Of a DNA stretch of 64,000 bases, positions 1-64,000 are shown one piece after another. The notes beneath the pieces are model-generated. The model was not told the origin of the DNA and did no database searches. It was given only the letters and a program-made list of their open reading frames with translations. How positions within the stretch are numbered: position 1 is the first letter of the stretch; the number at the start of each line of letters is the position of its first letter. A program made the position numbers and the translations under genes. The stretch is taken from the NCBI RefSeq assembly GCF_002846555.1, contig NZ_PJMS01000001.1, positions 4,092,001 to 4,156,000 of the forward strand. Reading direction: 5' to 3'. This stretch comes from Aquimarina sp. MAR_2010_214. GTDB lineage: Bacteria > Bacteroidota > Bacteroidia > Flavobacteriales > Flavobacteriaceae.

Positions 1-291
1 AATTTTAAGCAGTTGGCTAGTTATGTTGGTTTGATTCCATCTGTTCACCAGAGTGGTGATAGTTTGACTACTTCTGGCCTTACTCCCAGAGCAAACAGAA
101 TTATGAGAAGTTACCTGGTAGAGGCTACTTGGGTTGCTTTACGGTTTGATCCTGTGATGCAAGCATATTACCGATCTCATAAGGGAAAAGATGTGAAAAG
201 GATTTTAGTAAAGGTGGCCAGAAAATTACTGAGCCGTATTCATGCTATTATCAGAACAGAAACCCCCTATCAGATAGGAGTGGTAAGTTGA
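1..291 (+). mobile_element. IS110-family transposase, C-terminal end (5' truncated by window edge)
   Basis: The frame is open from base 1 (NFKQLASYVGLIPSVHQSG...) to a TGA at 289-291, so only the last ~96 residues of a longer gene are visible. The segment matches the C-terminal Transposase_20 domain of IS110/IS1111-family recombinases. It has the GLIPS...SG turn, the G-x-TPRANRIMRSYLVEA block and a basic helix ending KVARKLLSRIHAI. The N-terminal DEDD catalytic domain lies left of the window, so completeness cannot be judged. These enzymes move by a bridge-RNA-guided mechanism, and some IS1111 members insert specifically into integron attC sites. That is notable because an attC-like array begins about 300 bp downstream. 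Confidence 0.85.
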
Positions 292-628
292 AAAAAATAA
301 AAAATATAAGCCTAAAAACTCGACAATACTTTTGGCACAAAAAAGGACAACTAAACAACGTGGGTGAAGCTTTAAACCGTTATCACATTTTATAGCAAGT
401 TGCCTTGTTTGCCAATCATAATCATAGTGATGCTGGTGGATGATTTTGTATCATACCACATATAGGATGCGGAGTTATAATGGGCTATTGTTGAAGTATT
501 GACAACGCTTTAATGGCGTTGCCAACAATCCAACAATCTAAAATCATTAGAATGAGATAATTAAAATAATAAAATATTGTATTTTTAACCTAAGACTTGG
601 GAAAGGGCTTTACATAGGACACGTTGTT
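292..628. other. Non-coding segment between IS110 end and first cassette
   Basis: No convincing gene. It should contain the right end of the IS110 element and what remains of the attC-like site after the first cassette. AACAACGTG at 354-362 is the exact reverse complement of CACGTTGTT at 620-628. A hairpin CAACGC/GCGTTG lies at 503-521. GTTGCCAACA at 518-527 repeats the cassette boundary sequence found at 1418-1427. A bridge RNA of the IS could also lie here, but no precise boundary is visible. Confidence 0.4.
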
Positions 629-634
629 CTACGC
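354..634 (-). repeat. Possible degenerate attC-like site after cassette 1
   Basis: Read on the minus strand, it starts with GCGTAGAAC (634-626), immediately after the end of cassette 1. CACGTTGTT (620-628) pairs with AACAACGTG (354-362), and weaker pairing continues inward. At about 280 bp it is long for an attC, so it may be expanded or rearranged by the neighbouring IS110 element. The boundary assignment is an inference. Confidence 0.3.
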
Positions 635-1270
635 AGTTTTTATTCTTTTCAAATTGTTCATCTGTTGTTCAAATCCTTGAAATTTATTATTTATGTCTTG
701 TGTATGATTACCAGAAGTCCATTCTTTATACAATCCTAAATAATTATTCATTTCGTTCGTTCCGTTTATTTGGTCAGTCCATTTTAGAGCCAACATTGCT
801 CCACTTTGGTCATAATGCAAGTCTTTTCTTGTCAAATAGTATTCAAGATATTTTTTCAGATATTCAATTCCGTTTTGAGTATTAAATTTCGCTAATGCTA
901 AACAGTACCCATTTCCTGCGTAACAAACTTGACTTTTTAAAAGGTGAATTCCAATAATATCCTCAACAGTTTTATATTCCATTATTGAAGCAAAATACGC
1001 TCCAACAATTCTAGTTCTCCAATTAAAATCTCCAAGTAGATTTTTAACAACTTCTATATTCAGTTCCGCTCTTATTGGTTCAAAGTTCCGAATGAATTCA
1101 TCTGCATTATTTATTCCGAACATATAAAATGGAACACACCACTTTTTTATAAATTCAGGTTCAATTTTATTTTCGTTCGTATAATGTTCCAACTCTGCAA
1201 ATGGACTTGCGTGTCGGATTGTTGCACCAGCAGAATGTAATTCAATTTGTTTCTTTGTTTTTTCGTCCAT
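629..1270 (-). CDS. Cassette 1: conserved hypothetical protein (DUF6000-like)
   Basis: 213 residues from the ATG at 1270. The frame stays open to a TTG at 1285 next to the cassette boundary, but ATG is the more likely start. It is a soluble, mostly helical protein with no signal peptide or membrane segment. The LLGDFNWRTRIVGAYFAS block and the YLEYYLTRKDLHYDQSGAM block recall the uncharacterised DUF6000 family; I know of no function for it. The gene is the only one in its unit, and GTTCTACGCA (626-635) overlaps its stop codon while the exact complement TGCGTAGAAC (1288-1297) sits just upstream of its start. This self-paired boundary is what marks it as an integron-type cassette. Confidence 0.7.
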   Translation of the reverse strand: MDEKTKKQIELHSAGATIRHASPFAELEHYTNENKIEPEFIKKWCVPFYMFGINNADEFIRNFEPIRAELNIEVVKNLLGDFNWRTRIVGAYFASIMEYKTVEDIIGIHLLKSQVCYAGNGYCLALAKFNTQNGIEYLKKYLEYYLTRKDLHYDQSGAMLALKWTDQINGTNEMNNYLGLYKEWTSGNHTQDINNKFQGFEQQMNNLKRIKTA

Positions 1271-1287
1271 TGTTGGTTTGTTCAAAT

Positions 1288-1426
1288 TGCGTAGAACGTT
1301 TGTGTATATGGTTTGTTGCGTGTTTCAAGCAACTAATTTAGTAAATAATTACCGACCAAGAAAGTCCGCGAGGACTTTCGCAAGTAGGCGAGAAGCCAGC
1401 AATAAATTATATACGGTGTTGCCAAC
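1288..1426 (-). repeat. attC-like site between cassettes 2 and 1
   Basis: Imperfect hairpin of about 139 bp with no gene. Read on the minus strand it begins with GTTGGCAAC (1426-1418) and ends with GTTCTACGCA (1297-1288). Inner arms pair (GTATAT 1304-1309 with ATATAC 1409-1414; TTGC 1316-1319 with GCAA 1399-1402). A perfect central hairpin GAAAGTCC-GCGA-GGACTTTC lies at 1360-1379. Long, imperfect and strand-folded symmetry with conserved GTT/AAC ends is the hallmark of attC recombination sites. Confidence 0.6.
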
Positions 1427-1439
1427 AGTGCTTTTGTTT

Positions 1440-2081
1440 TCAGGCAATTCCTCCAGAAAAGTATTCCGTTATTTTCCACTTTCCATTTACTTTTTTGATT
1501 TCAATATTATTGTCCCAAGCACAACCATCTCCACAAATAAAGTCAAAATGTAAATAACCTTTCGTGAAATTTCTATTAAAAACTATTCTTGAAATGAATA
1601 AATAACCAAATTCATTTTTTTTAGTATCAAAGTTTTCTAATGCTTCAATCTTTTCTTTTTTTATTAATTCAATATTTAAATTTTCATTCTTAAAGGAATA
1701 ATTCAAATTCCGAGTTTTAATTTTTCCATTTTTTAAGTCGATGAAAATTTTTTTCTCAAATTCATATTGTTTTAAATCTTCCTCAAATTTATTTTTGTTT
1801 CTTTCAATTCTTTCTTTTGAATAATCAATTCCATTCGCACCAATGTCATATCCAGTTGGTTTTATTGTCCAAGCTGTTGTTGTGTCTAATTTTGATAAGA
1901 TATAAAGTTTAAGTTTTTTATTTCCATATTCATTCAGTTCTTTCATTTCCTCAAATTGTGTCATTTCAAGAATTATATCATTAATGGCTTCGTTTTCCAT
2001 TTTAATATATTTCTCGCTTTCATAATTCTGACAACTTGAAAAGGAAAATATTATTAAGACTATTATTATAAATCTATTCAC
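1440..2081 (-). CDS. Cassette 2: small lipoprotein of unknown function
   Basis: The frame is open from 2177, but its first 32 codons only translate the attC-like hairpin. The GTG at 2081 gives a proper SPII signal (VNRFIIIVLIIFSFSSC), so I place the start there, giving 213 residues. After the lipobox Cys the protein is Lys/Glu-rich and helical (about residues 25-150). It ends in a beta-rich part, YLHFDFICGDGCAWDNNIEI...VNGKWKITEYFSGG, which resembles the small beta domains of Bacteroidota envelope proteins. No family was recognised. The unit is bounded by GTTGCCAACA (1418-1427) and TGTTGGCAAC (2105-2114), an inverted pair. Localisation is inferred as periplasmic or outer-membrane lipoprotein. 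Confidence 0.65.
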   Translation of the reverse strand: MNRFIIIVLIIFSFSSCQNYESEKYIKMENEAINDIILEMTQFEEMKELNEYGNKKLKLYILSKLDTTTAWTIKPTGYDIGANGIDYSKERIERNKNKFEEDLKQYEFEKKIFIDLKNGKIKTRNLNYSFKNENLNIELIKKEKIEALENFDTKKNEFGYLFISRIVFNRNFTKGYLHFDFICGDGCAWDNNIEIKKVNGKWKITEYFSGGIA

Positions 2082-2105
2082 TTTCGGTAGTTTCGGTTTT
2101 GCATT

Positions 2106-2175
2106 GTTGGCAACGTTTCTTGTATGGTGCGTTTGCATCCCGAAGGGTGCATATGTATTATACAAATTGTTAGGC
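2106..2175 (-). repeat. attC-like site between cassettes 3 and 2
   Basis: Read on the minus strand it begins with GCCTAAC (2175-2169), which fits the attC R'' consensus RYYYAAC. It ends with GTTGCCAAC (2114-2106). Inner arms TTGTAT/ATACAA and a GGGTGCA/TGCATCC-type stem around a GAA loop (2137-2150) give a 70-bp imperfect hairpin, within the size range of known attC sites. It separates two genes that have nothing in common. Confidence 0.65.
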
Positions 2176-2195
2176 ACAGGCTTCTATATATTGTT

Positions 2196-4472
2196 TTAAT
2201 AACTCAAAATTTTCTCTACACTACCGTTTTCATAGTATTTAATTGATTTGCCTTTTAATTTATTTTTTTCATAATTCCACTCATATTTCTTTTTACCACT
2301 TTTATAATATTCAATGGTTATACCTTCTAATTTCCCTTTTATATAATTCCATTCATATTTCTTTTTACCATTTAAAAAATAACCAATAGAAATTCCATTT
2401 CTCTTTCCTTCTTGATATTTGTAATCATTTTTTTTCTCTCCGATGATGTAATAAGTAGCTCCGCTAATTAAGACATTATCTTTATATTCCCAAGTAGCTC
2501 TTTTTTCTCCAGTTTTATAGAATCTTGTAGCCGTTCCATTTCTTTTTCCATTTTCAATATTAAACTCTTCATGCAAAATACCATCTTTTAAATATGTTTT
2601 TGATTCTATTAGTTTACCATTTAAATAATTCTTGACAGCATATTTTCCATCTTTGTAATATTTTTTTGAAATTCCATTTAATTTATTGTTCTTATAATTC
2701 CATTCTGCTTTTAAATCTCCATTTTCATAAAATTCTTTTGTAATACCATTACGTTTATTCTCAGAAGTTTTCTTTTTATTCAAATATTTAACTATGTATT
2801 TATTTTTCTTTTTAGTAAGTGAAACTTTATAACTATCTCCATCATGTCTTAAATCTAAAAGAAATCCACCATCAGTTGTTTCAATTTTGGTTATTTTATC
2901 ATAAATGTTTGCATTACTTCCAGATTGAAAAAAATCAGCCTCTTTAAATTGGTTGGTTATTTTAGAATATAAATCATCTTTTATCACATCTATAAAAGTA
3001 TAAGAATCTTTTTTTGTGTTTTTAATTAAGATGGGAGAATACGTAATTTGATAACAGAATTCCATACCAGCATTAGGTTTAAAAACTTTTAAATAGTCGT
3101 TAGATTCTGCTTTGAAAAACTCTAAAGTACTACCTTGAGGAGCTTGTTTATCTAGTTTTTCCATTTTGTATACATTTTTACCTGCAATCAGATATTCATC
3201 ATCATCATATACTATTTTCACGTATTTGTATGCCTTACATGTTTCATCGTATTTCTCACCATTAAAGTCTCTAAGCGATTTCCCAAGAATTTTAACGTAG
3301 ATTCCAGATTCAACACTTTTTATTGGTCTAAGGTTTTTATCTAAAAGTTTTAAATTATCACCTAATAAAACAGCAACACCATCTTCATTTTCAAAATATA
3401 ATTCCATTTTTTTATCTAATGGAGATTTTTTAGGTTCTTTAGGAATACGCTCTTTTTCATTTTCATTATATGTGATTTCAAACTTTTTGGAAAAATATTT
3501 CGGCATATATAAATATGCATTAATTAAATTCCCTGATGAAGTAAAAACTCTATATTCTTTCCCAAAGATATTTTCTTGAGTTTCTTTCTTCTTTTTAGCG
3601 TTTTCAATCATTTCTATAAATTTAGAATGAAATGCTTTTTTATAATCCTCAAATGATAAGTTTGGGTTTTCTTTAAACTTTAAGTAAACGTCTTTAAAAA
3701 GTGTTTGCGAACTAAACATAACTCCTGATGAAATAATACGTTGCCTTTTTTTATTTAAATTGACTAAAGTCAATCCCAAATCTTCAATGTTAGTTTTGAA
3801 ATCTAATATCAATGAATTATCTAAAACATCTATAACAGTAAAGTCATAATTACCAATTTTCATTTCTTTACCAATATCTGATTTTTTGATTTTTAAATAA
3901 TCATAACCTTTGATAAATCCACTTTCAAATTCTATTGTTCCCTTAAACCCCTCTGTTTTTATTTTAGTTTTAATATCAAAAGAGGTACTAATGGTTCTCC
4001 AATTATGGGAGTAAGCATTTCCGTTTTCAAAGCCTGAGGAAGAGTGAAATCCAAACCCAGAATTACCACTTTCTTGAATCTTTAAGATTGTACTATCATC
4101 TGCAATTTTATTCGTTTTAATTGATAACTTAAAAATACTTATTAGGTCGTCACTTATAAATTCTGGGAAATATGAATTGAATTCTAAAATGTGATTTGAA
4201 AAGCTTCCTTTCTTAATTTTAATGGTAGCATTTTTTATTAAAGTGTCTAGAGCCTTTTTTGATTGTGCTTCAGTGTATAGTTTTGTATTCCAAGGCAGTT
4301 TATAATCTTTATCTATTTTTGAATTATGCTCTTGTTTTTTAAATACTTCAGAAGTAAAAGCGTAGGTGAGTTTTTCTGCAAATTCAAGCTCTTTTAGTTT
4401 AATAGAATCTTTTTCTTGACTATAAGATAACGATGAAATAATTAAAAAGAATATTACAATTTTGGTTTTCAT
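2196..4472 (-). CDS. Cassette 3: secreted MORN_2-repeat protein
   Basis: 758 residues with an N-terminal SPI signal (MKTKIVIFFLIISSLSYSQ). Residues ~20-570 form a large region with no recognised domain. Residues 575-758 carry about eight MORN_2-type repeats of roughly 22 residues (for example NGITKEFYENGDLKAEW and GKLEGITIEYYKSGKKKYEW), as in YwqK-like proteins. Such repeats fold as a beta-sheet ribbon and act in binding; no enzymatic motif is visible. The gene is unusually long for a cassette. Its unit is bounded by GTTAGGCACA (2169-2178) and the exact complement TGTGCCTAAC (4497-4506), matching GTTRRRY and RYYYAAC. It is the cassette nearest the integrase. Confidence 0.75.
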   Translation of the reverse strand: MKTKIVIFFLIISSLSYSQEKDSIKLKELEFAEKLTYAFTSEVFKKQEHNSKIDKDYKLPWNTKLYTEAQSKKALDTLIKNATIKIKKGSFSNHILEFNSYFPEFISDDLISIFKLSIKTNKIADDSTILKIQESGNSGFGFHSSSGFENGNAYSHNWRTISTSFDIKTKIKTEGFKGTIEFESGFIKGYDYLKIKKSDIGKEMKIGNYDFTVIDVLDNSLILDFKTNIEDLGLTLVNLNKKRQRIISSGVMFSSQTLFKDVYLKFKENPNLSFEDYKKAFHSKFIEMIENAKKKKETQENIFGKEYRVFTSSGNLINAYLYMPKYFSKKFEITYNENEKERIPKEPKKSPLDKKMELYFENEDGVAVLLGDNLKLLDKNLRPIKSVESGIYVKILGKSLRDFNGEKYDETCKAYKYVKIVYDDDEYLIAGKNVYKMEKLDKQAPQGSTLEFFKAESNDYLKVFKPNAGMEFCYQITYSPILIKNTKKDSYTFIDVIKDDLYSKITNQFKEADFFQSGSNANIYDKITKIETTDGGFLLDLRHDGDSYKVSLTKKKNKYIVKYLNKKKTSENKRNGITKEFYENGDLKAEWNYKNNKLNGISKKYYKDGKYAVKNYLNGKLIESKTYLKDGILHEEFNIENGKRNGTATRFYKTGEKRATWEYKDNVLISGATYYIIGEKKNDYKYQEGKRNGISIGYFLNGKKKYEWNYIKGKLEGITIEYYKSGKKKYEWNYEKNKLKGKSIKYYENGSVEKILSY

Positions 4473-4496
4473 GTTTTTTAACTAATATTTTTTGCT

Positions 4497-4531
4497 TGTG
4501 CCTAACAATGTTGTAATAGCAATTGCTATTA
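4497..4531 (-). repeat. First cassette boundary (R' GTTAGGC) and 18-bp palindrome, attI candidate
   Basis: The R' sequence of cassette 3 (minus-strand GTTAGGCACA, 4506-4497) lies 40 bp beyond the integrase stop codon. Between them is a perfect 18-bp palindrome, TAATAGCAATTGCTATTA (4514-4531). By position this is where a primary attachment site would be if the array grows next to the integrase. It could also be a terminator-like hairpin for the integrase gene. Confidence 0.4.
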
Positions 4532-4546
4532 TATTCCATGTATTTA

Positions 4547-5674
4547 TTACAAATCTAGTGGATTTTTAATTGATTTGAAATTGTTTATTGCCACTTGAGT
4601 ATAAATTTCTGTTGTTTTTGTACTACCATGTCCTAGCAGCGTTTGAATATACCTTAAGTCAGTACCATTCTCTAAAAGATGAGTAGCAAAACTATGTCTT
4701 AACATATGCGGAGTTACTCTCCTGTTTATCTTTGATTTTTCTGCTGCCTTAACTACTATTTCTTTTACACTACTTCCACTATATTTAGTTCCTTTTAATC
4801 CTTCAAACAGGTATTTTTTTGGTTTCCATTCTTTATAATATACTCTTAATTCTTTTAAAACGGTTTTTGATAACAATGAATATCGGTCTTTATTATTTTT
4901 TGCATTTTTGATATGAATTAGCATCCGCTTACTATCTATATCTTGAATTTTTAATTCCAATAGTTCACTTCTACGTAATCCAGCAGAATATAATAGACTT
5001 ACAATACAACGGTGTTTTATGTTGTTGGTATTGGCAATCATAGCGAGAATTTCCTCTTTGGAAAGTACTTGAGGGAGTTTTTGTTCTTTTCTAGGTCTTT
5101 CAATACTATAAAATCGATTAGGCATTCCCATCACTACTTCGTAATAAAACTTAATGCTATTGATCGTTTGATTAATATAACTATTAGATTTTTTTTGACG
5201 AATAAGTAATTGCAAATATGCTCTTATCTCCTGCTCTGATAATTCCACAATATCCTTATCGGGATACTGATTTATGAACTTCTCAAATAACGAGATGTAT
5301 ATTTTACAGGTGTTTAGGGCATATCTTTTAAGTTCTAATTTTAGAAGATATGCTTCTGGTACATATCTATATGAAGCTGCTTTAGCTCTATTACGATACC
5401 AGTTAACATCGACAGGCTCATTATCTCGTATAACTTTCTCTTTAAAGAAAGAATTTCCGTTAATCCAAGCGACACCTCTAAATTTCTCAAAAACATGATT
5501 CAAGTTTTCTTTGGTATTTATGATATATACCATAGCAAACTCTCTGCTCCATTTAGGATTGGGGAGTTCTTTTATCAATGCCTGGATTACCTTATCAGGA
5601 TGAAACTGTAATCCAATCATCTTTTGGTTACCAATCAGCAAATGCTTTAAGGTGATATGTTTGGTGAGGTTCAT
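4547..5674 (-). CDS. Tyrosine recombinase (XerC/D-like integrase) next to cassette array
   Basis: 375 residues. An N-terminal extension (~1-100) is followed by a SAM-like core-binding domain (~103-185) and the catalytic domain (~200-370). All catalytic residues are present: R234 (GLRRSE), K259, H323 and R326 (HMLRHSF), H349 (LLGHG) and nucleophile Y358 (TTEIYTQ). It lacks the ~16-20-residue insert before the HxxR motif that defines integron IntI, so by sequence it is a Xer-type enzyme. It nevertheless abuts an array of units with attC-like sites, all transcribed in the same direction as itself. It is therefore the obvious candidate for moving them, but this is inferred from position only. A divergent zinc-ribbon gene lies 92 bp upstream. 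Confidence 0.9.
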   Translation of the reverse strand: MNLTKHITLKHLLIGNQKMIGLQFHPDKVIQALIKELPNPKWSREFAMVYIINTKENLNHVFEKFRGVAWINGNSFFKEKVIRDNEPVDVNWYRNRAKAASYRYVPEAYLLKLELKRYALNTCKIYISLFEKFINQYPDKDIVELSEQEIRAYLQLLIRQKKSNSYINQTINSIKFYYEVVMGMPNRFYSIERPRKEQKLPQVLSKEEILAMIANTNNIKHRCIVSLLYSAGLRRSELLELKIQDIDSKRMLIHIKNAKNNKDRYSLLSKTVLKELRVYYKEWKPKKYLFEGLKGTKYSGSSVKEIVVKAAEKSKINRRVTPHMLRHSFATHLLENGTDLRYIQTLLGHGSTKTTEIYTQVAINNFKSIKNPLDL

Positions 5675-5701
5675 GATACAAAAATGCAGTATTTAAAAAT
5701 C

Positions 5702-5749
5702 ATAGTAGTATTTTAGTCGAATAACATTCGAATAGGATTCGACTACTAT
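5702..5749. promoter_or_regulatory. Operator or recombinase-binding array between divergent genes
   Basis: Three TCGA-centred sites, AGTCGAAT (5715-5722), ATTCGAAT (5726-5733) and ATTCGACT (5737-5744), have TCGA starts at 5717, 5728 and 5739, an exact 11-bp period. The block is enclosed by ATAGTAG (5702-5708) and CTACTAT (5743-5749). It fills the 92-bp gap between the integrase and the zinc-ribbon gene. One helical turn per site suggests cooperative protein binding on one DNA face. Confidence 0.5.
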
Positions 5750-5766
5750 TTGATTCATTAGAAACT

Positions 5767-6135
5767 ATGAATATATGTCCACATTGCAAAGCTGAAATTA
5801 TGGGTAGATCCGATAAGAAATATTGTTCTATCCATTGTAAATCTGCTCATCAATATCAAAAACGTAAATCAGAAGAAGCCTTATATTACACTATTGACAA
5901 AAAGTTAAAAACCAATCGTAAACTCTTAAAAGCGTATAATAAATCTGGGATGTCTACTATACGTAAAGAAAAGCTACTATCTGAGGGGTTTGACCCTACT
6001 TATTTTACGCATTACTGGAAAAACAAAAAAGGACAGATCTATTTGTTTTGTTATGAATATGGATTTCTGGATCTAAAGGAAAACCAGAAAGAAAAGTATC
6101 TTTTGGTAAGGTGGCAGGATTATATGAACAGTTAG
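5767..6135 (+). CDS. Small zinc-ribbon protein divergent from integrase
   Basis: 122 residues. The N-terminus MNICPHCKAEIMGRSDKKYCSIHC has a CxxC...CxxxC arrangement (Cys4, Cys7, Cys20, Cys24) typical of a small Zn ribbon. A basic helical segment follows (KRKSEEALYYTIDKKLKTNRKLLKAYN), then a C-terminal block (GFDPTYFTHYWKNKKGQIYLFCYEYGFLDL) common to small uncharacterised Bacteroidota proteins. I know of no assigned function. It is divergent from the integrase across a shared regulatory block, so a role as directionality factor or repressor is conceivable but unproven. Confidence 0.7.
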   Translation: MNICPHCKAEIMGRSDKKYCSIHCKSAHQYQKRKSEEALYYTIDKKLKTNRKLLKAYNKSGMSTIRKEKLLSEGFDPTYFTHYWKNKKGQIYLFCYEYGFLDLKENQKEKYLLVRWQDYMNS

Positions 6136-6425
6136 GTAATAGGTAACAACTCATATAATCGATTTGCTTTATACTCCTGTATATTCTCTTATACCATTTT
6201 AATTTTGAAATAGTAAACAAAAAATACAGTTTTATTGGGTGAATTTAAGTCGGAAATTGAGTTTCTTTCTAACTAAAAAACCCTCAAAAAACCATTGCAT
6301 TTTAGTTAGTTTTCTGCATAAAAAAGAGCGTGTATCAGCCTGTTTTTTAAAGGTGTTTTAAGTTATTTTTTACTTCAAAACGGTGTTTTTGAGTGGTATT
6401 TTTGGACGCCTAGAGCAATAAAATT

Positions 6426-6491
6426 GGCTTCTTAGATGAAAAAAAACGGCATCTAAGGTCAAAAAAAATGGCTTCTTAGGTGAGTTTTGGC
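6426..6491. repeat. Three tandem 22-bp units
   Basis: Unit starts at 6426, 6448 and 6470 are exactly 22 bp apart. The shared pattern is GGCwTCTwAGrT followed by an A-run in the first two. They lie downstream of the HU-like gene. Confidence 0.55.
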
Positions 6492-6510
6492 GTTTTTTAG
6501 ACAAAAAAAC

Positions 6511-6539
6511 ACTCCCCGGCACCATAAGCGCCAGAGAGT
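6511..6539 (-). terminator. Rho-independent terminator of the HU-like gene
   Basis: On the minus strand, ACTCTCTGGCGC-TTATG-GTGCCGGGGAGT forms a 12-pair stem (three G-U pairs) followed by GTTTTTTT. It starts 32 bp after the stop codon of the HU-like gene. Confidence 0.75.
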
Positions 6540-6570
6540 ACTTTATAATGTGTAGCCTTAAACTACATGC

Positions 6571-6957
6571 TTACTCACTTTTCTTTTTAAATCGAAGTGT
6601 CTTAAGCATGTTGCTTAATTCTATACTTGGGCGATAACGAATTTTTGTTCGTTTAATTAATGATGGGGTTACCTCTTCTGGAGTATCAACCCCTTCACTA
6701 TTAACCCCTAAACTAAAACTACCCAACTTACCCAAACGTATGGTACGCCCCTGGCTAAGCTCGTTCTGAATAGTTGTCACCAATCTAATGATTACTGCAT
6801 ATACATCTGCCCGGGTAACTGTTGATCCATCACTTACCAATTGTGATAACTGATCAATATCGGTTACTCCACTACTTACAACCAAAGCATAGTGCTTTGG
6901 GATAGCCGTAGCATCCCTTGGATCCTTTCTGGCTATCGATTTAAAATGTACTGACAT
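6571..6957 (-). CDS. HU-family (HU-related, Bacteroidota type) DNA-binding protein
   Basis: 128 residues. The HU-like fold is seen as an N-terminal beta start (VHFKSIARKDPRD), the helical region TRADVYAVIIRLVTTIQNELSQGRTIRLGKLGSFSLGV, a short arm, and a basic C-terminus ending LRFKKKSE. It matches the HU-related TIGR01201-type proteins of Bacteroidota rather than canonical HupB, because of the extra N-terminal ~20 residues. The expected role is nucleoid architecture or DNA bending. It stands alone with its own terminator and a long upstream region. An ATTGACA-AAA-TGTCAAT inverted repeat lies ~155 bp upstream and may be an operator. Confidence 0.85.
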   Translation of the reverse strand: MSVHFKSIARKDPRDATAIPKHYALVVSSGVTDIDQLSQLVSDGSTVTRADVYAVIIRLVTTIQNELSQGRTIRLGKLGSFSLGVNSEGVDTPEEVTPSLIKRTKIRYRPSIELSNMLKTLRFKKKSE

Positions 6958-7320
6958 ATTCTATCATATTTAAAGATTCATATAACCAGTAATGAGTCAA
7001 GTTTTATTCCAAAGACAAAGAATTATACTACGAATACATCAAAACAATACGTAGATCACTGATTAACAACAACATAAAACAGATGTCAAAATAGCAGTTA
7101 AATATTATATTTATTGACAAAATGTCAATAAATTAACATTTTTACTGAATATTTTATGTTGAAAATTAAATATAAACTACAAATACACACTAGAATTGTT
7201 GTGTTTATTTATGCAAACTGCTATTTTAAAGATAGATTATCGTTGGCCAGCATACTAAAAAGAAGTAGTTGTCTTATATTATTATAAGCTGCAATTGTTT
7301 TGCAAAAAATAGTGTTAGTT
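6958..7320. other. AT-rich intergenic region with short operator-like inverted repeat
   Basis: 363 bp with no gene. The one clear structure is ATTGACA (7113-7119) and TGTCAAT (7123-7129) separated by AAA. The region serves as upstream DNA of the HU-like gene on the minus strand. Confidence 0.4.
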
Positions 7321-7911
7321 TTATCGATACTTATCATTCAACCCAATACCATCGAGTATCATTGGGCTTATTTTCTCTAATCTTGATATACGAGTAGCTT
7401 CTCGCTTTGCGGTAGTAATATATTCTGCGTATTCTTTTTGTTTGAAAGGAGTTAATTGTTCAAAAGATTTTTTTAAATTATCATTAGCATTCAGTGCTGT
7501 TAATAATTCAGAAGGAATCTCGATTGTTTTTGATCGTACTGGTTTGATTTCCTTACCCTCTTTTTGATTTCTAATTGCTTCTTTTGCATACTGAAGTATC
7601 ATTTTTTTGTCTATCTCATCAGTAGTATTAAACCTCCATTGTCGTAAACCTTTGGTTTTTCCTTCTTGAGCGTTTAGCAACTTCTTTGCCTTATCTTCTA
7701 AGAATACACCTTGATAAAACCAAATTCCAACATAGGATTTAAATGCTCCTATTCCTATTACATTTTTTCCATTAATAATATACACCGGAATCCCCCATTT
7801 TATAGTCTCTTCCATTTCGGTAGTAAGCAGTATTGATCTTAAGATTTCTATTGCTTCTTTCCATTCTTCATTCTTTGAAATAAATTCTTCGACAGATTCA
7901 TTTTTTTGCAT
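7321..7911 (-). CDS. YdeI/OmdA-type DUF1801 protein
   Basis: 196 residues, cytosolic. Residues ~8-115 match the DUF1801 (YdhG-like) fold, with the motifs EETIKWGIPVYIINGKNVIGIGAFKSYVGIWFYQG and KGLRQWRF. Residues ~135-195 match the C-terminal OmdA/YdeI domain (IPSELLTALNANDNLKKSFEQLTPFKQKEYAEYITTAKREATRISRLEKI). These proteins have been linked to resistance to peptides in enterobacteria, but the biochemical role is unclear. It is a single gene; a dispersed inverted-repeat element lies just upstream of its start. Confidence 0.85.
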   Translation of the reverse strand: MQKNESVEEFISKNEEWKEAIEILRSILLTTEMEETIKWGIPVYIINGKNVIGIGAFKSYVGIWFYQGVFLEDKAKKLLNAQEGKTKGLRQWRFNTTDEIDKKMILQYAKEAIRNQKEGKEIKPVRSKTIEIPSELLTALNANDNLKKSFEQLTPFKQKEYAEYITTAKREATRISRLEKISPMILDGIGLNDKYR

Positions 7912-7964
7912 AGCCTCAGGTATTAAATTTATACGTTTCAGAACACTACCAAATTATAGATATA

Positions 7965-8156
7965 ACCCGTTGTGCATTTAGGAAGGTTATTACAAAAAAG
8001 CGTCAATTCGAGTGTTTTGTCGTAATGGAATGGAGACAAAATGTATCGAGAATAGCTTTTTAAAACTAAAATCCTATTCTCGATACACTTCTCCTAAAGC
8101 CGAATCACTCGAATTGACGGATTATAGTTAAAAAAATATCTAAATGCACAACAAGT
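7965..8156. repeat. Dispersed palindromic element, long form (ACCCGTTGTGCATTT ends)
   Basis: The ends GTTGTGCATTTAG (7969-7981) and CTAAATGCACAAC (8140-8152) are perfect complements. Nested inside are CGTCAATTCGAGTG (8001-8014) with CACTCGAATTGACG (8106-8119), and TGTATCGAGAATAG (8042-8055) with CTATTCTCGATACA (8074-8087), each a perfect 14-bp pair. The element can fold as a multi-tier cruciform and has no ORF. The same end sequence recurs at 62210-62264 and, as a solo arm, at 19310-19324. Confidence 0.75.
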
Positions 8157-8175
8157 AGACATAGTATCCTTTTTC

Positions 8176-8721
8176 TTATACTCTTTCTAGTTTAAGATGT
8201 GGTTCTTCGGGTAGTAAAATTTCAATTTGATCTCCAACAGATACTTCTCCGCCCTCTACCACTACTCCCATAACACCAGCTTTTCTTATTAAATCCCCGT
8301 TCTCATCAGTGTCCAAAACAGCTTTCATCAATCCTTCTTTTATCGAATTCAATTGATTACAAGGGTTTCTTAAACCGGTTATTCTAATTTTCACTTTCTC
8401 ACCAAGCTTCAGAATAGTACTCTTAGGAAGACTTAATAAGTCTACCCCGATAGTAGTAATATTCTCTCCTACCTCCCCTTTTTTGATATAAAACCCTTTC
8501 TTCTTCAATTCCTCAAATAGTTCAGAATGAATTAGATGTACTTGTCTTAAATTTGGTTGAGTAGGATCCTTTAATACTCTAGATCTATGTTTTACTGTTT
8601 TTCCCATATGGGCATCCCCTTTAACACCCAATCCTTTGATAAGAGTTATATGCTCGTAACTAAATTTATTAAAAGTGTGAGATTGACTCTTACTTACACC
8701 TATTATCTTTCCTTTCTTCAT
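8176..8721 (-). CDS. MOSC domain protein
   Basis: 181 residues covering a stand-alone MOSC domain, the sulfur-carrier domain related to the C-terminus of molybdenum cofactor sulfurase. Visible hallmarks are the start GKIIGVSKSQSHTFNK, GVKGDAHMGKTVKHRSR, RQVHLIHSELFEEL, GEVGENITTIGVDL and TGLRNPCNQLNSI. The last block holds the conserved Cys expected to carry the persulfide. The substrate is unknown. It is followed on the same strand by nothing closely spaced and preceded by a small lipoprotein gene 24 bp upstream, so the two may be cotranscribed. Confidence 0.9.
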   Translation of the reverse strand: MKKGKIIGVSKSQSHTFNKFSYEHITLIKGLGVKGDAHMGKTVKHRSRVLKDPTQPNLRQVHLIHSELFEELKKKGFYIKKGEVGENITTIGVDLLSLPKSTILKLGEKVKIRITGLRNPCNQLNSIKEGLMKAVLDTDENGDLIRKAGVMGVVVEGGEVSVGDQIEILLPEEPHLKLERV

Positions 8722-8745
8722 TTAGTATATAATACGCCAATATTC

Positions 8746-9153
8746 TTATTTTCTTTTCAACGTAGAAAAAGCTAAAACGTCTCTCCCGTCTGTGATATAA
8801 TAACTATAACTAATATGATTTTCGTCTACTTTGGTTATTATCACAGTACCATCTTTGATACAAGTATTCGTGTTTTCTAATATTACTTCATTGAAAACAA
8901 CACGATCATTCGAATACTCTACTAGTTCCCATTGCCCAGAACATTCTAAACTTGGGTATTTGATCTCAAAAGATTGTTGGTAAACATCAACCTCTAAATT
9001 AATAGACCAGGTGTTATTTTCTTCTAAATCTAATTGACAACCAACTCCTTCCCATTGACCATTAAGCCATACTATATCATCTGTTTTACATCCTATTAAA
9101 ATTAAAGCAATAAAAATGAATAGTACGTTCTTAAATTTCATGTCGTTTTTCAT
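8746..9153 (-). CDS. Small lipocalin-like lipoprotein
   Basis: 135 residues. The SPII signal is clear (FKNVLFIFIALILIGC). A second ATG four codons in (9141) is an equally good start. The mature part is a small beta-rich domain with a lipocalin-like opening, W-L-NGQWEGVGCQLDLEENNTW, and ending HISYSYYITDGRDVLAFSTLKRK. No precise family can be named. It is probably anchored to the outer membrane. It lies 24 bp upstream of the MOSC gene on the same strand. Confidence 0.7.
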   Translation of the reverse strand: MKNDMKFKNVLFIFIALILIGCKTDDIVWLNGQWEGVGCQLDLEENNTWSINLEVDVYQQSFEIKYPSLECSGQWELVEYSNDRVVFNEVILENTNTCIKDGTVIITKVDENHISYSYYITDGRDVLAFSTLKRK

Positions 9154-9291
9154 GTTAAAATTCTAAATATTTTATCAAATCCAAAGTAATTTTAATCATG
9201 ATTGTCATACTAGACGTTCTGTCTTTATTCTCTTTTAGATTACTTAAACCTTATAGATTTTGAGCTTATAAGTTCGATAATTTAGAGCATT

Positions 9292-11697
9292 TTACAAAGA
9301 AATATTTATGTTTTTGGTTTCTTTAGAATTCCAATTGAAGTTTATTTTTAGCTTCTTATCTGCTTCATTCCAATCAAACAAAGGAGAAGCACCACTTATT
9401 GTTATAGATTCTGGAGTGGATTGAATATTATGAATAATCAAAGTAATTTTTCTATCACTAAACGTATATTTAGCTCCTTTTTCTACTGTTAGCGCTATTG
9501 ATAGTTTTTTATCGTTTGCTGTACTAATAAATTTTAATATTTCATAGTTTCCTTTTTCAAAAGCATTAGGTGTTTTGCCATCATCATCATATAATTTACC
9601 AGAACTCTGTTCTACAGTACTATCATGATAGTAATGTAATATTATCTCTTTTGTCGAATACATTTCGGTGGTTTGTACTGGTTGCACCATAGGAATAAAT
9701 GCTCCTGCTTTTACAAACACTGGGATGTGATCTTCTGCAACTTCAACCGTTTTAAATGTTCCTCCTTCAAATTTCTGTTCGGTAAAGAAGTCGTACCAAG
9801 TAGTTCCCTTTGGAAACGGAATATCCATAGATGCAATACCAGGTTGTACTATGGGCGATACCATAAAATGATCCCCCCACATATAGGTAAAACTTATTTC
9901 AGATAATTCCTTATTATCTGTATTTTCAAAAAACAAAGGGCGCATCAGTGGTATGCCCGTTTGATTATTCTCAAAAGCAATAGTGTAATTATAAGGTAGT
10001 AAACTATATCTAAGTTCGATACTTTTCTTGGCTAAAGCTTTTGTTTTTGTATCATGAAAAACCGGTTCTGGTGCAATATGTTCTTGGGCATGTGGCCTAA
10101 ATATTGGTTGAAATACTCCATATTGTAACCAGCGGGTATACAATTCTGAATCAAATGCTTCACCGCCAGCAAATCCTCCCAGATCAGAGTGCATATACCC
10201 TAATCCCTGCATCCCCATCTGTAATGCTATTTCGGTTTGGGACTGCAACCCTCCCCAACTTCTGTTTACATCACCAGACCATGGGATCATTCCAAACCGT
10301 TGAGATCCAGAATATCCTGCTCGCATTAATATAAACGGACGTTGATCAGGAAAATCTCTTTGGTACCCTTCCTGTACCAATCGCGCCCAATCATGACCAT
10401 AAATATTATGAACCTCATCTGCGCTTCCTGTAGCATGCTGTAATTCTGAAGGGTGTACTTCTGGTTCTCCTAAATCACCCCACCACCCTGCTACTCCATA
10501 ATCGCGAGTATATGTAGCATAAATATCCCAAAACCATTCTTTTGCTTTTGGGTTATAAATATCTATAATTCCGGTATTTCCAAAATAAAAATCATACGTA
10601 AACGGATTCCCTTGCGTATCTTTTCCTAAAACACCTTTCTTTACAGCTTCATCCCATTTTTTTGAAGTTGTTAGTACAAAAGGTTCTGTAACTAATATGG
10701 TTTTGATTCCTTGATCTCTAAAATCATTAATCATTTGTTTTGGATTCGGAAATGAATCTTTTAAAAATTCAAAGTTCCCCATATGTCCCTTGATTTCTTT
10801 TCCAAACCAATAAATATCAAGAATTACTGCATCTAATGGTATACTATCTGTTTTAAATCTAGCTATAGTTTCTTTGGTTTCTTTTTCAGAATGATATCCA
10901 AAACGGCTAGCAAAATTTCCAAATGCCCAACGAGGAGGTAATGGCTGTTTTCCTGTCAGATTGGTATATTGATTCATCAAATCTTTCCAATCATCTCCTG
11001 CTACTACCTGATATGTTTTTCTACCGCTAATGGTTTCATATCGTAGTGTATTATCTTTTTTACTATCGATATCTAAAAATCCAATCGGTGCATTATCAAA
11101 ATGAACAGCATATATTTTAGAAGAAAGCACTACAGGCATTGTAAAATTCATTAATTCAGAATAATTTTCATACCCATAATGAGCTCTATTGTATAACTGA
11201 AGTTTTTTACCTCTGCGATTCATCCCTACCACTCGAGATCCAGCTCCGTAAATGACTTCACTTTTATCCAGGTTAAAATCTAAAATTTCGGTAGAATCTG
11301 TTTTTATATATCCTTCCTTTTCGGAAATCAGCTTCTTTCCCTGATACGTATATGAAATATGAAAAGGTTCCTTGGTGATATGAACACTAATACCACTGGT
11401 ATGTATAGTTAATACACTATCATTTTCTAGTACCTGTACTTTTGAAGCAATAGAGTTTAAGATTACGGCATGAGATTGTGAATTAAATGTCTCCCCCGTT
11501 GGTATAAATGAAGTTTCTATAATTTTATCAGAATATGGTTTAATTATATATTTTCCATTATCCTTAAACACCTCGATATGAGTGTCTTTTTTTTTAAAAC
11601 CTTGATATGGGCCTTCGTACTTCTTTTTACAAGAAATTGTCGCGAGTATAAGTGTTACAAATACAAGAAAAAAGGTAAACTTAGAATTCATATTCAA
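9292..11697 (-). CDS. Glycoside hydrolase family 31 lipoprotein (alpha-glucosidase/xylosidase type)
   Basis: 801 residues. The SPII signal has Cys23 (LATISCKKK). An N-terminal beta-sandwich (~55-245) precedes the (beta/alpha)8 barrel (~250-580), followed by beta-sandwich domains with a DUF5110-like end (~590-801). The nucleophile is D408 in GWWGDLGEP and the acid/base is D476 in WSGDVNRSW. Other GH31 marks are RWAFGNFASRFGYHSE and PLDAVILDIYWFG. The enzyme would release terminal alpha-linked sugars (glucose or xylose) at the outer membrane or periplasm; the substrate cannot be told from sequence. It is monocistronic, with no SusCD pair beside it. Confidence 0.93.
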   Translation of the reverse strand: MNMNSKFTFFLVFVTLILATISCKKKYEGPYQGFKKKDTHIEVFKDNGKYIIKPYSDKIIETSFIPTGETFNSQSHAVILNSIASKVQVLENDSVLTIHTSGISVHITKEPFHISYTYQGKKLISEKEGYIKTDSTEILDFNLDKSEVIYGAGSRVVGMNRRGKKLQLYNRAHYGYENYSELMNFTMPVVLSSKIYAVHFDNAPIGFLDIDSKKDNTLRYETISGRKTYQVVAGDDWKDLMNQYTNLTGKQPLPPRWAFGNFASRFGYHSEKETKETIARFKTDSIPLDAVILDIYWFGKEIKGHMGNFEFLKDSFPNPKQMINDFRDQGIKTILVTEPFVLTTSKKWDEAVKKGVLGKDTQGNPFTYDFYFGNTGIIDIYNPKAKEWFWDIYATYTRDYGVAGWWGDLGEPEVHPSELQHATGSADEVHNIYGHDWARLVQEGYQRDFPDQRPFILMRAGYSGSQRFGMIPWSGDVNRSWGGLQSQTEIALQMGMQGLGYMHSDLGGFAGGEAFDSELYTRWLQYGVFQPIFRPHAQEHIAPEPVFHDTKTKALAKKSIELRYSLLPYNYTIAFENNQTGIPLMRPLFFENTDNKELSEISFTYMWGDHFMVSPIVQPGIASMDIPFPKGTTWYDFFTEQKFEGGTFKTVEVAEDHIPVFVKAGAFIPMVQPVQTTEMYSTKEIILHYYHDSTVEQSSGKLYDDDGKTPNAFEKGNYEILKFISTANDKKLSIALTVEKGAKYTFSDRKITLIIHNIQSTPESITISGASPLFDWNEADKKLKINFNWNSKETKNINISL

Positions 11698-12005
11698 TAT
11701 GTATTTTTATCAACAGATAGTACTCAAATATAACGGAATCCCTATAGAATAAAACTATAACCATAGCTGCATCAGAAAAATTATTGATTTTTCAGTAAAA
11801 CTCAATTTACTTAATCAAAATCACAAAAAATCACTACAACGTTTTCGTAAAAAAATCTGGTACAAACCTGACCTCTAAATACGTTTATCAAAAAGTACAG
11901 CATATTGGGTAACAAAACTTTGTTAAAGCTGATATAGGAGTAGAAATACAAAAGGAGGAACCGAAAATCCTAAAAAAAGAGTAGGAAAATCAAATACTCA
12001 TTATT
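11698..12005. other. Intergenic region, divergent promoters
   Basis: 308 bp between the GH31 gene (minus) and a small lipoprotein gene (plus). No ORF, repeat or convincing motif was found beyond A/T-rich DNA. Confidence 0.4.
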
Positions 12006-12614
12006 ATGAAAATTAAAACCTGTAAAAATGTAAATTACTCAATTCTAATCTTGTTTATTGGAGCGTTCCTTTTCTCATCCTGTGAGAAAGAAGAAGTTGT
12101 ATCTTCAGAAAAAGAAAATACAATCCTTAAAAATTCAGATAGCAAAAATCTGAAGCGAGAAACTATCGGGGTTTCTACTTGTAATTCTTATAACAGATCA
12201 TCTTGTGGTGACGACCTGGTTCTGGATACAGAGGAATGCAATTTTATTTCAGGATCCGGAAGAGATATGCCAAATCAATATATCATTGATGATTTATTGA
12301 ATAATTGCCGTACCGAAGAACTCCCGTCTAATTGTAGCTGGTGGGGAGGAAATGTAACACAAACCCGTATCATAAAATTGTATTTAAACAATTGTTGTTA
12401 TTCTGCTGCTGTTTTTAATAGCAGATTAGACGGTTGGATGGATTTGGCCATTGACAATAAGCCAAATTCTTCATATTTGGTCACTAATTATGAGCGATTG
12501 CCTGGTGGGAATATGCATAATTCACCCTATGGACCTTATGAAATTAGAATTAGAGTTACCTATCGTAAAAAAATATGTAGCTTAACTTCATTACCAGGTG
12601 GTATTAGACAATAA
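12006..12614 (+). CDS. Cys-rich lipoprotein of unknown function
   Basis: 202 residues. The SPII signal ends LFIGAFLFSSCEKEE. The mature protein carries about ten Cys residues (STCNSYNRSSCGDD, TEECNF, NNCRTEE, SNCSWW, NNCCYSA, KKICSL), enough for several disulfides, which fits an exported protein. No family was recognised. A tidy terminator hairpin follows at 12635-12667, so it is probably monocistronic. Confidence 0.7.
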   Translation: MKIKTCKNVNYSILILFIGAFLFSSCEKEEVVSSEKENTILKNSDSKNLKRETIGVSTCNSYNRSSCGDDLVLDTEECNFISGSGRDMPNQYIIDDLLNNCRTEELPSNCSWWGGNVTQTRIIKLYLNNCCYSAAVFNSRLDGWMDLAIDNKPNSSYLVTNYERLPGGNMHNSPYGPYEIRIRVTYRKKICSLTSLPGGIRQ

Positions 12615-12634
12615 ATATCAATATGTATATATAG

Positions 12635-12667
12635 AACAGGCCATTTACAAGTGTAGATGGCCTTGTT
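12635..12667 (+). terminator. Terminator after the Cys-rich lipoprotein gene
   Basis: AACAGGCCAT (12635-12644) pairs with ATGGCCTTGTT (12657-12667), with one bulged base, and is followed by TTTA. It begins 20 bp after the stop codon. Confidence 0.6.
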
Positions 12668-12869
12668 TTATTGTTATAAAACTTCATTTATTGTTTTGAT
12701 TTACGGATAAAGAAGAACATTTCATTACTTTAAATTTAGAAGACGACTAATGGTATCAAATAGATAATAGACATAATCATTTATTTAAGAATCATAAACA
12801 ATCAGGTAATATACGTGATGTAAATTTAGAGTGTTATTAACTAAGCTAATCTTAAATGTACAGCACACG

Positions 12870-15737
12870 ATGAAACGTCATTACCAAATCATTTTTAAAA
12901 TAAGGCATTGTATATTTTTAAGTATATTCTGTATGGGGCTATTAAAAATACAAGCCCAAAAATTGACAACAAAAGACGAATCTAAAGAACAATCCAAATT
13001 CGATCTTCCTACTGATAATCATTTTAATAGAAAAACATACCAGAAAGGAACTGGTAAGTCCTATATAAACTTTGGAGATATATTGATATCCAGAGCAGTT
13101 TTACCAGCTGCCAGCTTCTCCAATGGACCCACTTCAGGACAGTTTATCAACCAAGGATTAATTAATCAACAACCAGTTCCTTTTTATAACAAACAGCCAA
13201 TACAAGGATTTTCTGCAATTTTAAATAATTACGATAGAACTTTCACCGTATTATCCGATAATGGATTTGGGAGTATCGAAAATTCATCAGATTATAACCT
13301 TCGTCTTTATAAAATTAAACCAAATTTTAAGAGTATTATTGGCTGGGGTGATGGATCTATTGATGTATTAAGTTATATTGAATTAAGAGATCCTAATCAT
13401 TTGATTCCTTTTGCCATTACAAATCATTTTAGTGATTCGAGAATTCTCACTGGTGCAGATTTTGATATCGAATCCATACAAAGAACTGCTAATGGTGAGT
13501 ATTGGATTGGTGATGAATTCGGTCCTTTCTTATTACACTTTGATAAAAATGGTGTTTTATTAGATCCTCCAATTTCTTTACCAGATTTTGATAACACTGG
13601 AAAAGAACTTCGTGCACCACAGAATCCGTATAGTGAGGAATACAGTGCCTTACGAATAATGAACGCTATGCGGTCACATGCAAAAGCATATGGAAGTAAA
13701 TCTCCGGTAATGTCTCCCTGGTATGTGATGCTTGATGATCAAAATACCAATACAGTTGTAGGAAGCAGAAAATTCCCTCCCTCTACCCTTTCTACTGCAT
13801 CAAGTGAACTATTTAATGTCTCTTCTTTAAATCGTGCAGGTCACCAGGTAGTCGTATATACTGTAAATGATTTTGAAAATATAAACCTGCTTTTGGGCCT
13901 TGGTGTACAGGGAATTATCTCTGATCGCCCTGATATAGTATTAGAAGCTCTTCAAAACTTCGATAAAAACAAAGATGGCCAACCTGATTTCATGACTTCT
14001 GAAGGGTTGATCAATATCAATTTATTTGATGCCCAAGGACACAGAGGTGCTCGTAATTTGCGTCCGGAAAACACCTTACCTGCTATAGAGGCAGCACTAG
14101 ATTTTCTGATGCCAACCATAGAAACTGATTGTGGTATTACTCTGGATGGAGTTCCTGTTTTGGATCATGATCCGCATATCGAAGCTGCAAAAACACGTAA
14201 AGCAGATGGTACTCCTTATGAGTTTAAAGATGAAGTTCTTGTTAAAGACCTTTCTTTAGATCAAATTCAAAGTACATACATTGCTGATAAAACCTTAAAT
14301 GGGCGGCCTTCTCAAACAAATAATTTGTCTTTATCACCAGTTGCTGTGGCTTTTGCAAACCAGAATAAGTTTATAGATCCTTATATTATGCCATCTCTAC
14401 AACAACTATTCGATTTTGTAAATTTTTATGTTTCATATTATCAAAACGGACCTGGAGCTTCAGATCCCGAGGCTGTGAAACGTTGGAAGAATGCATCCAA
14501 GGTTCGTTTTAACATTGAAACCAAAATTAACCCCAGAACCGATATCGATGATCGCGGAGATATCTTTGCAGAAAGGACTGTAGGTCCAGAAACTTTTACA
14601 AAAGCAGTGGCAGATGTAATTGTTGCAAATCATCTTACAGATCGGGCAGATATTCAAAGTTTTGATTTTAGAACACTGCTTATTGCACATAAACAATATC
14701 CTGAGATAAGAACAGTATGTTTATTTGGGGATTTCCCAAAAGTTGGTAATGCCGGAGACGGAACCAATTTACAAGATCAAAATGGGAAAAACACTCCATG
14801 GCTAGCAGGGCTATATTGGCCATATAGAAATACCAAATTAAAGACTCCTTTTCGTGTAAAAGGCAGTGGAGGTTTTGAAGGAATGGCACTAAGTACTGAT
14901 AAGAAAACACTATTACCTTTGTTAGAAAAACCTCTTGAAGGTTCTGAAAATAATAATTTACTGATTCATGAATTTGATTTAGAAAGTAAATCCTACACAG
15001 GTAAAAGATTCGAATACCCTCTTCATAAAAACGCCAGTGCAATTGGAGATTTTATTATGTTTAGCTCAAAAAGAGGATTAATCATAGAGCGTGATGGTTC
15101 TCAAGGAGATATAAATGGTTATAAAGCAATTTATGAAGTAGCATTAGATAAAGATGAAACATTGATAGAAAAACGACTACATGTTGATCTTCTTAAAATC
15201 AATGATATTCGTAGAATATCTGAACCAGGATTAGAAGGTGATATAGGAATAGGAAAAGAGTTTGCATTTCCGTTTGTAACCATAGAAAGCGTTGTTGTAT
15301 TTAACCCTTTTCTTATAGGAGTACTTAACGATAACAACTACCCTTTTAGCGTTGGGCGTCATATAGGTAAAGAACTTCCAGACGATAATGAGTTTATCCT
15401 TTTATGGTTAGATCAACCGTTAGGGAAGCAATGGAAAGAAATACAATCTGATACAAAAAATATAACGACCAACACTATCAAAGTTTATCCAAATACATTT
15501 AGAAATGAAGTTACTTTTTTAAATACTGGAAAAAATAAAAACACTGTATCTATTGATATTTATGACATAAGAGGTAATCTCATTAAAAAATTGGTTGATC
15601 AGCAACAAAATGATAAAGGCTTTACATATACCTGGAACGGTACATCAAAAAATGGTTTTGAAGTTTCTAAGGGAATCTATATTGCTGTAATTGAGATTGA
15701 TGGAGAATTTATCAAAAAGAAATTCTTAAAAAAATAG
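12870..15737 (+). CDS. Secreted esterase-like phytase/GDPD composite protein with T9SS-type C-terminus
   Basis: 955 residues from the ATG at 12870, which gives a good SPI signal ending KIQAQ; the frame stays open upstream to a GTG at 12831. Residues ~30-250 resemble the first half of the esterase-like phytase fold (GFSAILNNYDRTFTVLSDNGFG). Residues ~320-360 look like a GDPD tail (VVVYTVNDFENINLLLGLG). Residues ~385-650 are a glycerophosphodiester phosphodiesterase core (QGHRGARNLRPENTLPAIEA, then ETDCGITLDGVPVLDHDP). The second half of the phytase-like domain (FEGMALSTDKKTLLPLLE) follows to ~855. The last ~85 residues match a type IX sorting domain (VYPNTFRNEVTF...GIYIAVIEIDGEFIKKKFLKK). It probably releases phosphate from phosphodiesters outside the cell. 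Confidence 0.85.
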   Translation: MKRHYQIIFKIRHCIFLSIFCMGLLKIQAQKLTTKDESKEQSKFDLPTDNHFNRKTYQKGTGKSYINFGDILISRAVLPAASFSNGPTSGQFINQGLINQQPVPFYNKQPIQGFSAILNNYDRTFTVLSDNGFGSIENSSDYNLRLYKIKPNFKSIIGWGDGSIDVLSYIELRDPNHLIPFAITNHFSDSRILTGADFDIESIQRTANGEYWIGDEFGPFLLHFDKNGVLLDPPISLPDFDNTGKELRAPQNPYSEEYSALRIMNAMRSHAKAYGSKSPVMSPWYVMLDDQNTNTVVGSRKFPPSTLSTASSELFNVSSLNRAGHQVVVYTVNDFENINLLLGLGVQGIISDRPDIVLEALQNFDKNKDGQPDFMTSEGLININLFDAQGHRGARNLRPENTLPAIEAALDFLMPTIETDCGITLDGVPVLDHDPHIEAAKTRKADGTPYEFKDEVLVKDLSLDQIQSTYIADKTLNGRPSQTNNLSLSPVAVAFANQNKFIDPYIMPSLQQLFDFVNFYVSYYQNGPGASDPEAVKRWKNASKVRFNIETKINPRTDIDDRGDIFAERTVGPETFTKAVADVIVANHLTDRADIQSFDFRTLLIAHKQYPEIRTVCLFGDFPKVGNAGDGTNLQDQNGKNTPWLAGLYWPYRNTKLKTPFRVKGSGGFEGMALSTDKKTLLPLLEKPLEGSENNNLLIHEFDLESKSYTGKRFEYPLHKNASAIGDFIMFSSKRGLIIERDGSQGDINGYKAIYEVALDKDETLIEKRLHVDLLKINDIRRISEPGLEGDIGIGKEFAFPFVTIESVVVFNPFLIGVLNDNNYPFSVGRHIGKELPDDNEFILLWLDQPLGKQWKEIQSDTKNITTNTIKVYPNTFRNEVTFLNTGKNKNTVSIDIYDIRGNLIKKLVDQQQNDKGFTYTWNGTSKNGFEVSKGIYIAVIEIDGEFIKKKFLKK

Positions 15738-15780
15738 TAGCATAACACTAATTTCGCATCACTCAATAAGCTAAACAGAG

Positions 15781-15807
15781 AAACCACCTGCAACAGGTGG
15801 TTTTTTT
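15781..15807 (+). terminator. Strong terminator after the GDPD/phytase-like gene
   Basis: AAACCACCTG (15781-15790), loop CAA, CAGGTGGTTT (15794-15803), then a T-run to 15807. A perfect 10-bp stem starting 43 bp after the stop codon. Confidence 0.9.
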
Positions 15808-16003
15808 ATGAAGTATGTTTTTTTGCTTAATAACCACATTAATAACAAGGCTTTAGCAGTTTATATGTAAAGTGAAAATTAAATATATTGTTATCCATGC
15901 AACCCTTTGTTTTCTCAATTGTCTTTGAAATATAAAATCATAAAAGCCATAATTATTTTTTTCAACAACTCAATCAAATCAAAAGTTATAAAACAAAACC
16001 AGT

Positions 16004-18418
16004 ATGCATAGACATTCAAAATTTAAAAACCTAAAAAAAAGGACGCAGCAATTAATAATGTGCTGTTTGACTATATTTTTTGTAAGTACCAGTGTAATGG
16101 CACAGGACAGCTATACTATAAGTGGTACAATTAGAGATAATAATAATGGAGAAACGCTTTTTGGTGCTTCTGTTTTTCTGAAGGGTACTTCTATTGGTGT
16201 AATTACCAATGAATATGGTTTTTATTCTATTACCGCTCCAAAAGGAAACTACACTCTCATTGCATCCTATGTAGGATATACAGACATTAATAAGGAAGTA
16301 GTACTTGACAAAAATCAAAAAATAAATTTTGATGTTGTTGAGTCCTCTACAGAATTAGATGAGGTAATTATTAAAAGTGAAGAAACAGAACGTGTAAGTC
16401 TTAGAAAACCCGAAATGAGTGTTTCTAAACTAAATATCAAAACTGTAAAACAAATGCCTGTAGTATTAGGAGAAGTAGATATTATAAAATCTATTCAAAT
16501 GCTACCAGGTGTAACCAATAATGGTGAAGGATCTAGTGGGTTTCATGTAAGAGGTGGTGCGGCAGATCAAAATTTGGTACTACTCGATGAGGCTATAATC
16601 TATAATACCTCTCACTTATTAGGCTTCTTTTCAATTTTTAATGCAGATGCTATTAAAGATATTAAATTATATAAAGGAGGGATTCCTGCTCGTTTTGGTG
16701 GTAGAACTTCTTCTGTCTTGGATGTTCGTCAAAAGGACGGAAACAATAAGAGATTTAGTCTTACCGGAGGGATTGGTGTAATTTCTAGCCGATTAGCTGC
16801 CGAAGGACCTCTTTTTAGTGATAAAGGTTCTTTTTTGGTTGCAGGTAGAGGTTCGTACGTTGATCTTATCTTAAAAGCAGCTGGAGAAAAAAATACTGTA
16901 GGGTTTTATGATGTAAACCTTAAAACCAATTATAAATTAAGTGAGAATAATAAACTATACTTATCTGGATATTACGGTAGAGATACCTTTAAGTTTGGAA
17001 ATAATTTCAAAACCAGCTACGGAAACCTATCAGGAAACTTAAGATGGAACCATATCTTTAATGATAAATTATTTTCGAACTTATCCCTTATCTATAGTAA
17101 ATACGATTATGATTTAGATATTGCGATCGAGCAATTCGAATGGATTTCTTCAATTAATAATTACAATGCCAAATATGATCTTAAATATTATGCCAGTGAT
17201 AAATTTAAATTAGACTTTGGAATTAGCGGTATATATTATGATTTTGATCCGGGACAAGTACAACCAACATCAGAAAGTTCATCTATAAATCCTTTATCTC
17301 TAGATCGAAAAAAAGCTTTTGAAAGTGGTGTGTATGTAAATGCAGAACACAAACTTACCGATAAACTAACAGTACAATACGGTGTTAGATACAGTGCTTT
17401 TAGTCGATTAGGAGGGCAACCAATGGTAGACTATGCTAATAACCAACCTGTTGTTTATAATAGCACTTTAGGTTTTTACGAGAGAGGTACTGAAATAGGA
17501 GAAACCAATTTTGAAAAAAACAAAGCAATTAAAAGTTTTGGAAACTTTGAACCCAGAGCTTCCCTAGCCTATCAACTAAATGATGTTTCTTCTATCAAAA
17601 TGGGGTATTCTAGAGCAGCACAGTATATTCATTTACTATCTAATACTACGTCAGTTACTCCGTTAGATGTTTGGACACCAAGTGGAAAGTATATCAAACC
17701 ACAATTATCAGATCAATATGCATTAGGGTATTTCAGAAACTTTAAAGATAAAATGTATTCCTTAGAAGCAGAAGTTTACTATAAAACTACGGATAATCGC
17801 ATAGATTATATTGATGGATCTGATTTAATAGGAAACAATACTATTGAAACCGAAATACTGAATGGAGAATCCAGAGCATACGGACTAGAATTGTTGGCTC
17901 GTAAAAATGAAGGGAAATTAACAGGATGGATTGCTTATACTTTATCAAAAGCAGAACAAAGAAGTTTTGGTGGTAATGCAGGAGGACCTGGAATCAATAA
18001 TGGAGATTGGTATAACACTGCATATGACAGAACACATGATATTTCGGTAACAGGATCTTATAAATTAAGTGATAAATGGAGCTTTGGAGCTAACCTGGTT
18101 TTTCAAACAGGAAGACCCGTAACCTATCCAAATGGTCAATATGAATATGAAGGATTGTCTATTGCCAGTTATTCTGATAGAAATTCTGATAGATTACCAT
18201 CGTATCACAGACTTGATATTTCTGCAACATACAGACCTAATAGAAAACCAAACAAAAGATGGAAAGGAGAATGGGTCTTTGGGATTTATAATGTATATAA
18301 TCAGAAAAATGCAGCTTCAATATCCTTTGGTCAAAATGTAGAGACAGGAGCAAATGAAGCTACAAGAACAGCAATTTTTGGTATAGTGCCATCGGTAATC
18401 TATAACTTCAAATTTTAA
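16004..18418 (+). CDS. TonB-dependent outer-membrane receptor with carboxypeptidase-like domain
   Basis: 804 residues. The signal peptide ends STSVMAQ. A CarboxypepD_reg-like beta domain (~37-120, YTISGTIRDNNNGETLFGASVFLKGTSIG) precedes the plug (~140-250, IKSIQMLPGVTNNGEGSSGFHVRGG), and a 22-strand-type beta-barrel ends in aromatic F (VIYNFKF). It takes up an unknown ligand across the outer membrane using TonB energy. The next gene, 15 bp downstream, is a DUF4249 lipoprotein, the usual partner of this receptor class, so the two form one uptake unit analogous to SusC/SusD. Confidence 0.95.
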   Translation: MHRHSKFKNLKKRTQQLIMCCLTIFFVSTSVMAQDSYTISGTIRDNNNGETLFGASVFLKGTSIGVITNEYGFYSITAPKGNYTLIASYVGYTDINKEVVLDKNQKINFDVVESSTELDEVIIKSEETERVSLRKPEMSVSKLNIKTVKQMPVVLGEVDIIKSIQMLPGVTNNGEGSSGFHVRGGAADQNLVLLDEAIIYNTSHLLGFFSIFNADAIKDIKLYKGGIPARFGGRTSSVLDVRQKDGNNKRFSLTGGIGVISSRLAAEGPLFSDKGSFLVAGRGSYVDLILKAAGEKNTVGFYDVNLKTNYKLSENNKLYLSGYYGRDTFKFGNNFKTSYGNLSGNLRWNHIFNDKLFSNLSLIYSKYDYDLDIAIEQFEWISSINNYNAKYDLKYYASDKFKLDFGISGIYYDFDPGQVQPTSESSSINPLSLDRKKAFESGVYVNAEHKLTDKLTVQYGVRYSAFSRLGGQPMVDYANNQPVVYNSTLGFYERGTEIGETNFEKNKAIKSFGNFEPRASLAYQLNDVSSIKMGYSRAAQYIHLLSNTTSVTPLDVWTPSGKYIKPQLSDQYALGYFRNFKDKMYSLEAEVYYKTTDNRIDYIDGSDLIGNNTIETEILNGESRAYGLELLARKNEGKLTGWIAYTLSKAEQRSFGGNAGGPGINNGDWYNTAYDRTHDISVTGSYKLSDKWSFGANLVFQTGRPVTYPNGQYEYEGLSIASYSDRNSDRLPSYHRLDISATYRPNRKPNKRWKGEWVFGIYNVYNQKNAASISFGQNVETGANEATRTAIFGIVPSVIYNFKF

Positions 18419-18433
18419 AAAAAATATAAACAT

Positions 18434-19273
18434 ATGAAAGCTTATTTAAAAATAATATTCCTTTTTACTATAGTCTTTACTTCTTGTGAAGATGTAATAG
18501 ACGTGGATGTACAAACAGCTCCTACCCGATTAACTATTGAGGCTTCACTAGATTGGGAAAAAGGTACTACAGGAAACAATCAAATCATAAAATTAAGTAC
18601 ATCAACTCCATACTTTGATACAACTTCTAATACAGGTGTTACTGGCGCTTCGGTTAAAGTAACTAATGACACCAGTGGTGTAGAGTTTGCTTTCACTGAT
18701 CAAAATAATGGAACGTATACAACTACAGAATTTGTACCGGTACTTAATCAATCCTATACGCTAGAGGTGATTTATAAGGGAGAAAAATACTCTGCCAAAG
18801 AAACATTAATGCCTGTTGTTGATATTAAAGAAGTTAATCAATCAACCGAAGATGGTTTTGATGATGAAGTTCTGGAGGTTAACCTTAAATTTGATGATCC
18901 CAAAAATGAGGAGAACTATTACCTATTCAGGTTTAAAGAAGAGGGAGATCTCCTAGCAGAATTTGAAGATTTTAAAGATGAATTTGCCAATGGTAATGAA
19001 ATCAGCTGGTACTATGAAAAAGAAGAAGATACTGATACCAAAACTGAAGAGTTTAAACCAGGAGATGTCGTAAATATTGACTTATATGGTATTTCTGAAG
19101 GGTATTATAATTACATAAAAATACTCATCGAGCAATCCGAAGATGTTGGTCTGTTTAGTGCAACTCCGGTTACTTTAAAAGGAAATTGTATTAACCTGGA
19201 TAATGCAAACAATTATGCCAATGGGTATTTTAGATTAACACAAGTATCACGAAGAACGTATACTTTTAAATAA
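18434..19273 (+). CDS. DUF4249 lipoprotein, partner of the TonB receptor
   Basis: 279 residues. The SPII signal has Cys18 (FLFTIVFTSCEDVIDVD). The mature part is beta-rich and carries DUF4249 marks (TRLTIEASLDWEKG, GASVKVTNDTSG, YTLEVIYKGEKYSA). DUF4249 proteins occur nearly always next to TonB receptors and are thought to assist ligand capture at the cell surface. Here the receptor gene ends 15 bp upstream on the same strand. A long hairpin terminator closes the pair. Confidence 0.92.
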   Translation: MKAYLKIIFLFTIVFTSCEDVIDVDVQTAPTRLTIEASLDWEKGTTGNNQIIKLSTSTPYFDTTSNTGVTGASVKVTNDTSGVEFAFTDQNNGTYTTTEFVPVLNQSYTLEVIYKGEKYSAKETLMPVVDIKEVNQSTEDGFDDEVLEVNLKFDDPKNEENYYLFRFKEEGDLLAEFEDFKDEFANGNEISWYYEKEEDTDTKTEEFKPGDVVNIDLYGISEGYYNYIKILIEQSEDVGLFSATPVTLKGNCINLDNANNYANGYFRLTQVSRRTYTFK

Positions 19274-19309
19274 TGGTGTAAGTTTAAAATTAATAGCATG
19301 AAAATATCA

Positions 19310-19324
19310 AAATGCACAACGGGT
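19310..19324. repeat. Solo arm of the ACCCGTTGTGCATTT element
   Basis: AAATGCACAACGGGT is identical to the right end of the 62210-62264 element and close to the ends of the 7965-8156 element. No second arm is visible nearby, so this is probably a remnant or half-copy. Confidence 0.6.
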
Positions 19325-19336
19325 TTAATTAATAAA

Positions 19337-19377
19337 TTTAATAAAGGTCAGATGATATACATCTGGCCTTTATTAAA
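19337..19377. terminator. Bidirectional terminator between convergent genes
   Basis: An 18-bp stem, TTTAATAAAGGTCAGATG (19337-19354) with CATCTGGCCTTTATTAAA (19360-19377), has one G-U pair and a 5-base loop. It lies between the DUF4249 gene (plus) and the next gene (minus), with A and T runs on both sides. Confidence 0.85.
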
Positions 19378-19389
19378 TTAGATATTCTT

Positions 19390-19887
19390 TTAATTTCTTG
19401 GGTACAGAAATGATTTTTCTACTTCAAAATCAATCACACCATCTTCTTTTACTTCATAAATAATAAAAAGCTCTCCCCAATATACCCCATCTGTAAAATC
19501 GGCTATAATCCATTTGTGGTTTAATAATCTTACTTTATTAATATTCATATTACCTTCCATCCCAACAAATGGGATTAATGGGTTATCTTCTCCAGCCTTA
19601 TTTTGTCCTATAATCTGATCACTTATTGTTAAAGCTAATTTACTGGCATCATACCCCATTTCTTCAAAGTAACTTACTGCATCTTCATTACTTTCTAAAG
19701 TAAAATAGGTAAGATCCATATTAGCACTGGTTAACGAATCAATAGTGGCTTCCTTTGTTGTAATTTTGGTCTTTAAGTTCTCTATTTTTGCATCATAGGA
19801 TTCTTTTGCTTTTTTAGCATTCATGAACTGGAAAAGAATAAATAATGCTGCAAAAATGAATAGATATAAAAAGATCTTATTTCTCAT
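19390..19887 (-). CDS. Membrane-anchored coiled-coil protein, unknown function
   Basis: 165 residues. One N-terminal membrane anchor (IFLYLFIFAALFILFQFM) is followed by a short coiled coil (AKKAKESYDAKIENLKTKITTKEATIDSL, ~25-55) and a globular alpha/beta domain. This domain has FEEMGYDASKLALTISDQIIGQ and a beta end (KWIIADFTDGVYWGELFIIYEV). I recognise it as a type often conserved in Flavobacteriia beside the MBL hydrolase, but know no function. Its start lies 2 bp after the stop of the upstream MBL gene, so the two form an operon. Confidence 0.75.
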   Translation of the reverse strand: MRNKIFLYLFIFAALFILFQFMNAKKAKESYDAKIENLKTKITTKEATIDSLTSANMDLTYFTLESNEDAVSYFEEMGYDASKLALTISDQIIGQNKAGEDNPLIPFVGMEGNMNINKVRLLNHKWIIADFTDGVYWGELFIIYEVKEDGVIDFEVEKSFLYPRN

Positions 19888-19889
19888 GT

Positions 19890-20651
19890 TTAGATAGTTA
19901 TTTTTAAATTATCGTAAGCTATAAATACATTTTCGGGGAGGGTTTTCTCCACTTCAGCATGAAAGCCTAGCATATGACTTATATGAGTTAGATATGCCTT
20001 TTCTGGTTGTATTTCTTCAATAAATTCGAGCGCTTCTTCCAAATTAAAATGCGAATGATGAGGTTCTATTCTAAGTGCATTGATCACTAAAACTTTAACT
20101 CCTTTTAATTTTAATCTTTCTTCTTCTTCAACCGTTTTTACATCGGTCAGGTATGCAAAATCTCTAAATCTAAATCCAAAGACTTGTAAACGATTATGAA
20201 ACGTATTTATAGGAATAACATCCAGGTCTCCCAATTGAAAAGGTTGATTCGTAAGTTCATTTTCAATAACACTTGGTGCTCCGGGATATTTGTTTTCTGA
20301 AGAAAAAATATACTCAAACCTAGTTCTAAGTGCTTGCAGAACTCTTTTATGCGCATAGATAGGAATATCACCTTGTCTAAAAAAAAATGGACGTATATCA
20401 TCCAACCCCATAGTATGATCTGCATGTTCATGAGTAAAGACTACCCCATCGATTCGAGACACCTGATTCGAAAGCATTTGCTGTCTAAAATCTGGTCCGC
20501 AATCTACAACATACTGATACTCATCCCAAGATACAAGTATAGAAACACGAAGTCGCTTATCCCTAGCGTCGTCACTTAAACAAACAGGGTGAGTACTTCC
20601 AATAACCGGAATCCCCTGTGATGTACCTGTACCAAGAAAAACTACTTCCAT
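19890..20651 (-). CDS. MBL-fold metallo-hydrolase, PhnP/phosphodiesterase-like
   Basis: 253 residues covering the whole metallo-beta-lactamase fold. Metal ligands are the HxHxDH motif H74-E-H76-A-D78-H79 (VFTHEHADHTMGLDD), later His residues in HHSHFNLEEAL and the LTHISHMLGFHAEVE end. The opening VVFLGTGTSQGIPVIG and an early Cys (HPVCLSDDARDKRLR) place it with PhnP-type cyclic phosphodiesterases rather than RNase Z. The substrate in this organism is unknown. It is the first gene of a two-gene operon with a membrane-anchored partner. Confidence 0.88.
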   Translation of the reverse strand: MEVVFLGTGTSQGIPVIGSTHPVCLSDDARDKRLRVSILVSWDEYQYVVDCGPDFRQQMLSNQVSRIDGVVFTHEHADHTMGLDDIRPFFFRQGDIPIYAHKRVLQALRTRFEYIFSSENKYPGAPSVIENELTNQPFQLGDLDVIPINTFHNRLQVFGFRFRDFAYLTDVKTVEEEERLKLKGVKVLVINALRIEPHHSHFNLEEALEFIEEIQPEKAYLTHISHMLGFHAEVEKTLPENVFIAYDNLKITI

Positions 20652-20668
20652 ATTTTAGTAAACTAGAG

Positions 20669-20695
20669 CAAATGTACTTATATTTTTTTGGTCAA
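20669..20695 (-). promoter_or_regulatory. Bacteroidota-type promoter for the MBL hydrolase operon
   Basis: On the minus strand, TTG (20695-20693) and TACATTTG (20676-20669, fits TAnnTTTG) are separated by 16 bp, and the ATG follows 17 bp later. This agrees with the -33/-7 consensus of Bacteroidota. Confidence 0.5.
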
Positions 20696-20818
20696 AAATC
20701 ACATATTCCTCATAAATAACACTTAAAATATTAGGGGATCTAGAAATTTACATTCAAACCTTTTTTAATACTCATTGTATTATTACCTTTACAGTAAACA
20801 AAAAAAGCCCTTTTTACT

Positions 20819-22267
20819 ATGCCTATTAAGATAATGGGAGATAAAGAATTTGAATCTGTCCCTTCAATAAAGAGTAAAGCTTTACGTATTAACCTGAATC
20901 AAAACATCTATGGTACTTTTGCAGAGATTGGTGCTGGTCAGGAAACCGTTCGAAATTTTTTTAGAGCAGGTGGAGCTTCTGGTACTATTGCAAAAGCAAT
21001 GAGTGCATATGATAAAGATTTTAGTGATGCTATTTATGGTATTGAAAACGATAAGCGTTATGTTACCGAAGCAAGATTAAAAAAAATGCTTAATCATGAG
21101 GTTACGCTTATAGAAGAAAGAATTACTCGAGAAAAACACCCTAATAAGTTATTTTTCAGCTATGCAAACACAGTAGCCACTATTGATTTTGCTAAAAAAT
21201 ATAAAGGCCATGGTTGGGTAGGTATTCGATATCAAACAACCCCCAATGAAGACTATAATGAAATATTGCTTCATATCCGTTTTCATGAAAATGATGCTAG
21301 ATTACAGCAAATGACTTTAGGAATATTGGGTGTTAACCTTATTTATGGAGCCTATTATAAATACGATAACCCAAAAAAGTTATTGCGATATTTATATGAT
21401 CACTTGGACAAGGACCAAATAGAAATTGACACCATTAATTTTTCTGGCCCGAGATTTACAAAAGTAGATAATCGTCTGATGAGTCTACAGTTAGTTAAAA
21501 ATGGAATGACCGAAGCGGTAATGTTTGGACCTGATGGGCATAACATATTACCTGCTGCAATATTATATAAGAAAAACATATTAGCACTTCGTGGAAGTTT
21601 TAGACCTGTAACAAAGGTTAATATGGATATTTATGAAAAGTCACTCAATATGTTTTTGAGTGAGAATAAAGTAAATAAAGATAAAACCGTAGTAATTTTT
21701 GAAGTAACACTATCAAATCTAAGAGCCGAAGGTGAAATTGATGAAGAAGATTTTATGGCTAGAGCCAGATTGCTTTGTTCCCTTGGGCAAACAGTTATGA
21801 TTTCTAATTTCAAAGAATATTATAAAGTAGTCGAGTATTTCTCTAATTACACCAAAGAACGTATGGCACTTTCTATGGGAGTTAATAATTTAGTGGATAT
21901 TTTTGATGAAAAATACTACAGACACCTTAGTGGAGGTATTTTGGAAGCTTTTGGTAAACTATTCTTTAAAGATCTAAAAGTATACCTATACCCATTAAAG
22001 AATCATAAAACCGGAGAGATCACTACTAGTGATACGCTAAAAGTACATCCGAGAATGAAAGAACTTTATAAGTTCTTTAAGTATAATGGTAAGCTACAAG
22101 ATATTACGGATTATGATCCTTCTATAATGAATATTTTCTCAAGAGAAGTATTACAAAAGATTCAAGAAGGAGAACCGGGATGGGAAGAACAATTACCAGA
22201 CCTTATTCCTGAAATGATAAAAGCCAATAACTTTTTTGGATATAAAACAATAGAAACTGTAAAATAA
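20819..22267 (+). CDS. Conserved flavobacterial protein of unknown function (482 aa)
   Basis: 482 residues, cytosolic, well preserved across Bacteroidota as far as I recall, but with no dependable functional name. Visible features are INLNQNIYGTFAEIGAGQETVRNFFRAGGASGTIAKAMSAYDK near the start, a GPDGHNILPAAILYKKNILALRGSFRPVT block (~240-270), and a C-terminal region with VHPRMKELYKFFKYNGKL. Related entries have carried names such as nucleotide adenylyltransferase, but I see no HxGH motif that would support that. It is monocistronic, with a 23-bp-stem terminator downstream. Confidence 0.75.
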   Translation: MPIKIMGDKEFESVPSIKSKALRINLNQNIYGTFAEIGAGQETVRNFFRAGGASGTIAKAMSAYDKDFSDAIYGIENDKRYVTEARLKKMLNHEVTLIEERITREKHPNKLFFSYANTVATIDFAKKYKGHGWVGIRYQTTPNEDYNEILLHIRFHENDARLQQMTLGILGVNLIYGAYYKYDNPKKLLRYLYDHLDKDQIEIDTINFSGPRFTKVDNRLMSLQLVKNGMTEAVMFGPDGHNILPAAILYKKNILALRGSFRPVTKVNMDIYEKSLNMFLSENKVNKDKTVVIFEVTLSNLRAEGEIDEEDFMARARLLCSLGQTVMISNFKEYYKVVEYFSNYTKERMALSMGVNNLVDIFDEKYYRHLSGGILEAFGKLFFKDLKVYLYPLKNHKTGEITTSDTLKVHPRMKELYKFFKYNGKLQDITDYDPSIMNIFSREVLQKIQEGEPGWEEQLPDLIPEMIKANNFFGYKTIETVK

Positions 22268-22290
22268 TAAGTTACAGTACAGATACAAAA

Positions 22291-22342
22291 TGGATTTAAA
22301 AAAGCAGTATGGTAAAATAACCATACTGCTTTTTTAAATCCA
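22291..22342. terminator. Bidirectional terminator, 23-bp perfect stem
   Basis: Bases 22291-22313 and 22320-22342 are perfect reverse complements around a 6-base loop (AAAATA). The core is AAAAAAGCAGTATGGT and its complement, giving A/T runs on both strands. It lies between the 482-aa gene (plus) and bcp (minus). Confidence 0.92.
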
Positions 22343-22356
22343 TAATATCCTCACAC

Positions 22357-22806
22357 CTACAAAATTTGCGCAGCGTGATCTTTGGTTTTCACTTTTGCAA
22401 TAACTTCAGAAATTATTCCTTTTTCATCAATAACAAAAGTAGTACGATGAATCCCATCATATTCTCTACCCATAAATTTCTTTGGACCCCACACTCCAAA
22501 AGCTTCAATTACAGCTTTATCTTCATCTGCCAATAATGGATAAGGTAATTCATATTTATTTTTGAAATTTTGCTGCCGTTTAGCACTATCTGCACTTACT
22601 CCAATAATTTCATAACCTTGTGTCAGGAAAGTTTGGTAATTATCTCTAAGGTTACAAGCTTCGGCAGTACAACCGGGAGTACTAGCCTTAGGGTAGAAAA
22701 AAACAACTAGTTTTTTTCCTTGATAATCATTCAGGGTAATGGTATTTCCATCCTGATCTAATGCCGAAAAATTAGGGGCCTTATCCCCTTCTTTTAATGT
22801 TGTCAT
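22357..22806 (-). CDS. bcp: Thioredoxin-dependent peroxiredoxin, Bcp/PrxQ type
   Basis: 149 residues, full length for the family. The peroxidatic Cys46 and resolving Cys51 lie in PGCTAEACNLRD, the 2-Cys PrxQ arrangement with five residues between. Also visible are FYPKASTP and the C-terminal THRTTFVID-type strand (IHRTTFVIDEKG). It reduces H2O2 and organic hydroperoxides in the cytoplasm using thioredoxin. It is a single gene that converges on the upstream plus-strand gene at a shared terminator. Confidence 0.95.
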   Translation of the reverse strand: MTTLKEGDKAPNFSALDQDGNTITLNDYQGKKLVVFFYPKASTPGCTAEACNLRDNYQTFLTQGYEIIGVSADSAKRQQNFKNKYELPYPLLADEDKAVIEAFGVWGPKKFMGREYDGIHRTTFVIDEKGIISEVIAKVKTKDHAAQIL

Positions 22807-23073
22807 TGTATATAAATTAAATGTAGTCTATACTATCTGTGTAACTAAACACCCATGTTTGTATGTAATAAACAATAAAATTCAACTTATCTATTACTTA
22901 TTTTTGTACAGCGGGCAAGTTATAAAATTTCAAAAAAAACAGAATTAAATTTAACTTAATACTTCAGAAATAAGTTTGACAATTAAATCTTTATTTCTAT
23001 TCCCACTATATAACCCTTTTGTTGTGTTCAGATATTTATGTATTCTTGCATTTAAATAAATGGGATTTGATAT

Positions 23074-25215
23074 ATGTCGTTGTTTACGTTTCTAAATATT
23101 AAAAAAAAGATACTTCTATTCGTTGTTTTTGTCTGCATAAATGTATTTAGCACTCTTGCACAAAACCAGGTTAAAATAGATTCTTTACTACAACTACTTG
23201 ACACAAAAATCACAGATAAAGAAAAAGTAGATATTTATAACAATATAGCTTTGCAATACTCTTCTACCGACTCTACTAAAACCTTTAATTATGCAAATGA
23301 AGCTATTAACCTCTCTAAGCAATTAAATTATATTGAAGGTATTTCTGATGCCCATTATAGCATAAATCAAGCTACTATAGGATTAGAACATTCGAATAAA
23401 GCATTTGATTTATTTCAAAAAACAAAATATGCTAAAGGTAAAGCCAAAGCGTATAATGACTTAGCACTTACCTATAAGAAAAAAGGGGAATATGCTATGG
23501 CAATAAAGCATTTTACAAAAGTTTTAAAAATAGAAGATTCTTTAGGAAATAAAAACGATGTAGCTTTCTGTTATAGTAATATTGGACAAGTACACGCAAG
23601 ATTAGGAAATTATACCAAAGCATTAGATTATAACTCTAAAGCTTTAGTATTGTTTAAAAAACTGAATAATAAAAATGGGATCTTTTCTGGATACAATAAT
23701 ATGGGAATGATCTATGTGTATCAAAGTAAGTATTCATCTGCATTAGAATATTTTATAAAAGCTTCTAAAATCAATGATGAAATAGGCAGTAAAAGAAAAA
23801 CTATTATATCTCTTAGCAATATTGGGTTTATTTATGAAACTTTAGGAGATTACAACTTAGCTCTAGAATATTATTTTAACTGTTTATCAGTTAGTAAACA
23901 AATTAAAGATCAATCAAGTATATCTGAGGATTATTTAAACATTGGAAATGTTTATTTTGAACAAGGTGACAACACCAAAGCTTTAGCATATTCTTTTAAA
24001 TCCTTAAAAATTGCCAAAGATTTGAATATTAAAGGCATCATGATATCAAATTATTGCTTAACAGGTGAAATATATCTCGATGAAAAAAATTTTAAAGAAG
24101 CGCTGAAGCACTTAAAAAATGGATTGTCATTAAGTCAGGAAATTGGAGAGCTATCTTCATCTACCACCGTAATGAATACCATAAGCGAAATTGAATTTGA
24201 ATTAAAAAATTATCAAGAAGCAAAAAAATATCTTATCAAAAGTATTCATATTGGACAGGAGATTGGTTTTCCTACTGCGATAAGCGATGCTTCGTATGGT
24301 TTAGTAAAAGTAGAGAAAGCATTAGGTAATCATAAAGCTGCTCTTGAATCTTATGAACGATATCATGCCATTTATGACTCAACCTTAGGAAAAGAGAAAT
24401 CAAAACAATTATCACAATTACAAGTACAATACGAAACTAAGAAAAAAGAACAGGAAATCAAGAGTTTGGCTCAACAAGCCTCTATCCAATCTTTAGAATT
24501 AAAACAAGCTAATTTTAATAAAACTATTTTTGCCATTATAAGTGTAGTTTTATTGCTCATTGGACTGGTGTTATATTTAGTAAATAGACAAAAGAGATTA
24601 GCATTAAAACAAAGAGCACAGGATATAGAACAAAACCTGTTGCGCGTACAAATGAATCCGCATTTTATTTTTAATGCCATGACTTCTATACAGGATTATA
24701 TGAATCAAGGAGATGCAAAAAAAGCGAGTTTATATCTGGTAAAATTTTCTAAACTAATCAGACAGGTATTAGACAACTCTAGAAGTGAGTTTATTACTTT
24801 AGATCAGGAAATCAATATGCTAGATAATTACCTGAGTATACAAAACCTAAAACGTGATCATCCTTTTACTTTTAAGATTGAAGTAGAAGAAGATTTGAAT
24901 GTTGATGAAATTGCCATCCCTCCTATGTTTGCGCAACCTTTTATAGAAAATGCTATTGAACATGGGGTGGCAACCATTACAATTCATTTCTCGAAGGAAG
25001 GAAATCATTTGGTCTTAAAGATATTGGATAACGGATCTGGCATAGAAGAAGCGATGAAGATAAAACGTAAAGATCATGTATCTCACGCTATTAAAATAAC
25101 TGAAGAACGTATCGATTTGTATCGTAAAATGAGAAAGAAAAAAATTGCATTTGACATCCAAGACCTTTCTCAAGGCACACAAGTAACGTTTAATTTACCA
25201 TTTCAACAGATATAA
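23074..25215 (+). CDS. TPR sensor histidine kinase (LytS/YehU-type His_kinase)
   Basis: 713 residues. The N-terminal signal or anchor is ILLFVVFVCINVFSTLAQ. About nine TPR repeats (~40-440) form the presumed periplasmic sensor, followed by a short coiled coil, a membrane helix (~483-505, TIFAIISVVLLLIGLVLYLV) and a His_kinase domain. Phosphoacceptor H530 lies in VQMNPHFIFNAM. The N box is PFIENAIEHGV and the G box is LDNGSGI. The next gene, a LytTR response regulator, starts at the base directly after the stop codon, so the two form a cotranscribed two-component system. The signal sensed is unknown. Confidence 0.93.
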   Translation: MSLFTFLNIKKKILLFVVFVCINVFSTLAQNQVKIDSLLQLLDTKITDKEKVDIYNNIALQYSSTDSTKTFNYANEAINLSKQLNYIEGISDAHYSINQATIGLEHSNKAFDLFQKTKYAKGKAKAYNDLALTYKKKGEYAMAIKHFTKVLKIEDSLGNKNDVAFCYSNIGQVHARLGNYTKALDYNSKALVLFKKLNNKNGIFSGYNNMGMIYVYQSKYSSALEYFIKASKINDEIGSKRKTIISLSNIGFIYETLGDYNLALEYYFNCLSVSKQIKDQSSISEDYLNIGNVYFEQGDNTKALAYSFKSLKIAKDLNIKGIMISNYCLTGEIYLDEKNFKEALKHLKNGLSLSQEIGELSSSTTVMNTISEIEFELKNYQEAKKYLIKSIHIGQEIGFPTAISDASYGLVKVEKALGNHKAALESYERYHAIYDSTLGKEKSKQLSQLQVQYETKKKEQEIKSLAQQASIQSLELKQANFNKTIFAIISVVLLLIGLVLYLVNRQKRLALKQRAQDIEQNLLRVQMNPHFIFNAMTSIQDYMNQGDAKKASLYLVKFSKLIRQVLDNSRSEFITLDQEINMLDNYLSIQNLKRDHPFTFKIEVEEDLNVDEIAIPPMFAQPFIENAIEHGVATITIHFSKEGNHLVLKILDNGSGIEEAMKIKRKDHVSHAIKITEERIDLYRKMRKKKIAFDIQDLSQGTQVTFNLPFQQI

Positions 25216-25965
25216 ATGAAAGTAGTCCTTATAGAAGATAATCCTGCAGCAAGAAGAAATTTTTTAGAGTTACTTAATGAGTATTGTCCTAATGTAGATT
25301 TTATAGGAGAAGCGACAAATGTAGCAGAGGGAGTTGCACTTATTACTGCTAGTGAGCCAGATCTTGTATTTCTAGATATTGAGATGCCAGATGGTACTGG
25401 ATTTGATGTATTACGAAAATTACCAGAAATCAATTTTCAGGTAATATTTGCTTCTTCTCATGAAAAATATGCGCTAAGAGCAATAAAATTTAGTGCCTTG
25501 GATTATTTACTGAAACCTATCGATCCCGAAGAATTAATAGAAGCCGTCCAAAAAGCGGAGTCAGAATTTGAGCATCATAAAACACCCCAGAGAGTACAAA
25601 CACTTATAGACAATATAAATGATCAATCAAAAGAGCCTACACGCTTGGTTCTAAAAGATAAGTATGGTATTCAGATTGTATTTGTTAAAGATATTATACA
25701 TTTGGAAGCAAATGGTAGTTACACAAAGTTTTTTATCCATAAGCAGGGTAGTCTTTTAGTATCTAAAGGCCTCAAAGAATATGAGAATATGCTTTCTCAA
25801 CAACATTTTTTTAGATGTCATCAATCTCATATAGTAAATCTTGATTATTTATTACGATATGATAAACGAGATGGAGATTACCTGGTATTAAAAGATAAAA
25901 GTAAAATCCCATTAGCAACCAGAAAAAAAGAAACTTTACTGAAGCTAATAAATGACTTTAATTAA
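25216..25965 (+). CDS. LytTR-family response regulator
   Basis: 249 residues. A receiver domain (1-~120) has acidic D8/D9-equivalent residues in LIEDNPAA and phosphoacceptor D54 (VFLDIEMPDG). The switch Ser is in IFASSHEKYALRAIKFSALDYLLKP. A LytTR DNA-binding domain (~150-245) has the hallmark LEANGSYTKFFI and FFRCHQSHIVNLDYL. It directly abuts the TPR histidine kinase upstream. The genes it controls are unknown; a double-glycine peptide gene lies opposite, beyond a terminator. Confidence 0.93.
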   Translation: MKVVLIEDNPAARRNFLELLNEYCPNVDFIGEATNVAEGVALITASEPDLVFLDIEMPDGTGFDVLRKLPEINFQVIFASSHEKYALRAIKFSALDYLLKPIDPEELIEAVQKAESEFEHHKTPQRVQTLIDNINDQSKEPTRLVLKDKYGIQIVFVKDIIHLEANGSYTKFFIHKQGSLLVSKGLKEYENMLSQQHFFRCHQSHIVNLDYLLRYDKRDGDYLVLKDKSKIPLATRKKETLLKLINDFN

Positions 25966-25984
25966 TGTTTTTATAACAATAAAA

Positions 25985-26026
25985 AAACTCATCTTTACCC
26001 TTGTAAAAAGGAAAAAAGATGAGTTT
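25985..26026. terminator. Terminator after the two-component system
   Basis: AAACTCATCTTT (25985-25996) pairs with AAAGATGAGTTT (26015-26026), a 12-bp stem with an 18-base loop. It lies between the LytTR gene (plus) and the small peptide gene at 26039-26194 (minus), and may act for both. Confidence 0.65.
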
Positions 26027-26038
26027 ATATAGAACAAA

Positions 26039-26194
26039 TTATTTGATCATTACTTTTCTACGACTAGTAGAAGAATTATCAATAATTATTGGTGTATTCT
26101 TATTCTGATCTGTAATAATTGATCCTCCTTTAACACTTTTTGTTTGTTCATTTTTAATTTCAAACTCTAGAAATTTCACAAATTTACTTTTCAT
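26039..26194 (-). CDS. Orphan double-glycine leader peptide
   Basis: 51 residues, found by reading the minus strand between two longer genes. The leader MKSKFVKFLEFEIKNEQTKS is followed by VKGG, a double-glycine cleavage site, and then a 27-residue polar core rich in Ser/Thr/Asn/Lys (begins SIITDQNKN, ends RRKVMIK). There is no Cys. The leader shape (hydrophobic positions then KGG) fits substrates of C39-peptidase exporters such as the one at 57510-59639. It has no biosynthetic neighbour and sits just downstream of a TPR kinase/LytTR regulator. It may be a signalling or bacteriocin-like peptide; function not shown. Confidence 0.6.
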   Translation of the reverse strand: MKSKFVKFLEFEIKNEQTKSVKGGSIITDQNKNTPIIIDNSSTSRRKVMIK

Positions 26195-26456
26195 TAAATA
26201 TCATTTTTTTAATTAGACATAGGGTAAATGTACAGACATTTTAATCTTCAAAATTTGTTGTTTTATAATCGAATGAGATTATGACATAAGTGACCAGAAC
26301 AAATGTATAAGCGTGGCATATTATATTTTTTAACCTCACAACAGATAACAACTCACTTCATAATCATTACAATCTATACATCCACATTATTTTATAAATA
26401 TAAAGCCTTCGATTCCTAGTTTTATTTTTAATTTTAGGGCAAAATTATTTCATAAT
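26195..26456. other. Intergenic region upstream of nth and of the GG peptide
   Basis: 262 bp of A/T-rich DNA containing divergent promoter space. No repeat or motif stands out. Confidence 0.4.
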
Positions 26457-27125
26457 ATGACTAAACAGGAAAAGGTAGATTTTACTATTAAGACACTTCA
26501 GGAATTATATCCCCAAATACCAATTCCATTAGATCATAAAGACCCGTATACTCTACTCATTGCAGTATTAATGAGTGCACAGAGTACAGATGTAAGAGTT
26601 AATCAGATTACTCCTCTTCTCTTTGACAGAGCAGACAATCCATATGCAATGATTAGATTATCTGTAGAAGAAATTCGTGAAATTATAAAACCTGTAGGTT
26701 TAAGTCCGATGAAAGCTAAAGGTATTCATGGATTATCACATATATTGATCGACAAGCATAATGGACAAGTTCCTCAAAGTTTTGAGGCTTTAGAAGAGCT
26801 ACCTGCTGTTGGTCATAAAACTGCTAGTGTAGTTATGTCTCAAGCATTTGGTGTACCTGCATTTCCTGTAGATACACATATTCATAGATTAATGTATAGA
26901 TGGGGATTTACAAATGGTAAAAACGTTACGCAAACCGAAAAAGACGCCAAGAGATTATTCCCAAAAGAATTATGGAACGATCTGCATCTTCAAATCATAT
27001 GGTATGGTAGAGAATATTCTCCTGCAAGAGGCTGGGATCTTGATAAAGATATTATTACCAAAACTATAGGCAGAAAAACTGTTTTAGACGAGTACCAAAA
27101 AGCAAAAAGGCCTATTAAAAAATAG
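26457..27125 (+). CDS. nth: Endonuclease III (DNA glycosylase/AP lyase) without Fe-S cluster
   Basis: 222 residues, normal length. HhH-GPD superfamily: the helix-hairpin-helix LEELPAVGHKTASVVM holds catalytic Lys121, and Asp139 lies in FPVDTHIHRL. Substrates are oxidised pyrimidines and abasic sites in base excision repair. Unlike E. coli Nth, the C-terminus (GREYSPARGWDLDKDIITKTIG) lacks the four cysteines of the [4Fe-4S] loop, as I would expect for several Bacteroidota enzymes. The final codons run into a terminator stem. Confidence 0.93.
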   Translation: MTKQEKVDFTIKTLQELYPQIPIPLDHKDPYTLLIAVLMSAQSTDVRVNQITPLLFDRADNPYAMIRLSVEEIREIIKPVGLSPMKAKGIHGLSHILIDKHNGQVPQSFEALEELPAVGHKTASVVMSQAFGVPAFPVDTHIHRLMYRWGFTNGKNVTQTEKDAKRLFPKELWNDLHLQIIWYGREYSPARGWDLDKDIITKTIGRKTVLDEYQKAKRPIKK

Positions 27126-27133
27126 GCCTTTTT
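27104..27133 (+). terminator. Terminator overlapping the end of nth
   Basis: AAAAAGGCCTATT (27104-27116), loop AAAA, AATAGGCCTTTTT (27121-27133), a 13-bp perfect stem. The left arm lies in the last codons of nth and the stop TAG (27123-27125) lies in the right arm. It also faces the convergent small gene. Confidence 0.85.
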
Positions 27134-27139
27134 ATAAGT

Positions 27140-27286
27140 TTAATTCAAAATCGCTTCAAACTTAAGATTGTTATACTCTACAACCTGTAACGATTTTGAA
27201 TAGTTTAGAAGAAAATCTATTGTTCTTCTGTTTGGTACTAAATGTTTTTCTTCTTTTTTAGAAGACTTAAAGTAAAATTTTGCCAT
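27140..27286 (-). CDS. Small conserved protein downstream of ECF sigma factor
   Basis: 48 residues from the ATG at 27286 (MAKFYFKSSKKEEKHLVPNR...). The frame opens 15 codons earlier, but that extension looks non-coding. The protein is basic in its first half and ends RTIDFLLNYSKSLQVVEYNNLKFEAILN. I believe similar short proteins follow sigma genes in other flavobacteria, which would argue that it is real, but this needs alignment. It is in the same direction as the sigma gene, 74 bp downstream, so probably in its transcript. Function unknown. Confidence 0.55.
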   Translation of the reverse strand: MAKFYFKSSKKEEKHLVPNRRTIDFLLNYSKSLQVVEYNNLKFEAILN

Positions 27287-27360
27287 ATTATATAATCTTA
27301 AATTTATAGGGTTATATAAGGATAACGGCACTAATTCTACTTTATTGTATAAAAAAGTTA

Positions 27361-27945
27361 TTAATTTGTTAAAACTATATTATTTTTTTCTATTACTTTT
27401 CTTAAATTAATTAACGCATATCGCATTCTACCAAGAGCTGTGTTTATACTAACACCTGTTTTATCAGATATTTCTTTAAAGCTCATATCTCTATACATAC
27501 GCATTATTAAGACTTCTTTCTGATCATCTGGTAATTCTTGAATCAAATTGCGTAGATCTTCTTCAACCTGATCCTTTATTAATCGCTTTTCGGCATTTAG
27601 ATTACCATCACTGATTACAGAGAAGATACTAAACTCTCCGTTATCTTCGAATTTTGGCATACGATTCCCTTTTCTAAAGTGATCAATTACCAAATTATGG
27701 GCAATACGCATTACCCAAGGAAGAAACTTTCCTTCTTCATTATATTTTCCATTTTTTAATGTTCGGATTACTTTTATAAAAGTATCCTGAAAAATATCTT
27801 CCGAAACATCTCTATCAAAAACTTTTGAATAAATGAAACTGTAAATACGTTGCTTATGACGTTCAATAAGAACAGAAAGGGCACATTCGTCTCCTTTAAT
27901 GTAGTTGTTAACCAGAACTGCGTCTGTTAGGGTGTAATTTTTCAT
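27361..27945 (-). CDS. ECF-type RNA polymerase sigma factor
   Basis: 194 residues. Sigma region 2 (~20-95) shows the -10 recognition block DVSEDIFQDTFIKVIRTLKNG and FLPWVMRIAHNLVIDHFRKGNR. Sigma region 4 (~130-185) shows LPDDQKEVLIMRMYRDMSFKEISDKTGVSINTALGRMRYALINLRK. No anti-sigma gene is adjacent; only a 48-residue protein follows. The long spacing to the divergent uvrA (~240 bp) provides independent promoters. Target genes are unknown. Confidence 0.93.
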   Translation of the reverse strand: MKNYTLTDAVLVNNYIKGDECALSVLIERHKQRIYSFIYSKVFDRDVSEDIFQDTFIKVIRTLKNGKYNEEGKFLPWVMRIAHNLVIDHFRKGNRMPKFEDNGEFSIFSVISDGNLNAEKRLIKDQVEEDLRNLIQELPDDQKEVLIMRMYRDMSFKEISDKTGVSINTALGRMRYALINLRKVIEKNNIVLTN

Positions 27946-28155
27946 ACCTTGACAAAATTTAGTACAAACAAGCGTGGGGCTCGTGCTATGTTAAACTTAT
28001 AAAGTAAAGGTATGCTATAGGCAGTTTTATTTAAATTTTGGTTATTTAATTCGGGGCTAAGATAATAACATTCATTGAATTTCAAACAATTTCTTGTTAA
28101 TTTTTTTAACTAAACTTTCAATCTACATAGATTATCATACTTGTTTAGTAATCCT

Positions 28156-28163
28156 TATCTTTG
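28156..28163 (+). promoter_or_regulatory. -7 element for uvrA
   Basis: TATCTTTG fits the TAnnTTTG -7 consensus of Bacteroidota and lies 21 bp upstream of the chosen uvrA ATG. No matching -33 TTG at ideal spacing is evident. Confidence 0.4.
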
Positions 28164-28184
28164 CTTCCTTACCGCATATTTACT

Positions 28185-30965
28185 ATGATTCAAGACATTA
28201 CAACCTTAGATCCAAAAGAGAATATAATTATCAAAGGAGCTAAACTTCACAACCTGAAAGATTTAGACGCTGTTATTCCTAGAAACAGATTAGTAGTCAT
28301 TACAGGACTATCTGGTTCTGGTAAATCCAGTTTAGCTTTTGATACCTTATATGCAGAAGGGCAACGCAGATATGTAGAAAGTCTTTCGTCCTATGCAAGG
28401 CAGTTTTTAGGGCGTCTTAATAAACCCAAAGTAGATTACATAAAAGGCATAGCACCAGCAATAGCAATAGAACAAAAAGTAAATTCTACAAATCCAAGAT
28501 CTACTGTCGGAACTACCACAGAAATCTATGACTATCTGAAATTACTTTTTGCTAGAATAGGTAAAACCTACTCCCCTGTTTCTGGTAATCAGGTAAAAAA
28601 AGATAGAGTAACCGATGTAATCGAATACATAAAATCTTTTGAAGATGGAGAAAAACTATTACTACTCTCCCCTATTCATATCGAAGAAGGTCGTACACTA
28701 GAAGGAAAACTAAAAGTATTACAACAACAAGGATATGCACGTATAAAAAACAATGGTACTGTATCCCGAATAGAAGACGCTTCTATACAAGAAAATGATG
28801 ACTTTTATCTGGTTGTCGATCGTATCGTAAAAAGAGATGAAGAAGACTTTTATAACCGCTTGGCAGATGCTATTGGCTCCGCATTTTTTGAAGGTAAAGG
28901 CACTTGTTTTATCGAAACACTAAATGGAGGTAACCTCAAACAATTTAGTAATAAATTCGAATTAGACGGAATATCTTTCCTTGAACCCAATATTCATTTA
29001 TTTAGCTTTAATAATCCATATGGTGCTTGTCCAAAATGTGAAGGCTATGGTGATGTAATAGGTATTGATCAGGATCTTGTTATCCCTAATACTGCATTGA
29101 GTATATATGAAGGAGCCGTTTTTCCCTGGCGAGGTGAAAGTATGGGATGGTATAAAGATCAATTGGTAAATAATGCCTATAAATTTGATTTCCCTATTCA
29201 TAAACCTTATTTCGAATTATCAGATCAAGATAAAGAACTGTTATGGAAAGGAAATGAATATTTTGAAGGTATTACCAGTTTCTTTAAAGAACTAGAAGCC
29301 AAAGCTTATAAAATTCAGAATCGGGTCATGCTTTCTCGCTATCGTGGAAAAACAAAATGTAATACCTGTCAAGGAAAACGTTTACGTAAAGAAGCAAATT
29401 ATGTAAAAGTTGATGGGGCTACACTTACTGATTTGGTAGAAAAACCATTAAATGAGTTAGCAGATTTCTTTAAAAATATTACACTTAATGAATATGATAC
29501 TAAAATCGCTAATCGCCTTCTTAAAGAAATCAATACTCGATTAGAATTTTTACAAAATGTAGGGTTAGAATATTTAACGCTTAATCGTAAATCAAATACA
29601 TTATCCGGAGGAGAATCACAACGTATCAATCTGGCAACCTCGCTAGGAAGTAGCTTGGTAGGTTCTATGTACATTCTTGATGAACCTAGTATAGGATTGC
29701 ACCCAAAAGATACCGAAAAACTCATTAAAGTACTGCAATCTCTTCGTGATTTAGGAAATACCGTAATCGTTGTAGAACACGATGAAGATATCATGAAAGC
29801 TGCAGACGAAATCATAGATATAGGCCCAGAAGCAGGTACTTTTGGTGGTCATGTGGTTGCAACAGGTCCTTTTGACCAAATCCTAAAAGCAGATTCTCTA
29901 ACTGCAAAATATCTGAATGGAGCTCTAGAAATTGAAGTTCCCGCAACTAGAAGAACCTCTAAGTATAATGTCGAAATTATAGGAGCACGTGAGAATAATC
30001 TAAAAAATATTGATGTAAAAGTTCCTCTCGGAGGTTTTACAGCAATTACAGGAGTATCTGGGAGTGGTAAAAGTACGCTTGTTAAAAAAATTATATACCC
30101 TTCTTTACTCAAACAATTGGGAGGGTATGGAGAAAAAGCCGGGCAGTTTACAGAATTAAAAGGCAATTATAGTAATATTAAACATGTAGAGTTTGTAGAT
30201 CAGAATCCAATTGGTAGATCCTCTCGCTCTAATCCTGTTACTTATATTAAAGCCTATGATGATATTCGTAACCTATTCGCTTCCCAAAAATTATCCGGGA
30301 TTCGTAACTATAAAGCAAAGCACTTTTCTTTTAATGTAGATGGCGGTCGATGTGAGACCTGTAAAGGAGAAGGAGAAGTTACAATAGAGATGCAGTTTAT
30401 GGCCGATGTACATCTAGAATGTGAAACCTGCGGCGGAAAACGCTTCAAAAAAGATGTTCTCGAAGTAACATTTCATGATAAAAATATTCATGATGTACTC
30501 TCTATGACCATAGACAACGCCATTGATTTCTTTTCAGATCATAATCAAACCAAAATCCAAAGAAAATTACAACCCCTGCAAGATGTTGGCCTGGGATATG
30601 TGCAATTAGGGCAAAGCTCTTCTACTCTTTCTGGTGGTGAGGCTCAACGAATTAAACTAGCTTCATTTTTGGTAAAAGGAAATACCAAAGACAAAGCATT
30701 ATTTATTTTTGATGAACCTACTACGGGGCTTCATTTTCATGATATCAAGAAATTACTCAAATCATTTAATGAATTGATTGCAAAAGGACATTCTATCTTA
30801 GTGATAGAACACAATTTAGATCTTATTAAATGTGCCGATTATATAATTGACCTGGGACTCGAAGGTGGTAAAAACGGAGGCAATATCATTGCAGAAGGTA
30901 CACCCGAAGAAATTGTAAAAATCAAAGGTTCATATACAGGAGAATACTTGAAAGAGAAGTTATAA
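28185..30965 (+). CDS. uvrA: UvrABC system protein A
   Basis: 926 residues from the ATG at 28185; an upstream TTG eight codons earlier is less likely and would overlap the promoter. It has two ABC ATPase modules: Walker A GLSGSGKSS and GVSGSGKST; signatures LSGGESQR and LSGGEAQR; Walker B LDEPSIGLH and FDEPTTGLH. Zinc-finger CxxC pairs are seen (CPKCEGYG with CNTCQGKR; CETCKGEG with CETCGGKR). It recognises bulky DNA lesions with UvrB in nucleotide excision repair. Length agrees with the family. It is monocistronic. Confidence 0.97.
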   Translation: MIQDITTLDPKENIIIKGAKLHNLKDLDAVIPRNRLVVITGLSGSGKSSLAFDTLYAEGQRRYVESLSSYARQFLGRLNKPKVDYIKGIAPAIAIEQKVNSTNPRSTVGTTTEIYDYLKLLFARIGKTYSPVSGNQVKKDRVTDVIEYIKSFEDGEKLLLLSPIHIEEGRTLEGKLKVLQQQGYARIKNNGTVSRIEDASIQENDDFYLVVDRIVKRDEEDFYNRLADAIGSAFFEGKGTCFIETLNGGNLKQFSNKFELDGISFLEPNIHLFSFNNPYGACPKCEGYGDVIGIDQDLVIPNTALSIYEGAVFPWRGESMGWYKDQLVNNAYKFDFPIHKPYFELSDQDKELLWKGNEYFEGITSFFKELEAKAYKIQNRVMLSRYRGKTKCNTCQGKRLRKEANYVKVDGATLTDLVEKPLNELADFFKNITLNEYDTKIANRLLKEINTRLEFLQNVGLEYLTLNRKSNTLSGGESQRINLATSLGSSLVGSMYILDEPSIGLHPKDTEKLIKVLQSLRDLGNTVIVVEHDEDIMKAADEIIDIGPEAGTFGGHVVATGPFDQILKADSLTAKYLNGALEIEVPATRRTSKYNVEIIGARENNLKNIDVKVPLGGFTAITGVSGSGKSTLVKKIIYPSLLKQLGGYGEKAGQFTELKGNYSNIKHVEFVDQNPIGRSSRSNPVTYIKAYDDIRNLFASQKLSGIRNYKAKHFSFNVDGGRCETCKGEGEVTIEMQFMADVHLECETCGGKRFKKDVLEVTFHDKNIHDVLSMTIDNAIDFFSDHNQTKIQRKLQPLQDVGLGYVQLGQSSSTLSGGEAQRIKLASFLVKGNTKDKALFIFDEPTTGLHFHDIKKLLKSFNELIAKGHSILVIEHNLDLIKCADYIIDLGLEGGKNGGNIIAEGTPEEIVKIKGSYTGEYLKEKL

Positions 30966-30994
30966 TCTCCCTCTATATCTTGCAGCTACACAAC

Positions 30995-31092
30995 TATATA
31001 CTTACATAAGTTTCTCGCACGATGCAAGAGTTAAAGTGCACATATACATGAGCTTCTCGCATGATGCGGGAGTAAAATATATACTTACATAA
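30995..31092. repeat. Short paired direct repeats (REP-like hairpins)
   Basis: TATATACTTACATAA occurs at 30995-31009 and 31078-31092. Between them TTCTCGCACGATGCAAGAGT (31012-31031) recurs as TTCTCGCATGATGCGGGAGT (31054-31073), each able to form a small CTCGCA/TGCrrGAG hairpin. No ORF is present. It resembles the small hairpin repeats scattered in flavobacterial intergenic DNA. Confidence 0.5.
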
Positions 31093-31207
31093 ATATCGTT
31101 ACTTCTATTTTGAAATAATCACAAACATTAACATTATTCTAGTACCCAAACTTGTAATGTTATCATTGTCTTTTCGGCTAAAAGTTCTTAATCTCAAAAT
31201 CAAAACA

Positions 31208-31852
31208 ATGTCACTTACCGAAGATCTAAAAACTCGTACCCAAGCATCCCTAAAAAAATACCCCGAAAACGTTCATCAAATAATGAATAATGGGATAAAA
31301 GCATTAAAAGACACCGAAATCATAGCAAGGGCCTTAAAAACGGGAGATCGTATCCCTGAAATTATACTTCCAAATGCTTCAAATAAAAATATAACTGTAC
31401 AGGAAATATTATTAGATAAAAAAGTGATATTATCCTTTTATCGTGGCGGATGGTGCCCTTATTGCAATTTAGAACTAAGCGCATTACAACAAGCACTACC
31501 AGAATTTGAAAAATGCGGTACTACATTAGTTGCCATAAGTCCAGAAACTCCTGATAATTCTCTAAGCACTTCAGAAAAAAACAATCTAAGTTTTGAAGTT
31601 CTATCTGATCTAGACAATAAGATTGCTTCTAAGTTCAATCTCACCTTTACGCTACCCGAAGACCTTATTGAAGTTTATAAAGGGTTCGGTATCAATTTAG
31701 AAAAAAGCAATGGAAACCCTAAACAACAACTCCCAATATCTGCGACCTATGTAATTGATCAGGACGGTACGATTATCTATCATTACATTAAAGAAGATTA
31801 TAAAGAAAGAGCTGATCCTAAAGAAATAATTAAATTTCTGAAACACAAATAA
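31208..31852 (+). CDS. AhpC/TSA-family peroxiredoxin-like protein
   Basis: 214 residues from the ATG at 31208 (MSLTEDL); the longer frame from 31157 looks untranslated. It has a thioredoxin fold with active-site Cys83-Pro-Tyr-Cys86 (YRGGWCPYCN), as in the peroxiredoxin-like alkyl-hydroperoxide-reductase group with an extra N-terminal helical ~45 residues. Later motifs are LVAISPETPDNS and ATYVIDQDGTIIYHYIKEDYKERADP. It would reduce peroxides or act as a thiol oxidoreductase in the cytosol (no signal peptide). It is a single gene. Confidence 0.85.
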   Translation: MSLTEDLKTRTQASLKKYPENVHQIMNNGIKALKDTEIIARALKTGDRIPEIILPNASNKNITVQEILLDKKVILSFYRGGWCPYCNLELSALQQALPEFEKCGTTLVAISPETPDNSLSTSEKNNLSFEVLSDLDNKIASKFNLTFTLPEDLIEVYKGFGINLEKSNGNPKQQLPISATYVIDQDGTIIYHYIKEDYKERADPKEIIKFLKHK

Positions 31853-31884
31853 TTAACCTCGATTTATCATTTCTTACATGCTTT

Positions 31885-31900
31885 TGGCACGCCATTTGTG
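31885..31900 (+). promoter_or_regulatory. Sigma-54-like -24/-12 promoter
   Basis: TGGCAC-GCCAT-TTGTG fits TGGCAC-N5-TTGC apart from one base of the -12 box. It lies 67 bp upstream of the secreted protein gene at 31967. The paralogous gene at 35615 has an equivalent site at 35542-35557. Confidence 0.55.
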
Positions 31901-31966
31901 AAACATATATCAAATAGCGGAAGCCGAAAAGCTAATGAGTAGGCATAAACCCAAAACATGTAAGTT

Positions 31967-32638
31967 ATGAAAAAAATGATACTTTTTATTGCAGTATTAT
32001 TACTAGTAGGAACAACTGCACAAGCGACCGACCAAAAACACTCGGATCACCAGGATAGGGTTACAAAACGCTATTACCACAAGCAACCCATTGTATTTGC
32101 TGAAGGCGGAGTACAATTTTTCGTGTATCCCGAAGGAGACATTGATTACAGAATCATTAAAAGAAGACGTAGATCCCATTATGGGAACTGGAATAATAAC
32201 GCATATAACACACCCGGTTCATATGCACATCGCAGACACCATAATAACTTTATTAGATATGATGATTATGGTCGATTGAAAAAGGTAGGACGCAATTACA
32301 TTACGTATGATCGATATAACAGAGTGCGTAGAATAGGTGCCATATCAATGCGATATAATAGAAGAGGATTAGTATATCAAATAGGAGGTCTATATATCTA
32401 TTACAAAAAATATGGTCGAATAAAATATGTAGAAGGTGGTATTCACTATGATGGTTGTGGATATTGTGGAATTGATTCATGTGCCATCACCCACACCCCG
32501 TATTATAATCAAAATTGGAAATCTAAACATTATAAACATGATGATGACGATGATGACGATGATGACGATGATGACGATGATGATCACTATTATAAGGATA
32601 GAAAAAGAAAAAAAAGATATAACGATGACGATGATTAA
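31967..32638 (+). CDS. Secreted repeat protein with poly-Asp tail (paralogue of 35615 gene)
   Basis: 223 residues. SPI signal (MKKMILFIAVLLLVGTTAQA). The start of the mature part, KQPIVFAEGGVQFFVYPEGDIDYRI, matches the paralogue at 35615 (KSFIFSEGGINFSVYADGQFDFYI). A Tyr/Gly-rich repeat region follows (YDDYGRLKKVGRNYITYDRYNRVRRIGAI...). Three Cys lie in YDGCGYCGIDSC, and a run of about 15 Asp precedes a Lys/Arg-rich end. Function unknown; probably periplasmic or surface and metal- or polyion-binding by composition. It sits behind a sigma-54-like promoter. Confidence 0.75.
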   Translation: MKKMILFIAVLLLVGTTAQATDQKHSDHQDRVTKRYYHKQPIVFAEGGVQFFVYPEGDIDYRIIKRRRRSHYGNWNNNAYNTPGSYAHRRHHNNFIRYDDYGRLKKVGRNYITYDRYNRVRRIGAISMRYNRRGLVYQIGGLYIYYKKYGRIKYVEGGIHYDGCGYCGIDSCAITHTPYYNQNWKSKHYKHDDDDDDDDDDDDDDDHYYKDRKRKKRYNDDDD

Positions 32639-32709
32639 AAAATAGATTGTATAAAAATTGGTTAGTTGTTTAAATCCCGTTGCCAGGAGTATTTGGTAGC
32701 GGGATTTTC

Positions 32710-32806
32710 TGTTTTAGGGCGTTCGAGCGGGCTATCCGTTGCAATTCCTCACACGCTATTGGCGTGCTGCGGGATTTACACTACTATCCCTAACGCAAAA
32801 CCACAT
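32710..32806. repeat. REP-like intergenic repeat (GTTTTAGGGCGTT... block)
   Basis: The block starts GTTTTAGGGCGTTCGAGCGG, contains GGGCTATCCGTTGC, a small hairpin CACGC/GCGTG (32752-32756 and 32762-32766), and ends CTATCCCTAACGCAAAAC. I recall very similar blocks scattered through flavobacterial genomes, often after genes. It is GC-richer than its surroundings. Its role is unknown. Confidence 0.5.
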
Positions 32807-33054
32807 ACAATTGATGAACCTTATTTCCGACTTAAATACATTAAAACTTCGTTATAAGACTTAAAAGCACCATAAAACATGATGTTTTCTTAGTTTTAGC
32901 ACAGCATCGCCCTATGGTTAAGCTGAAAAATGTAATACAACGGTATATTTTGAAGTAATTTCAAAGGGTAATAGATTTTCTAATGTATAACCCTGGTTTA
33001 AAGTGTTGTTAACCTTTTTTCAAGACAGCATGAATATCATATATTTATACCTTT

Positions 33055-33155
33055 TACCAGTTCTCATATGAAAATACTGTAAACTGAATCAAATTATTTT
33101 TGATTCAGACGAAAAAGAAATGATTTTAATAGGTAATTTCATATGAGAACTGGTA
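33055..33155. repeat. MITE-like element with 19-bp perfect inverted ends
   Basis: TACCAGTTCTCATATGAAA (33055-33073) and TTTCATATGAGAACTGGTA (33137-33155) are perfect complements. A second perfect hairpin lies inside, CTGAATCAAA (33084-33093) with TTTGATTCAG (33099-33108). Total 101 bp, no coding capacity, just upstream of the amidohydrolase gene. No target-site duplication is obvious. Confidence 0.7.
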
Positions 33156-33203
33156 TTGTACCCATCATAAATAGTCATTTTACTAAATATCAAATCAAAA
33201 AAT

Positions 33204-34298
33204 ATGAACTTTTGTAAAACTTTTCTATTACTTTTTATAATCGCTAATGCATCAATAACTGCTCAAAAAATGCAATTCGAAGACTACGACCCACCCTCTA
33301 CTCTAGTCGTTCCCGGAACAGAAATTAAAAAAGCAAAATTTCCTTTTATCGATGTACATAATCATCAATTTAGAATGCCAACGCAAAATCTACAAGAAGT
33401 CGTTACAGAAATGGATAAACTAAACATGGCGGTAATGGTAAACCTATCAGGAAGAGGCCGAGGATCTGATGAGCATCTTACTAAATCACTAGAAAATGTT
33501 AAAACTAACTTCCCTAATAGATTCATCGTATTTACAAATATCAACCTTAAAGGAATAGATGAACCTGACTGGACAGAAAAAACAGTTGCTCAAATAGAAA
33601 AAGATGTCACTATGGGAGCCAACGGATTAAAGATCTATAAAAGTCAAGGGATGGATAATAAAGATAGTAAAGGCAATCGTATTAAAATCGATGATCCACG
33701 AATAGGACCAGTATGGGAAAAATGTGGTCAATTAGGTATCCCTGTTTTGATACATTCTGCAGATCCAAAACCATTTTGGGATGCACATGATAATAAAAAT
33801 GAACGCTGGTTAGAACTTAAACTGCGATCAAGAAGAAAAAGAGATTCCAAAGTAACCGGTTCATGGAAAACCATAATACAAGAACAACACAATATTTTTA
33901 AAAAACATAAAAACACTAAATTTATCAATGCCCATTTGGGTTGGTATGGAAACAATCTTGCAAAACTTGCTGAACTTATGGATGAAATGCCTAATATGTA
34001 TAGCGAGATTGGAGCGGTTATAGCAGAATTGGGGCGGCAACCTCGTAACGCAAAAGCTTTCCTTACTAAATATCAGGATAGAGTAATGTTCGGAAAAGAT
34101 TCATGGAATCCCGAAGAATACTATACCTACTTTAGAGTTTTAGAATCAGACGATGAATATTTTCCTTACTACAAAAGATATCATGCGTTCTGGAAAATGT
34201 ATGGATTAGATCTTGATGATGAAGTATTAAAAAAGTTATATTATAAAAATGCACTTAAAATAATCCCTAATATCGATAAGAGCCTATTTCCCAACTAG
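33204..34298 (+). CDS. Exported amidohydrolase-family metal-dependent hydrolase
   Basis: 364 residues with a signal peptide ending NASITAQ. TIM-barrel amidohydrolase (amidohydro_2 type): metal ligands in FIDVHNHQFRMP, GIPVLIHSADPKPFWD, FINAHLGWYGNNL and VMFGKDSWNPEEY. The Lys in ANGLKIYKSQG may assist the metal site. The substrate is unknown; relatives hydrolyse or decarboxylate small cyclic compounds. The exported location is unusual for the family. Single gene, with a MITE-like element 48 bp upstream and a bidirectional terminator downstream. Confidence 0.88.
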   Translation: MNFCKTFLLLFIIANASITAQKMQFEDYDPPSTLVVPGTEIKKAKFPFIDVHNHQFRMPTQNLQEVVTEMDKLNMAVMVNLSGRGRGSDEHLTKSLENVKTNFPNRFIVFTNINLKGIDEPDWTEKTVAQIEKDVTMGANGLKIYKSQGMDNKDSKGNRIKIDDPRIGPVWEKCGQLGIPVLIHSADPKPFWDAHDNKNERWLELKLRSRRKRDSKVTGSWKTIIQEQHNIFKKHKNTKFINAHLGWYGNNLAKLAELMDEMPNMYSEIGAVIAELGRQPRNAKAFLTKYQDRVMFGKDSWNPEEYYTYFRVLESDDEYFPYYKRYHAFWKMYGLDLDDEVLKKLYYKNALKIIPNIDKSLFPN

Positions 34299-34333
34299 AA
34301 ATAAGCAATTTGTGATTTCCATATTATAATACA

Positions 34334-34376
34334 ATCGATATACAAAATATCGTATTAAAATATTTTGTATATCGAT
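34334..34376. terminator. Bidirectional terminator-like hairpin
   Basis: ATCGATATACAAAATAT (34334-34350) and ATATTTTGTATATCGAT (34360-34376) form a perfect 17-bp stem between the convergent amidohydrolase and lipoprotein genes. The stem is AT-rich, so it is a weaker terminator than its length suggests. Confidence 0.65.
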
Positions 34377-34400
34377 CTAAAACATAAACCAATTATTGTA

Positions 34401-35378
34401 TTAATCTAATAAAGCAAGGGCATCCAAAATTTCTTGTGTAGTTTTAGGCTCAAAAGTAAACGAAAGTTCCTCTTCTTCAGAAATAACTACGCTTTTCGTT
34501 GCCAAATACTGTTGATTATTCTCGATAGTAATTACTACATAGGTAACTTCTAACCCTACTGGCAAAGAATCTGTATAGCTTTGTATAATTGGGGTCCCAG
34601 CATTAAAAATTTTAACAACGGCAGGTAAGTTATTTTCTTCAAAGATTAAATACACTGCGGTTTCTGTAGCATTAGGGCTATTAGTTAAATTGATATAATT
34701 TGTGGTTTTTGCTCCTGGATATGCATAAAACTTATCACAATTTGACCATCCTGTTTCAAATACATCATAGATATAAGAAGATGGAGCTGCATTATATACA
34801 ATACCACTTGCACTATTACCACTTGCACCATCTCGTGTAGCATTCCAAACAATACCTCCATCATTTGTTGCAGTACCAGCAAAAGGGAGCATATCATTAT
34901 CTTCTCCTCCTGCAGACGGTACCTGAACCTGATAAAATGTACCTGGCGCCATATCTAGAGAATTACCATTTTGGGTAACCACAACTTCTGTCTCTCCTTC
35001 AGAAAGAAGAAAGGTATTTTCGTCAGAAAAATTAATTGCATTAGTAGGTTTATTTGACAAAATCATTTGACTTGCCTTAAAAATTTCTTTAATAGCAACA
35101 TCTACTGTACCGCTAATCAAATTTCCATCACCATCAACCAGTGAATTTGGAGGAAAAGTGATCTTAGTTCCATCCTCTCCAGTAAAAGTACCTCCTGTGG
35201 TTGCATCAAGTGTAAAATCTTGTTTTTGCACACCATTAGACTCATAAAATCCCAGAATATCATCATAATCAAGAATTTCTTGCTGTGGTATAAGAGCATC
35301 ATCATTTTTTGAACAACTGCTCATCATAAAAGCAGCTAACACTACTATTGTGAAAATATTTTTTAACGTATTCATCAT
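34401..35378 (-). CDS. Secreted lipoprotein with beta-sandwich domain, unknown function
   Basis: 325 residues. SPII signal (LAAFMMSSCSKND). A conserved block near residues 55-110, FTLDATTGGTFTGEDGTKITFPPNSLVDGDG...SGTVDVAIKEIF, resembles the ZU5-like beta domains in Bacteroidota surface proteins. The rest is beta-rich, acidic and Ser/Thr-rich, ending EELSFTFEPKTTQEILDALALLD. No catalytic motif was seen. It is probably surface or periplasmic and monocistronic. Confidence 0.75.
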   Translation of the reverse strand: MMNTLKNIFTIVVLAAFMMSSCSKNDDALIPQQEILDYDDILGFYESNGVQKQDFTLDATTGGTFTGEDGTKITFPPNSLVDGDGNLISGTVDVAIKEIFKASQMILSNKPTNAINFSDENTFLLSEGETEVVVTQNGNSLDMAPGTFYQVQVPSAGGEDNDMLPFAGTATNDGGIVWNATRDGASGNSASGIVYNAAPSSYIYDVFETGWSNCDKFYAYPGAKTTNYINLTNSPNATETAVYLIFEENNLPAVVKIFNAGTPIIQSYTDSLPVGLEVTYVVITIENNQQYLATKSVVISEEEELSFTFEPKTTQEILDALALLD

Positions 35379-35541
35379 CTTAATTTTTTAAAGTTTATAC
35401 CTTCATATCAATACACAAAGAATATTGTTACCCCAATCATTAATTTATTTTCACACTTTTTTCTGGATAATGTATATCCTAAACATAACAACTAGTCACA
35501 CTACAAAACATACAACACTGTTTTGCAGCTATTTAAGTTTT

Positions 35542-35557
35542 TGGCACACTGCTTGAT
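35542..35557 (+). promoter_or_regulatory. Sigma-54-like -24/-12 promoter
   Basis: TGGCAC-ACTGC-TTGAT has the same TGGCAC-N5-TTG layout as the site at 31885-31900. It lies ~58 bp upstream of the secreted protein gene at 35615. Confidence 0.55.
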
Positions 35558-35614
35558 ACTATAAAATTGAGAATGAAAAATTAATTTCTGTTCTCATATT
35601 TAAAACCACAGATT

Positions 35615-36904
35615 ATGAAAAATTTTGTTTTACTTTTTACAGGCTTATTGTTAGCATCATTTACTGCTAACGCTTCAGAAACGAATACAGAATCGTCTGC
35701 TCGATATTACAATTATGGAAAATCATTCATCTTCTCTGAAGGAGGAATTAATTTTTCGGTATATGCAGATGGTCAATTTGATTTTTATATCAATGGACAA
35801 AGAAGCGATGTAAGTATCGGTGTTAATGCTCCTGGAGTAAACATAAGTTTTAATTCTGGATATGATTATGATGCTTATGTACAATATGATGATTATGGAG
35901 CTGTAGTACAAATAGAAGATGTACCAATCTTTTATGACTATAATGGTAGGATTGTACAAGCCGGAGACATATATATCAATTATAATAACTATGGGCGTAT
36001 CTCGCGAGTTGGTGGATTATATGTGCATTATAACGGCTACGGAAATTTCTTAAACTGTACTGGTTATATCAACCGTTATAACAGATACTATGAATACAGA
36101 CCTTTTCACGCATATTTTACAGTACCAGTAGTAAGCAGATGTATTGTGTACGAAAGACCATACAGAAGATATTATACGCCTTATAGATGTTCATATACTG
36201 TATACAGATCTAATTATTATAGTGGATATTACCACAGACCATATAGAAGTCGTAACTATTACAGGCCTCATAGTAGAGTATCGAGTTATAACAGAGGATA
36301 TAGAGGTTCTAGTGCCAGAGGTATTACATATAGAACAAGAGGTCATAGAACAGCAATGTATAAAAGAAATGATCGTAACTATAATAAAGTAGCTCGTAGT
36401 AGATCTAATTATAATAGAGGCAATGCAACTCGTAGCAGATCAAATAATCATAGTACCAGAAGTACTACAAGAAGTAGATCAAACAACAATAAGGTTGGAA
36501 ATATAAACAGAACACGTTCTGTAACACCGAATACAAGAACACGTACGGTGAGTAGAAATACTAAAGCCAGACAGAGAGTACAATCAAACAATAGAAGTAC
36601 TCCCTCTAGACAAAGAGTTCAATCAACTCAACAACGAACCCGAAGTGCTGTAAACAACAGACCTAAGTACGATAGAAACAGTAGATCTCGTAATGCGGTA
36701 GCAAAGACAAATCAGGTTCGAAGACAAAGAAATTCTGGTAGAAATTACTCTGGTAATGTAACAAGACGTTCTAATAACAGTCAATATAGTAGTAAGAGAA
36801 CAAATACACCCAGAACAAAAACAAACAGACAAAGAAGCAATACTTCTAACAGAGCATCGAGATCAAACAATTCTCGCTCTCGTAGTAGCAGAAGTAGAAG
36901 CTAA
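35615..36904 (+). CDS. Secreted Tyr-rich protein with Arg/Ser-rich tail (paralogue of 31967 gene)
   Basis: 429 residues. SPI signal (MKNFVLLFTGLLLASFTANA). Residues ~30-150 share with the 31967 protein the opening KSFIFSEGGINFSVYADGQFDF and the YDDYGAVVQIEDVPIFYDYNGRIVQAGDI-type repeats. Residues ~150-250 are Tyr/Arg-rich. Residues ~250-429 are a low-complexity Arg/Ser/Asn/Thr tail ending SRSRSSRSRS, very basic. No enzyme motif. The tail suggests binding to acidic polymers or exopolysaccharide, an inference from composition only. Expression is probably sigma-54-dependent. Confidence 0.75.
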   Translation: MKNFVLLFTGLLLASFTANASETNTESSARYYNYGKSFIFSEGGINFSVYADGQFDFYINGQRSDVSIGVNAPGVNISFNSGYDYDAYVQYDDYGAVVQIEDVPIFYDYNGRIVQAGDIYINYNNYGRISRVGGLYVHYNGYGNFLNCTGYINRYNRYYEYRPFHAYFTVPVVSRCIVYERPYRRYYTPYRCSYTVYRSNYYSGYYHRPYRSRNYYRPHSRVSSYNRGYRGSSARGITYRTRGHRTAMYKRNDRNYNKVARSRSNYNRGNATRSRSNNHSTRSTTRSRSNNNKVGNINRTRSVTPNTRTRTVSRNTKARQRVQSNNRSTPSRQRVQSTQQRTRSAVNNRPKYDRNSRSRNAVAKTNQVRRQRNSGRNYSGNVTRRSNNSQYSSKRTNTPRTKTNRQRSNTSNRASRSNNSRSRSSRSRS

Positions 36905-36944
36905 GAAGACATATAAGACATTAAATTTTTTGGTTGGTTAGTTG

Positions 36945-36990
36945 GAAAATCCCTCAGAGTAGTATGCTTTAAGCACCTCGAGGGATTTTC
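36945..36990. terminator. Terminator between convergent genes
   Basis: GAAAATCCCTC (36945-36955) and GAGGGATTTTC (36980-36990), an 11-bp perfect stem with a 24-base loop. The right arm overlaps the last codons of the flippase gene, so it works for the plus-strand gene and lies in the coding end of the other. Confidence 0.7.
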
Positions 36991-38426
36991 TTTATTAAAT
37001 TATTAATATCGACAGATACTTTCAGCATATAAAAAACAATAGCATATCCCAAGCCAATTATAATGCTTTTAAAAATGATATTAAGAATCGGGTGAAACGG
37101 TAATTCCCAAAAATAAAATCCAAAAACAAAAGCTATAATTAGAGTTAATGCCAAAGCTGTTTTTTTTGAAAATGGATGCATCTTAAATTTAGCATAGACA
37201 ATCCATAACTTAGCAAAATTATAACAAAACACTGCAATGCATGTAGCAATAGCTGCTCCGGTAACCCCAAAAGCAGGAATCCAAAGCATATTGAGTATAA
37301 CAGTAAGAATTGCCATCCCTACTCCTATATATAGTACCATTCTGTAATAATCAGAACTGTACAGGATCGCATTATTATTCCCTAAAAGATTATCAAATAA
37401 TTTAGCACTTCCAATCAAAACCACAACCCAGATAAGCAGTTCATACTCATTAGGGATAATTTCAAAAAGCTGGTTTACATTGCAAATAATCAGCACAAAA
37501 AGCAATCCACTTGCCACTAAAAGGTTAATAGAACTTTTTTTATACAAATCCCGTAATTGATCTTTTGCTTTTTCATTAATTAATTTGGCTGTTAACGGAT
37601 ATGTAATCTGGTGCATCGCCCTCGAAGGAATAATAATTACACTTGCAATATAGGCGCATATACCATATTTAGCCACATTTTCTATAAGAAGATAGCGTTC
37701 TATCATCGTCTTATCCAAATCAATTAATAAGGTAGCTACAGAGCCCGCAATTAAAATCAATCCAGAATATTTGAATACAGAAATATAATTGTTAGGTAAT
37801 GAAAACTTTGGTTTAAAACGATGAAGTTTCAACGCATATACTTGCATAATACCTGTACGTAATAGATATGCAATCATAAGTGCGTATACGAATTGCTCAA
37901 TTGTAAGGATTTCAAAATACACCATAAACAAAAGAATACTGATGCATAGCCTTAAAAACAGTTCTTTCATTACGTTTCCGAATACACTCTTAAGCTTTAC
38001 TTTGGACCATGCAAAAAACACTTCAAAATAAGATACTGCAAATGCCAGAATAAAAATAGTCCATACATAAGGTTGTACTATTGTATTCTTATCACTAAAC
38101 AAATCAAGAATTGTTGAATAGAAAAACATGCCTATCAATCCCAGAATCAAGGCTACCAAAAAAGGTAAGATCAACATCATAGTTAGAAACTTATCCTGTT
38201 GCTTCTCATCTGAATAGGATGAAAAAAATTTCACCAGCGTATTGTGTACACCAAAAGCCATTAAGGGCCATATCAGATTTGAAGCTGTCATTAGATAAGA
38301 GACCAATCCATAATCTTCTTCATTCATAAAATTAGTGAATAAGAACAAGGTATTTACAGCTCCAATACCAAACCCTACACAGGTAATAATAATATTTCGT
38401 ATGGTTTGATTAATGACAACTCCCAT
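36969..38426 (-). CDS. Polysaccharide flippase-type membrane protein (Wzx/MOP superfamily)
   Basis: 485 residues with about 12-14 membrane helices spread evenly, typical of the O-antigen/lipid-linked oligosaccharide flippase group. It opens MGVVINQTIRNIIITCVGFGIGAVNTLFLFTNFM and carries KTMIERYLLIENVAKYGICAYIASVIIIPSRAMHQITYPL, typical of the family. It would move lipid-linked sugars across the inner membrane for surface polysaccharide. It is alone; the glycosyltransferase and YfhO genes lie 2 kb away on the same strand. Confidence 0.88.
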   Translation of the reverse strand: MGVVINQTIRNIIITCVGFGIGAVNTLFLFTNFMNEEDYGLVSYLMTASNLIWPLMAFGVHNTLVKFFSSYSDEKQQDKFLTMMLILPFLVALILGLIGMFFYSTILDLFSDKNTIVQPYVWTIFILAFAVSYFEVFFAWSKVKLKSVFGNVMKELFLRLCISILLFMVYFEILTIEQFVYALMIAYLLRTGIMQVYALKLHRFKPKFSLPNNYISVFKYSGLILIAGSVATLLIDLDKTMIERYLLIENVAKYGICAYIASVIIIPSRAMHQITYPLTAKLINEKAKDQLRDLYKKSSINLLVASGLLFVLIICNVNQLFEIIPNEYELLIWVVVLIGSAKLFDNLLGNNNAILYSSDYYRMVLYIGVGMAILTVILNMLWIPAFGVTGAAIATCIAVFCYNFAKLWIVYAKFKMHPFSKKTALALTLIIAFVFGFYFWELPFHPILNIIFKSIIIGLGYAIVFYMLKVSVDINNLIKKIPRGA

Positions 38427-38599
38427 TACTATCTTTTGATAATGTAATTTTAAAGGTTAAAAGTACAAAATACAGAATTAGGTATAGCAGTATATCGCCA
38501 TTTCATTATTTTCTCACCATAGAAGATAGATCGTAATATGATATCCTCTAGATCTTATATGATATATGCATTATATTTTTCTTATAAAAATGCTATAAA

Positions 38600-38631
38600 A
38601 AAAGAGGTTATCAAGTATGACAACCTCTTTT
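38600..38631 (-). terminator. Terminator of the DUF285 lipoprotein gene
   Basis: AAAAGAGGTT (38600-38609) and AACCTCTTTT (38622-38631), 10-bp stem with a 12-base loop, next to the gene's stop codon at 38637 on the minus strand, followed on that strand by TTTTTTATAGC. Confidence 0.75.
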
Positions 38632-38636
38632 ATTAT

Positions 38637-40292
38637 CTAAAGTGGTAAGGGACAAGAACTACTATCCCCAACAATTATCCAGTCCTTATCTCTTCTTAAA
38701 GCCTCTCTAGCTTCAAATGCATCGCAGTAAGTTAACTCTTTTACTCCAAAAGTAACATTAGATTGTAGATTAGGTAATGTAGCCCATTTGGTAAGCAAAG
38801 CATCATAGTTATCTTCAGATAAGCTTGTATAATCCAACATGTTATCCATATATTGAACATTTTGAACATCCCAACTACTAAGATCTCTATTAAAAGATGT
38901 AGCTAACTTAAACATACTATTCATATTAGTTACCTTACTCACATCCCAACTACTTATATCTCCATTAAAAGAATTAGCTCCATAAAACATACCCCCCATA
39001 GAAGTTACATTACTCACATCCCAACTACTTATATCTCCAGTAAAAGAATTAGCTCCATAAAACATAGTATTCATATTAGTTACCTTACTCACATCCCAAC
39101 TACTTATATCTCCATTAAAAGCATGAGCTTCTGCAAACATATCTTCCATGTTTGTAACTTTACTTACATCCCAAGTACTTAAATCTCTATTAAAAGATCT
39201 AGCATTCTGAAACATACTATTCATATTAGTTACCTTACTCACATCCCAAGCACTCAAATCTCCAGTAAAAACATTAGCTCTATAAAACATATCTTCCATA
39301 TCAGTAACCTTACTCACATCCCATTTACTAAGATCTCCATTAAAAGCAATAGCACCATCAAACATACGCTTCATGTTAGTAACCTTACTCACATCCCAAG
39401 CACTCAAATCTCCATTAAAAGCAATAGCACCATTAAACATAAGATACATACTCGTAACATTACTTACATCCCAAGCACTCAAATCTCCATTAAACGAAGT
39501 AGCTACAGAAAACATAGCCGACATATCAGTCACTTTAGAAAGATTAGGTACGTCTGTAGCATTATAGGTCATATTTTCACATTGAGCAAAAGCATTTATA
39601 AAAGATTCCCAGATAATATCTCCCCATTGCTCTATGGTCTGCAATTTTAAAGCATTTGAAGATTCTACTAATCCAAAAGCGGGGAAAGTACCCGAAATAG
39701 AAACTGTATAAACCCCTGCTTCTTTATAGTCATGTCTTGGTGTAGTAGTTTGATTGTTCTCAATAGTACCATCACCCCAATCTATAGTGTAATCATATGT
39801 AAAGTCATTATCAATCCTAACATAAATCTCTTCATTAGCCATCGTAGTTTTCCAAGTGGTAACAAATGGTTCTGCTACATTTTCTACAGTAACTGTAATA
39901 TTTGCACTAACTTTATTTTTACCATTTGATACTTCTGCGGTAAGTGTATGCGAAGTAACTGTTTCAAAATCTAGTTTTTTATCAGCTACCAAACTTAGTT
40001 CTCCTGCATCTGTTAACTCAAAAAGATCATTACTATTTTGGGTTAATACAAACGTAAGTGCTTTGCTTTCTGGATCACTTGCTACTACACTCCCAATAAC
40101 CACATCATCCGCAATATCTTCTTTTACGGTAAATGTCTGCGAACTGATTTCTGGTGCTTTATCAACTTCGGCTGTTGGGTTTTCTGTTTCTGTCTGTGGT
40201 TGTGTATCATCATCCTTACTACATCCAATAAATAATACGGCTATCATCAATATAGCCAATACACTTGCTTTAATTTGTTTTCGTTTCTTCAT
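38637..40292 (-). CDS. BspA-like (DUF285 repeat) surface lipoprotein with cadherin-like domain
   Basis: 551 residues. SPII signal (LMIAVLFIGCSKDD). A cadherin-like domain (~50-142, APEISSQTFTVKEDIADDVVIGSVVASDPE) is followed by a PKD-like beta domain (~145-210). About nine DUF285 repeats of exactly 25 residues (~245-480; WDVSxVTxMxxMFxxAxxFNGDLSx) follow, and then a Cys-containing end. Such solenoids mediate adhesion or binding on the cell surface. The 75-bp DNA repeats are near-identical in places (for example the WDVSKVTNMNSMF units), so copy number may vary between strains. Upstream lies a 21-bp-phased motif at 40424-40473. Confidence 0.9.
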   Translation of the reverse strand: MKKRKQIKASVLAILMIAVLFIGCSKDDDTQPQTETENPTAEVDKAPEISSQTFTVKEDIADDVVIGSVVASDPESKALTFVLTQNSNDLFELTDAGELSLVADKKLDFETVTSHTLTAEVSNGKNKVSANITVTVENVAEPFVTTWKTTMANEEIYVRIDNDFTYDYTIDWGDGTIENNQTTTPRHDYKEAGVYTVSISGTFPAFGLVESSNALKLQTIEQWGDIIWESFINAFAQCENMTYNATDVPNLSKVTDMSAMFSVATSFNGDLSAWDVSNVTSMYLMFNGAIAFNGDLSAWDVSKVTNMKRMFDGAIAFNGDLSKWDVSKVTDMEDMFYRANVFTGDLSAWDVSKVTNMNSMFQNARSFNRDLSTWDVSKVTNMEDMFAEAHAFNGDISSWDVSKVTNMNTMFYGANSFTGDISSWDVSNVTSMGGMFYGANSFNGDISSWDVSKVTNMNSMFKLATSFNRDLSSWDVQNVQYMDNMLDYTSLSEDNYDALLTKWATLPNLQSNVTFGVKELTYCDAFEAREALRRDKDWIIVGDSSSCPLPL

Positions 40293-40598
40293 TTGTACAT
40301 TTTTTTGAGGCTTACGCTCTGGTTTTTAAACAAAACCTGAGAAGCTTACGTAATTTTGTTTCTAATAATTTATATTTTGATACAAACCTAGCAAGATGTT
40401 TATCACGAAAAGAAGGTGTTTTTTATTCGCTATAGATTGTTGGATATTCGCTGAGCTTTAGTTGATATTTGCTATATCAGCTTATTACATATTTTGTTAT
40501 TAACAACTATAAAGCAAGTGGTATTTCGAAATGAAGAAAAATTATATTTCGAAAAATTATTAGATTAATCGTATTATATTTATCGAAGTTTAATACAG
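40293..40598. other. Intergenic region with phased TATTCGCT motif
   Basis: 306 bp without gene. TATTCGCT at 40424-40431 and 40445-40452 and TATTTGCT at 40466-40473 are spaced 21 bp. Upstream of the DUF285 gene on the minus strand. Confidence 0.45.
40424..40473. promoter_or_regulatory. Three direct repeats spaced exactly 21 bp
   Basis: TATTyGCT starts at 40424, 40445 and 40466. Two helical turns between copies is the geometry of direct-repeat binding by regulators such as LytTR or AraC types. The likely target is the divergent-side minus-strand gene for the DUF285 lipoprotein. Confidence 0.5.
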
Positions 40599-41885
40599 TT
40601 AGATTTCTGGATTCTTTAATATTTCAGCCATTACTCTAGTCAGCTCCCTCCTGCTATACTTTCCTACTCCTATAACATGAGATGCTAATGTTCCTTTTTG
40701 AAACTGAACAAAATATTCGAGTATTTGGACTTTTATCTTTTCATACTCTTGATACTCAAAAAAGACTCCTGAATTTGTTTCTTTAATAATTTTGGATATA
40801 TCTGCATCTTTAGGTCCAATGGCAATAAGAGGTCTTTTAGACACCATGTATTCAAATAATTTACCAGGAATAATACATCGAGTATCTTTACTGTCGATTT
40901 CAATCAATAGTAAAACCTGCGAACTTCTTTGAATTTTGATAGCATCTATGTGCGAGACATAACCTTTCAGTTCTAAAAAATCTGATAATCCGGCTTCCCG
41001 GATTGAAGACAATACATCATTACTAACAGCTCCTACCAATTGTAATTGAAATGCTTCAGAAAATGCTTTATTTTCCTTGGTCAAATCACACAAGGCTTTC
41101 CAAAGATTCTCTGGATTTCTACCAGACAATAAAGATCCTATATGCGAAATAGTAAATTTAGTATCCAAAATCGTTTCAGGAATCGATTCTTTATCATAAC
41201 CATTAGTTATTACAGAAATTGGTGTATCCGTAATTTCTTTAAACTCATTTTGGGTAGTAAAACTAGTAACAACAATATGATCTGCGGTACTTAATACCTC
41301 TTTTTCCATAGATATATGCTTTTGCATAGATCGTTTTGTGAGTTTCAATTTATCATGATATCCTATGGTAGTCCATGGGTCCCTAAAATCGGCAAACCAC
41401 TTTACTCCTGTTTGCTGTTTCAACTCCTTCCCTATCAAGTGTATGCTATGTGGTGGCCCCGTAGTAACTATAGTATCAATTTTGTTTTCTGAAAGATATT
41501 TTTTTAAATATTTAACCGAAGGTTTCACCCAAAATCTACGAGCATCGGGAATAAAAAAATTACCTCGTATATACAACAGCAATCGTTGTATGAAAGATTG
41601 TTTTGCTGTACCGGCAATAATCCCTTTACTTATCGTTTTGGTTTCCTTTTTAGAAAAAAACTGAGCAAAACGATACGGTTCGAAAATAGGTTGTTTTAAG
41701 ATTTCTATTCCTTCAGGAATTTCAGACAACAAAGAAGTATCTTCTAGAGGATATGTTGGGTTTTCTGGAACATAAACTACTGGTTCTATATCAAATTCTC
41801 TAAAATACTTGACAAACTTAAGCCATCGCTGTACTCCGGGTCCTCCTGCAGGAGGCCAATAATATGTAATGATCAGAACCTTCAC
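40599..41885 (-). CDS. Glycosyltransferase, GT4-like (GT-B fold)
   Basis: 428 residues. It opens with MKVLIITYYWPPAGGPGVQRWLKF, the Gly-rich nucleotide-side loop of GT-B enzymes, and has FADFRDPWTTIGY and a donor-binding segment (ISHIGSLLSGRNPENLWKAL; YMVSKRPLIAIGPKDADISKIIKETNSG). It transfers an unknown sugar, probably for surface glycan. It follows the YfhO gene by 8 bp and DUF4834 further upstream, so the three are one operon. Confidence 0.9.
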   Translation of the reverse strand: MKVLIITYYWPPAGGPGVQRWLKFVKYFREFDIEPVVYVPENPTYPLEDTSLLSEIPEGIEILKQPIFEPYRFAQFFSKKETKTISKGIIAGTAKQSFIQRLLLYIRGNFFIPDARRFWVKPSVKYLKKYLSENKIDTIVTTGPPHSIHLIGKELKQQTGVKWFADFRDPWTTIGYHDKLKLTKRSMQKHISMEKEVLSTADHIVVTSFTTQNEFKEITDTPISVITNGYDKESIPETILDTKFTISHIGSLLSGRNPENLWKALCDLTKENKAFSEAFQLQLVGAVSNDVLSSIREAGLSDFLELKGYVSHIDAIKIQRSSQVLLLIEIDSKDTRCIIPGKLFEYMVSKRPLIAIGPKDADISKIIKETNSGVFFEYQEYEKIKVQILEYFVQFQKGTLASHVIGVGKYSRRELTRVMAEILKNPEI

Positions 41886-41893
41886 AATATATC

Positions 41894-44335
41894 TTACTTA
41901 TCTTCTTTTGCTAAAGAGAATAAACTCCCTGTTTTCTTATATTGAAAATACAATCCTCCTATTATTAATAAAACAAAAAGAATAGAGCTTGTAAGTGTAA
42001 TAGCACTACCTGTTTTAACAACCTGAGGTTCGAATTTAAATTCTATTGAATGTTTTCCTGCTGGTACTTTTAGGCCTCTTAACATATAATTTACTGGATA
42101 TATAGGTGTAGTTTTCCCATCAATATATGCGTTCCAACCATCTTTATAATATGTTTCAGAGAAAACAATAAAACTAGGATTAGCAGCATATACATTATAT
42201 GCCAGATGATTAGGCTGGGTTTTAGAAATTGAAACTGTAGAAATGCTATCTTTTTTAGGCGTAAAACCTTCAAAATCTCCTTGATAATCTTTTCTAATAA
42301 CCGCCGTATTTTTGGTATCTATAGTATTTAAAGATTCAAATTCCTTTTTATAATTATCTACAAACTTTAGCTCTTCAACAAACCAAGCTGCTCCATTAAT
42401 TGAGGGATTTTGCTGAACGTCTAGTTGTCCTTCTTTATTTTGTTGAATTACATATTTTACGTTAAGCATATTAATTACTTGCAAATTACCCTTGGCAATA
42501 TGACCAAAATACAGATCTTCCATTTTTCTGGGGCGTACTGCAGTATATCCATTAATAGAATTAAAGAAGTAATTCGTGTGTGAATTATTAAAACCTCTAG
42601 CCTGATCTAATACTCTAAAATAGGATTCGTCTTTTAGGATTTCTTTATCCACCGCAGTTGGTTGAAAATAGTTTCTGTATTCACGCTTAGAGATAAAACC
42701 TTCATTATCAACACTACGTCTATCTACAGTAACCAAATCTATTACAATTAGTGCTCCTAGTACGATAAGGGTAATATTTTCTGAAAACTTTTTCTTTAAA
42801 CTAAACCAAAGCACACCTCCCATTAGAATTATAAACAAAAGTGAACGCAAGCTATCACTTTTCATAATTGCAATTCGATCTTCTTTGATGGCATCAAAAA
42901 TAACAGGTTGCTCAATCCCTAATTGAACTTCAGAAGATGATTTAAAACTAAACAAACTTCCTCCAAACAGCCAAAAAATCAGACACAATCCTCCAAAAAC
43001 TCCTAATGAAATTAAAAATTTCTTTTGCCTTTCTTCAATAGATATTTTATCATTAAAGAAACGATGTAATCCAAAAACAGCAGCAATAGGTATTAGTAAT
43101 TCTAAAATAACCTGAATACTTGATACTGCTCTAAACTTATTATAGAAAGGTACATAATCTATAAAAAACCTTGTTAGAAATTCGAAATTCTTACCCCAAC
43201 TCAAAGCGAGTGATAATATCATTCCGGCTAATAGCCACCAGCGAAGTCTTCCTTTAACCAACAACAACCCTAAAAGTGCTAAAAACACTACTGTTATCCC
43301 CAAATATGGAGGAGCCTCTACAAAAGGTTGTTCTCCCCAATATAGCCCCGTAACTTTAGCATAATAATTAGCTTGCTCTCTCGGTTGTCCTAATTCAATC
43401 AGTTTTTGATAAAAAGCAGAATCTGTACCCAAATCAGATGCTCGACCTAATCCCATTAATTTTGGAACAAAAAGATTTAATGATTCTAATTTACCATAAC
43501 TGTATTCTGTAATATATTCATAATCCAATCCATTCTTCTCTGAAGAAGTCGCTGTAGTTTCTGCCAATAATTTTTTACCTCTAATACTGGTGTCGACATA
43601 TTCTGATGTAGATAATAAAGTTGTTGCATTTGTCGCCAATCCTAATAGCACAGCTAATACCAATGTACTTACAGATTTAAAAAAATGTGGAATTTCTTTT
43701 TTTCGTATAGCATCAACAAAATAAGCTACTCCCATAACTAGAGTAAGTAATCCCAGGTAATAAGTCATCTGATAATGATTGGCTTGTATTTCTAAGCCCA
43801 TGGCCAGTGCTGTCAATAAAAATCCCCAAACATATCTTTTCTGAAAAACCATTATAATCCCTGAAAGAACCAACGGAAAGTAAGCGATTGCATGTGCTTT
43901 AGAATTATGCCCCACACCTATAATGATTATCAAGTACGCAGAAAACCCAAAAGCTAATGCACCCAAAATAGCAATCTTCCATGGGATACGCATGACAAGC
44001 ATCAGAATATAAAAACTAAGCAGATAAAGAAAAAGATAATCTGCTGGTCTAGGTAAAAAACGAATCAAACGATCCAATTTGTCCATATAATCATGTGGAA
44101 ATTTTGCTCCCAGTTGATAAGTAGGCATTCCCCCATAAGCAGAATTATTCCAATACGTTTCTTTACCGGTATTAGTTCGATACTCGTTTTGTTGTTTAGC
44201 CATACTCTCATAATGCTTTATATCATTTTGATAGAGCATTTTCCCACTTAATACTGGGTTAAAATAAGCCAATGAAACTATTACAAAACCTAAAACGACA
44301 AGAATATGAGGTAAGAATCTTTTGATTAAAGACAT
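41894..44335 (-). CDS. YfhO-family multi-spanning membrane protein
   Basis: 813 residues. About 11-12 membrane helices, densest in the N-terminal half (LPHILVVLGFVIVSLAYFNPVL onwards) and one at the C-terminus (TLTSSILFVLLIIGGLYFQY). A periplasmic beta-rich region precedes the last helix (SFIVFSETYYKDGWNAYIDGKTTPIYPVNYMLRGLKVPAGKHSIEFKFEP), a classic YfhO feature. In Gram-positives YfhO decorates lipoteichoic acid with sugar; here a GT-C-like glycan role is likely, fitting the downstream glycosyltransferase gene 8 bp away. Confidence 0.92.
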   Translation of the reverse strand: MSLIKRFLPHILVVLGFVIVSLAYFNPVLSGKMLYQNDIKHYESMAKQQNEYRTNTGKETYWNNSAYGGMPTYQLGAKFPHDYMDKLDRLIRFLPRPADYLFLYLLSFYILMLVMRIPWKIAILGALAFGFSAYLIIIIGVGHNSKAHAIAYFPLVLSGIIMVFQKRYVWGFLLTALAMGLEIQANHYQMTYYLGLLTLVMGVAYFVDAIRKKEIPHFFKSVSTLVLAVLLGLATNATTLLSTSEYVDTSIRGKKLLAETTATSSEKNGLDYEYITEYSYGKLESLNLFVPKLMGLGRASDLGTDSAFYQKLIELGQPREQANYYAKVTGLYWGEQPFVEAPPYLGITVVFLALLGLLLVKGRLRWWLLAGMILSLALSWGKNFEFLTRFFIDYVPFYNKFRAVSSIQVILELLIPIAAVFGLHRFFNDKISIEERQKKFLISLGVFGGLCLIFWLFGGSLFSFKSSSEVQLGIEQPVIFDAIKEDRIAIMKSDSLRSLLFIILMGGVLWFSLKKKFSENITLIVLGALIVIDLVTVDRRSVDNEGFISKREYRNYFQPTAVDKEILKDESYFRVLDQARGFNNSHTNYFFNSINGYTAVRPRKMEDLYFGHIAKGNLQVINMLNVKYVIQQNKEGQLDVQQNPSINGAAWFVEELKFVDNYKKEFESLNTIDTKNTAVIRKDYQGDFEGFTPKKDSISTVSISKTQPNHLAYNVYAANPSFIVFSETYYKDGWNAYIDGKTTPIYPVNYMLRGLKVPAGKHSIEFKFEPQVVKTGSAITLTSSILFVLLIIGGLYFQYKKTGSLFSLAKEDK

Positions 44336-44367
44336 GATGTGTGTGAGTTTACTAATAAAGAGCCAAA

Positions 44368-44637
44368 TTAATCAATTTCCTCATAATCGATATATTCTCC
44401 TACATCTTTATTAGAAGAATTTTGTTTTGATTTTTTTTCAATAGTTACTTCACCTTCTGTAGACTGCTGGGGTTGTTGATATTGATCAAATTGCTGTTTA
44501 AATTTCTCTCCTGCTTTCTTTGTAACATATCTAAGCAATAGAGGACCAAATAACCGCGTTATTATCTTTAGTCCATAATATACTAAGATTATAATGAGAA
44601 TTATCTTTAATACCCCTTGTAGTGATGCTTCCTGCAT
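44368..44637 (-). CDS. DUF4834 small membrane protein
   Basis: 89 residues from the ATG at 44637 (MQEASLQGVLKIILIIILVYYGLKIITRLFGPLLLRY). The longer frame to 44826 runs into the divergent gene and is rejected. One N-terminal membrane helix precedes a charged, Gln-rich cytosolic tail ending DVGEYIDYEEID, as in DUF4834 of Bacteroidota. Function unknown. It is the first gene of the operon with YfhO (33 bp downstream) and the glycosyltransferase. Confidence 0.8.
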   Translation of the reverse strand: MQEASLQGVLKIILIIILVYYGLKIITRLFGPLLLRYVTKKAGEKFKQQFDQYQQPQQSTEGEVTIEKKSKQNSSNKDVGEYIDYEEID

Positions 44638-44737
44638 AACATTTTTTTTCAAAAATAATGAACTCTGCATACAATTACAGGTAGACAGTCCTAAAAAAAT
44701 GATAAAATCTGCTATATTTGAACCAAATCTATTGAAT

Positions 44738-46420
44738 ATGTGCCCTAAGTCTATTCTATTATTAATTACCCTATTTTTATGTAGCCTAACGGTTTCTGCA
44801 CAATATACCGAGAAGATCAATACCAATAGACCTGGTACATCACAAGGTGCTTTCTCAGTTGGTAATAATGTTTTACAAGTAGAAGGTGGTTTTGGTTTTG
44901 GAAAAGAGAAACATAAACTCCTTAATACAAAGACTAATGTTTTTAAGCTTGATTATTCTGTGCGATATGGCTTGTTAATTGAACAATTAGAACTTAGACT
45001 TAATGGTACATTTAGAGCAGATGGAGTTAAACAAACTATTGGTGGTAACGAAGAAAAAATAAAGAGAAGTAATTTTGAAGTAAATACGATTGGTGCAAAA
45101 TACCTGATTTACGATCCGTATAAAAGACCAAAGAAAGATTCTACTAATTATGATGAATTAAAAAGCTGGAAAGAGCGCTACAGGTTTAAGTGGAAAAGTC
45201 TTATCCCAGCAGTTTCTGCTTATGTAGGAGCAAACTTTGTATCAAAAGACAACCCATTTACTGCACCTAATGATGATAGCTTTAGTCCAAAGATTGTTTT
45301 AATGACTCAAAATAACTGGACCACCAGTTTAAATGGAAATTGGGTATTAGTCACTAACTTAATTGTTGATAAGGTCACTACAGATGATCCGATTATTGGT
45401 TGGATTATTACTTCTACTCATACAATTAATGAAAAATGGGCTGCTTTTGGAGAGTACCAGGGGCAGAAAAGTGATTTTTATAGCGATAATATTCTTAGAC
45501 TCGGAGGAGCTTATTTATACAATAAAGATTTACAATTGGATGCAAATGTTGCTTTCAATTTTAAAGACACTCCTTCTATGTTTACTTTAAGTTTTGGAGC
45601 ATCTTATCGATTTGATTGGCACACCAAAGACGAGATTATTGAACAGCCAGGATTAGAAGGTGGTGTCAAAGAAGGAGAAGAAGAAAATGAAGGCAAAGAA
45701 GAAAACGAAGAAGGTAATGAAGGTGAATTTGATGAACTTGAAGAAGGTGAAGAGATTGAAAATGATAGTCTGAAATTAGGAAAAACTCCTTTTGTCAATG
45801 ATTTTGAAGATGATGGTTTCAGAGAAGAAATTGAAAAAGATCTTGATGAAAGACGAACTGAAGAACGATTAGAGCGTGAGCGTATTGAAAACGAAAAGAT
45901 TTCTAAAAAAGAAGATAAGAAATTTAGAAAAGAAGAAGCTAGACGCCTAAAACGTGAAGCAAAAGAGGCTAGAAAAGCTGAAAAAGCTGAAATCCAGGCA
46001 GAGAAAGAAAAGCAAAAAATGATCGATGATATTGATGCCGAATTGGATAAAATAGAGAAAGAACAAGGTGTTGATCAAGAACTACAAGATATAGATAAAG
46101 AGCTCCAGGAGCTCGAAAAAATGGAAAAAGAGTTAGAACTTGACAATAAAGAAAAGGAAGAGAAAAAAGAAGAAAAGCAAGAGAAAAAAGAAGAAGAAAA
46201 GCAAGAAGAAGATGTAGATGCTGAGTACGAAAAGTACCAAAAAGAGCAAGAAAAAAATAAAAAAGCAGAAGAGAAGAGAAGAAGAAAAGAGGAAAAAAAG
46301 CGTCAAAAAGAAGAAAAGAAAAGAAAAAAAGAAGAACAAAAACGCAAAAACAAAGAAGAAAAAGATAATAAGACAGATGACTCGGATCTTGACAAGGAAT
46401 TAGAAAAAATAGATCAGTAA
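44738..46420 (+). CDS. Outer-membrane transporter-like protein with long Lys/Glu coiled tail
   Basis: 560 residues from the ATG at 44738 (MCPKSILLLITLFLCSLTVSAQ, a good SPI signal); the frame continues upstream only as antisense of the DUF4834 gene. Residues ~22-300 look like a beta-barrel of the phenol-degradation transporter type (Meta_phenol-like: NRPGTSQGAFSVGNNVLQVEGGFGFG, ...YRFDWHTK). Residues ~305-560 are extremely charged, E/K/R-rich coiled coil (EEGEEIE..., KREAKEARKAEK..., KKRQKEEKKRKKE). The tail is probably periplasmic and may bind peptidoglycan or another envelope component. Function unknown. Confidence 0.75.
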   Translation: MCPKSILLLITLFLCSLTVSAQYTEKINTNRPGTSQGAFSVGNNVLQVEGGFGFGKEKHKLLNTKTNVFKLDYSVRYGLLIEQLELRLNGTFRADGVKQTIGGNEEKIKRSNFEVNTIGAKYLIYDPYKRPKKDSTNYDELKSWKERYRFKWKSLIPAVSAYVGANFVSKDNPFTAPNDDSFSPKIVLMTQNNWTTSLNGNWVLVTNLIVDKVTTDDPIIGWIITSTHTINEKWAAFGEYQGQKSDFYSDNILRLGGAYLYNKDLQLDANVAFNFKDTPSMFTLSFGASYRFDWHTKDEIIEQPGLEGGVKEGEEENEGKEENEEGNEGEFDELEEGEEIENDSLKLGKTPFVNDFEDDGFREEIEKDLDERRTEERLERERIENEKISKKEDKKFRKEEARRLKREAKEARKAEKAEIQAEKEKQKMIDDIDAELDKIEKEQGVDQELQDIDKELQELEKMEKELELDNKEKEEKKEEKQEKKEEEKQEEDVDAEYEKYQKEQEKNKKAEEKRRRKEEKKRQKEEKKRKKEEQKRKNKEEKDNKTDDSDLDKELEKIDQ

Positions 46421-46527
46421 TAGTGATTAAAGGCAAGAATAAACTCTTTAAAGTACTTAAATAAAGAATCTAATGCAATTTTACTAAAATGATCTGTATG
46501 CAATCATAATATTTAATAAAAGGATTA

Positions 46528-46535
46528 TATATTTG
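46528..46535 (+). promoter_or_regulatory. -7 element upstream of the GNAT-like gene
   Basis: TATATTTG fits TAnnTTTG and lies 20 bp before the start codon. No clear -33 element. Confidence 0.35.
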
Positions 46536-46555
46536 TGATGAATTAGAGATGATAT

Positions 46556-47674
46556 ATGATTACGATTAAAGAAATTACTTCAAAAGGAGATTTAACAACG
46601 TTTGTTAAATTTCCTTTTGAATTATATAAAGATTCCCCATATTATGTTCCTTCTATTATTAAGGAAGAAGTAGATGTGATGAATCCAAAGAAGAATCCTG
46701 TTTTTAGAAACTCTGACGCAAAATATTTCTTAGCTTACAAAGGCGACACTATAGTAGGAAGAATCGCTGCAATTATAAATTGGATTGAGGTAAACGAACA
46801 AAAAAAACCAAAAGTACGTTTTGGATGGTTTGATGTCATTGATGATATTGAAGTAACTAAAGCATTATTAGAGAAAGTTTCAGAATACGGAACTCAACAC
46901 GGATTAGAATACATGGAAGGTCCTGTAGGTTTTTCTAATATGGATAAAGCAGGAATTCTTATTAAAGGATTTGAAGAGCTAAATACCATGATTACCTGGT
47001 ACAACTACCCTTACTATTCAAAACATATGGAGCAACTTAATTTTGAGCCTGCAGCTACATGGGTAGAATATAAAATAAGAGTTCCGAAAAAGACGAAAGA
47101 AAAGGTAATAAAATTTGCCCAGGTAATTAAAGAACGTTATCAACTTCAGCTCCTTAAATTTAACAAAAGTAAAGAGATACTTCAATATGCTGACGACATG
47201 TTTGATCTACTAAATAAGACCTATAGTAGCTTACAAACTTTTGTTCCTATACAGCAATATCAAATAGATATGTATAAGAAGAAATACTTACCATATCTAA
47301 ATCCCGAGTACATTACTTGCATCGCAGATAAAACAGGCAAACTTATAGCGTTTTCGATCGTAATGCCTTCATTTTCTAAAGCTTTGAAAAAAATGAACGG
47401 TAAAGTCTACCCGCTAAGGTTTCTACATATCCTAAAAGCACAGCGTAGAAATGATACAGCAGCTTTTTATCTTATAGGAGTAGACCCAGAATACCAAAAC
47501 AAAGGAGTTACTGCACTTATTTTTAAAGAAATGAATGAAGCTTTTCTTCGTAATGGGATCGAAGTTGTCGAAACTAATCCCGAGCTTGAAGAGAATAAAG
47601 CGATCCAAGCCCTTTGGAATGGCTATGAACACGAACAACATAAGATGAGACGAACATTTAGAAAAAATATTTAG
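46556..47674 (+). CDS. GNAT-type acyltransferase-like protein (372 aa)
   Basis: 372 residues, cytosolic. Two GNAT-like modules appear: an N-terminal one (~1-120, FLAYKGDTIVGRIAAIINWIE) and a C-terminal one (~230-350) with ITCIADKTGKLIAFSIVMPSF and the pyrophosphate-binding region FYLIGVDPEYQNKGVTALIFKEM (Q/R-x-x-G-x-x type, ends ETNPELEENKAIQALWNGYEHEQHKMRRTF). It is probably an N- or O-acyltransferase with unknown substrate. I have seen such genes labelled GTP cyclohydrolase, with no motif in support. Single gene. Confidence 0.8.
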   Translation: MITIKEITSKGDLTTFVKFPFELYKDSPYYVPSIIKEEVDVMNPKKNPVFRNSDAKYFLAYKGDTIVGRIAAIINWIEVNEQKKPKVRFGWFDVIDDIEVTKALLEKVSEYGTQHGLEYMEGPVGFSNMDKAGILIKGFEELNTMITWYNYPYYSKHMEQLNFEPAATWVEYKIRVPKKTKEKVIKFAQVIKERYQLQLLKFNKSKEILQYADDMFDLLNKTYSSLQTFVPIQQYQIDMYKKKYLPYLNPEYITCIADKTGKLIAFSIVMPSFSKALKKMNGKVYPLRFLHILKAQRRNDTAAFYLIGVDPEYQNKGVTALIFKEMNEAFLRNGIEVVETNPELEENKAIQALWNGYEHEQHKMRRTFRKNI

Positions 47675-47907
47675 TCCCCTACCTATTTTTATCTACATAT
47701 CGATGTCTTAAGATGTAATCTTAATTTTATATTTAAGGTTATTAATACTTAGTTAAATAATGAATAACTAACACTACCTTCTTAGATTTTATCTATTTTT
47801 AATAAGACCAACATTTCTACTTCTTACAAGTAGACACAAAACTTTGACATAAAGTCTGAGTGTCTCTAAAAAAATCAGAGTTTAAAAATTCTTAAAGCCT
47901 AATTATC
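47675..47907. other. Intergenic region before the Cys-rich peptide
   Basis: 233 bp, no ORF. No copy of the 57 kb/61-62 kb operator motif was recognised here. Confidence 0.35.
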
Positions 47908-48090
47908 ATGTTAAAAAACATTTTAAATGTAAACGGAGTTAAAAAACTAAAAAAACAAGAAAAGACAGCTATTACTGGAGGTTATCGAGGTCCAGATATA
48001 TGCCTGCTTCTTAATTGTGCCGAAAGACTTGATGGAAAATGTCGTTGTGAAAATGGAATGTGCGTATTTGACCGACATTTTTGTAAATAG
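47908..48090 (+). CDS. Orphan Cys-rich double-glycine peptide (bacteriocin-like)
   Basis: 60 residues. The leader MLKNILNVNGVKKLKKQEKT is followed by AITGG and a 35-residue core with six Cys (ICLLLNC, DGKCRC, NGMCVF, HFCK). The leader is the MLKNIL...ITGG type common in flavobacterial bacteriocin-signal peptides. Six Cys suggests three disulfides and a knotted fold. No processing enzymes are adjacent, so the exporter at 57510-60890 or another must serve it. It has its own strong terminator. Function unknown. Confidence 0.75.
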   Translation: MLKNILNVNGVKKLKKQEKTAITGGYRGPDICLLLNCAERLDGKCRCENGMCVFDRHFCK

Positions 48091-48112
48091 ACGTAAAAAT
48101 AATCTAAAAACA

Positions 48113-48140
48113 AAAAAATCCGCTATTTAGCGGATTTTTT
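48113..48140. terminator. Bidirectional terminator after the Cys-rich peptide
   Basis: AAAAAATCCGCTA (48113-48125), loop TT, TAGCGGATTTTTT (48128-48140), a perfect 13-bp stem between convergent genes. Confidence 0.9.
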
Positions 48141-48161
48141 ACATATATTTTTCTGTAATTA

Positions 48162-49421
48162 TCACTCTCCCATTGCAGCAGCAACAGCAGCAGATATACG
48201 TTTATAAGTTCCGTTTTCTAATCGTTCTCGTATTGCAGAAAACGCATTAAGTGTTTCTTCTATATCTTCCAAAGTATGAGAAGCTGTAGGAATTAACCTT
48301 AGCAATATCAAACCTTTAGGTATAACAGGATATACTACAATAGAGCAGAAAATCCCATAATTTTCCCTAAGATCTTTTACCAGAGCCATAGCTTCAGGAA
48401 TACTTCCTTTTAAATACACTGGTGTCACACAACTCTGGGTAGTTCCTAAATCAAAACCTCTTTCCCTAAGTCCATTCTGTAAATTATTTACATTCTGCCA
48501 TAGTTTAGCCTTTAGTTCAGGCATCGTTCTAAGCATATCTAAACGCTTAAGAGCTCCTACTACTAATTGCATCTGCAATGATTTTGCAAACATTTGAGAA
48601 CGTAAATTATATTTTAAATAATCTATAATCTCTTGGTCAGCTGCAATAAATGCTCCTGTACTCGCCATAGATTTAGCAAAAGTAGCAAAGTATACATCTA
48701 TTTGATCCTGAATCCCTTGCTCCTCACCTGTTCCTGCTCCTGTTGCTCCTAATGTCCCAAATCCATGTGCATCATCAACAAACAATCTAAAGTTATACTT
48801 TTCTTTTAAAGCAACAATTTCTTTTAACCTTCCTTGTTCTCCTCGCATTCCAAAAACTCCTTCAGAAATCAGTAAAATCCCTCCTCCGGTCTTTTGCGCC
48901 ATTTTTGTGGCTCTCATCAAGTTTTTATCAATACTTTCTATATTGTTATGTCGATAGGTGTATCGCTGCCCTTGATGTAATCGAACTCCATCAATAATAC
49001 ATGCATGCGCATCTACATCATACACAATAATATCATCTTTACTTACTAGTGCATCAATTGTAGAAACCATTCCCTGGTATCCAAAATTTAATAAATATGC
49101 TGCCTCTTTATCGACAAATTCTGCCAATTCATCTTGTAATTGTTCATGAAGATCTGTATGCCCACTCATCATCCTAGCTCCCATTGGATATGCAGATCCG
49201 TAAGCTGCAGCCGCCTCTGCATCTACCTTACGAACTTCTTCTTTATTTGCTAATCCCAAATAGTCATTGATACTCCAGGTAATTACTTCTCTCCCTTGAA
49301 ACCTCATTCTATTTGATATAGGCCCTTCTAGTTTAGGAAAAACAAAATATCCTTCTGCCTGATCCGCCCACTTTCCTAATGGCCCTTTGTCTTTATAAAT
49401 CTTATCAAATAAATCTCTCAT
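48162..49421 (-). CDS. Alpha-oxoamine synthase, SPT-like (candidate cysteate acyltransferase)
   Basis: 419 residues, PLP fold-type I. Schiff-base Lys250 (YFATFAKSMASTGAF), Asp217 and His219 (FVDDAHGFG), stacking His139 (DVDAHA). Full-length serine palmitoyltransferase/AONS/KBL family. It condenses an amino acid with an acyl-thioester. The upstream gene on the same strand is a cysteine-synthase-like enzyme; that combination points to the sulfonolipid pathway, with cysteate as amino acid. A normal SPT for sphingolipids or a glycine C-acetyltransferase are alternatives. Confidence 0.85.
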   Translation of the reverse strand: MRDLFDKIYKDKGPLGKWADQAEGYFVFPKLEGPISNRMRFQGREVITWSINDYLGLANKEEVRKVDAEAAAAYGSAYPMGARMMSGHTDLHEQLQDELAEFVDKEAAYLLNFGYQGMVSTIDALVSKDDIIVYDVDAHACIIDGVRLHQGQRYTYRHNNIESIDKNLMRATKMAQKTGGGILLISEGVFGMRGEQGRLKEIVALKEKYNFRLFVDDAHGFGTLGATGAGTGEEQGIQDQIDVYFATFAKSMASTGAFIAADQEIIDYLKYNLRSQMFAKSLQMQLVVGALKRLDMLRTMPELKAKLWQNVNNLQNGLRERGFDLGTTQSCVTPVYLKGSIPEAMALVKDLRENYGIFCSIVVYPVIPKGLILLRLIPTASHTLEDIEETLNAFSAIRERLENGTYKRISAAVAAAMGE

Positions 49422-49645
49422 TTATCAAAAAATTGTTTCTTATAAGTGTGCGAAAATACGGAAAATTGATTTGATGACATAATTATATTCGATTTCACTT
49501 TTACAAAGTGTCATTTTAACATTTTATAAAATCTACTATACAATAAACCATAAGTATTTTAATAGTTTTCTGTAATTTAATAAATAAAATTAACATCAAT
49601 AATTGAGGAAATAAGAACCGTATTATGAAAATTATATCAAAAAAA

Positions 49646-49669
49646 AACATCCCTATATTCTGGGATGTT
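49646..49669 (-). terminator. Terminator of the cysteine-synthase-like gene
   Basis: AACATCCC (49646-49653) and GGGATGTT (49662-49669) form an 8-bp stem with an 8-base loop. On the minus strand it ends in a run of T. It separates the gene at 49695 from the downstream alpha-oxoamine synthase, so the two are at most partly cotranscribed. Confidence 0.7.
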
Positions 49670-49694
49670 CATAAAATTCTATTTTATATTTTTT

Positions 49695-50735
49695 TTATTT
49701 AATGAATTGAACTTTTGTTGCATCAATTTCATTTTTACTATCAAAAAATCCTTGCTCTGTCATCCAATCATCACTAAATACTTTACTCATATATCGTGAT
49801 CCATGATCCGGAAGAATAATAACAACATTACTGTTTTCATCAAACTCCCCCTGCTCTGCAAGTTGTTTTACACCTTGTATTGCTGCTCCACTTGTATATC
49901 CTAGAAACAAGCCTTCTTTCTTTACTAATTCTCTGGCTGTATGCGCACTATCTTCATCACTTACTTTCTCAAATTTATCAATAACATCAAAATCTGTTGC
50001 AGTAGGGATTAGATTTTTACCTAAACCTTCAATTCTATAAGGATATATTTCTTCCTCATCAAATTCTCTGGTTTCATGATATTTCTTTAAAACCGATCCA
50101 TAAGCATCGATTCCCATAACACATACATCACTATTTTTTTCTTTTAAAAATCTGGCAGTCCCTGAGATAGTTCCTCCAGTTCCACAACATGCTACAAAAT
50201 GTGTAAGCTTACCATTGGTTTGATCCCAAATTTCTGGCCCTGTAGAATTGTAATGAGCATCAATATTCAATTCGTTGAAATATTGATTTATATATACAGA
50301 TCCTTTTATTTCTTCATGAAGTCTTTTTGCCACCTGATAATAAGATCTGGGATCGTCTGCACTAACATGAGCCGGGCATACATATACCTTTGCTCCCATA
50401 TTCTTAAGCATTGCTATTTTATCCTTAGAGGATTTAGAACTAACAGCAAGAATACAGTCATAGCCTTTGATAACGCTAACCATTGCCAAACTAAAACCAG
50501 TATTACCACTTGTTGTTTCTATAATGGTATCACCAGGTTTAATAAGACCTCTTTTTTCTGCTTCTTCTATAATATAAAGTGCAATCCTATCTTTGGTGGA
50601 GTGTCCCGGGTTAAAAGATTCTACTTTTGCGTAGTAATTTCCCGGAAAGTCTTTCATAATTCTGTTTAATTTTATAAGCGGGGTATCGCCAATAAGCTCT
50701 AAAACATTATTATAAGCCCTAATATCTTCTCTCAT
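49695..50735 (-). CDS. Cysteine-synthase-like PLP enzyme (candidate cysteate synthase)
   Basis: 346 residues, PLP fold-type II. PLP Lys48 lies in [10 protein letters not shown] (canonical CysK reads NPGGSVKDR), substrate loop ETTSGNTG (73-80), phosphate loop [19 protein letters not shown] and the C-terminal [10 protein letters not shown] also fit the family. The altered PLP-site context and ~30 extra residues suggest a relative of O-acetylserine sulfhydrylase with another nucleophile, possibly sulfite making cysteate. This is inferred from the SPT-like gene downstream. A normal cysteine synthase remains possible. Confidence 0.8.
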
Positions 50736-50821
50736 ATAATTGTGTTTTACAGATTAGTGAGATAAAATAGGGGTCCACTAACTGTTACAAAAACGGTACG
50801 AAGTTACATTATTTTTTTGAA

Positions 50822-52891
50822 TTACTCTTCAATACCTTCCAAATCTAACAAAAAAGCATATTCTTTTGCCACTTCTTTAAGTGCTTCAAATCTTCCTGAA
50901 GCTCCTCCGTGACCAGCTTCCATATTTGTATGTAATACCAATAAATTGTCATCAGTTTTTAACTCTCTTAATTTCGCCACCCATTTTGCCGGTTCCCAAT
51001 ATTGCACTTGAGAATCATGTAAACCTGCAGTTACTAACATATTTGGGTATTCTTGAGCTACAATATTATCATAAGGAGAATATGACTTCATATATTCATA
51101 ATACTCCTTTTCATTAGGATTCCCCCATTCATCGTATTCTCCTGTGGTTAAAGGTATACTATCATCAAGCATAGTGCTTACAACATCTACAAAAGGTACC
51201 GCTGCCACAACACCATTATACAATTCTGGAGCCATATTAACTATCGCTCCCATCAATAGCCCTCCTGCAGACCCGCCCATAGCATATAAATGATTGGCAG
51301 AAGTATATCCTTGCGCTATTAAAGACTTTGAACAATCAATAAAATCTGTAAATGTATTCTTTTTTTTAAGAAGTTTTCCTTCTTCATACCAAGACCTTCC
51401 CAGATATTCACTTCCTCTTATATGAGCAATAGCATAAATAAATCCTCTATCTAACAAACTTAATCGAACTGTAGAAAAATATGGATCTATAGTTGACCCA
51501 TATGAACCATAACCATATTGTAATAATGGGTTACTTCTATCCTTTTGTATGCCTTTTCTGTATATTAAAGAAATAGGAATCTTAGTTCCATCTTCGGCTG
51601 TTGCCCATACTCTTTCTGAAATATAATTATTTTTATCAAACTTACCTCCAAGTACATCTTGTTCCTTTTTTATCTCTTTCTCCTTAGATTTCATATCAAA
51701 ATCAATCACCGAATTAGGAGTGGTAAGAGAATTATAAGCATATCTTAGGTTTTTGGTATCAAAATCAGGGTTTGCACTCACATAAGCAGTGTACGTTTCG
51801 TTATCAAAAGGAAGATAATAATCAGCAGTACCATCCCATCTTTTAATATTGATTTTATTAAGACCATTATTACGCTCACTAATTACTAAATACTCTTTAA
51901 AAATCTCTACATCTTCAATCAAAACGTCTTTACGGTGTGAAATAACATCTTTCCAGTTTTCTTTGGCAGTGTTATCCTCTGACACCTTCATTAGCTTAAA
52001 ATTAGTAGCTTCATCTGCATTAGTCAACACATAAAAATGATCATCATAATGAGCTATTCCGTATTCTAATCCTCTTATTCTTGGTTGAAAAACTTTAAAT
52101 TCTCCAGTAGGGTCATCGGCTCTTAAAATTCTATATTCTGAAGTTAATGTACTGCTTGATCCTATTACAAGGAATTTTTTGGATTTGGTTTTATACACAA
52201 ATGTCGAAAAAGTATCATCAGTCTCATTAAAAACCTCTACATCATCTGACACCGGAGTTCCTAAAACATGTCTATAAATTTTATCAGATCGTAGTGTTTC
52301 ATTATTTTTTTTGGTATAAAACAAAGTTTTACTATCTGTTGCCCAGGTACTTCCTCCTGTAGTAATTTCTATACTTTCTGGGTATACTTCACCTGTTTCG
52401 AGATTTTTTATTCGTATGGTATATTTACGTCTACTTACAGTATCTACACCAAATGCTACTAGCTTATTATCAGGACTAATACTAAGTCCAGACAGCCTAT
52501 AATAACTATGTCCTTCTGCTTCTTTATTGCAATCAAAAAGAATTTCTTCTTCTGCATCAAGACTTTCTTTTTTTCTAGAATATATAGGATAATCTTTCCC
52601 TTTTTCAAAACGGGTTAAGTACCAATACCCATTTAATTTATAAGGAACCGAAGAATCATCCTCTTTAATACGACTTTTCATTTCTTCAAAAAGATTTGTC
52701 TGAAATTTCTTTGTATGAGCAGTCATTTTATCGTTATAGTTATTCTCCTGTTCTAAATAGTCAATTACTTCTTGGTTTTCACGATCATTTAACCAGAAAT
52801 AGCTATCAACACGAACATCACCGTGTTTCTTCAGATTTTTGAGTTTTTTTTCTGCAATTGGTGATTGAACTTTGGTATCTGGTGTTGTCAT
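50822..52891 (-). CDS. ptrB: Prolyl-oligopeptidase-family peptidase (oligopeptidase B-like, S9A)
   Basis: 689 residues. An N-terminal seven-bladed beta-propeller (~75-400) precedes an alpha/beta hydrolase domain (~410-689). The triad is Ser541 (MGGSAGGLL), Asp626 (GLHDSQVQYWEP) and His661 (MEAGHGGASGRFE). GYGSYGSTIDPYFS and YAIAHIRGSEYLGRSWYEEGK are oligopeptidase B marks. It cleaves short peptides, probably after basic residues. No signal peptide, hence cytosolic. Single gene. Confidence 0.92.
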   Translation of the reverse strand: MTTPDTKVQSPIAEKKLKNLKKHGDVRVDSYFWLNDRENQEVIDYLEQENNYNDKMTAHTKKFQTNLFEEMKSRIKEDDSSVPYKLNGYWYLTRFEKGKDYPIYSRKKESLDAEEEILFDCNKEAEGHSYYRLSGLSISPDNKLVAFGVDTVSRRKYTIRIKNLETGEVYPESIEITTGGSTWATDSKTLFYTKKNNETLRSDKIYRHVLGTPVSDDVEVFNETDDTFSTFVYKTKSKKFLVIGSSSTLTSEYRILRADDPTGEFKVFQPRIRGLEYGIAHYDDHFYVLTNADEATNFKLMKVSEDNTAKENWKDVISHRKDVLIEDVEIFKEYLVISERNNGLNKINIKRWDGTADYYLPFDNETYTAYVSANPDFDTKNLRYAYNSLTTPNSVIDFDMKSKEKEIKKEQDVLGGKFDKNNYISERVWATAEDGTKIPISLIYRKGIQKDRSNPLLQYGYGSYGSTIDPYFSTVRLSLLDRGFIYAIAHIRGSEYLGRSWYEEGKLLKKKNTFTDFIDCSKSLIAQGYTSANHLYAMGGSAGGLLMGAIVNMAPELYNGVVAAVPFVDVVSTMLDDSIPLTTGEYDEWGNPNEKEYYEYMKSYSPYDNIVAQEYPNMLVTAGLHDSQVQYWEPAKWVAKLRELKTDDNLLVLHTNMEAGHGGASGRFEALKEVAKEYAFLLDLEGIEE

Positions 52892-52992
52892 AGCATTTTT
52901 TTTACAAGAAGTTGCGAAAATAAGTCATAAAAATGAATATCATGTGTGAAGTTTTCATAATAATCTTGTTAGTTTATTAACAACCAAAATAC

Positions 52993-53000
52993 TAATTTTG
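52993..53000 (+). promoter_or_regulatory. -7 element upstream of ybaB
   Basis: TAATTTTG fits TAnnTTTG, 28 bp before the ybaB start. A TTG lies at 52966-52968, a little far for ideal spacing. Confidence 0.4.
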
Positions 53001-53028
53001 TATTTATAAATTTTAAAAATATATACAC

Positions 53029-53352
53029 ATGTTTGGAGATATGATGGGGATGATGGGTAAATTAAAAGAAACCCAGCAAAAAGTAGAGGAAACTAAAGAG
53101 AGATTAAATACCGTTTTGGTAGATGAAGAAACTTCTGATGGTTTGCTTAAAATTACACTCACCGCCAATAGAGAAATCAAAACAATCTCTATATCTGATC
53201 AATTATTAGAAGACAGAGAACAGTTAGAAGATTATCTAATTTTAACCATAAACAAAGCTATTGCTAAAGCTACGAAGGTTAATGAAACTGAATTAGCTGC
53301 AGTTGCTAAAGAAGGTATGCCAAATATTCCTGGATTGGATCTGTTCAAATAG
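53029..53352 (+). CDS. ybaB: YbaB/EbfC nucleoid-associated protein
   Basis: 107 residues, the usual length. It opens with a Met/Gly segment ([26 protein letters not shown]), then the beta part ([30 protein letters not shown]), and a helical end ([32 protein letters not shown]). It binds DNA as a dimer. In many bacteria the gene follows dnaX; here it stands alone. Confidence 0.9.
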
Positions 53353-53476
53353 CCTTGTCATCAATTAAAAGGTGTTGAACTTTAAAAAAATACAGTTAGC
53401 TATTTTTATATTTTTCTTTCTCCTTTTAATTCTATAATTTTAACAAAAGCTAAAAAATTAACTAAAATCTAACAAT

Positions 53477-53797
53477 ATGTTTGAACTCAAAAATAAGGAA
53501 GGGTCTAGCTATCATTTTACTTTAAAAGCTAAAAACGGACAAGTAATTTTAAGTAGTGAAGTATATAACAGTAAATCTGCAGCAGAAAACGGAATCTCGT
53601 CGGTTAAAAAAAATGCATCTGAAGATGGTCGATATGAACGTAAAACAGCTAAAAATGGTAAGTTTTATTTCAATCTAAAAGCTGGTAATGGCCAAGTAAT
53701 AGGTAGTAGTCAAATGTATGCTTCTGAGTCTGGAATGGAAAACGGAATCAATTCTGTAAAAGAAAATGCATCTGGTGCTGATACTAAAGAAATTTAA
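53477..53797 (+). CDS. YegP-type DUF1508 protein, two repeats
   Basis: 106 residues made of two ~50-residue DUF1508 units (YHFTLKAKNGQVILSSEVYNSKSAAENGISSVKKNA and FYFNLKAGNGQVIGSSQMYASESGMENGINSVKENA). The small beta-beta-alpha repeat is found in many bacteria (YegP); function unknown. Single gene. Confidence 0.9.
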   Translation: MFELKNKEGSSYHFTLKAKNGQVILSSEVYNSKSAAENGISSVKKNASEDGRYERKTAKNGKFYFNLKAGNGQVIGSSQMYASESGMENGINSVKENASGADTKEI

Positions 53798-53828
53798 TTT
53801 TTAAAATGTTTATAGATAAAGCTGTTCA

Positions 53829-54872
53829 TTATACATGAGTAGCTTTATTTTTATTTAAAGCAACCGAAGGTAACAACTCTAAAAAGTATTCGTGCTTTTT
53901 CTGAGTATAATCGAGATGAGTCACAAATCTTAATTTGCCTTGTCCCATTCCATAAAAATGAATATCTTTTGATGCCATCTGAGTAATAAAATCTTCTTCA
54001 TTACCATCTATAACAAATATGACTATATTGGTATCTATAGGTTCTACTTGTTTTACAAAAGGTAATCTTTTTATCACTTCGCCAATTTCTTTGGCTCTTT
54101 TATGATCTTCTGCTAATCGGTCAATATGATGATCAATAGCATACAATCCTGCTGCTGCCAAATACCCTAACTGACGCATTCCCCCTCCTAATATTTTTCT
54201 AATACGGATGGCCTTTTCCATAATCTCACTATTCCCGATTAAAACAGATCCTATTGGTGCTCCCAAGCCTTTGCTTAAACAAACAGAAATCGTATCAAAA
54301 ACTTCTCCGTATTGTACAGCATTTTCATTTTTTGCTACCAAGGCATTCCATAGTCGTGCTCCATCCAAATGATACCCTAGATTATGCTGATCACACACTT
54401 TTTTTATTTTTTTAATCTCTTCAAAATCATAGCATGCTCCTCCTCCTTTATTAGTTGTATTTTCTATACACACCAAGCTTGTTAATGGGCTATGATAAAA
54501 GTCTGGTGGATTAATTGCATCTTCTACCTGAGTAGCGGTCACCATACCTCTATGACCATCTAGTAACCTGCAAGATACACCACTATTAAAAGAAACTCCT
54601 CCTCCTTCATAATTATACACATGTGCATATTTATCGGCAATCAATTGCTCTCCTGGTTGTGTATGCAGCTTAATGGCCGCTTGATTTGCCATACTTCCTG
54701 ACGGAAAAAACAATGCAGTATCTTTACCAAATCTATGTGCTATCTTCTCTTCTAATGCATTTACCGTAGGATCTTCTTTATACACATCATCCCCTACCTC
54801 AGCATTCATCATAGCAGTAAGCATTTCTGGAGTAGGCTTGGTAATTGTATCGCTTCTAAGGTCTATTTTCAT
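53829..54872 (-). CDS. Threonine aldolase-family PLP enzyme (GntG type)
   Basis: 347 residues, PLP fold-type I. SDTITKPTPEMLTAM opening, FFPSGSMANQAAIKLH, LDGARLWNALVA and the PLP Lys near 200 in SVCLSKGLGAPIGSVLIG are the low-specificity L-threonine aldolase pattern. It splits threonine or allo-threonine to glycine and acetaldehyde. Single gene, divergent from the AraC-type regulator downstream on the other strand. Confidence 0.92.
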   Translation of the reverse strand: MKIDLRSDTITKPTPEMLTAMMNAEVGDDVYKEDPTVNALEEKIAHRFGKDTALFFPSGSMANQAAIKLHTQPGEQLIADKYAHVYNYEGGGVSFNSGVSCRLLDGHRGMVTATQVEDAINPPDFYHSPLTSLVCIENTTNKGGGACYDFEEIKKIKKVCDQHNLGYHLDGARLWNALVAKNENAVQYGEVFDTISVCLSKGLGAPIGSVLIGNSEIMEKAIRIRKILGGGMRQLGYLAAAGLYAIDHHIDRLAEDHKRAKEIGEVIKRLPFVKQVEPIDTNIVIFVIDGNEEDFITQMASKDIHFYGMGQGKLRFVTHLDYTQKKHEYFLELLPSVALNKNKATHV

Positions 54873-54989
54873 TTTTTATGATACTAATATGATTTATGTT
54901 GTAATCTACTCAACCAATAAAAATAATGTTATTTTTGCGAATAGCACTAGCATATTACTCTAAAATAGATGTTCCTCCAAAAAATTATT

Positions 54990-56723
54990 ATGTATAGATT
55001 TTTTATATATTACTTTTTGCTACAATTTCTTTTTACCTCAACTTCATTAACTGCACAACACTATACAGATTCTTTACAACAAAAGTCATATGATGAGCTT
55101 ATAGAAACCTACCTTAATTATTCACAAACAAATCGTATAAAAAGTAAAAAAATTGCTGAAATCTATTTAGAAAAAGCAAAAAAAAATAAAGATACTTTAC
55201 AAATTGCAGAAGCATATTTATTACATTATTATGAAACAAGAAACTCTATTGGAATACAATACTTAGACAGTATCATAAAAACCACAAAAAACAAACAAAA
55301 TAAAAAATATCCTGCATATGCTTATTTTAACAAAGCTCAATATTTCTTATATAAAAAAAGAGAAATTGAAAACACATTAAATAATCTAGCTATAGCACGT
55401 AAATTTGCTAAAACAAATTACAATACAAATTTGCTACACAGAATAGAATATTTGATTGGAATTGTAAAAAGTGAACATCTAGATGAAAAAGAGGGAGCCA
55501 TATCAATATTTAAAAAATGCATGGTTTTTTATGCTAACGAAGAAAAAAACAGTCATAAATCTCACTATTTCAACACCATACACGCTATAGCTGAAACTTA
55601 CATAGGACTAAAAAAATACGATTCTGCTTCTTACTATAACACCTTAGGATATCATAAAACTTCCAAAAACACAGATCTTAACTCAAATTCAATAAAAACA
55701 TATTTCATCCTTTGTGAAGGTATCAATCAATATGCTCAAAAAAAATATACTGTAGCTATAGATAGTATTCATAAAGCATTACCAAAAATGATAGAATTTC
55801 AAGATAAATCTAATATCATTGACAGTTATTTTTATTTAGGGAAATCATATCATGATCTTAATAATAAAGAAAAAGCAATCTTCTATTTTAAAAAAACAGA
55901 TTCATTACTCAAAACTTTAAATTCTATTCCTCAATATAAACATGTAAAGACATATGAATATTTAAAAGAACATTACAAAAATATTAATGACATACAAAAT
56001 CAAAACATCTATCTTAATAGACTAAACTCTATACTAGATCAGTATTTAAATGATCGAATTTTTATTAGTAAAAAAGTAAAAGAAGATTATGATATTCCTC
56101 TTTTAATAGAAGAGCAAGAAAAACTCATTAAAAAATTAAACAAAAATGCAGGAACTTATATCTCCAGCATAATCTTATTGGCTATAATACTAATTACATC
56201 AATTGGTTTGTTATACTATCAATACAGGAAAAAACGAGTATATCGATTACGGTTTGAGAAATTAATGACAGAACAAACGATACCTAATACAACAGGTACT
56301 CATGGTCACCATACTAAGACAGAAAACCCTTCTCCTAATAAAAGCATAAAAGTACCTGAAAAACATATTACCTATATTTTAAATAAATTAGATGAGTTTG
56401 AAAATGATCAAAAATATCTTTCTTTAGGTATAAGCGCACAATCCTTAGCAGATGATATTAAAACCAATGTTAAATATTTATCATTGGTTATCAATCATTA
56501 TAAAAATAAATCTTTTATCAATTATCTAAATGAATTGCGAATAACATATGCAGTAAAAGAATTAAAAGAAAATACTATGATTAGGAAATTTACTATAAAA
56601 GCTATAGCCAATGAGATGGGATATAATAGTGCCGAAACCTTTTCTAATGCTTTTTATAAACAAACAGGTATCAAACCTTCTTTTTTTATCAAAAACCTTA
56701 AAAAAAACGAACTGAACCATTAA
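54990..56723 (+). CDS. TPR/membrane AraC-type regulator
   Basis: 577 residues from the ATG at 54990; another ATG seven codons earlier (54969) is possible. Signal or anchor MYRFFIYYFLLQFLFTSTSLTAQ, TPR-like helical pairs (~35-360), one membrane helix (~390-410, GTYISSIILLAIILITSIGLLYY), then a cytosolic AraC DNA-binding domain (~475-575: SLGISAQSLADDIKTNVKYLSLVINHYKN, IKAIANEMGYNSAETFSNAFYKQTGIKPSFFI). This is a one-component, membrane-bound regulator. It stands directly before the peptide cluster, so it could act on the motifs at 57.1, 61.9 and 62.9 kb; unproven. Confidence 0.88.
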   Translation: MYRFFIYYFLLQFLFTSTSLTAQHYTDSLQQKSYDELIETYLNYSQTNRIKSKKIAEIYLEKAKKNKDTLQIAEAYLLHYYETRNSIGIQYLDSIIKTTKNKQNKKYPAYAYFNKAQYFLYKKREIENTLNNLAIARKFAKTNYNTNLLHRIEYLIGIVKSEHLDEKEGAISIFKKCMVFYANEEKNSHKSHYFNTIHAIAETYIGLKKYDSASYYNTLGYHKTSKNTDLNSNSIKTYFILCEGINQYAQKKYTVAIDSIHKALPKMIEFQDKSNIIDSYFYLGKSYHDLNNKEKAIFYFKKTDSLLKTLNSIPQYKHVKTYEYLKEHYKNINDIQNQNIYLNRLNSILDQYLNDRIFISKKVKEDYDIPLLIEEQEKLIKKLNKNAGTYISSIILLAIILITSIGLLYYQYRKKRVYRLRFEKLMTEQTIPNTTGTHGHHTKTENPSPNKSIKVPEKHITYILNKLDEFENDQKYLSLGISAQSLADDIKTNVKYLSLVINHYKNKSFINYLNELRITYAVKELKENTMIRKFTIKAIANEMGYNSAETFSNAFYKQTGIKPSFFIKNLKKNELNH

Positions 56724-57222
56724 AATCAGTTAGTCTTTTAAATTTAGAACAAAAATAACTGATAGTTTTTGTGTAGAACATCGTATTCTTTTTTCATTCC
56801 TGGATCTCTCTATATAGAGGTCGTTATTTTATTTTCAAATTTACTCATTGTATTTACAAAATAACCACTAATAAAAACACTTTCTCATCCCCCCTAAACA
56901 TCTCTTAAAAACCTCCCTAGTTTGTAATAATTATTTATGTTTTCATCAAAAACACCCCTCTTATACTTAGCAGAAAAAACAAAGTGATAAATCAAAACAG
57001 ATAAGATAGTAGAGCTAGTTATGTATTTATTCTATTAAAAACACAAGCAAAGAATATGTATCATTACCTCCTTGATATTCACATTACAACACATCAAAAC
57101 CATTATGCATCAATCAACAAAAAACAATCGAAATTCTAGAATTTCTAGTAGTAGTTAGAACAATACCGTACTTAAACAAGTACTTTCACATAACTTAGCC
57201 GTTAATCTAAAATGTTATACTT
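56724..57222. other. Intergenic region with palindromic operator
   Basis: 499 bp. It holds a perfect 16-bp palindrome at 57130-57145, 78 bp before the precursor gene at 57223. A small GGATCTC...GAGGTC-like inverted pair is visible near 56800-56822. Otherwise nothing. Confidence 0.45.
57127..57148 (+). promoter_or_regulatory. Candidate operator, copy 1 (GAAATTCTAGAATTTC palindrome)
   Basis: ATCGAAATTCTAGAATTTCTAG. The core GAAATTCTAGAATTTC (57130-57145) is a perfect 16-bp palindrome. The half TCGAAATTCTrGAA also occurs (opposite strand) at 61865-61900 and 62961-62975, each upstream of a GG-leader peptide gene. Confidence 0.6.
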
Positions 57223-57435
57223 ATGAAAAAAAAATCAGGAATTAAAAAGTTAAATTTAAATAAAATAGAAATCTCAAAACTAAATCTCAAAACAATTCGT
57301 GGAGGAGGAATTATCGAAGAAATCATAGGTACCGCTAGTGGTGTACTTGATAATAACACTTGTCATTGTACGGGTACAAGTAAAGATAATGATAATAATT
57401 GCCTTTCTAATCCAAATAAAAGAATTACTTGGTAA
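57223..57435 (+). CDS. Lanthipeptide-type precursor peptide 1
   Basis: 70 residues. The leader MKKKSGIKKLNLNKIEISKL ends in KTIRGG. The KKLNLNKxxISxL pattern is the class I lanthipeptide leader of Bacteroidota (NF038153-like, by memory). The core (GIIEEIIGTASGVLDNN then TCHCTGTSKDNDNNC) has three Cys and many Ser/Thr, so lanthionine rings are possible. It converges on the exporter gene at a shared terminator and is the only precursor on this strand. Confidence 0.75.
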   Translation: MKKKSGIKKLNLNKIEISKLNLKTIRGGGIIEEIIGTASGVLDNNTCHCTGTSKDNDNNCLSNPNKRITW

Positions 57436-57466
57436 AAGAAGAATTTAATTCATTTCTAAAGATTTG

Positions 57467-57508
57467 TATAACACTACTCTTGATTTTTTAATTAAGAGTA
57501 GTGTTATA
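57467..57508. terminator. Bidirectional terminator between precursor and exporter
   Basis: TATAACACTACTCTT (57467-57481) and AAGAGTAGTGTTATA (57494-57508), a perfect 15-bp stem with a 12-base loop, between convergent genes. Confidence 0.85.
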
Positions 57509-57509
57509 A

Positions 57510-59639
57510 TTAAACAGCTTGAACAACATCAGGTATTTTCACTTCTAACAGTTGGTCGTTTTGTAAGGTAACGACTCGATCTGCCATAGCAATTGTATCT
57601 GGTCTATGAGCGATAATTATTCTTGTAATATTTAACTTTTTCACGGTAGTATTCACTACAGACTCAAGACCTACATCAAGATGTGAAGTAGCTTCATCCA
57701 GAAACAATATTTTAGGTTTTTTATATAAAGCCCTTGCTAATAACAGCCTTTGCTTTTGCCCTCCAGACAGGCTACTTCCCATATCCCCTATCAAAGTATG
57801 ATATCCCATTGGCATTGCCATGATATCTTGGTGTATTGCAGCCATCTGTGCACATTGTTCTATCCATTTCTGATCAAAATCTGGATCAAAGAAACTAATG
57901 TTATCTGCTATACTTCCTGATAGCAACTGATCATTCTGCATTACTGTACCTATCAGATTTCTATATGTTCTTAATCCTACCTTCCGTATATCATACCCAT
58001 CAATAAGGATGGTGCCTGTTTCTGGTTTTAGTAATCCCAACATCACCTTTATAAGAGTAGTTTTTCCACAGCCAGACGCTCCCACTATTGCTATAGAGTT
58101 TCCTTCTTCTATTTTAAAATTAAGATTCTTAAAAAGATATGGTTCATTATCAGAGTATCGAAAACTAATATTTTCCAGATGTAACTCTCCTTTTACCTGT
58201 GGTAATTCCCTTTTATTATCAATATCCTTTTCCTGTTGAGTTAGAATAATATCCCCAAGACGTTCCATATGTAGGGAAAGCATTTTAAATTGTATAAATT
58301 TATTTACCAAGGCAGAAGCTTTTTCTGTAAACTGGCCTTTATAAGACATAAAAGCATACAACATTCCGATAGTCATCAAACTATCCATTACCAAAGAGGC
58401 TGCCAGGTAAATCACAATAATATTTTCGAGACCAAATAAAAATCCATTAATAAAGTTATACCCGATGTCCAACTTTCCTATTCGTATACCCGTATTCATG
58501 GCATCTGCATAATAATTATGCCATACGGTTTGTCGTTGACTTTCGTTACCAAATAATTTAACGCTTTGGATACCTCTTACGGTTTCCATAAAATTAGAAT
58601 TCTGTTTGGCATCAGCTACAATAGCTTCTTCTTTCAATTGTCTATAAGGACGGTACAATGCTAATCGTACAATAATATACAACGCTACAGCAGCCATAAC
58701 GATAAAAGCTAGTGTAGTACTATATACAAATAGCATTACCAAAAGTCCTATAGCCATTATACCATCTACTACCGTTTCAATAAGGCCAGTAGTTAATAAT
58801 TGTTTTACATCTTCAAGAGAACCAAATCGCGAAATGATATCTCCAATATGTCTTTTCTCAAAGTAATCCATTGGCAGTTTTAACAAATGCCGTAATAGAT
58901 TAGCTGCCATCTGGATATTAAGTTGCGTTCCCATATATAAAATAACCACACCACGTAATGCTGTTACCCCCAAATTAACCAACCTCATAAGTCCAAAACC
59001 TAAAGCTAATATCAGCAACAAATCCAAATCTCTACTAATGATTACATCATCTACCACCAATTGCATGTAAAACGGCGTAGCGATAGCAAATACCTGCAAT
59101 AACAATGATAATATTAAAATCTGTGTTAATACCCGCTTCAAACCAGTTATTCTACTCCAGAAATCAGATAGCTTTGCTCTTTTTGAAATTTTTTCTGGTT
59201 TAAAATCTGGTGTAGGCGTTAATTCTAAGGCGACTCCTGTAAAATGTTTTGAAACTTCTGATAATTTTAAAACTCTTTTTCCTACAGCCGGATCATGTAT
59301 GGTTATTTTATTTCCTTTTACAGATGTGAGTACTACAAAATGATTTAAATCCCAATGTAAAATGCAGGGTGTTTTTAATTGAGAAAGCTCTTCTAAATCA
59401 AGGCGTAACGGTCTCGAACTAAACTGAAGATTATCGGCTAGTTTTATAAGTCCTTGTAGTGTTGCTCCTTTAGAAGATATAGAGTATTTACGCCGTAAAG
59501 CATTGAGATCTGATTTATGTCCATAGTAATTAGCAACCATAGCTACAGAAGCTAACCCACACTCTGCTACCTCTGTCTGTATGATTACAGGCACTCTTTT
59601 TCTCCAACCGTAATGAAGTAAATGAATTGGATTTTGCAT
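57510..59639 (-). CDS. C39-peptidase-containing ABC exporter (PCAT)
   Basis: 709 residues. N-terminal C39 peptidase (1-~150): oxyanion Gln21 and nucleophile Cys27 (QTEVAECGLASVAM), His in LNHFVVLTS and Asp in HDPAVGKRVL. The membrane domain with about six helices (~165-440) precedes the ATPase (~475-700): Walker A GASGCGKTT, Q-loop MQNDQLLSG, signature LSGGQKQR, Walker B ILFLDEATS. It cuts leaders after double glycine and exports the cores. Substrates are likely the five local GG/GA peptides and perhaps the orphans. It follows the HlyD gene by 3 bp. Confidence 0.95.
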   Translation of the reverse strand: MQNPIHLLHYGWRKRVPVIIQTEVAECGLASVAMVANYYGHKSDLNALRRKYSISSKGATLQGLIKLADNLQFSSRPLRLDLEELSQLKTPCILHWDLNHFVVLTSVKGNKITIHDPAVGKRVLKLSEVSKHFTGVALELTPTPDFKPEKISKRAKLSDFWSRITGLKRVLTQILILSLLLQVFAIATPFYMQLVVDDVIISRDLDLLLILALGFGLMRLVNLGVTALRGVVILYMGTQLNIQMAANLLRHLLKLPMDYFEKRHIGDIISRFGSLEDVKQLLTTGLIETVVDGIMAIGLLVMLFVYSTTLAFIVMAAVALYIIVRLALYRPYRQLKEEAIVADAKQNSNFMETVRGIQSVKLFGNESQRQTVWHNYYADAMNTGIRIGKLDIGYNFINGFLFGLENIIVIYLAASLVMDSLMTIGMLYAFMSYKGQFTEKASALVNKFIQFKMLSLHMERLGDIILTQQEKDIDNKRELPQVKGELHLENISFRYSDNEPYLFKNLNFKIEEGNSIAIVGASGCGKTTLIKVMLGLLKPETGTILIDGYDIRKVGLRTYRNLIGTVMQNDQLLSGSIADNISFFDPDFDQKWIEQCAQMAAIHQDIMAMPMGYHTLIGDMGSSLSGGQKQRLLLARALYKKPKILFLDEATSHLDVGLESVVNTTVKKLNITRIIIAHRPDTIAMADRVVTLQNDQLLEVKIPDVVQAV

Positions 59640-59642
59640 ATG

Positions 59643-60890
59643 CTATAATTTTCCTTTTAAACTATAAATAGGTTCTAGCAACCATTGCCCCAGGCTGCGT
59701 TCTTCTAAAATAATATCTGCTGCCACAGACATTCCTGATTGTAATGGCATTTTTTTACCATAGGCACTAATATTTTGTACATCTAAGGCTACTTTTATAC
59801 GATATACAGGTTCCTGCATAGGGATCGGAATCTCCACCTCATTAGGATTAATAACCGCCTCTGCTATTTGCACAATTTTACCTTGATACAATCCATATCG
59901 TTGATATGGAAAGGCATCATATCGTAGTAATACCTGCTGATTCTTTTTTACAAAACCAATAGCTCTCGAAGGCAAAAACAATTCAGCATACAACGTTGTA
60001 TTTTCGGGAATAATCGTTAATATAGGAACAGCAGAAGATACATTTTGTCCAATATTAACCTGAGTTGAAGTAATACGACCATTTACCGGGGCTTTAACCA
60101 TATAAGAATGACTGTTTTTTAATTCTATAAGGCGTTCTTCTATTTGTACCAACTGGTTTTGCAATTCTTTTAATCGGGTACTTTTGCGTAAAGGGGATTG
60201 CTCTTGTTGCTTTTGTATATTAGCAATTTCTGTTTTCTTATTAATTTGCAATCTTTTTGTAGCATTAAAAGATGCCTTAGCACTAAAATACATACTTCTT
60301 TTACTACTAAGGTCATCTTCAGAAACTAGCCCTTTTACTCTCAATTTTTTATAGGTATTCCATTGGTTTTTTGCCAGCTGTACTTGTTCTTTCTGACTTT
60401 GTAATTGTTGATTGATCTGATAGTATTCGTTCTTGTGATTAGCTAGAATTACTGATAAGCGATTACCTTCGCTATCCAGAACTTGCGTTTCATCAATAAT
60501 TCGTTGTTCGAGGTTTGTTTTTTGTTGCTCTAGTCGGGTGATCAATTGCTGATTGATACTTATACTATCTTTTGTACCTCGTTCTGTAGTAACTTCGAGT
60601 AAGTTTTGGCCTTTACTAACTTCTTGGCCATCTGTACTATGTTTTTTATCAATAACACCGTTAAAAGGTGCATACACGCGTACTAAACCTTTATCGGGCA
60701 CCAAATACCCTGTTACCATTTCACGACGAGCAAAGGTTCCGAAAGCTAAAAAGAACCCCACTATGACAACAACCAAAGTAATTGTCCCTGTAAAGATCCA
60801 AAATGATATGGGGCGAATTAACAAAACGTCTCCTAATAACCGTTGTGTATTACTCTGTATAGCTTCTTTACGAAATAGCGGGGAACTCAT
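59643..60890 (-). CDS. HlyD-family periplasmic adaptor for peptide export
   Basis: 415 residues. One N-terminal membrane helix (ISFWIFTGTITLVVVIVGFFLAFGTF, ~29-54), a biotinyl-lipoyl half (VTGYLVPDKGLVRVYAPFNGVI), a long coiled coil (~105-245, LITRLEQQKTNLEQRIIDET...) and a second lipoyl/beta part (VKAPVNGRITSTQVNIGQNVSS). It joins the ABC exporter to the outer-membrane TolC-type channel, which is not in the window. Stop codon 3 bp before the PCAT start, so cotranscribed. Confidence 0.93.
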   Translation of the reverse strand: MSSPLFRKEAIQSNTQRLLGDVLLIRPISFWIFTGTITLVVVIVGFFLAFGTFARREMVTGYLVPDKGLVRVYAPFNGVIDKKHSTDGQEVSKGQNLLEVTTERGTKDSISINQQLITRLEQQKTNLEQRIIDETQVLDSEGNRLSVILANHKNEYYQINQQLQSQKEQVQLAKNQWNTYKKLRVKGLVSEDDLSSKRSMYFSAKASFNATKRLQINKKTEIANIQKQQEQSPLRKSTRLKELQNQLVQIEERLIELKNSHSYMVKAPVNGRITSTQVNIGQNVSSAVPILTIIPENTTLYAELFLPSRAIGFVKKNQQVLLRYDAFPYQRYGLYQGKIVQIAEAVINPNEVEIPIPMQEPVYRIKVALDVQNISAYGKKMPLQSGMSVAADIILEERSLGQWLLEPIYSLKGKL

Positions 60891-60902
60891 ATCTAATATT
60901 AT

Positions 60903-61079
60903 TTATACTCCTGTAAAAGTCTTTTTCTTTCCAGATCCTGTTAGGCAAATCCCAAACGTTTTTTGACAATCTGGAGTGCAAGAATCAACTACCCCAGCAT
61001 TTCCATGATAGACGCCTCCATTTATTTGCTGTAATTGAAGATTAGAAATTGTACTTTTTTTAAGATTTAATTTTTTCAT
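60903..61079 (-). CDS. Lanthipeptide-type precursor peptide 2
   Basis: 58 residues from the ATG at 61079 (MKKLNLKKSTISNLQLQQINGG). A longer frame to 61124 adds only upstream DNA. The leader fits the KKLxLKKxxISxL...INGG pattern. The core VYHGNAGVVDSCTPDCQKTF continues with one more Cys (GICLTG); Ser/Thr and three Cys are possible lanthionine partners. It is 12 bp upstream of the HlyD gene, so one transcript with HlyD and PCAT is likely. Confidence 0.75.
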   Translation of the reverse strand: MKKLNLKKSTISNLQLQQINGGVYHGNAGVVDSCTPDCQKTFGICLTGSGKKKTFTGV

Positions 61080-61134
61080 TATATTGATTTTTATCTTTTT
61101 ATTTGATGTGATTTCTTTATACAAAATTGTTATT

Positions 61135-61168
61135 TAAACCCTCCTGAGCTTTCTCTCAGGAGGGTTTA
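61135..61168 (-). terminator. Hairpin between bacteriocin-like peptide and precursor 2
   Basis: TAAACCCTCCTGAG (61135-61148), loop CTTTCT, CTCAGGAGGGTTTA (61155-61168): a perfect 14-bp stem, 10 bp after the peptide stop. Few T follow on the minus strand, so it may be a partial terminator or a 3'-end-stabilising element that makes the peptide more abundant than the exporter. Confidence 0.75.
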
Positions 61169-61178
61169 TTATCAAAAA

Positions 61179-61340
61179 CTATTTGGCTTCATGAACTTCT
61201 GAACCTACAGCAACTGCTGTTACACGTGGACCTGATATTGCTTTCCATGCTTTTTTTCCATATTTAACTGCAGCTTTTACAATTACACCGATTACTGCTC
61301 CATTTACGTCTTGTACTTCTTTACCGTTTAATTCTCTCAT
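61179..61340 (-). CDS. Class-II-bacteriocin-like peptide B (VNGA leader)
   Basis: 53 residues, read directly from the sequence. MRELNGKEVQDVNGA (leader), then a cationic, Ala/Val-rich helix-prone core (VIGVIVKAAVKYGKKAWK) ending EVHEAK. The leader mirrors peptide A at 61592-61762 (MRDLKFEEVQEVNGG) with GA in place of GG. No Cys. The pair resembles the two-component class IIb bacteriocins cut by C39 exporters, and the exporter is 1.5 kb downstream on the same strand. Confidence 0.7.
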   Translation of the reverse strand: MRELNGKEVQDVNGAVIGVIVKAAVKYGKKAWKAISGPRVTAVAVGSEVHEAK

Positions 61341-61359
61341 GATTATGTATAGTATTTAT

Positions 61360-61379
61360 AAAACCTTCATAAAGGTTTT
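61360..61379 (-). terminator. Small hairpin between peptides A and B
   Basis: AAAACCTT (61360-61367), loop CATA, AAGGTTTT (61372-61379). An 8-bp stem 20 bp upstream of peptide B's start; it may attenuate transcription from peptide A. Confidence 0.4.
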
Positions 61380-61591
61380 TGTGATTAATTATTATTTTTA
61401 TGTTAATAAGTAGCATTAAAAAAGCATACTTATTTATTGTTTTTAATAAGCTATTACACTTTAGAGGAGATCTAACAATTTTCTATTATGAAAAACCTAT
61501 ACTTAGATTATTATTAGACCTCCATCCTGTAATTGATAATCTAATATCAAGAATTTATTAATTCTTAATATTAATTACCTCTGGATTCAAC

Positions 61592-61762
61592 TTATTTACC
61601 ACTATTTAATACTTCGTTTGCTCCAGCGCCTCCCGCAGCAGCAGTCACAAACTTCCACGCCTCTTTCACTCCTTTTACTATACTTTTTCCACCTTTCACT
61701 ATTATTTTGATAACCACTCCTCCATTTACTTCTTGTACTTCTTCAAATTTTAAATCTCTCAT
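61592..61762 (-). CDS. Class-II-bacteriocin-like peptide A (VNGG leader)
   Basis: 56 residues, read directly from the sequence. Leader MRDLKFEEVQEVNGG, a textbook double-glycine leader of class II bacteriocins. The core (VVIKIIVKGGKSIVKGVKEA then WKFVTAAAGGAGANEVLNSGK) is cationic with an amphipathic helix and GxxxG/AxxxG-like spacing, as found in two-peptide bacteriocins. It is the first gene after the regulatory motif at 61861-61900, ~100 bp upstream. Confidence 0.75.
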   Translation of the reverse strand: MRDLKFEEVQEVNGGVVIKIIVKGGKSIVKGVKEAWKFVTAAAGGAGANEVLNSGK

Positions 61763-61860
61763 TTTTTTAAATTTTAATTATTAAACTTATTTTTCATCAA
61801 TGCGCTTTGACATCAACAAACATACAAAAACAAAACACTGAATAACAAGTAGTTATGACT

Positions 61861-61900
61861 GGTATTCTAGAATTTCGATCGTTTTTCCAGAATTTCGATT
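61861..61900 (-). promoter_or_regulatory. Candidate operator, copy 2 (two sites, 20-bp spacing)
   Basis: TTCTAGAATTTCGATC (61865-61880) and TTCCAGAATTTCGATT (61885-61900) are direct repeats 20 bp apart. The whole block aligns with 62937-62975, also starting GGTATTCT. It lies ~100 bp upstream of peptide A. Confidence 0.65.
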
Positions 61901-62095
61901 TTGTTTTTATAGAAAAAATGCGATGATTGTTTTTTTGGATACTATTATCCATTAAGAAAGTGAATGTCTAGTCATAAAAAAAGTAGTTTTCACTAAGCTT
62001 TTTATATACATCAAAACAATGTAAAGCCAAAATATACACAGTAACAGAATCAATCATTGAAAATTGATATAATTCTTATCTGTTATAAAGTAAAA

Positions 62096-62125
62096 AAACC
62101 GCCTGAAGTTCATTTCAGACGGTTT
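62096..62125 (-). terminator. Terminator downstream of the LuxR-type gene
   Basis: AAACCGCCTGAA (62096-62107) and TTCAGACGGTTT (62114-62125), 12-bp stem with one mismatch, loop GTTCAT. On the minus strand it is followed by TTTTTTT. Confidence 0.8.
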
Positions 62126-62209
62126 ACATATTTTACAACTCATTTACATATAGAGTCTAAGAAATAGGGAACCAATACATTTTATTCTCCTAAAAAATTT
62201 TAAATAACT

Positions 62210-62264
62210 ACCCGTTGTGCATTTGAGATTTTTTATCCTACTAATTTCAAAATGCACAACGGGT
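62210..62264. repeat. Dispersed palindromic element, short form
   Basis: ACCCGTTGTGCATTT (62210-62224) and AAATGCACAACGGGT (62250-62264) are perfect 15-bp complements around a 25-bp centre. Same ends as the 7965-8156 element. It starts 11 bp after the LuxR-type gene and may also act in transcript ending. Confidence 0.75.
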
Positions 62265-62275
62265 CAGTAACTATA

Positions 62276-62482
62276 TTAAAGTTTACATAACTTATTTATT
62301 ATAGCATACTTTGTTAACCCTGCTAAATTTCTAACATTCAATTTTGAAATTAGATTTTTTCTATGGCTTTCTATGGTATGCTTACTCAAAAACAGTTTAT
62401 CAGAAATTTCTTTTGTTGTAAACTCTTGAGCAATTAAAATAATAACCTCAATCTCTCTCTTTGTTAATTGAACTTCTTCCAT
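62276..62482 (-). CDS. Minimal LuxR-type HTH regulator
   Basis: 68 residues consisting solely of a LuxR/NarL DNA-binding domain: LTKREIEVIILIAQEFTTKEISDKLFLSKHTIESHRKNLISKLNVRNLAGLTKYAI. No receiver or ligand domain. It lies within the peptide cluster between the LanC-side precursor and peptide A, so it may control the common operator; this is inferred from position only. Confidence 0.88.
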   Translation of the reverse strand: MEEVQLTKREIEVIILIAQEFTTKEISDKLFLSKHTIESHRKNLISKLNVRNLAGLTKYAIINKLCKL

Positions 62483-62540
62483 TTTTAAATATTTTATTGT
62501 ATTAATTTTCTACTTTCAGGTATAAGTGGTGCAGACAAAA

Positions 62541-62570
62541 AATCGTCTGAAAATGTATTTTCAGACGATT
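62541..62570 (-). terminator. Terminator of precursor peptide 3
   Basis: AATCGTCTGAAAAT (62541-62554), loop GT, ATTTTCAGACGATT (62557-62570): a perfect 14-bp stem. On the minus strand it ends in TTTTTT. Confidence 0.85.
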
Positions 62571-62663
62571 CAACTCAGTTTTCGAAAAACTATGTACTCA
62601 CAAATCAGCTAAAAATGTGTTATCAAAGAAAATCGAAAAAATAGTGTTATTTACTTTTGAACA

Positions 62664-62846
62664 TTACACACACACCATACAACTCATTGGTGCATCAGAG
62701 TAACAGGCTCCTCCTCCTCCAACGGGTTGTTCTGAAGGACCATTTTTACCTATAGTACGAAATGGATTCATTATGTTTCCTCCTTTAATAGCATTTAGTT
62801 GCGTAACATTCATTTTAATAAAACTTAACTTCTTTTTGTTTTTCAT
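62664..62846 (-). CDS. Lanthipeptide-type precursor peptide 3
   Basis: 60 residues. Leader MKNKKKLSFIKMNVTQLNA with IKGG, then the core NIMNPFRTIGKNGPSEQPVG ending GGGACYSDAPMSCMVCV. Three Cys lie in the last 13 residues and Ser/Thr are few, giving few ring options (Ser in YSDAPMSC, Thr in FRTIG). The leader has the KKLSxxKxNVxxLNxIKGG layout. It is downstream of LanC on the same strand and behind the operator copy at 62937-62975. It is the precursor nearest to the modification genes. Confidence 0.78.
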   Translation of the reverse strand: MKNKKKLSFIKMNVTQLNAIKGGNIMNPFRTIGKNGPSEQPVGGGGACYSDAPMSCMVCV

Positions 62847-63078
62847 GATATATATTTAAATTTAAACAAACATCAAAGCGCTTTGACAGAAACAAACATA
62901 GCTCACACCATAAGCTTAATGCAAATAGTAGTATTGGGTATTCTGGAAAAACGCTCGTTTTTCCAGAATTTCGACTTTTTTTTAAATTAAATGACAGGAA
63001 ATCTTACCACGAAGTAGTTAAAACAATCTTTTAAAGCTGTGGTTTTTGAAACTATTTGATTTTATATAGAAAAAGGAA
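62847..63078. other. Intergenic region with operator
   Basis: 232 bp. Holds the third operator copy; no gene. Confidence 0.45.
62937..62975 (-). promoter_or_regulatory. Candidate operator, copy 3 (14-bp inverted repeat)
   Basis: ATTCTGGAAAAACG (62940-62953) and CGTTTTTCCAGAAT (62956-62969) are perfect complements, followed by TTCGAC. TTCTGG and TTCCAG starts are 20 bp apart, as in copy 2. It lies ~90 bp upstream of precursor 3. Confidence 0.65.
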
Positions 63079-64000
63079 TTAACTAATTAAAAGGCACTCA
63101 TCCCATTTGGTTTCAAAAGGAGCCAAATAGGATATAATAGATAATCCGATACCTGCAACACCTTCAAGAAGGCTAACCTCATTTTTCCACTTTTCTTCCT
63201 CTGCTCCTCGCCATACCATATATCCTGCATATCCTTGTTCGTGTATTGCCATATCCAGCGCCTTCTGAGCCCAAAAATCAGAAGCTTCCTTAAATGCTAC
63301 ATCGTTTGTCTTTTTATATAAATAATTATAAATAAGAAGTATACCGTATGCTCCATGACATAATCCAGCATCCAGAACTCCTGCTTCTTCAATGTCTCTT
63401 CGTTGCGTAGAATATTTTAAAATCGCTATTGCTTCATCGCTAATTTGGGTATCTCCTAATATTTTACCAGCTCTATATATTGATATCCCAATCCCCAAAT
63501 CACCATAGCACCACGCTAGCCTTGAATTATTATCAACTACATCTTCATTAATAATCCAGTTTGGAAATGTAGCCGTCAGTGTTTTATCTTTATTTCTACA
63601 ATGCAATATATACTTTACCGTCTGCTCTAACATCTCTCTAACATCATCATAAAATTCTTTATGCTCTGCAATTCGAGACAGGAAATTTACCATACTTGAT
63701 ATTCCGTGTGATAAGCTTAAATTACAGCCGGTAATATCTTCTTTTTGCTTTAGCACAGATTCCCACCACATTCCAGAGTCATTCTTTTTTGATGATTTCT
63801 TAAGTTCTGCTATCAATTCATCCAGGTAATCCTTATACTTTGTTTTTGATTCTTCTGAAGTTACATTTTGATATCTTTTTAGAAAATAATATCCATACCC
63901 CATGGCACCATGCAGAAAATCATAATTCCCTGTTTTTATGTCTGCCCTCATTGCCTCTAACAAATAAGAATCTAAATCTGATGAAAGAAAATCATCATCC
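63079..64000 (-). CDS. lanC: LanC-like lanthionine cyclase (5' end outside window)
   Basis: 306 residues are visible and the frame remains open at base 64000, so the start is outside. LanC toroid repeats: YDFLHGAMGYGYYFLKRY, LSLSHGISSMVNFLSRI, WCYGDLGIGISIYRAG and LDAGLCHGAYGILLIYNYLY. The Cys in WCYGD and Cys-His in LCHG are the zinc ligands of lanthipeptide cyclases. The C-terminus ends LAPFETKWDECLLIS. It adds Cys thiols to dehydrated Ser/Thr. The partner dehydratase LanB is expected beyond the right edge. Confidence 0.9.
   Translation of the reverse strand, partial: DDDFLSSDLDSYLLEAMRADIKTGNYDFLHGAMGYGYYFLKRYQNVTSEESKTKYKDYLDELIAELKKSSKKNDSGMWWESVLKQKEDITGCNLSLSHGISSMVNFLSRIAEHKEFYDDVREMLEQTVKYILHCRNKDKTLTATFPNWIINEDVVDNNSRLAWCYGDLGIGISIYRAGKILGDTQISDEAIAILKYSTQRRDIEEAGVLDAGLCHGAYGILLIYNYLYKKTNDVAFKEASDFWAQKALDMAIHEQGYAGYMVWRGAEEEKWKNEVSLLEGVAGIGLSIISYLAPFETKWDECLLIS

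Follow-up and report, generated by a model that had tools for sequence, protein, structure and literature searches.

The tyrosine recombinase gene in the stretch of Aquimarina DNA analysed here (64,000 nucleotides, C1:4092001-4156000, hereafter the window, in a host genome of one 5.98-Mb contig) is part of what we judge, at a probability of about 0.86 and from sequence comparison, to be an integron-like cassette platform of Bacteroidota whose recombinase lies outside IntI. The preliminary description had proposed an integron-like cassette array beside this recombinase, and our analyses confirmed the proposal and found the array to be larger than had been noted. The arrays would appear to work like an integron although they do not belong with IntI, and the recombination itself is what we infer from their structure. 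They are not filed here as IntI integrons because they were tested for the IntI-specific domain and for the classical R-box consensus, and neither was found to characterise them.

The Array in the Window

The features of the locus are collected in Table 1. All three inverted pairs of the preliminary description were recovered with exact coordinates. On the minus strand, along which recombinase and cassettes are read, a unit opens with GTT plus seven bases and closes with the complement of these ten bases. The cassettes had also been said to point the same way as the recombinase, and all three ORFs do lie on one strand with it. The cassette 2 protein looks lipoprotein-like by eye and is without a Pfam match; its true start is probably within the listed frame.

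Table 1. Features of the array locus. Positions are those of the window unless preceded by C1, the host contig.
Feature	Position	Strand	Description
Inverted pair 1	626-635 / 1288-1297		GTTCTACGCA / TGCGTAGAAC; 10 bp
Inverted pair 2	1418-1427 / 2105-2114		GTTGCCAACA / TGTTGGCAAC; 10 bp
Inverted pair 3	2169-2178 / 4497-4506		GTTAGGCACA / TGTGCCTAAC; 10 bp
attC-like joint 3, R'' side	1..635	(-)	IS110-family element inserted 4 nt after AAC
Cassette 3	626..1297	(-)	R' GTTCTACGCA, R'' TGCGTAGAAC; DUF6000 protein, ORF 629-1285
attC-like joint 2	1288..1427	(-)	core 120 nt; row 1 of alignment A4
Cassette 2	1418..2114	(-)	R' GTTGCCAACA, R'' TGTTGGCAAC; ORF listed as 1440-2177
attC-like joint 1	2105..2178	(-)	core 54 nt
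Cassette 1	2169..4506	(-)	R' GTTAGGCACA, R'' TGTGCCTAAC; 758-aa protein with MORN repeats, ORF 2196-4472
attI-like site	4504..4546	(-)	18-bp palindrome TAATAGCAATTGCTATTA (4514-4531), then CAACATT, joint GTT
Tyrosine recombinase	4547..5674	(-)	375 aa; catalytic R-K-H-R-H-Y present; without IntI insert
Divergent partner gene	5767..6135	(+)	122 aa; cysteine pairs zinc-ribbon-like (by eye)
Near-full IS110 copies in host	C1:2012716-2014159, 4074083-4075525, 4091181-4092624, 4922048-4923489		third copy is the one at window 1-621

Four consecutive linked units were counted downstream of the window recombinase, against a maximum of one in 20 shuffles. The fourth link is probably a product of chance and falls within the IS110 copy in joint 3, so three units are counted at this locus. 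That copy occupies window positions 1-621 (edge set by eye), its remainder lying to the left of the window, and the array extends leftward beyond it, with further units there read by eye. Among the matches listed for a model of one joint class (R1, below), same-strand ones extend from C1:4060409 to 4093427. Inside the array there is also a second IS110-type transposase (466 aa, judged by look), at L011 8712-10112. The DUF6000 gene was present in 8 of 66 genus genomes, and a search of seven relatives gave one more pair-bounded copy of its cassette, at L194 (9-bp pair).

Anatomy of Units and Joints

Unit anatomy was examined in 24 loci picked as arrays, which yielded 109 units and 83 joints (two loci gave none at the score used), and some of the unit links in this sample must be due to chance. 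R' consists of GTT and seven freely varying bases, the first of which is A or G in 100/109 units, and base 11 counted from the R' start is A in 106/109. The match between R' and R'' is 10 in 65 units, 9 in 32, 8 in 10, and 12 and 13 once each. Inside any one array the R' boxes are all different, and 89 of the 109 are distinct overall. The reading of the inverted pairs as R' and R'' of one cassette is upheld.

The joints carry AACA at one edge in 81/83 and CGTT at the other in 76/83, and their cores fall into the length classes 52-55, 115-120, 154-159 and 173-186 in 74 cases, with nine outside. Like attC, they combine AAC...GTT edges with an imperfect inverted repeat. For the pairing test, 30 joints of a second sample (selected for AACA and CGTT) were added, giving 111 joints after removal of duplicates and extreme lengths. 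The classical R boxes RYYYAAC and GTTRRRY occur in only 11 and 12 of these, respectively. In 95 of 111 joints, the R'' and R' that the joint contains pair over just three to five bases; full pairing is therefore confined to the two ends of a single unit. A joint's own arms paired at an average of -19.2 kcal/mol, arms swapped between joints at -8.3 (20 rounds, sd 0.23); own arms beat at least 90% of 30 swaps in 101/111 joints. Single-site fold z-scores were modest, from -1.2 to -9.3 (16 sites, both strands, plain shuffles). An alignment of 19 joints from the 115-120 class shows compensatory changes at 7 of its 13 consensus pairs, one pair reading A-U in 9, G-C in 6 and C-G in 4. The preliminary description had named a lack of folding above shuffled controls as an outcome that would speak against an array; the joints fold better than such controls and their arms pair specifically.

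In 105/109 units the longest ORF points along the array; in three it points the other way, and one unit has none. This ORF mostly starts some 10-40 nt past R' and stops some 10-20 nt before the end of R''. The cassettes stand in tandem, mostly with a single gene, and point in one direction. Their content varies between relatives: 108 cassette proteins formed 106 families (E 1e-5), hardly ever common to two of the 24 arrays. The other adverse outcome named in the preliminary description, the same three genes in one order as ordinary neighbours in many genera, was not encountered in the comparisons made here, which covered the 24 arrays and, for the DUF6000 gene, the 66 genus genomes.

The attI-like Joint and Sister Platforms

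The array starts at an attI-like joint 40 bp beyond the recombinase stop. A second copy of the recombinase, 98% identical, lies at C1:4913394, and between the two host platforms likeness is 95.6% across 1298 bp, up to the upstream end of the compared stretch. The platforms diverge one letter after ACATTGTT, both having A there by chance. The first unit of the second platform is a restriction-modification pair (DNA methylase and MvaI/BcnI-type endonuclease), followed by other units; its unit-bounding pairs measure 8-10 bp, and two linked units are counted there under the strict 9-bp rule. A cassette-borne cytosine methylase of 735 aa with an N-terminal arm DNA-binding domain (PF17293) was observed at L012 9744-11951, and an MvaI/BcnI-type endonuclease comes after it.

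If cassettes are inserted at a single point behind the recombinase, the likeness of sister platforms should end at GTT. Seven pairs of sister platforms were compared in the genus. Likeness stops right at GTT in one of them, L149/L151, and a single letter past it in four (L140/L141, L152/L153, L011/L139 and L143/L145); in L154/L155, where the opening ten bases of the first units are almost identical, it continues about 12 bp past the joint, and in L149/L150 it stops about 9 bp before the joint. An attI joined at G^TT is seen as layout only, with likeness ending at or next to GTT in 5/7 pairs. Further downstream, what the sister pairs have in common is mainly joints between otherwise different cassettes (about 60 or 145-190 bp, most rows ending in CGTT), together with a few shorter or other matches.

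Linked Units Across Loci

To count units at a larger number of loci, we chained those linked by 9-bp pairs across joints of 40-260 bp, with a composition filter and with the other flank as control. This procedure replaced chaining by loose 8-mers, which was dropped since shuffled sequence gave equally long chains. A duplex-based chain finder was also dropped; it missed short joints and could not distinguish the strands, because an attC-like joint reads identically on both. Eighty-five loci with at least 2.5 kb downstream were scored, with 20 shuffles each. Three or more linked units were found downstream at 26/85 loci and upstream at 1/85, the sole upstream-positive locus (L087) being IntI-type, where a classical array is expected on that side. 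The upstream control was missing for L011 and under 2 kb for about a dozen other loci, hardly any of them positive. Shuffled sequences never gave more than two linked units in a row.

Positive loci are marked by the length of the recombinase N-terminus. Length served as the measure after a regular expression written for the N-terminal module had failed to pick up clear members (L139, L157, L161, L025 and L145). Ahead of the conserved core, each of the 26 positive loci has at least 79 aa. None of the 34 loci with fewer than 60 aa was positive, and 25 of the 51 with 60 or more residues fell short of three linked units under the strict 9-bp rule. The test says little about classical integrons, since it looks downstream only and requires 9 bp; the finding that 34/34 loci of non-Bacteroidota relatives (at least 2.5 kb) have fewer than three linked downstream units is to be read with classical integrons outside its reach. 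Twenty unselected loci were taken from the phylum search for contig room and not for their flanks. Of the 18 with enough sequence, eight had three or more units and 13 had a first unit at the attI-like place; an attI-linked first unit was found in 2/34 non-Bacteroidota relatives, using a slightly narrower search range.

GTT-anchored 10-mers were counted at 44 loci (24 picked as arrays and 20 not). Such 10-mers had an inverted partner at 168 of 4840 starts downstream, compared with 58 of 6873 in the reversed sequence, 19/3971 upstream and 19/4440 on the upstream reverse strand. The expectation that the same type of recombinase would stand beside variable arrays with like boundaries was borne out in many Bacteroidota.

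Alternatively, the joints might be intergenic palindromic repeats of the ordinary kind, lying between resident genes next to an unrelated recombinase. Such repeats are common, and R1 joints also occur away from the recombinase. We nevertheless consider this explanation highly improbable, as each unit carries a complementary pair of ends of its own, the edges of the repeats are the point at which sister platforms part, and the cassette proteins are almost never common to two arrays. In addition, three or more linked units occur only downstream of N-terminally extended recombinases, bar the one IntI-type locus with upstream units.

The recombinase itself was found in 47/66 genus genomes (E <= 1e-100) and in 84/395 Bacteroidota genomes representing 53/171 genera (E <= 1e-60), which does not imply an array for all of them, and 67 plasmid records of PLSDB hold a relative at <60% identity. 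The partner gene adjoins 50 of 53 recombinase copies in the genus (paired by eye) and also lies beside relatives labelled Flavobacteriaceae, Hymenobacteraceae, Saprospiraceae and Bacteroidales.

Relation of the Recombinase to IntI

The nearest named relatives of the window recombinase are from Aquimarina and other Flavobacteriaceae. Its best NCBIfam match is NF040815 (XerA / integron integrase), at 220.1 bits for a cut-off of 220, and the solved structures nearest to its structure model (mean pLDDT 82, pTM 0.49) are the XerA-like 4a8e and 5hxy, then IntI4 2a3v. The label Xer-type in the preliminary description holds to the extent that the enzyme is XerA-like and without the IntI insert, but it is closer to XerA and IntI than to XerC/XerD and carries an additional N-terminal module (about residues 1-77).

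The absence of the IntI insert had been noted earlier and is substantiated here, with 41-42 residues missing versus IntI. The interval from position 264 to 323 comprises 58-59 residues in array recombinases (63 in L033) and 56-69 in XerA/C/D-like relatives (81 in L096), versus exactly 100 in ten homologues taken as IntI, which were assigned by that very length and of whose genomes the IntI profile confirmed four. The host enzyme lacks the IntI-specific additional domain (I2): the IntI profile matches it in two pieces, 9-178 and 242-313, skipping positions 179-241, and the gap versus 2a3v falls at the same place. A search with this profile over 10 genomes, four with a known IntI-type gene, gave matches over cut-off in 4/4 control genomes and in 0/6 Bacteroidota genomes, with none in the complete host chromosome. 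An IntI search of the genus at E <= 1e-40 (57 genomes) was discarded, as it gave no match anywhere, controls included.

A tree of 93 sequences splits array and IntI rows cleanly (59 unlabelled rows are not counted). With the insert region omitted, the IntI rows and L096 form one branch (100/99) and the array rows fall outside it, L049 adjoining the IntI branch (91/81), 13 others forming a branch (99/97) and L039, L041 and L046 a second one. The array recombinases are not members of the IntI clade, and forcing 11 array and 10 IntI rows into one clade gave a p-AU of 0.028. Tree and insert length agree in placing the recombinase outside the classical IntI family, as had been suggested. On these comparisons the array recombinase is outside IntI, and we claim neither an independent origin nor a single clade of array recombinases; the former is withheld because a joint array and IntI clade is rejected only at p 0.028.

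A classical IntI acting in trans, or since lost, could instead have built the arrays as CALIN, making the neighbouring recombinase a bystander. These joints do share AAC...GTT edges with classical attC, and the IntI-type locus L087 has three linked upstream units by the same test. We regard this history as very unlikely given that no IntI over cut-off was found in the six Bacteroidota genomes when all four controls were positive, that the order recombinase-attI-array recurs across many genera, and that so few of the 111 R boxes (11 and 12) match RYYYAAC and GTTRRRY.

Comparison with Known Systems

Features shared with classical integrons are the recombinase gene with an adjoining attI, the one-direction tandem of single-gene cassettes, the attC with AAC...GTT edges and an imperfect stem, and a cassette-borne R'/R''. 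The Aquimarina system differs in that its enzyme has no IntI insert, lies outside the IntI group and is extended at the N-terminus, its R box is about 10 bp and free after GTT, and its recombinase gene is transcribed toward the array. XerA and NF040815 provide the best NCBIfam match and the best solved structures, but not the N-terminal module or the cassette array. In the XerC/D (pdif) modules of Acinetobacter, single genes lie between Xer-type sites. There is no fixed dif-like site at every boundary here, the fixed letters being mainly AACA and CGTT; the ends are cassette-specific and the recombinase gene stands beside the array. Chromosomal integrons of Treponema are described in PMC3607928 as having intI transcribed toward attI and in the cassette direction. 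The recombinase gene reading toward attI and along the cassettes is shared with them, yet theirs are intI genes, whereas the enzyme here is without the IntI-specific domain and most R boxes are off consensus.

A Proposed Model for Cassette Capture

In the mechanism that we propose, a single strand of the free cassette would fold so that its own R' pairs with R'' and the joint arms form the stem. The recombinase would then cut between G and TT and join the cassette at attI, leaving the newest unit next to the recombinase, and excision would be the reverse. The folded strand is placed in the free cassette because bases that are free to vary stay complementary at the two ends of a unit. Such complementarity of free bases several hundred bp apart would be hard to explain without single-strand folding.

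Exchange between double-stranded joints, as in XerCD-dif modules, would make folding irrelevant. It fits an enzyme that resembles XerA (4a8e, 5hxy) and has no I2, as well as an attI-like site that is itself palindromic. The seven bases after GTT differ among all units of an array, however, so the partners would lack homologous overlap; moreover, double-strand exchange would not be expected to keep the ends of a unit complementary, and the stems covary. For these reasons we think it improbable, and folding of the free cassette strand is our preferred mechanism.

HARP and XPB domains have a fold used for recognising forked, damaged or distorted DNA. Potentially, the N-terminal module takes over part of the job of the I2 helix, the recognition of a folded site, although this step is less certain than the others. 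The wider proposal of a second integron lineage in Bacteroidota, in which a HARP/XPB-like N-terminal module reads the folded sites in place of the I2 helix, is tentative and we lean somewhat against it. If true, capture of a folded single strand would have arisen before I2 or in its absence, with the free R box of 10 bp as an ancestral or alternative way of recognition. PMC7790495 treats I2 as necessary for cassette capture, which counts against our reading, as the enzyme here has none. It presents the acquisition of I2 as having created single-strand cassette recombination, the authors noting that intermediates are missing. A natural cassette recombinase without I2 would make that view directly testable.

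Cassette collecting may exist in a second form, possibly overlooked by standard integron searches. According to PMC9668308 and PMC9024848, IntegronFinder recognises an element through the IntI-specific domain and an attC model, and the latter source reports that with it Bacteroidetes yielded nothing but In0 elements at first and, later, a single complete integron from Salinibacter. As only 11-12 of the 111 joints fit the classical R-box consensus, standard detectors are predicted to miss probably most of them. No description of such arrays was found in full-text searches of the literature, which covered no bioRxiv preprints and few subscription papers. Should the arrays be active, a large part of the gene-cassette pool in Bacteroidota has so far gone unnoticed.

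Stray Joints and Other Observations

Model R1 represents one joint class, with 150 candidates scored per genome. It found at least 36 sites in the host genome (E <= 0.1, rough), located in both arrays and in several other places, and at least 28 and 11 sites in G012 and G030, respectively, both without a recombinase match at E 1e-100. None of the scored candidates in G408 was a site, though its recombinase locus L176 has four linked units, which is why R1 is taken to cover one joint class. Outside both host platforms, attC-like joints were observed at C1:984429, 2014145-2018190, 2859486-2863262 and 5523777-5530582, among others. The stray joints of the host, G012 and G030 are possibly cassette clusters without an adjoining recombinase. 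Decayed recombinase fragments with 61-64% identity and internal stops lie at C1:5866773-5866942 (L013), and one attC-like site lies nearby at C1:5861970-5862105.

For all four near-full IS110-family copies found in the host, the insertion point is an attC-like joint, 4 nt past the AAC of its R''. This placement resembles that of the attC-targeting IS1111 group.

Array-type recombinases of 675-718 aa with long extra stretches occur at L047, L049 and L051, and L049 has five linked units downstream of its gene. N-terminal extensions of 82-105 aa were seen at L044, L048 and L052, in MAGs labelled Undinarchaeales, Firmicutes and Spirochaetota, on contigs that end early. The host also has clusters of more tyrosine recombinases (frames of ~300-330 aa) at C1:1868004-1887612, 3134357-3141646, 5142600-5172183 and 5771077-5786786, some with identical scores, as if they were copies.
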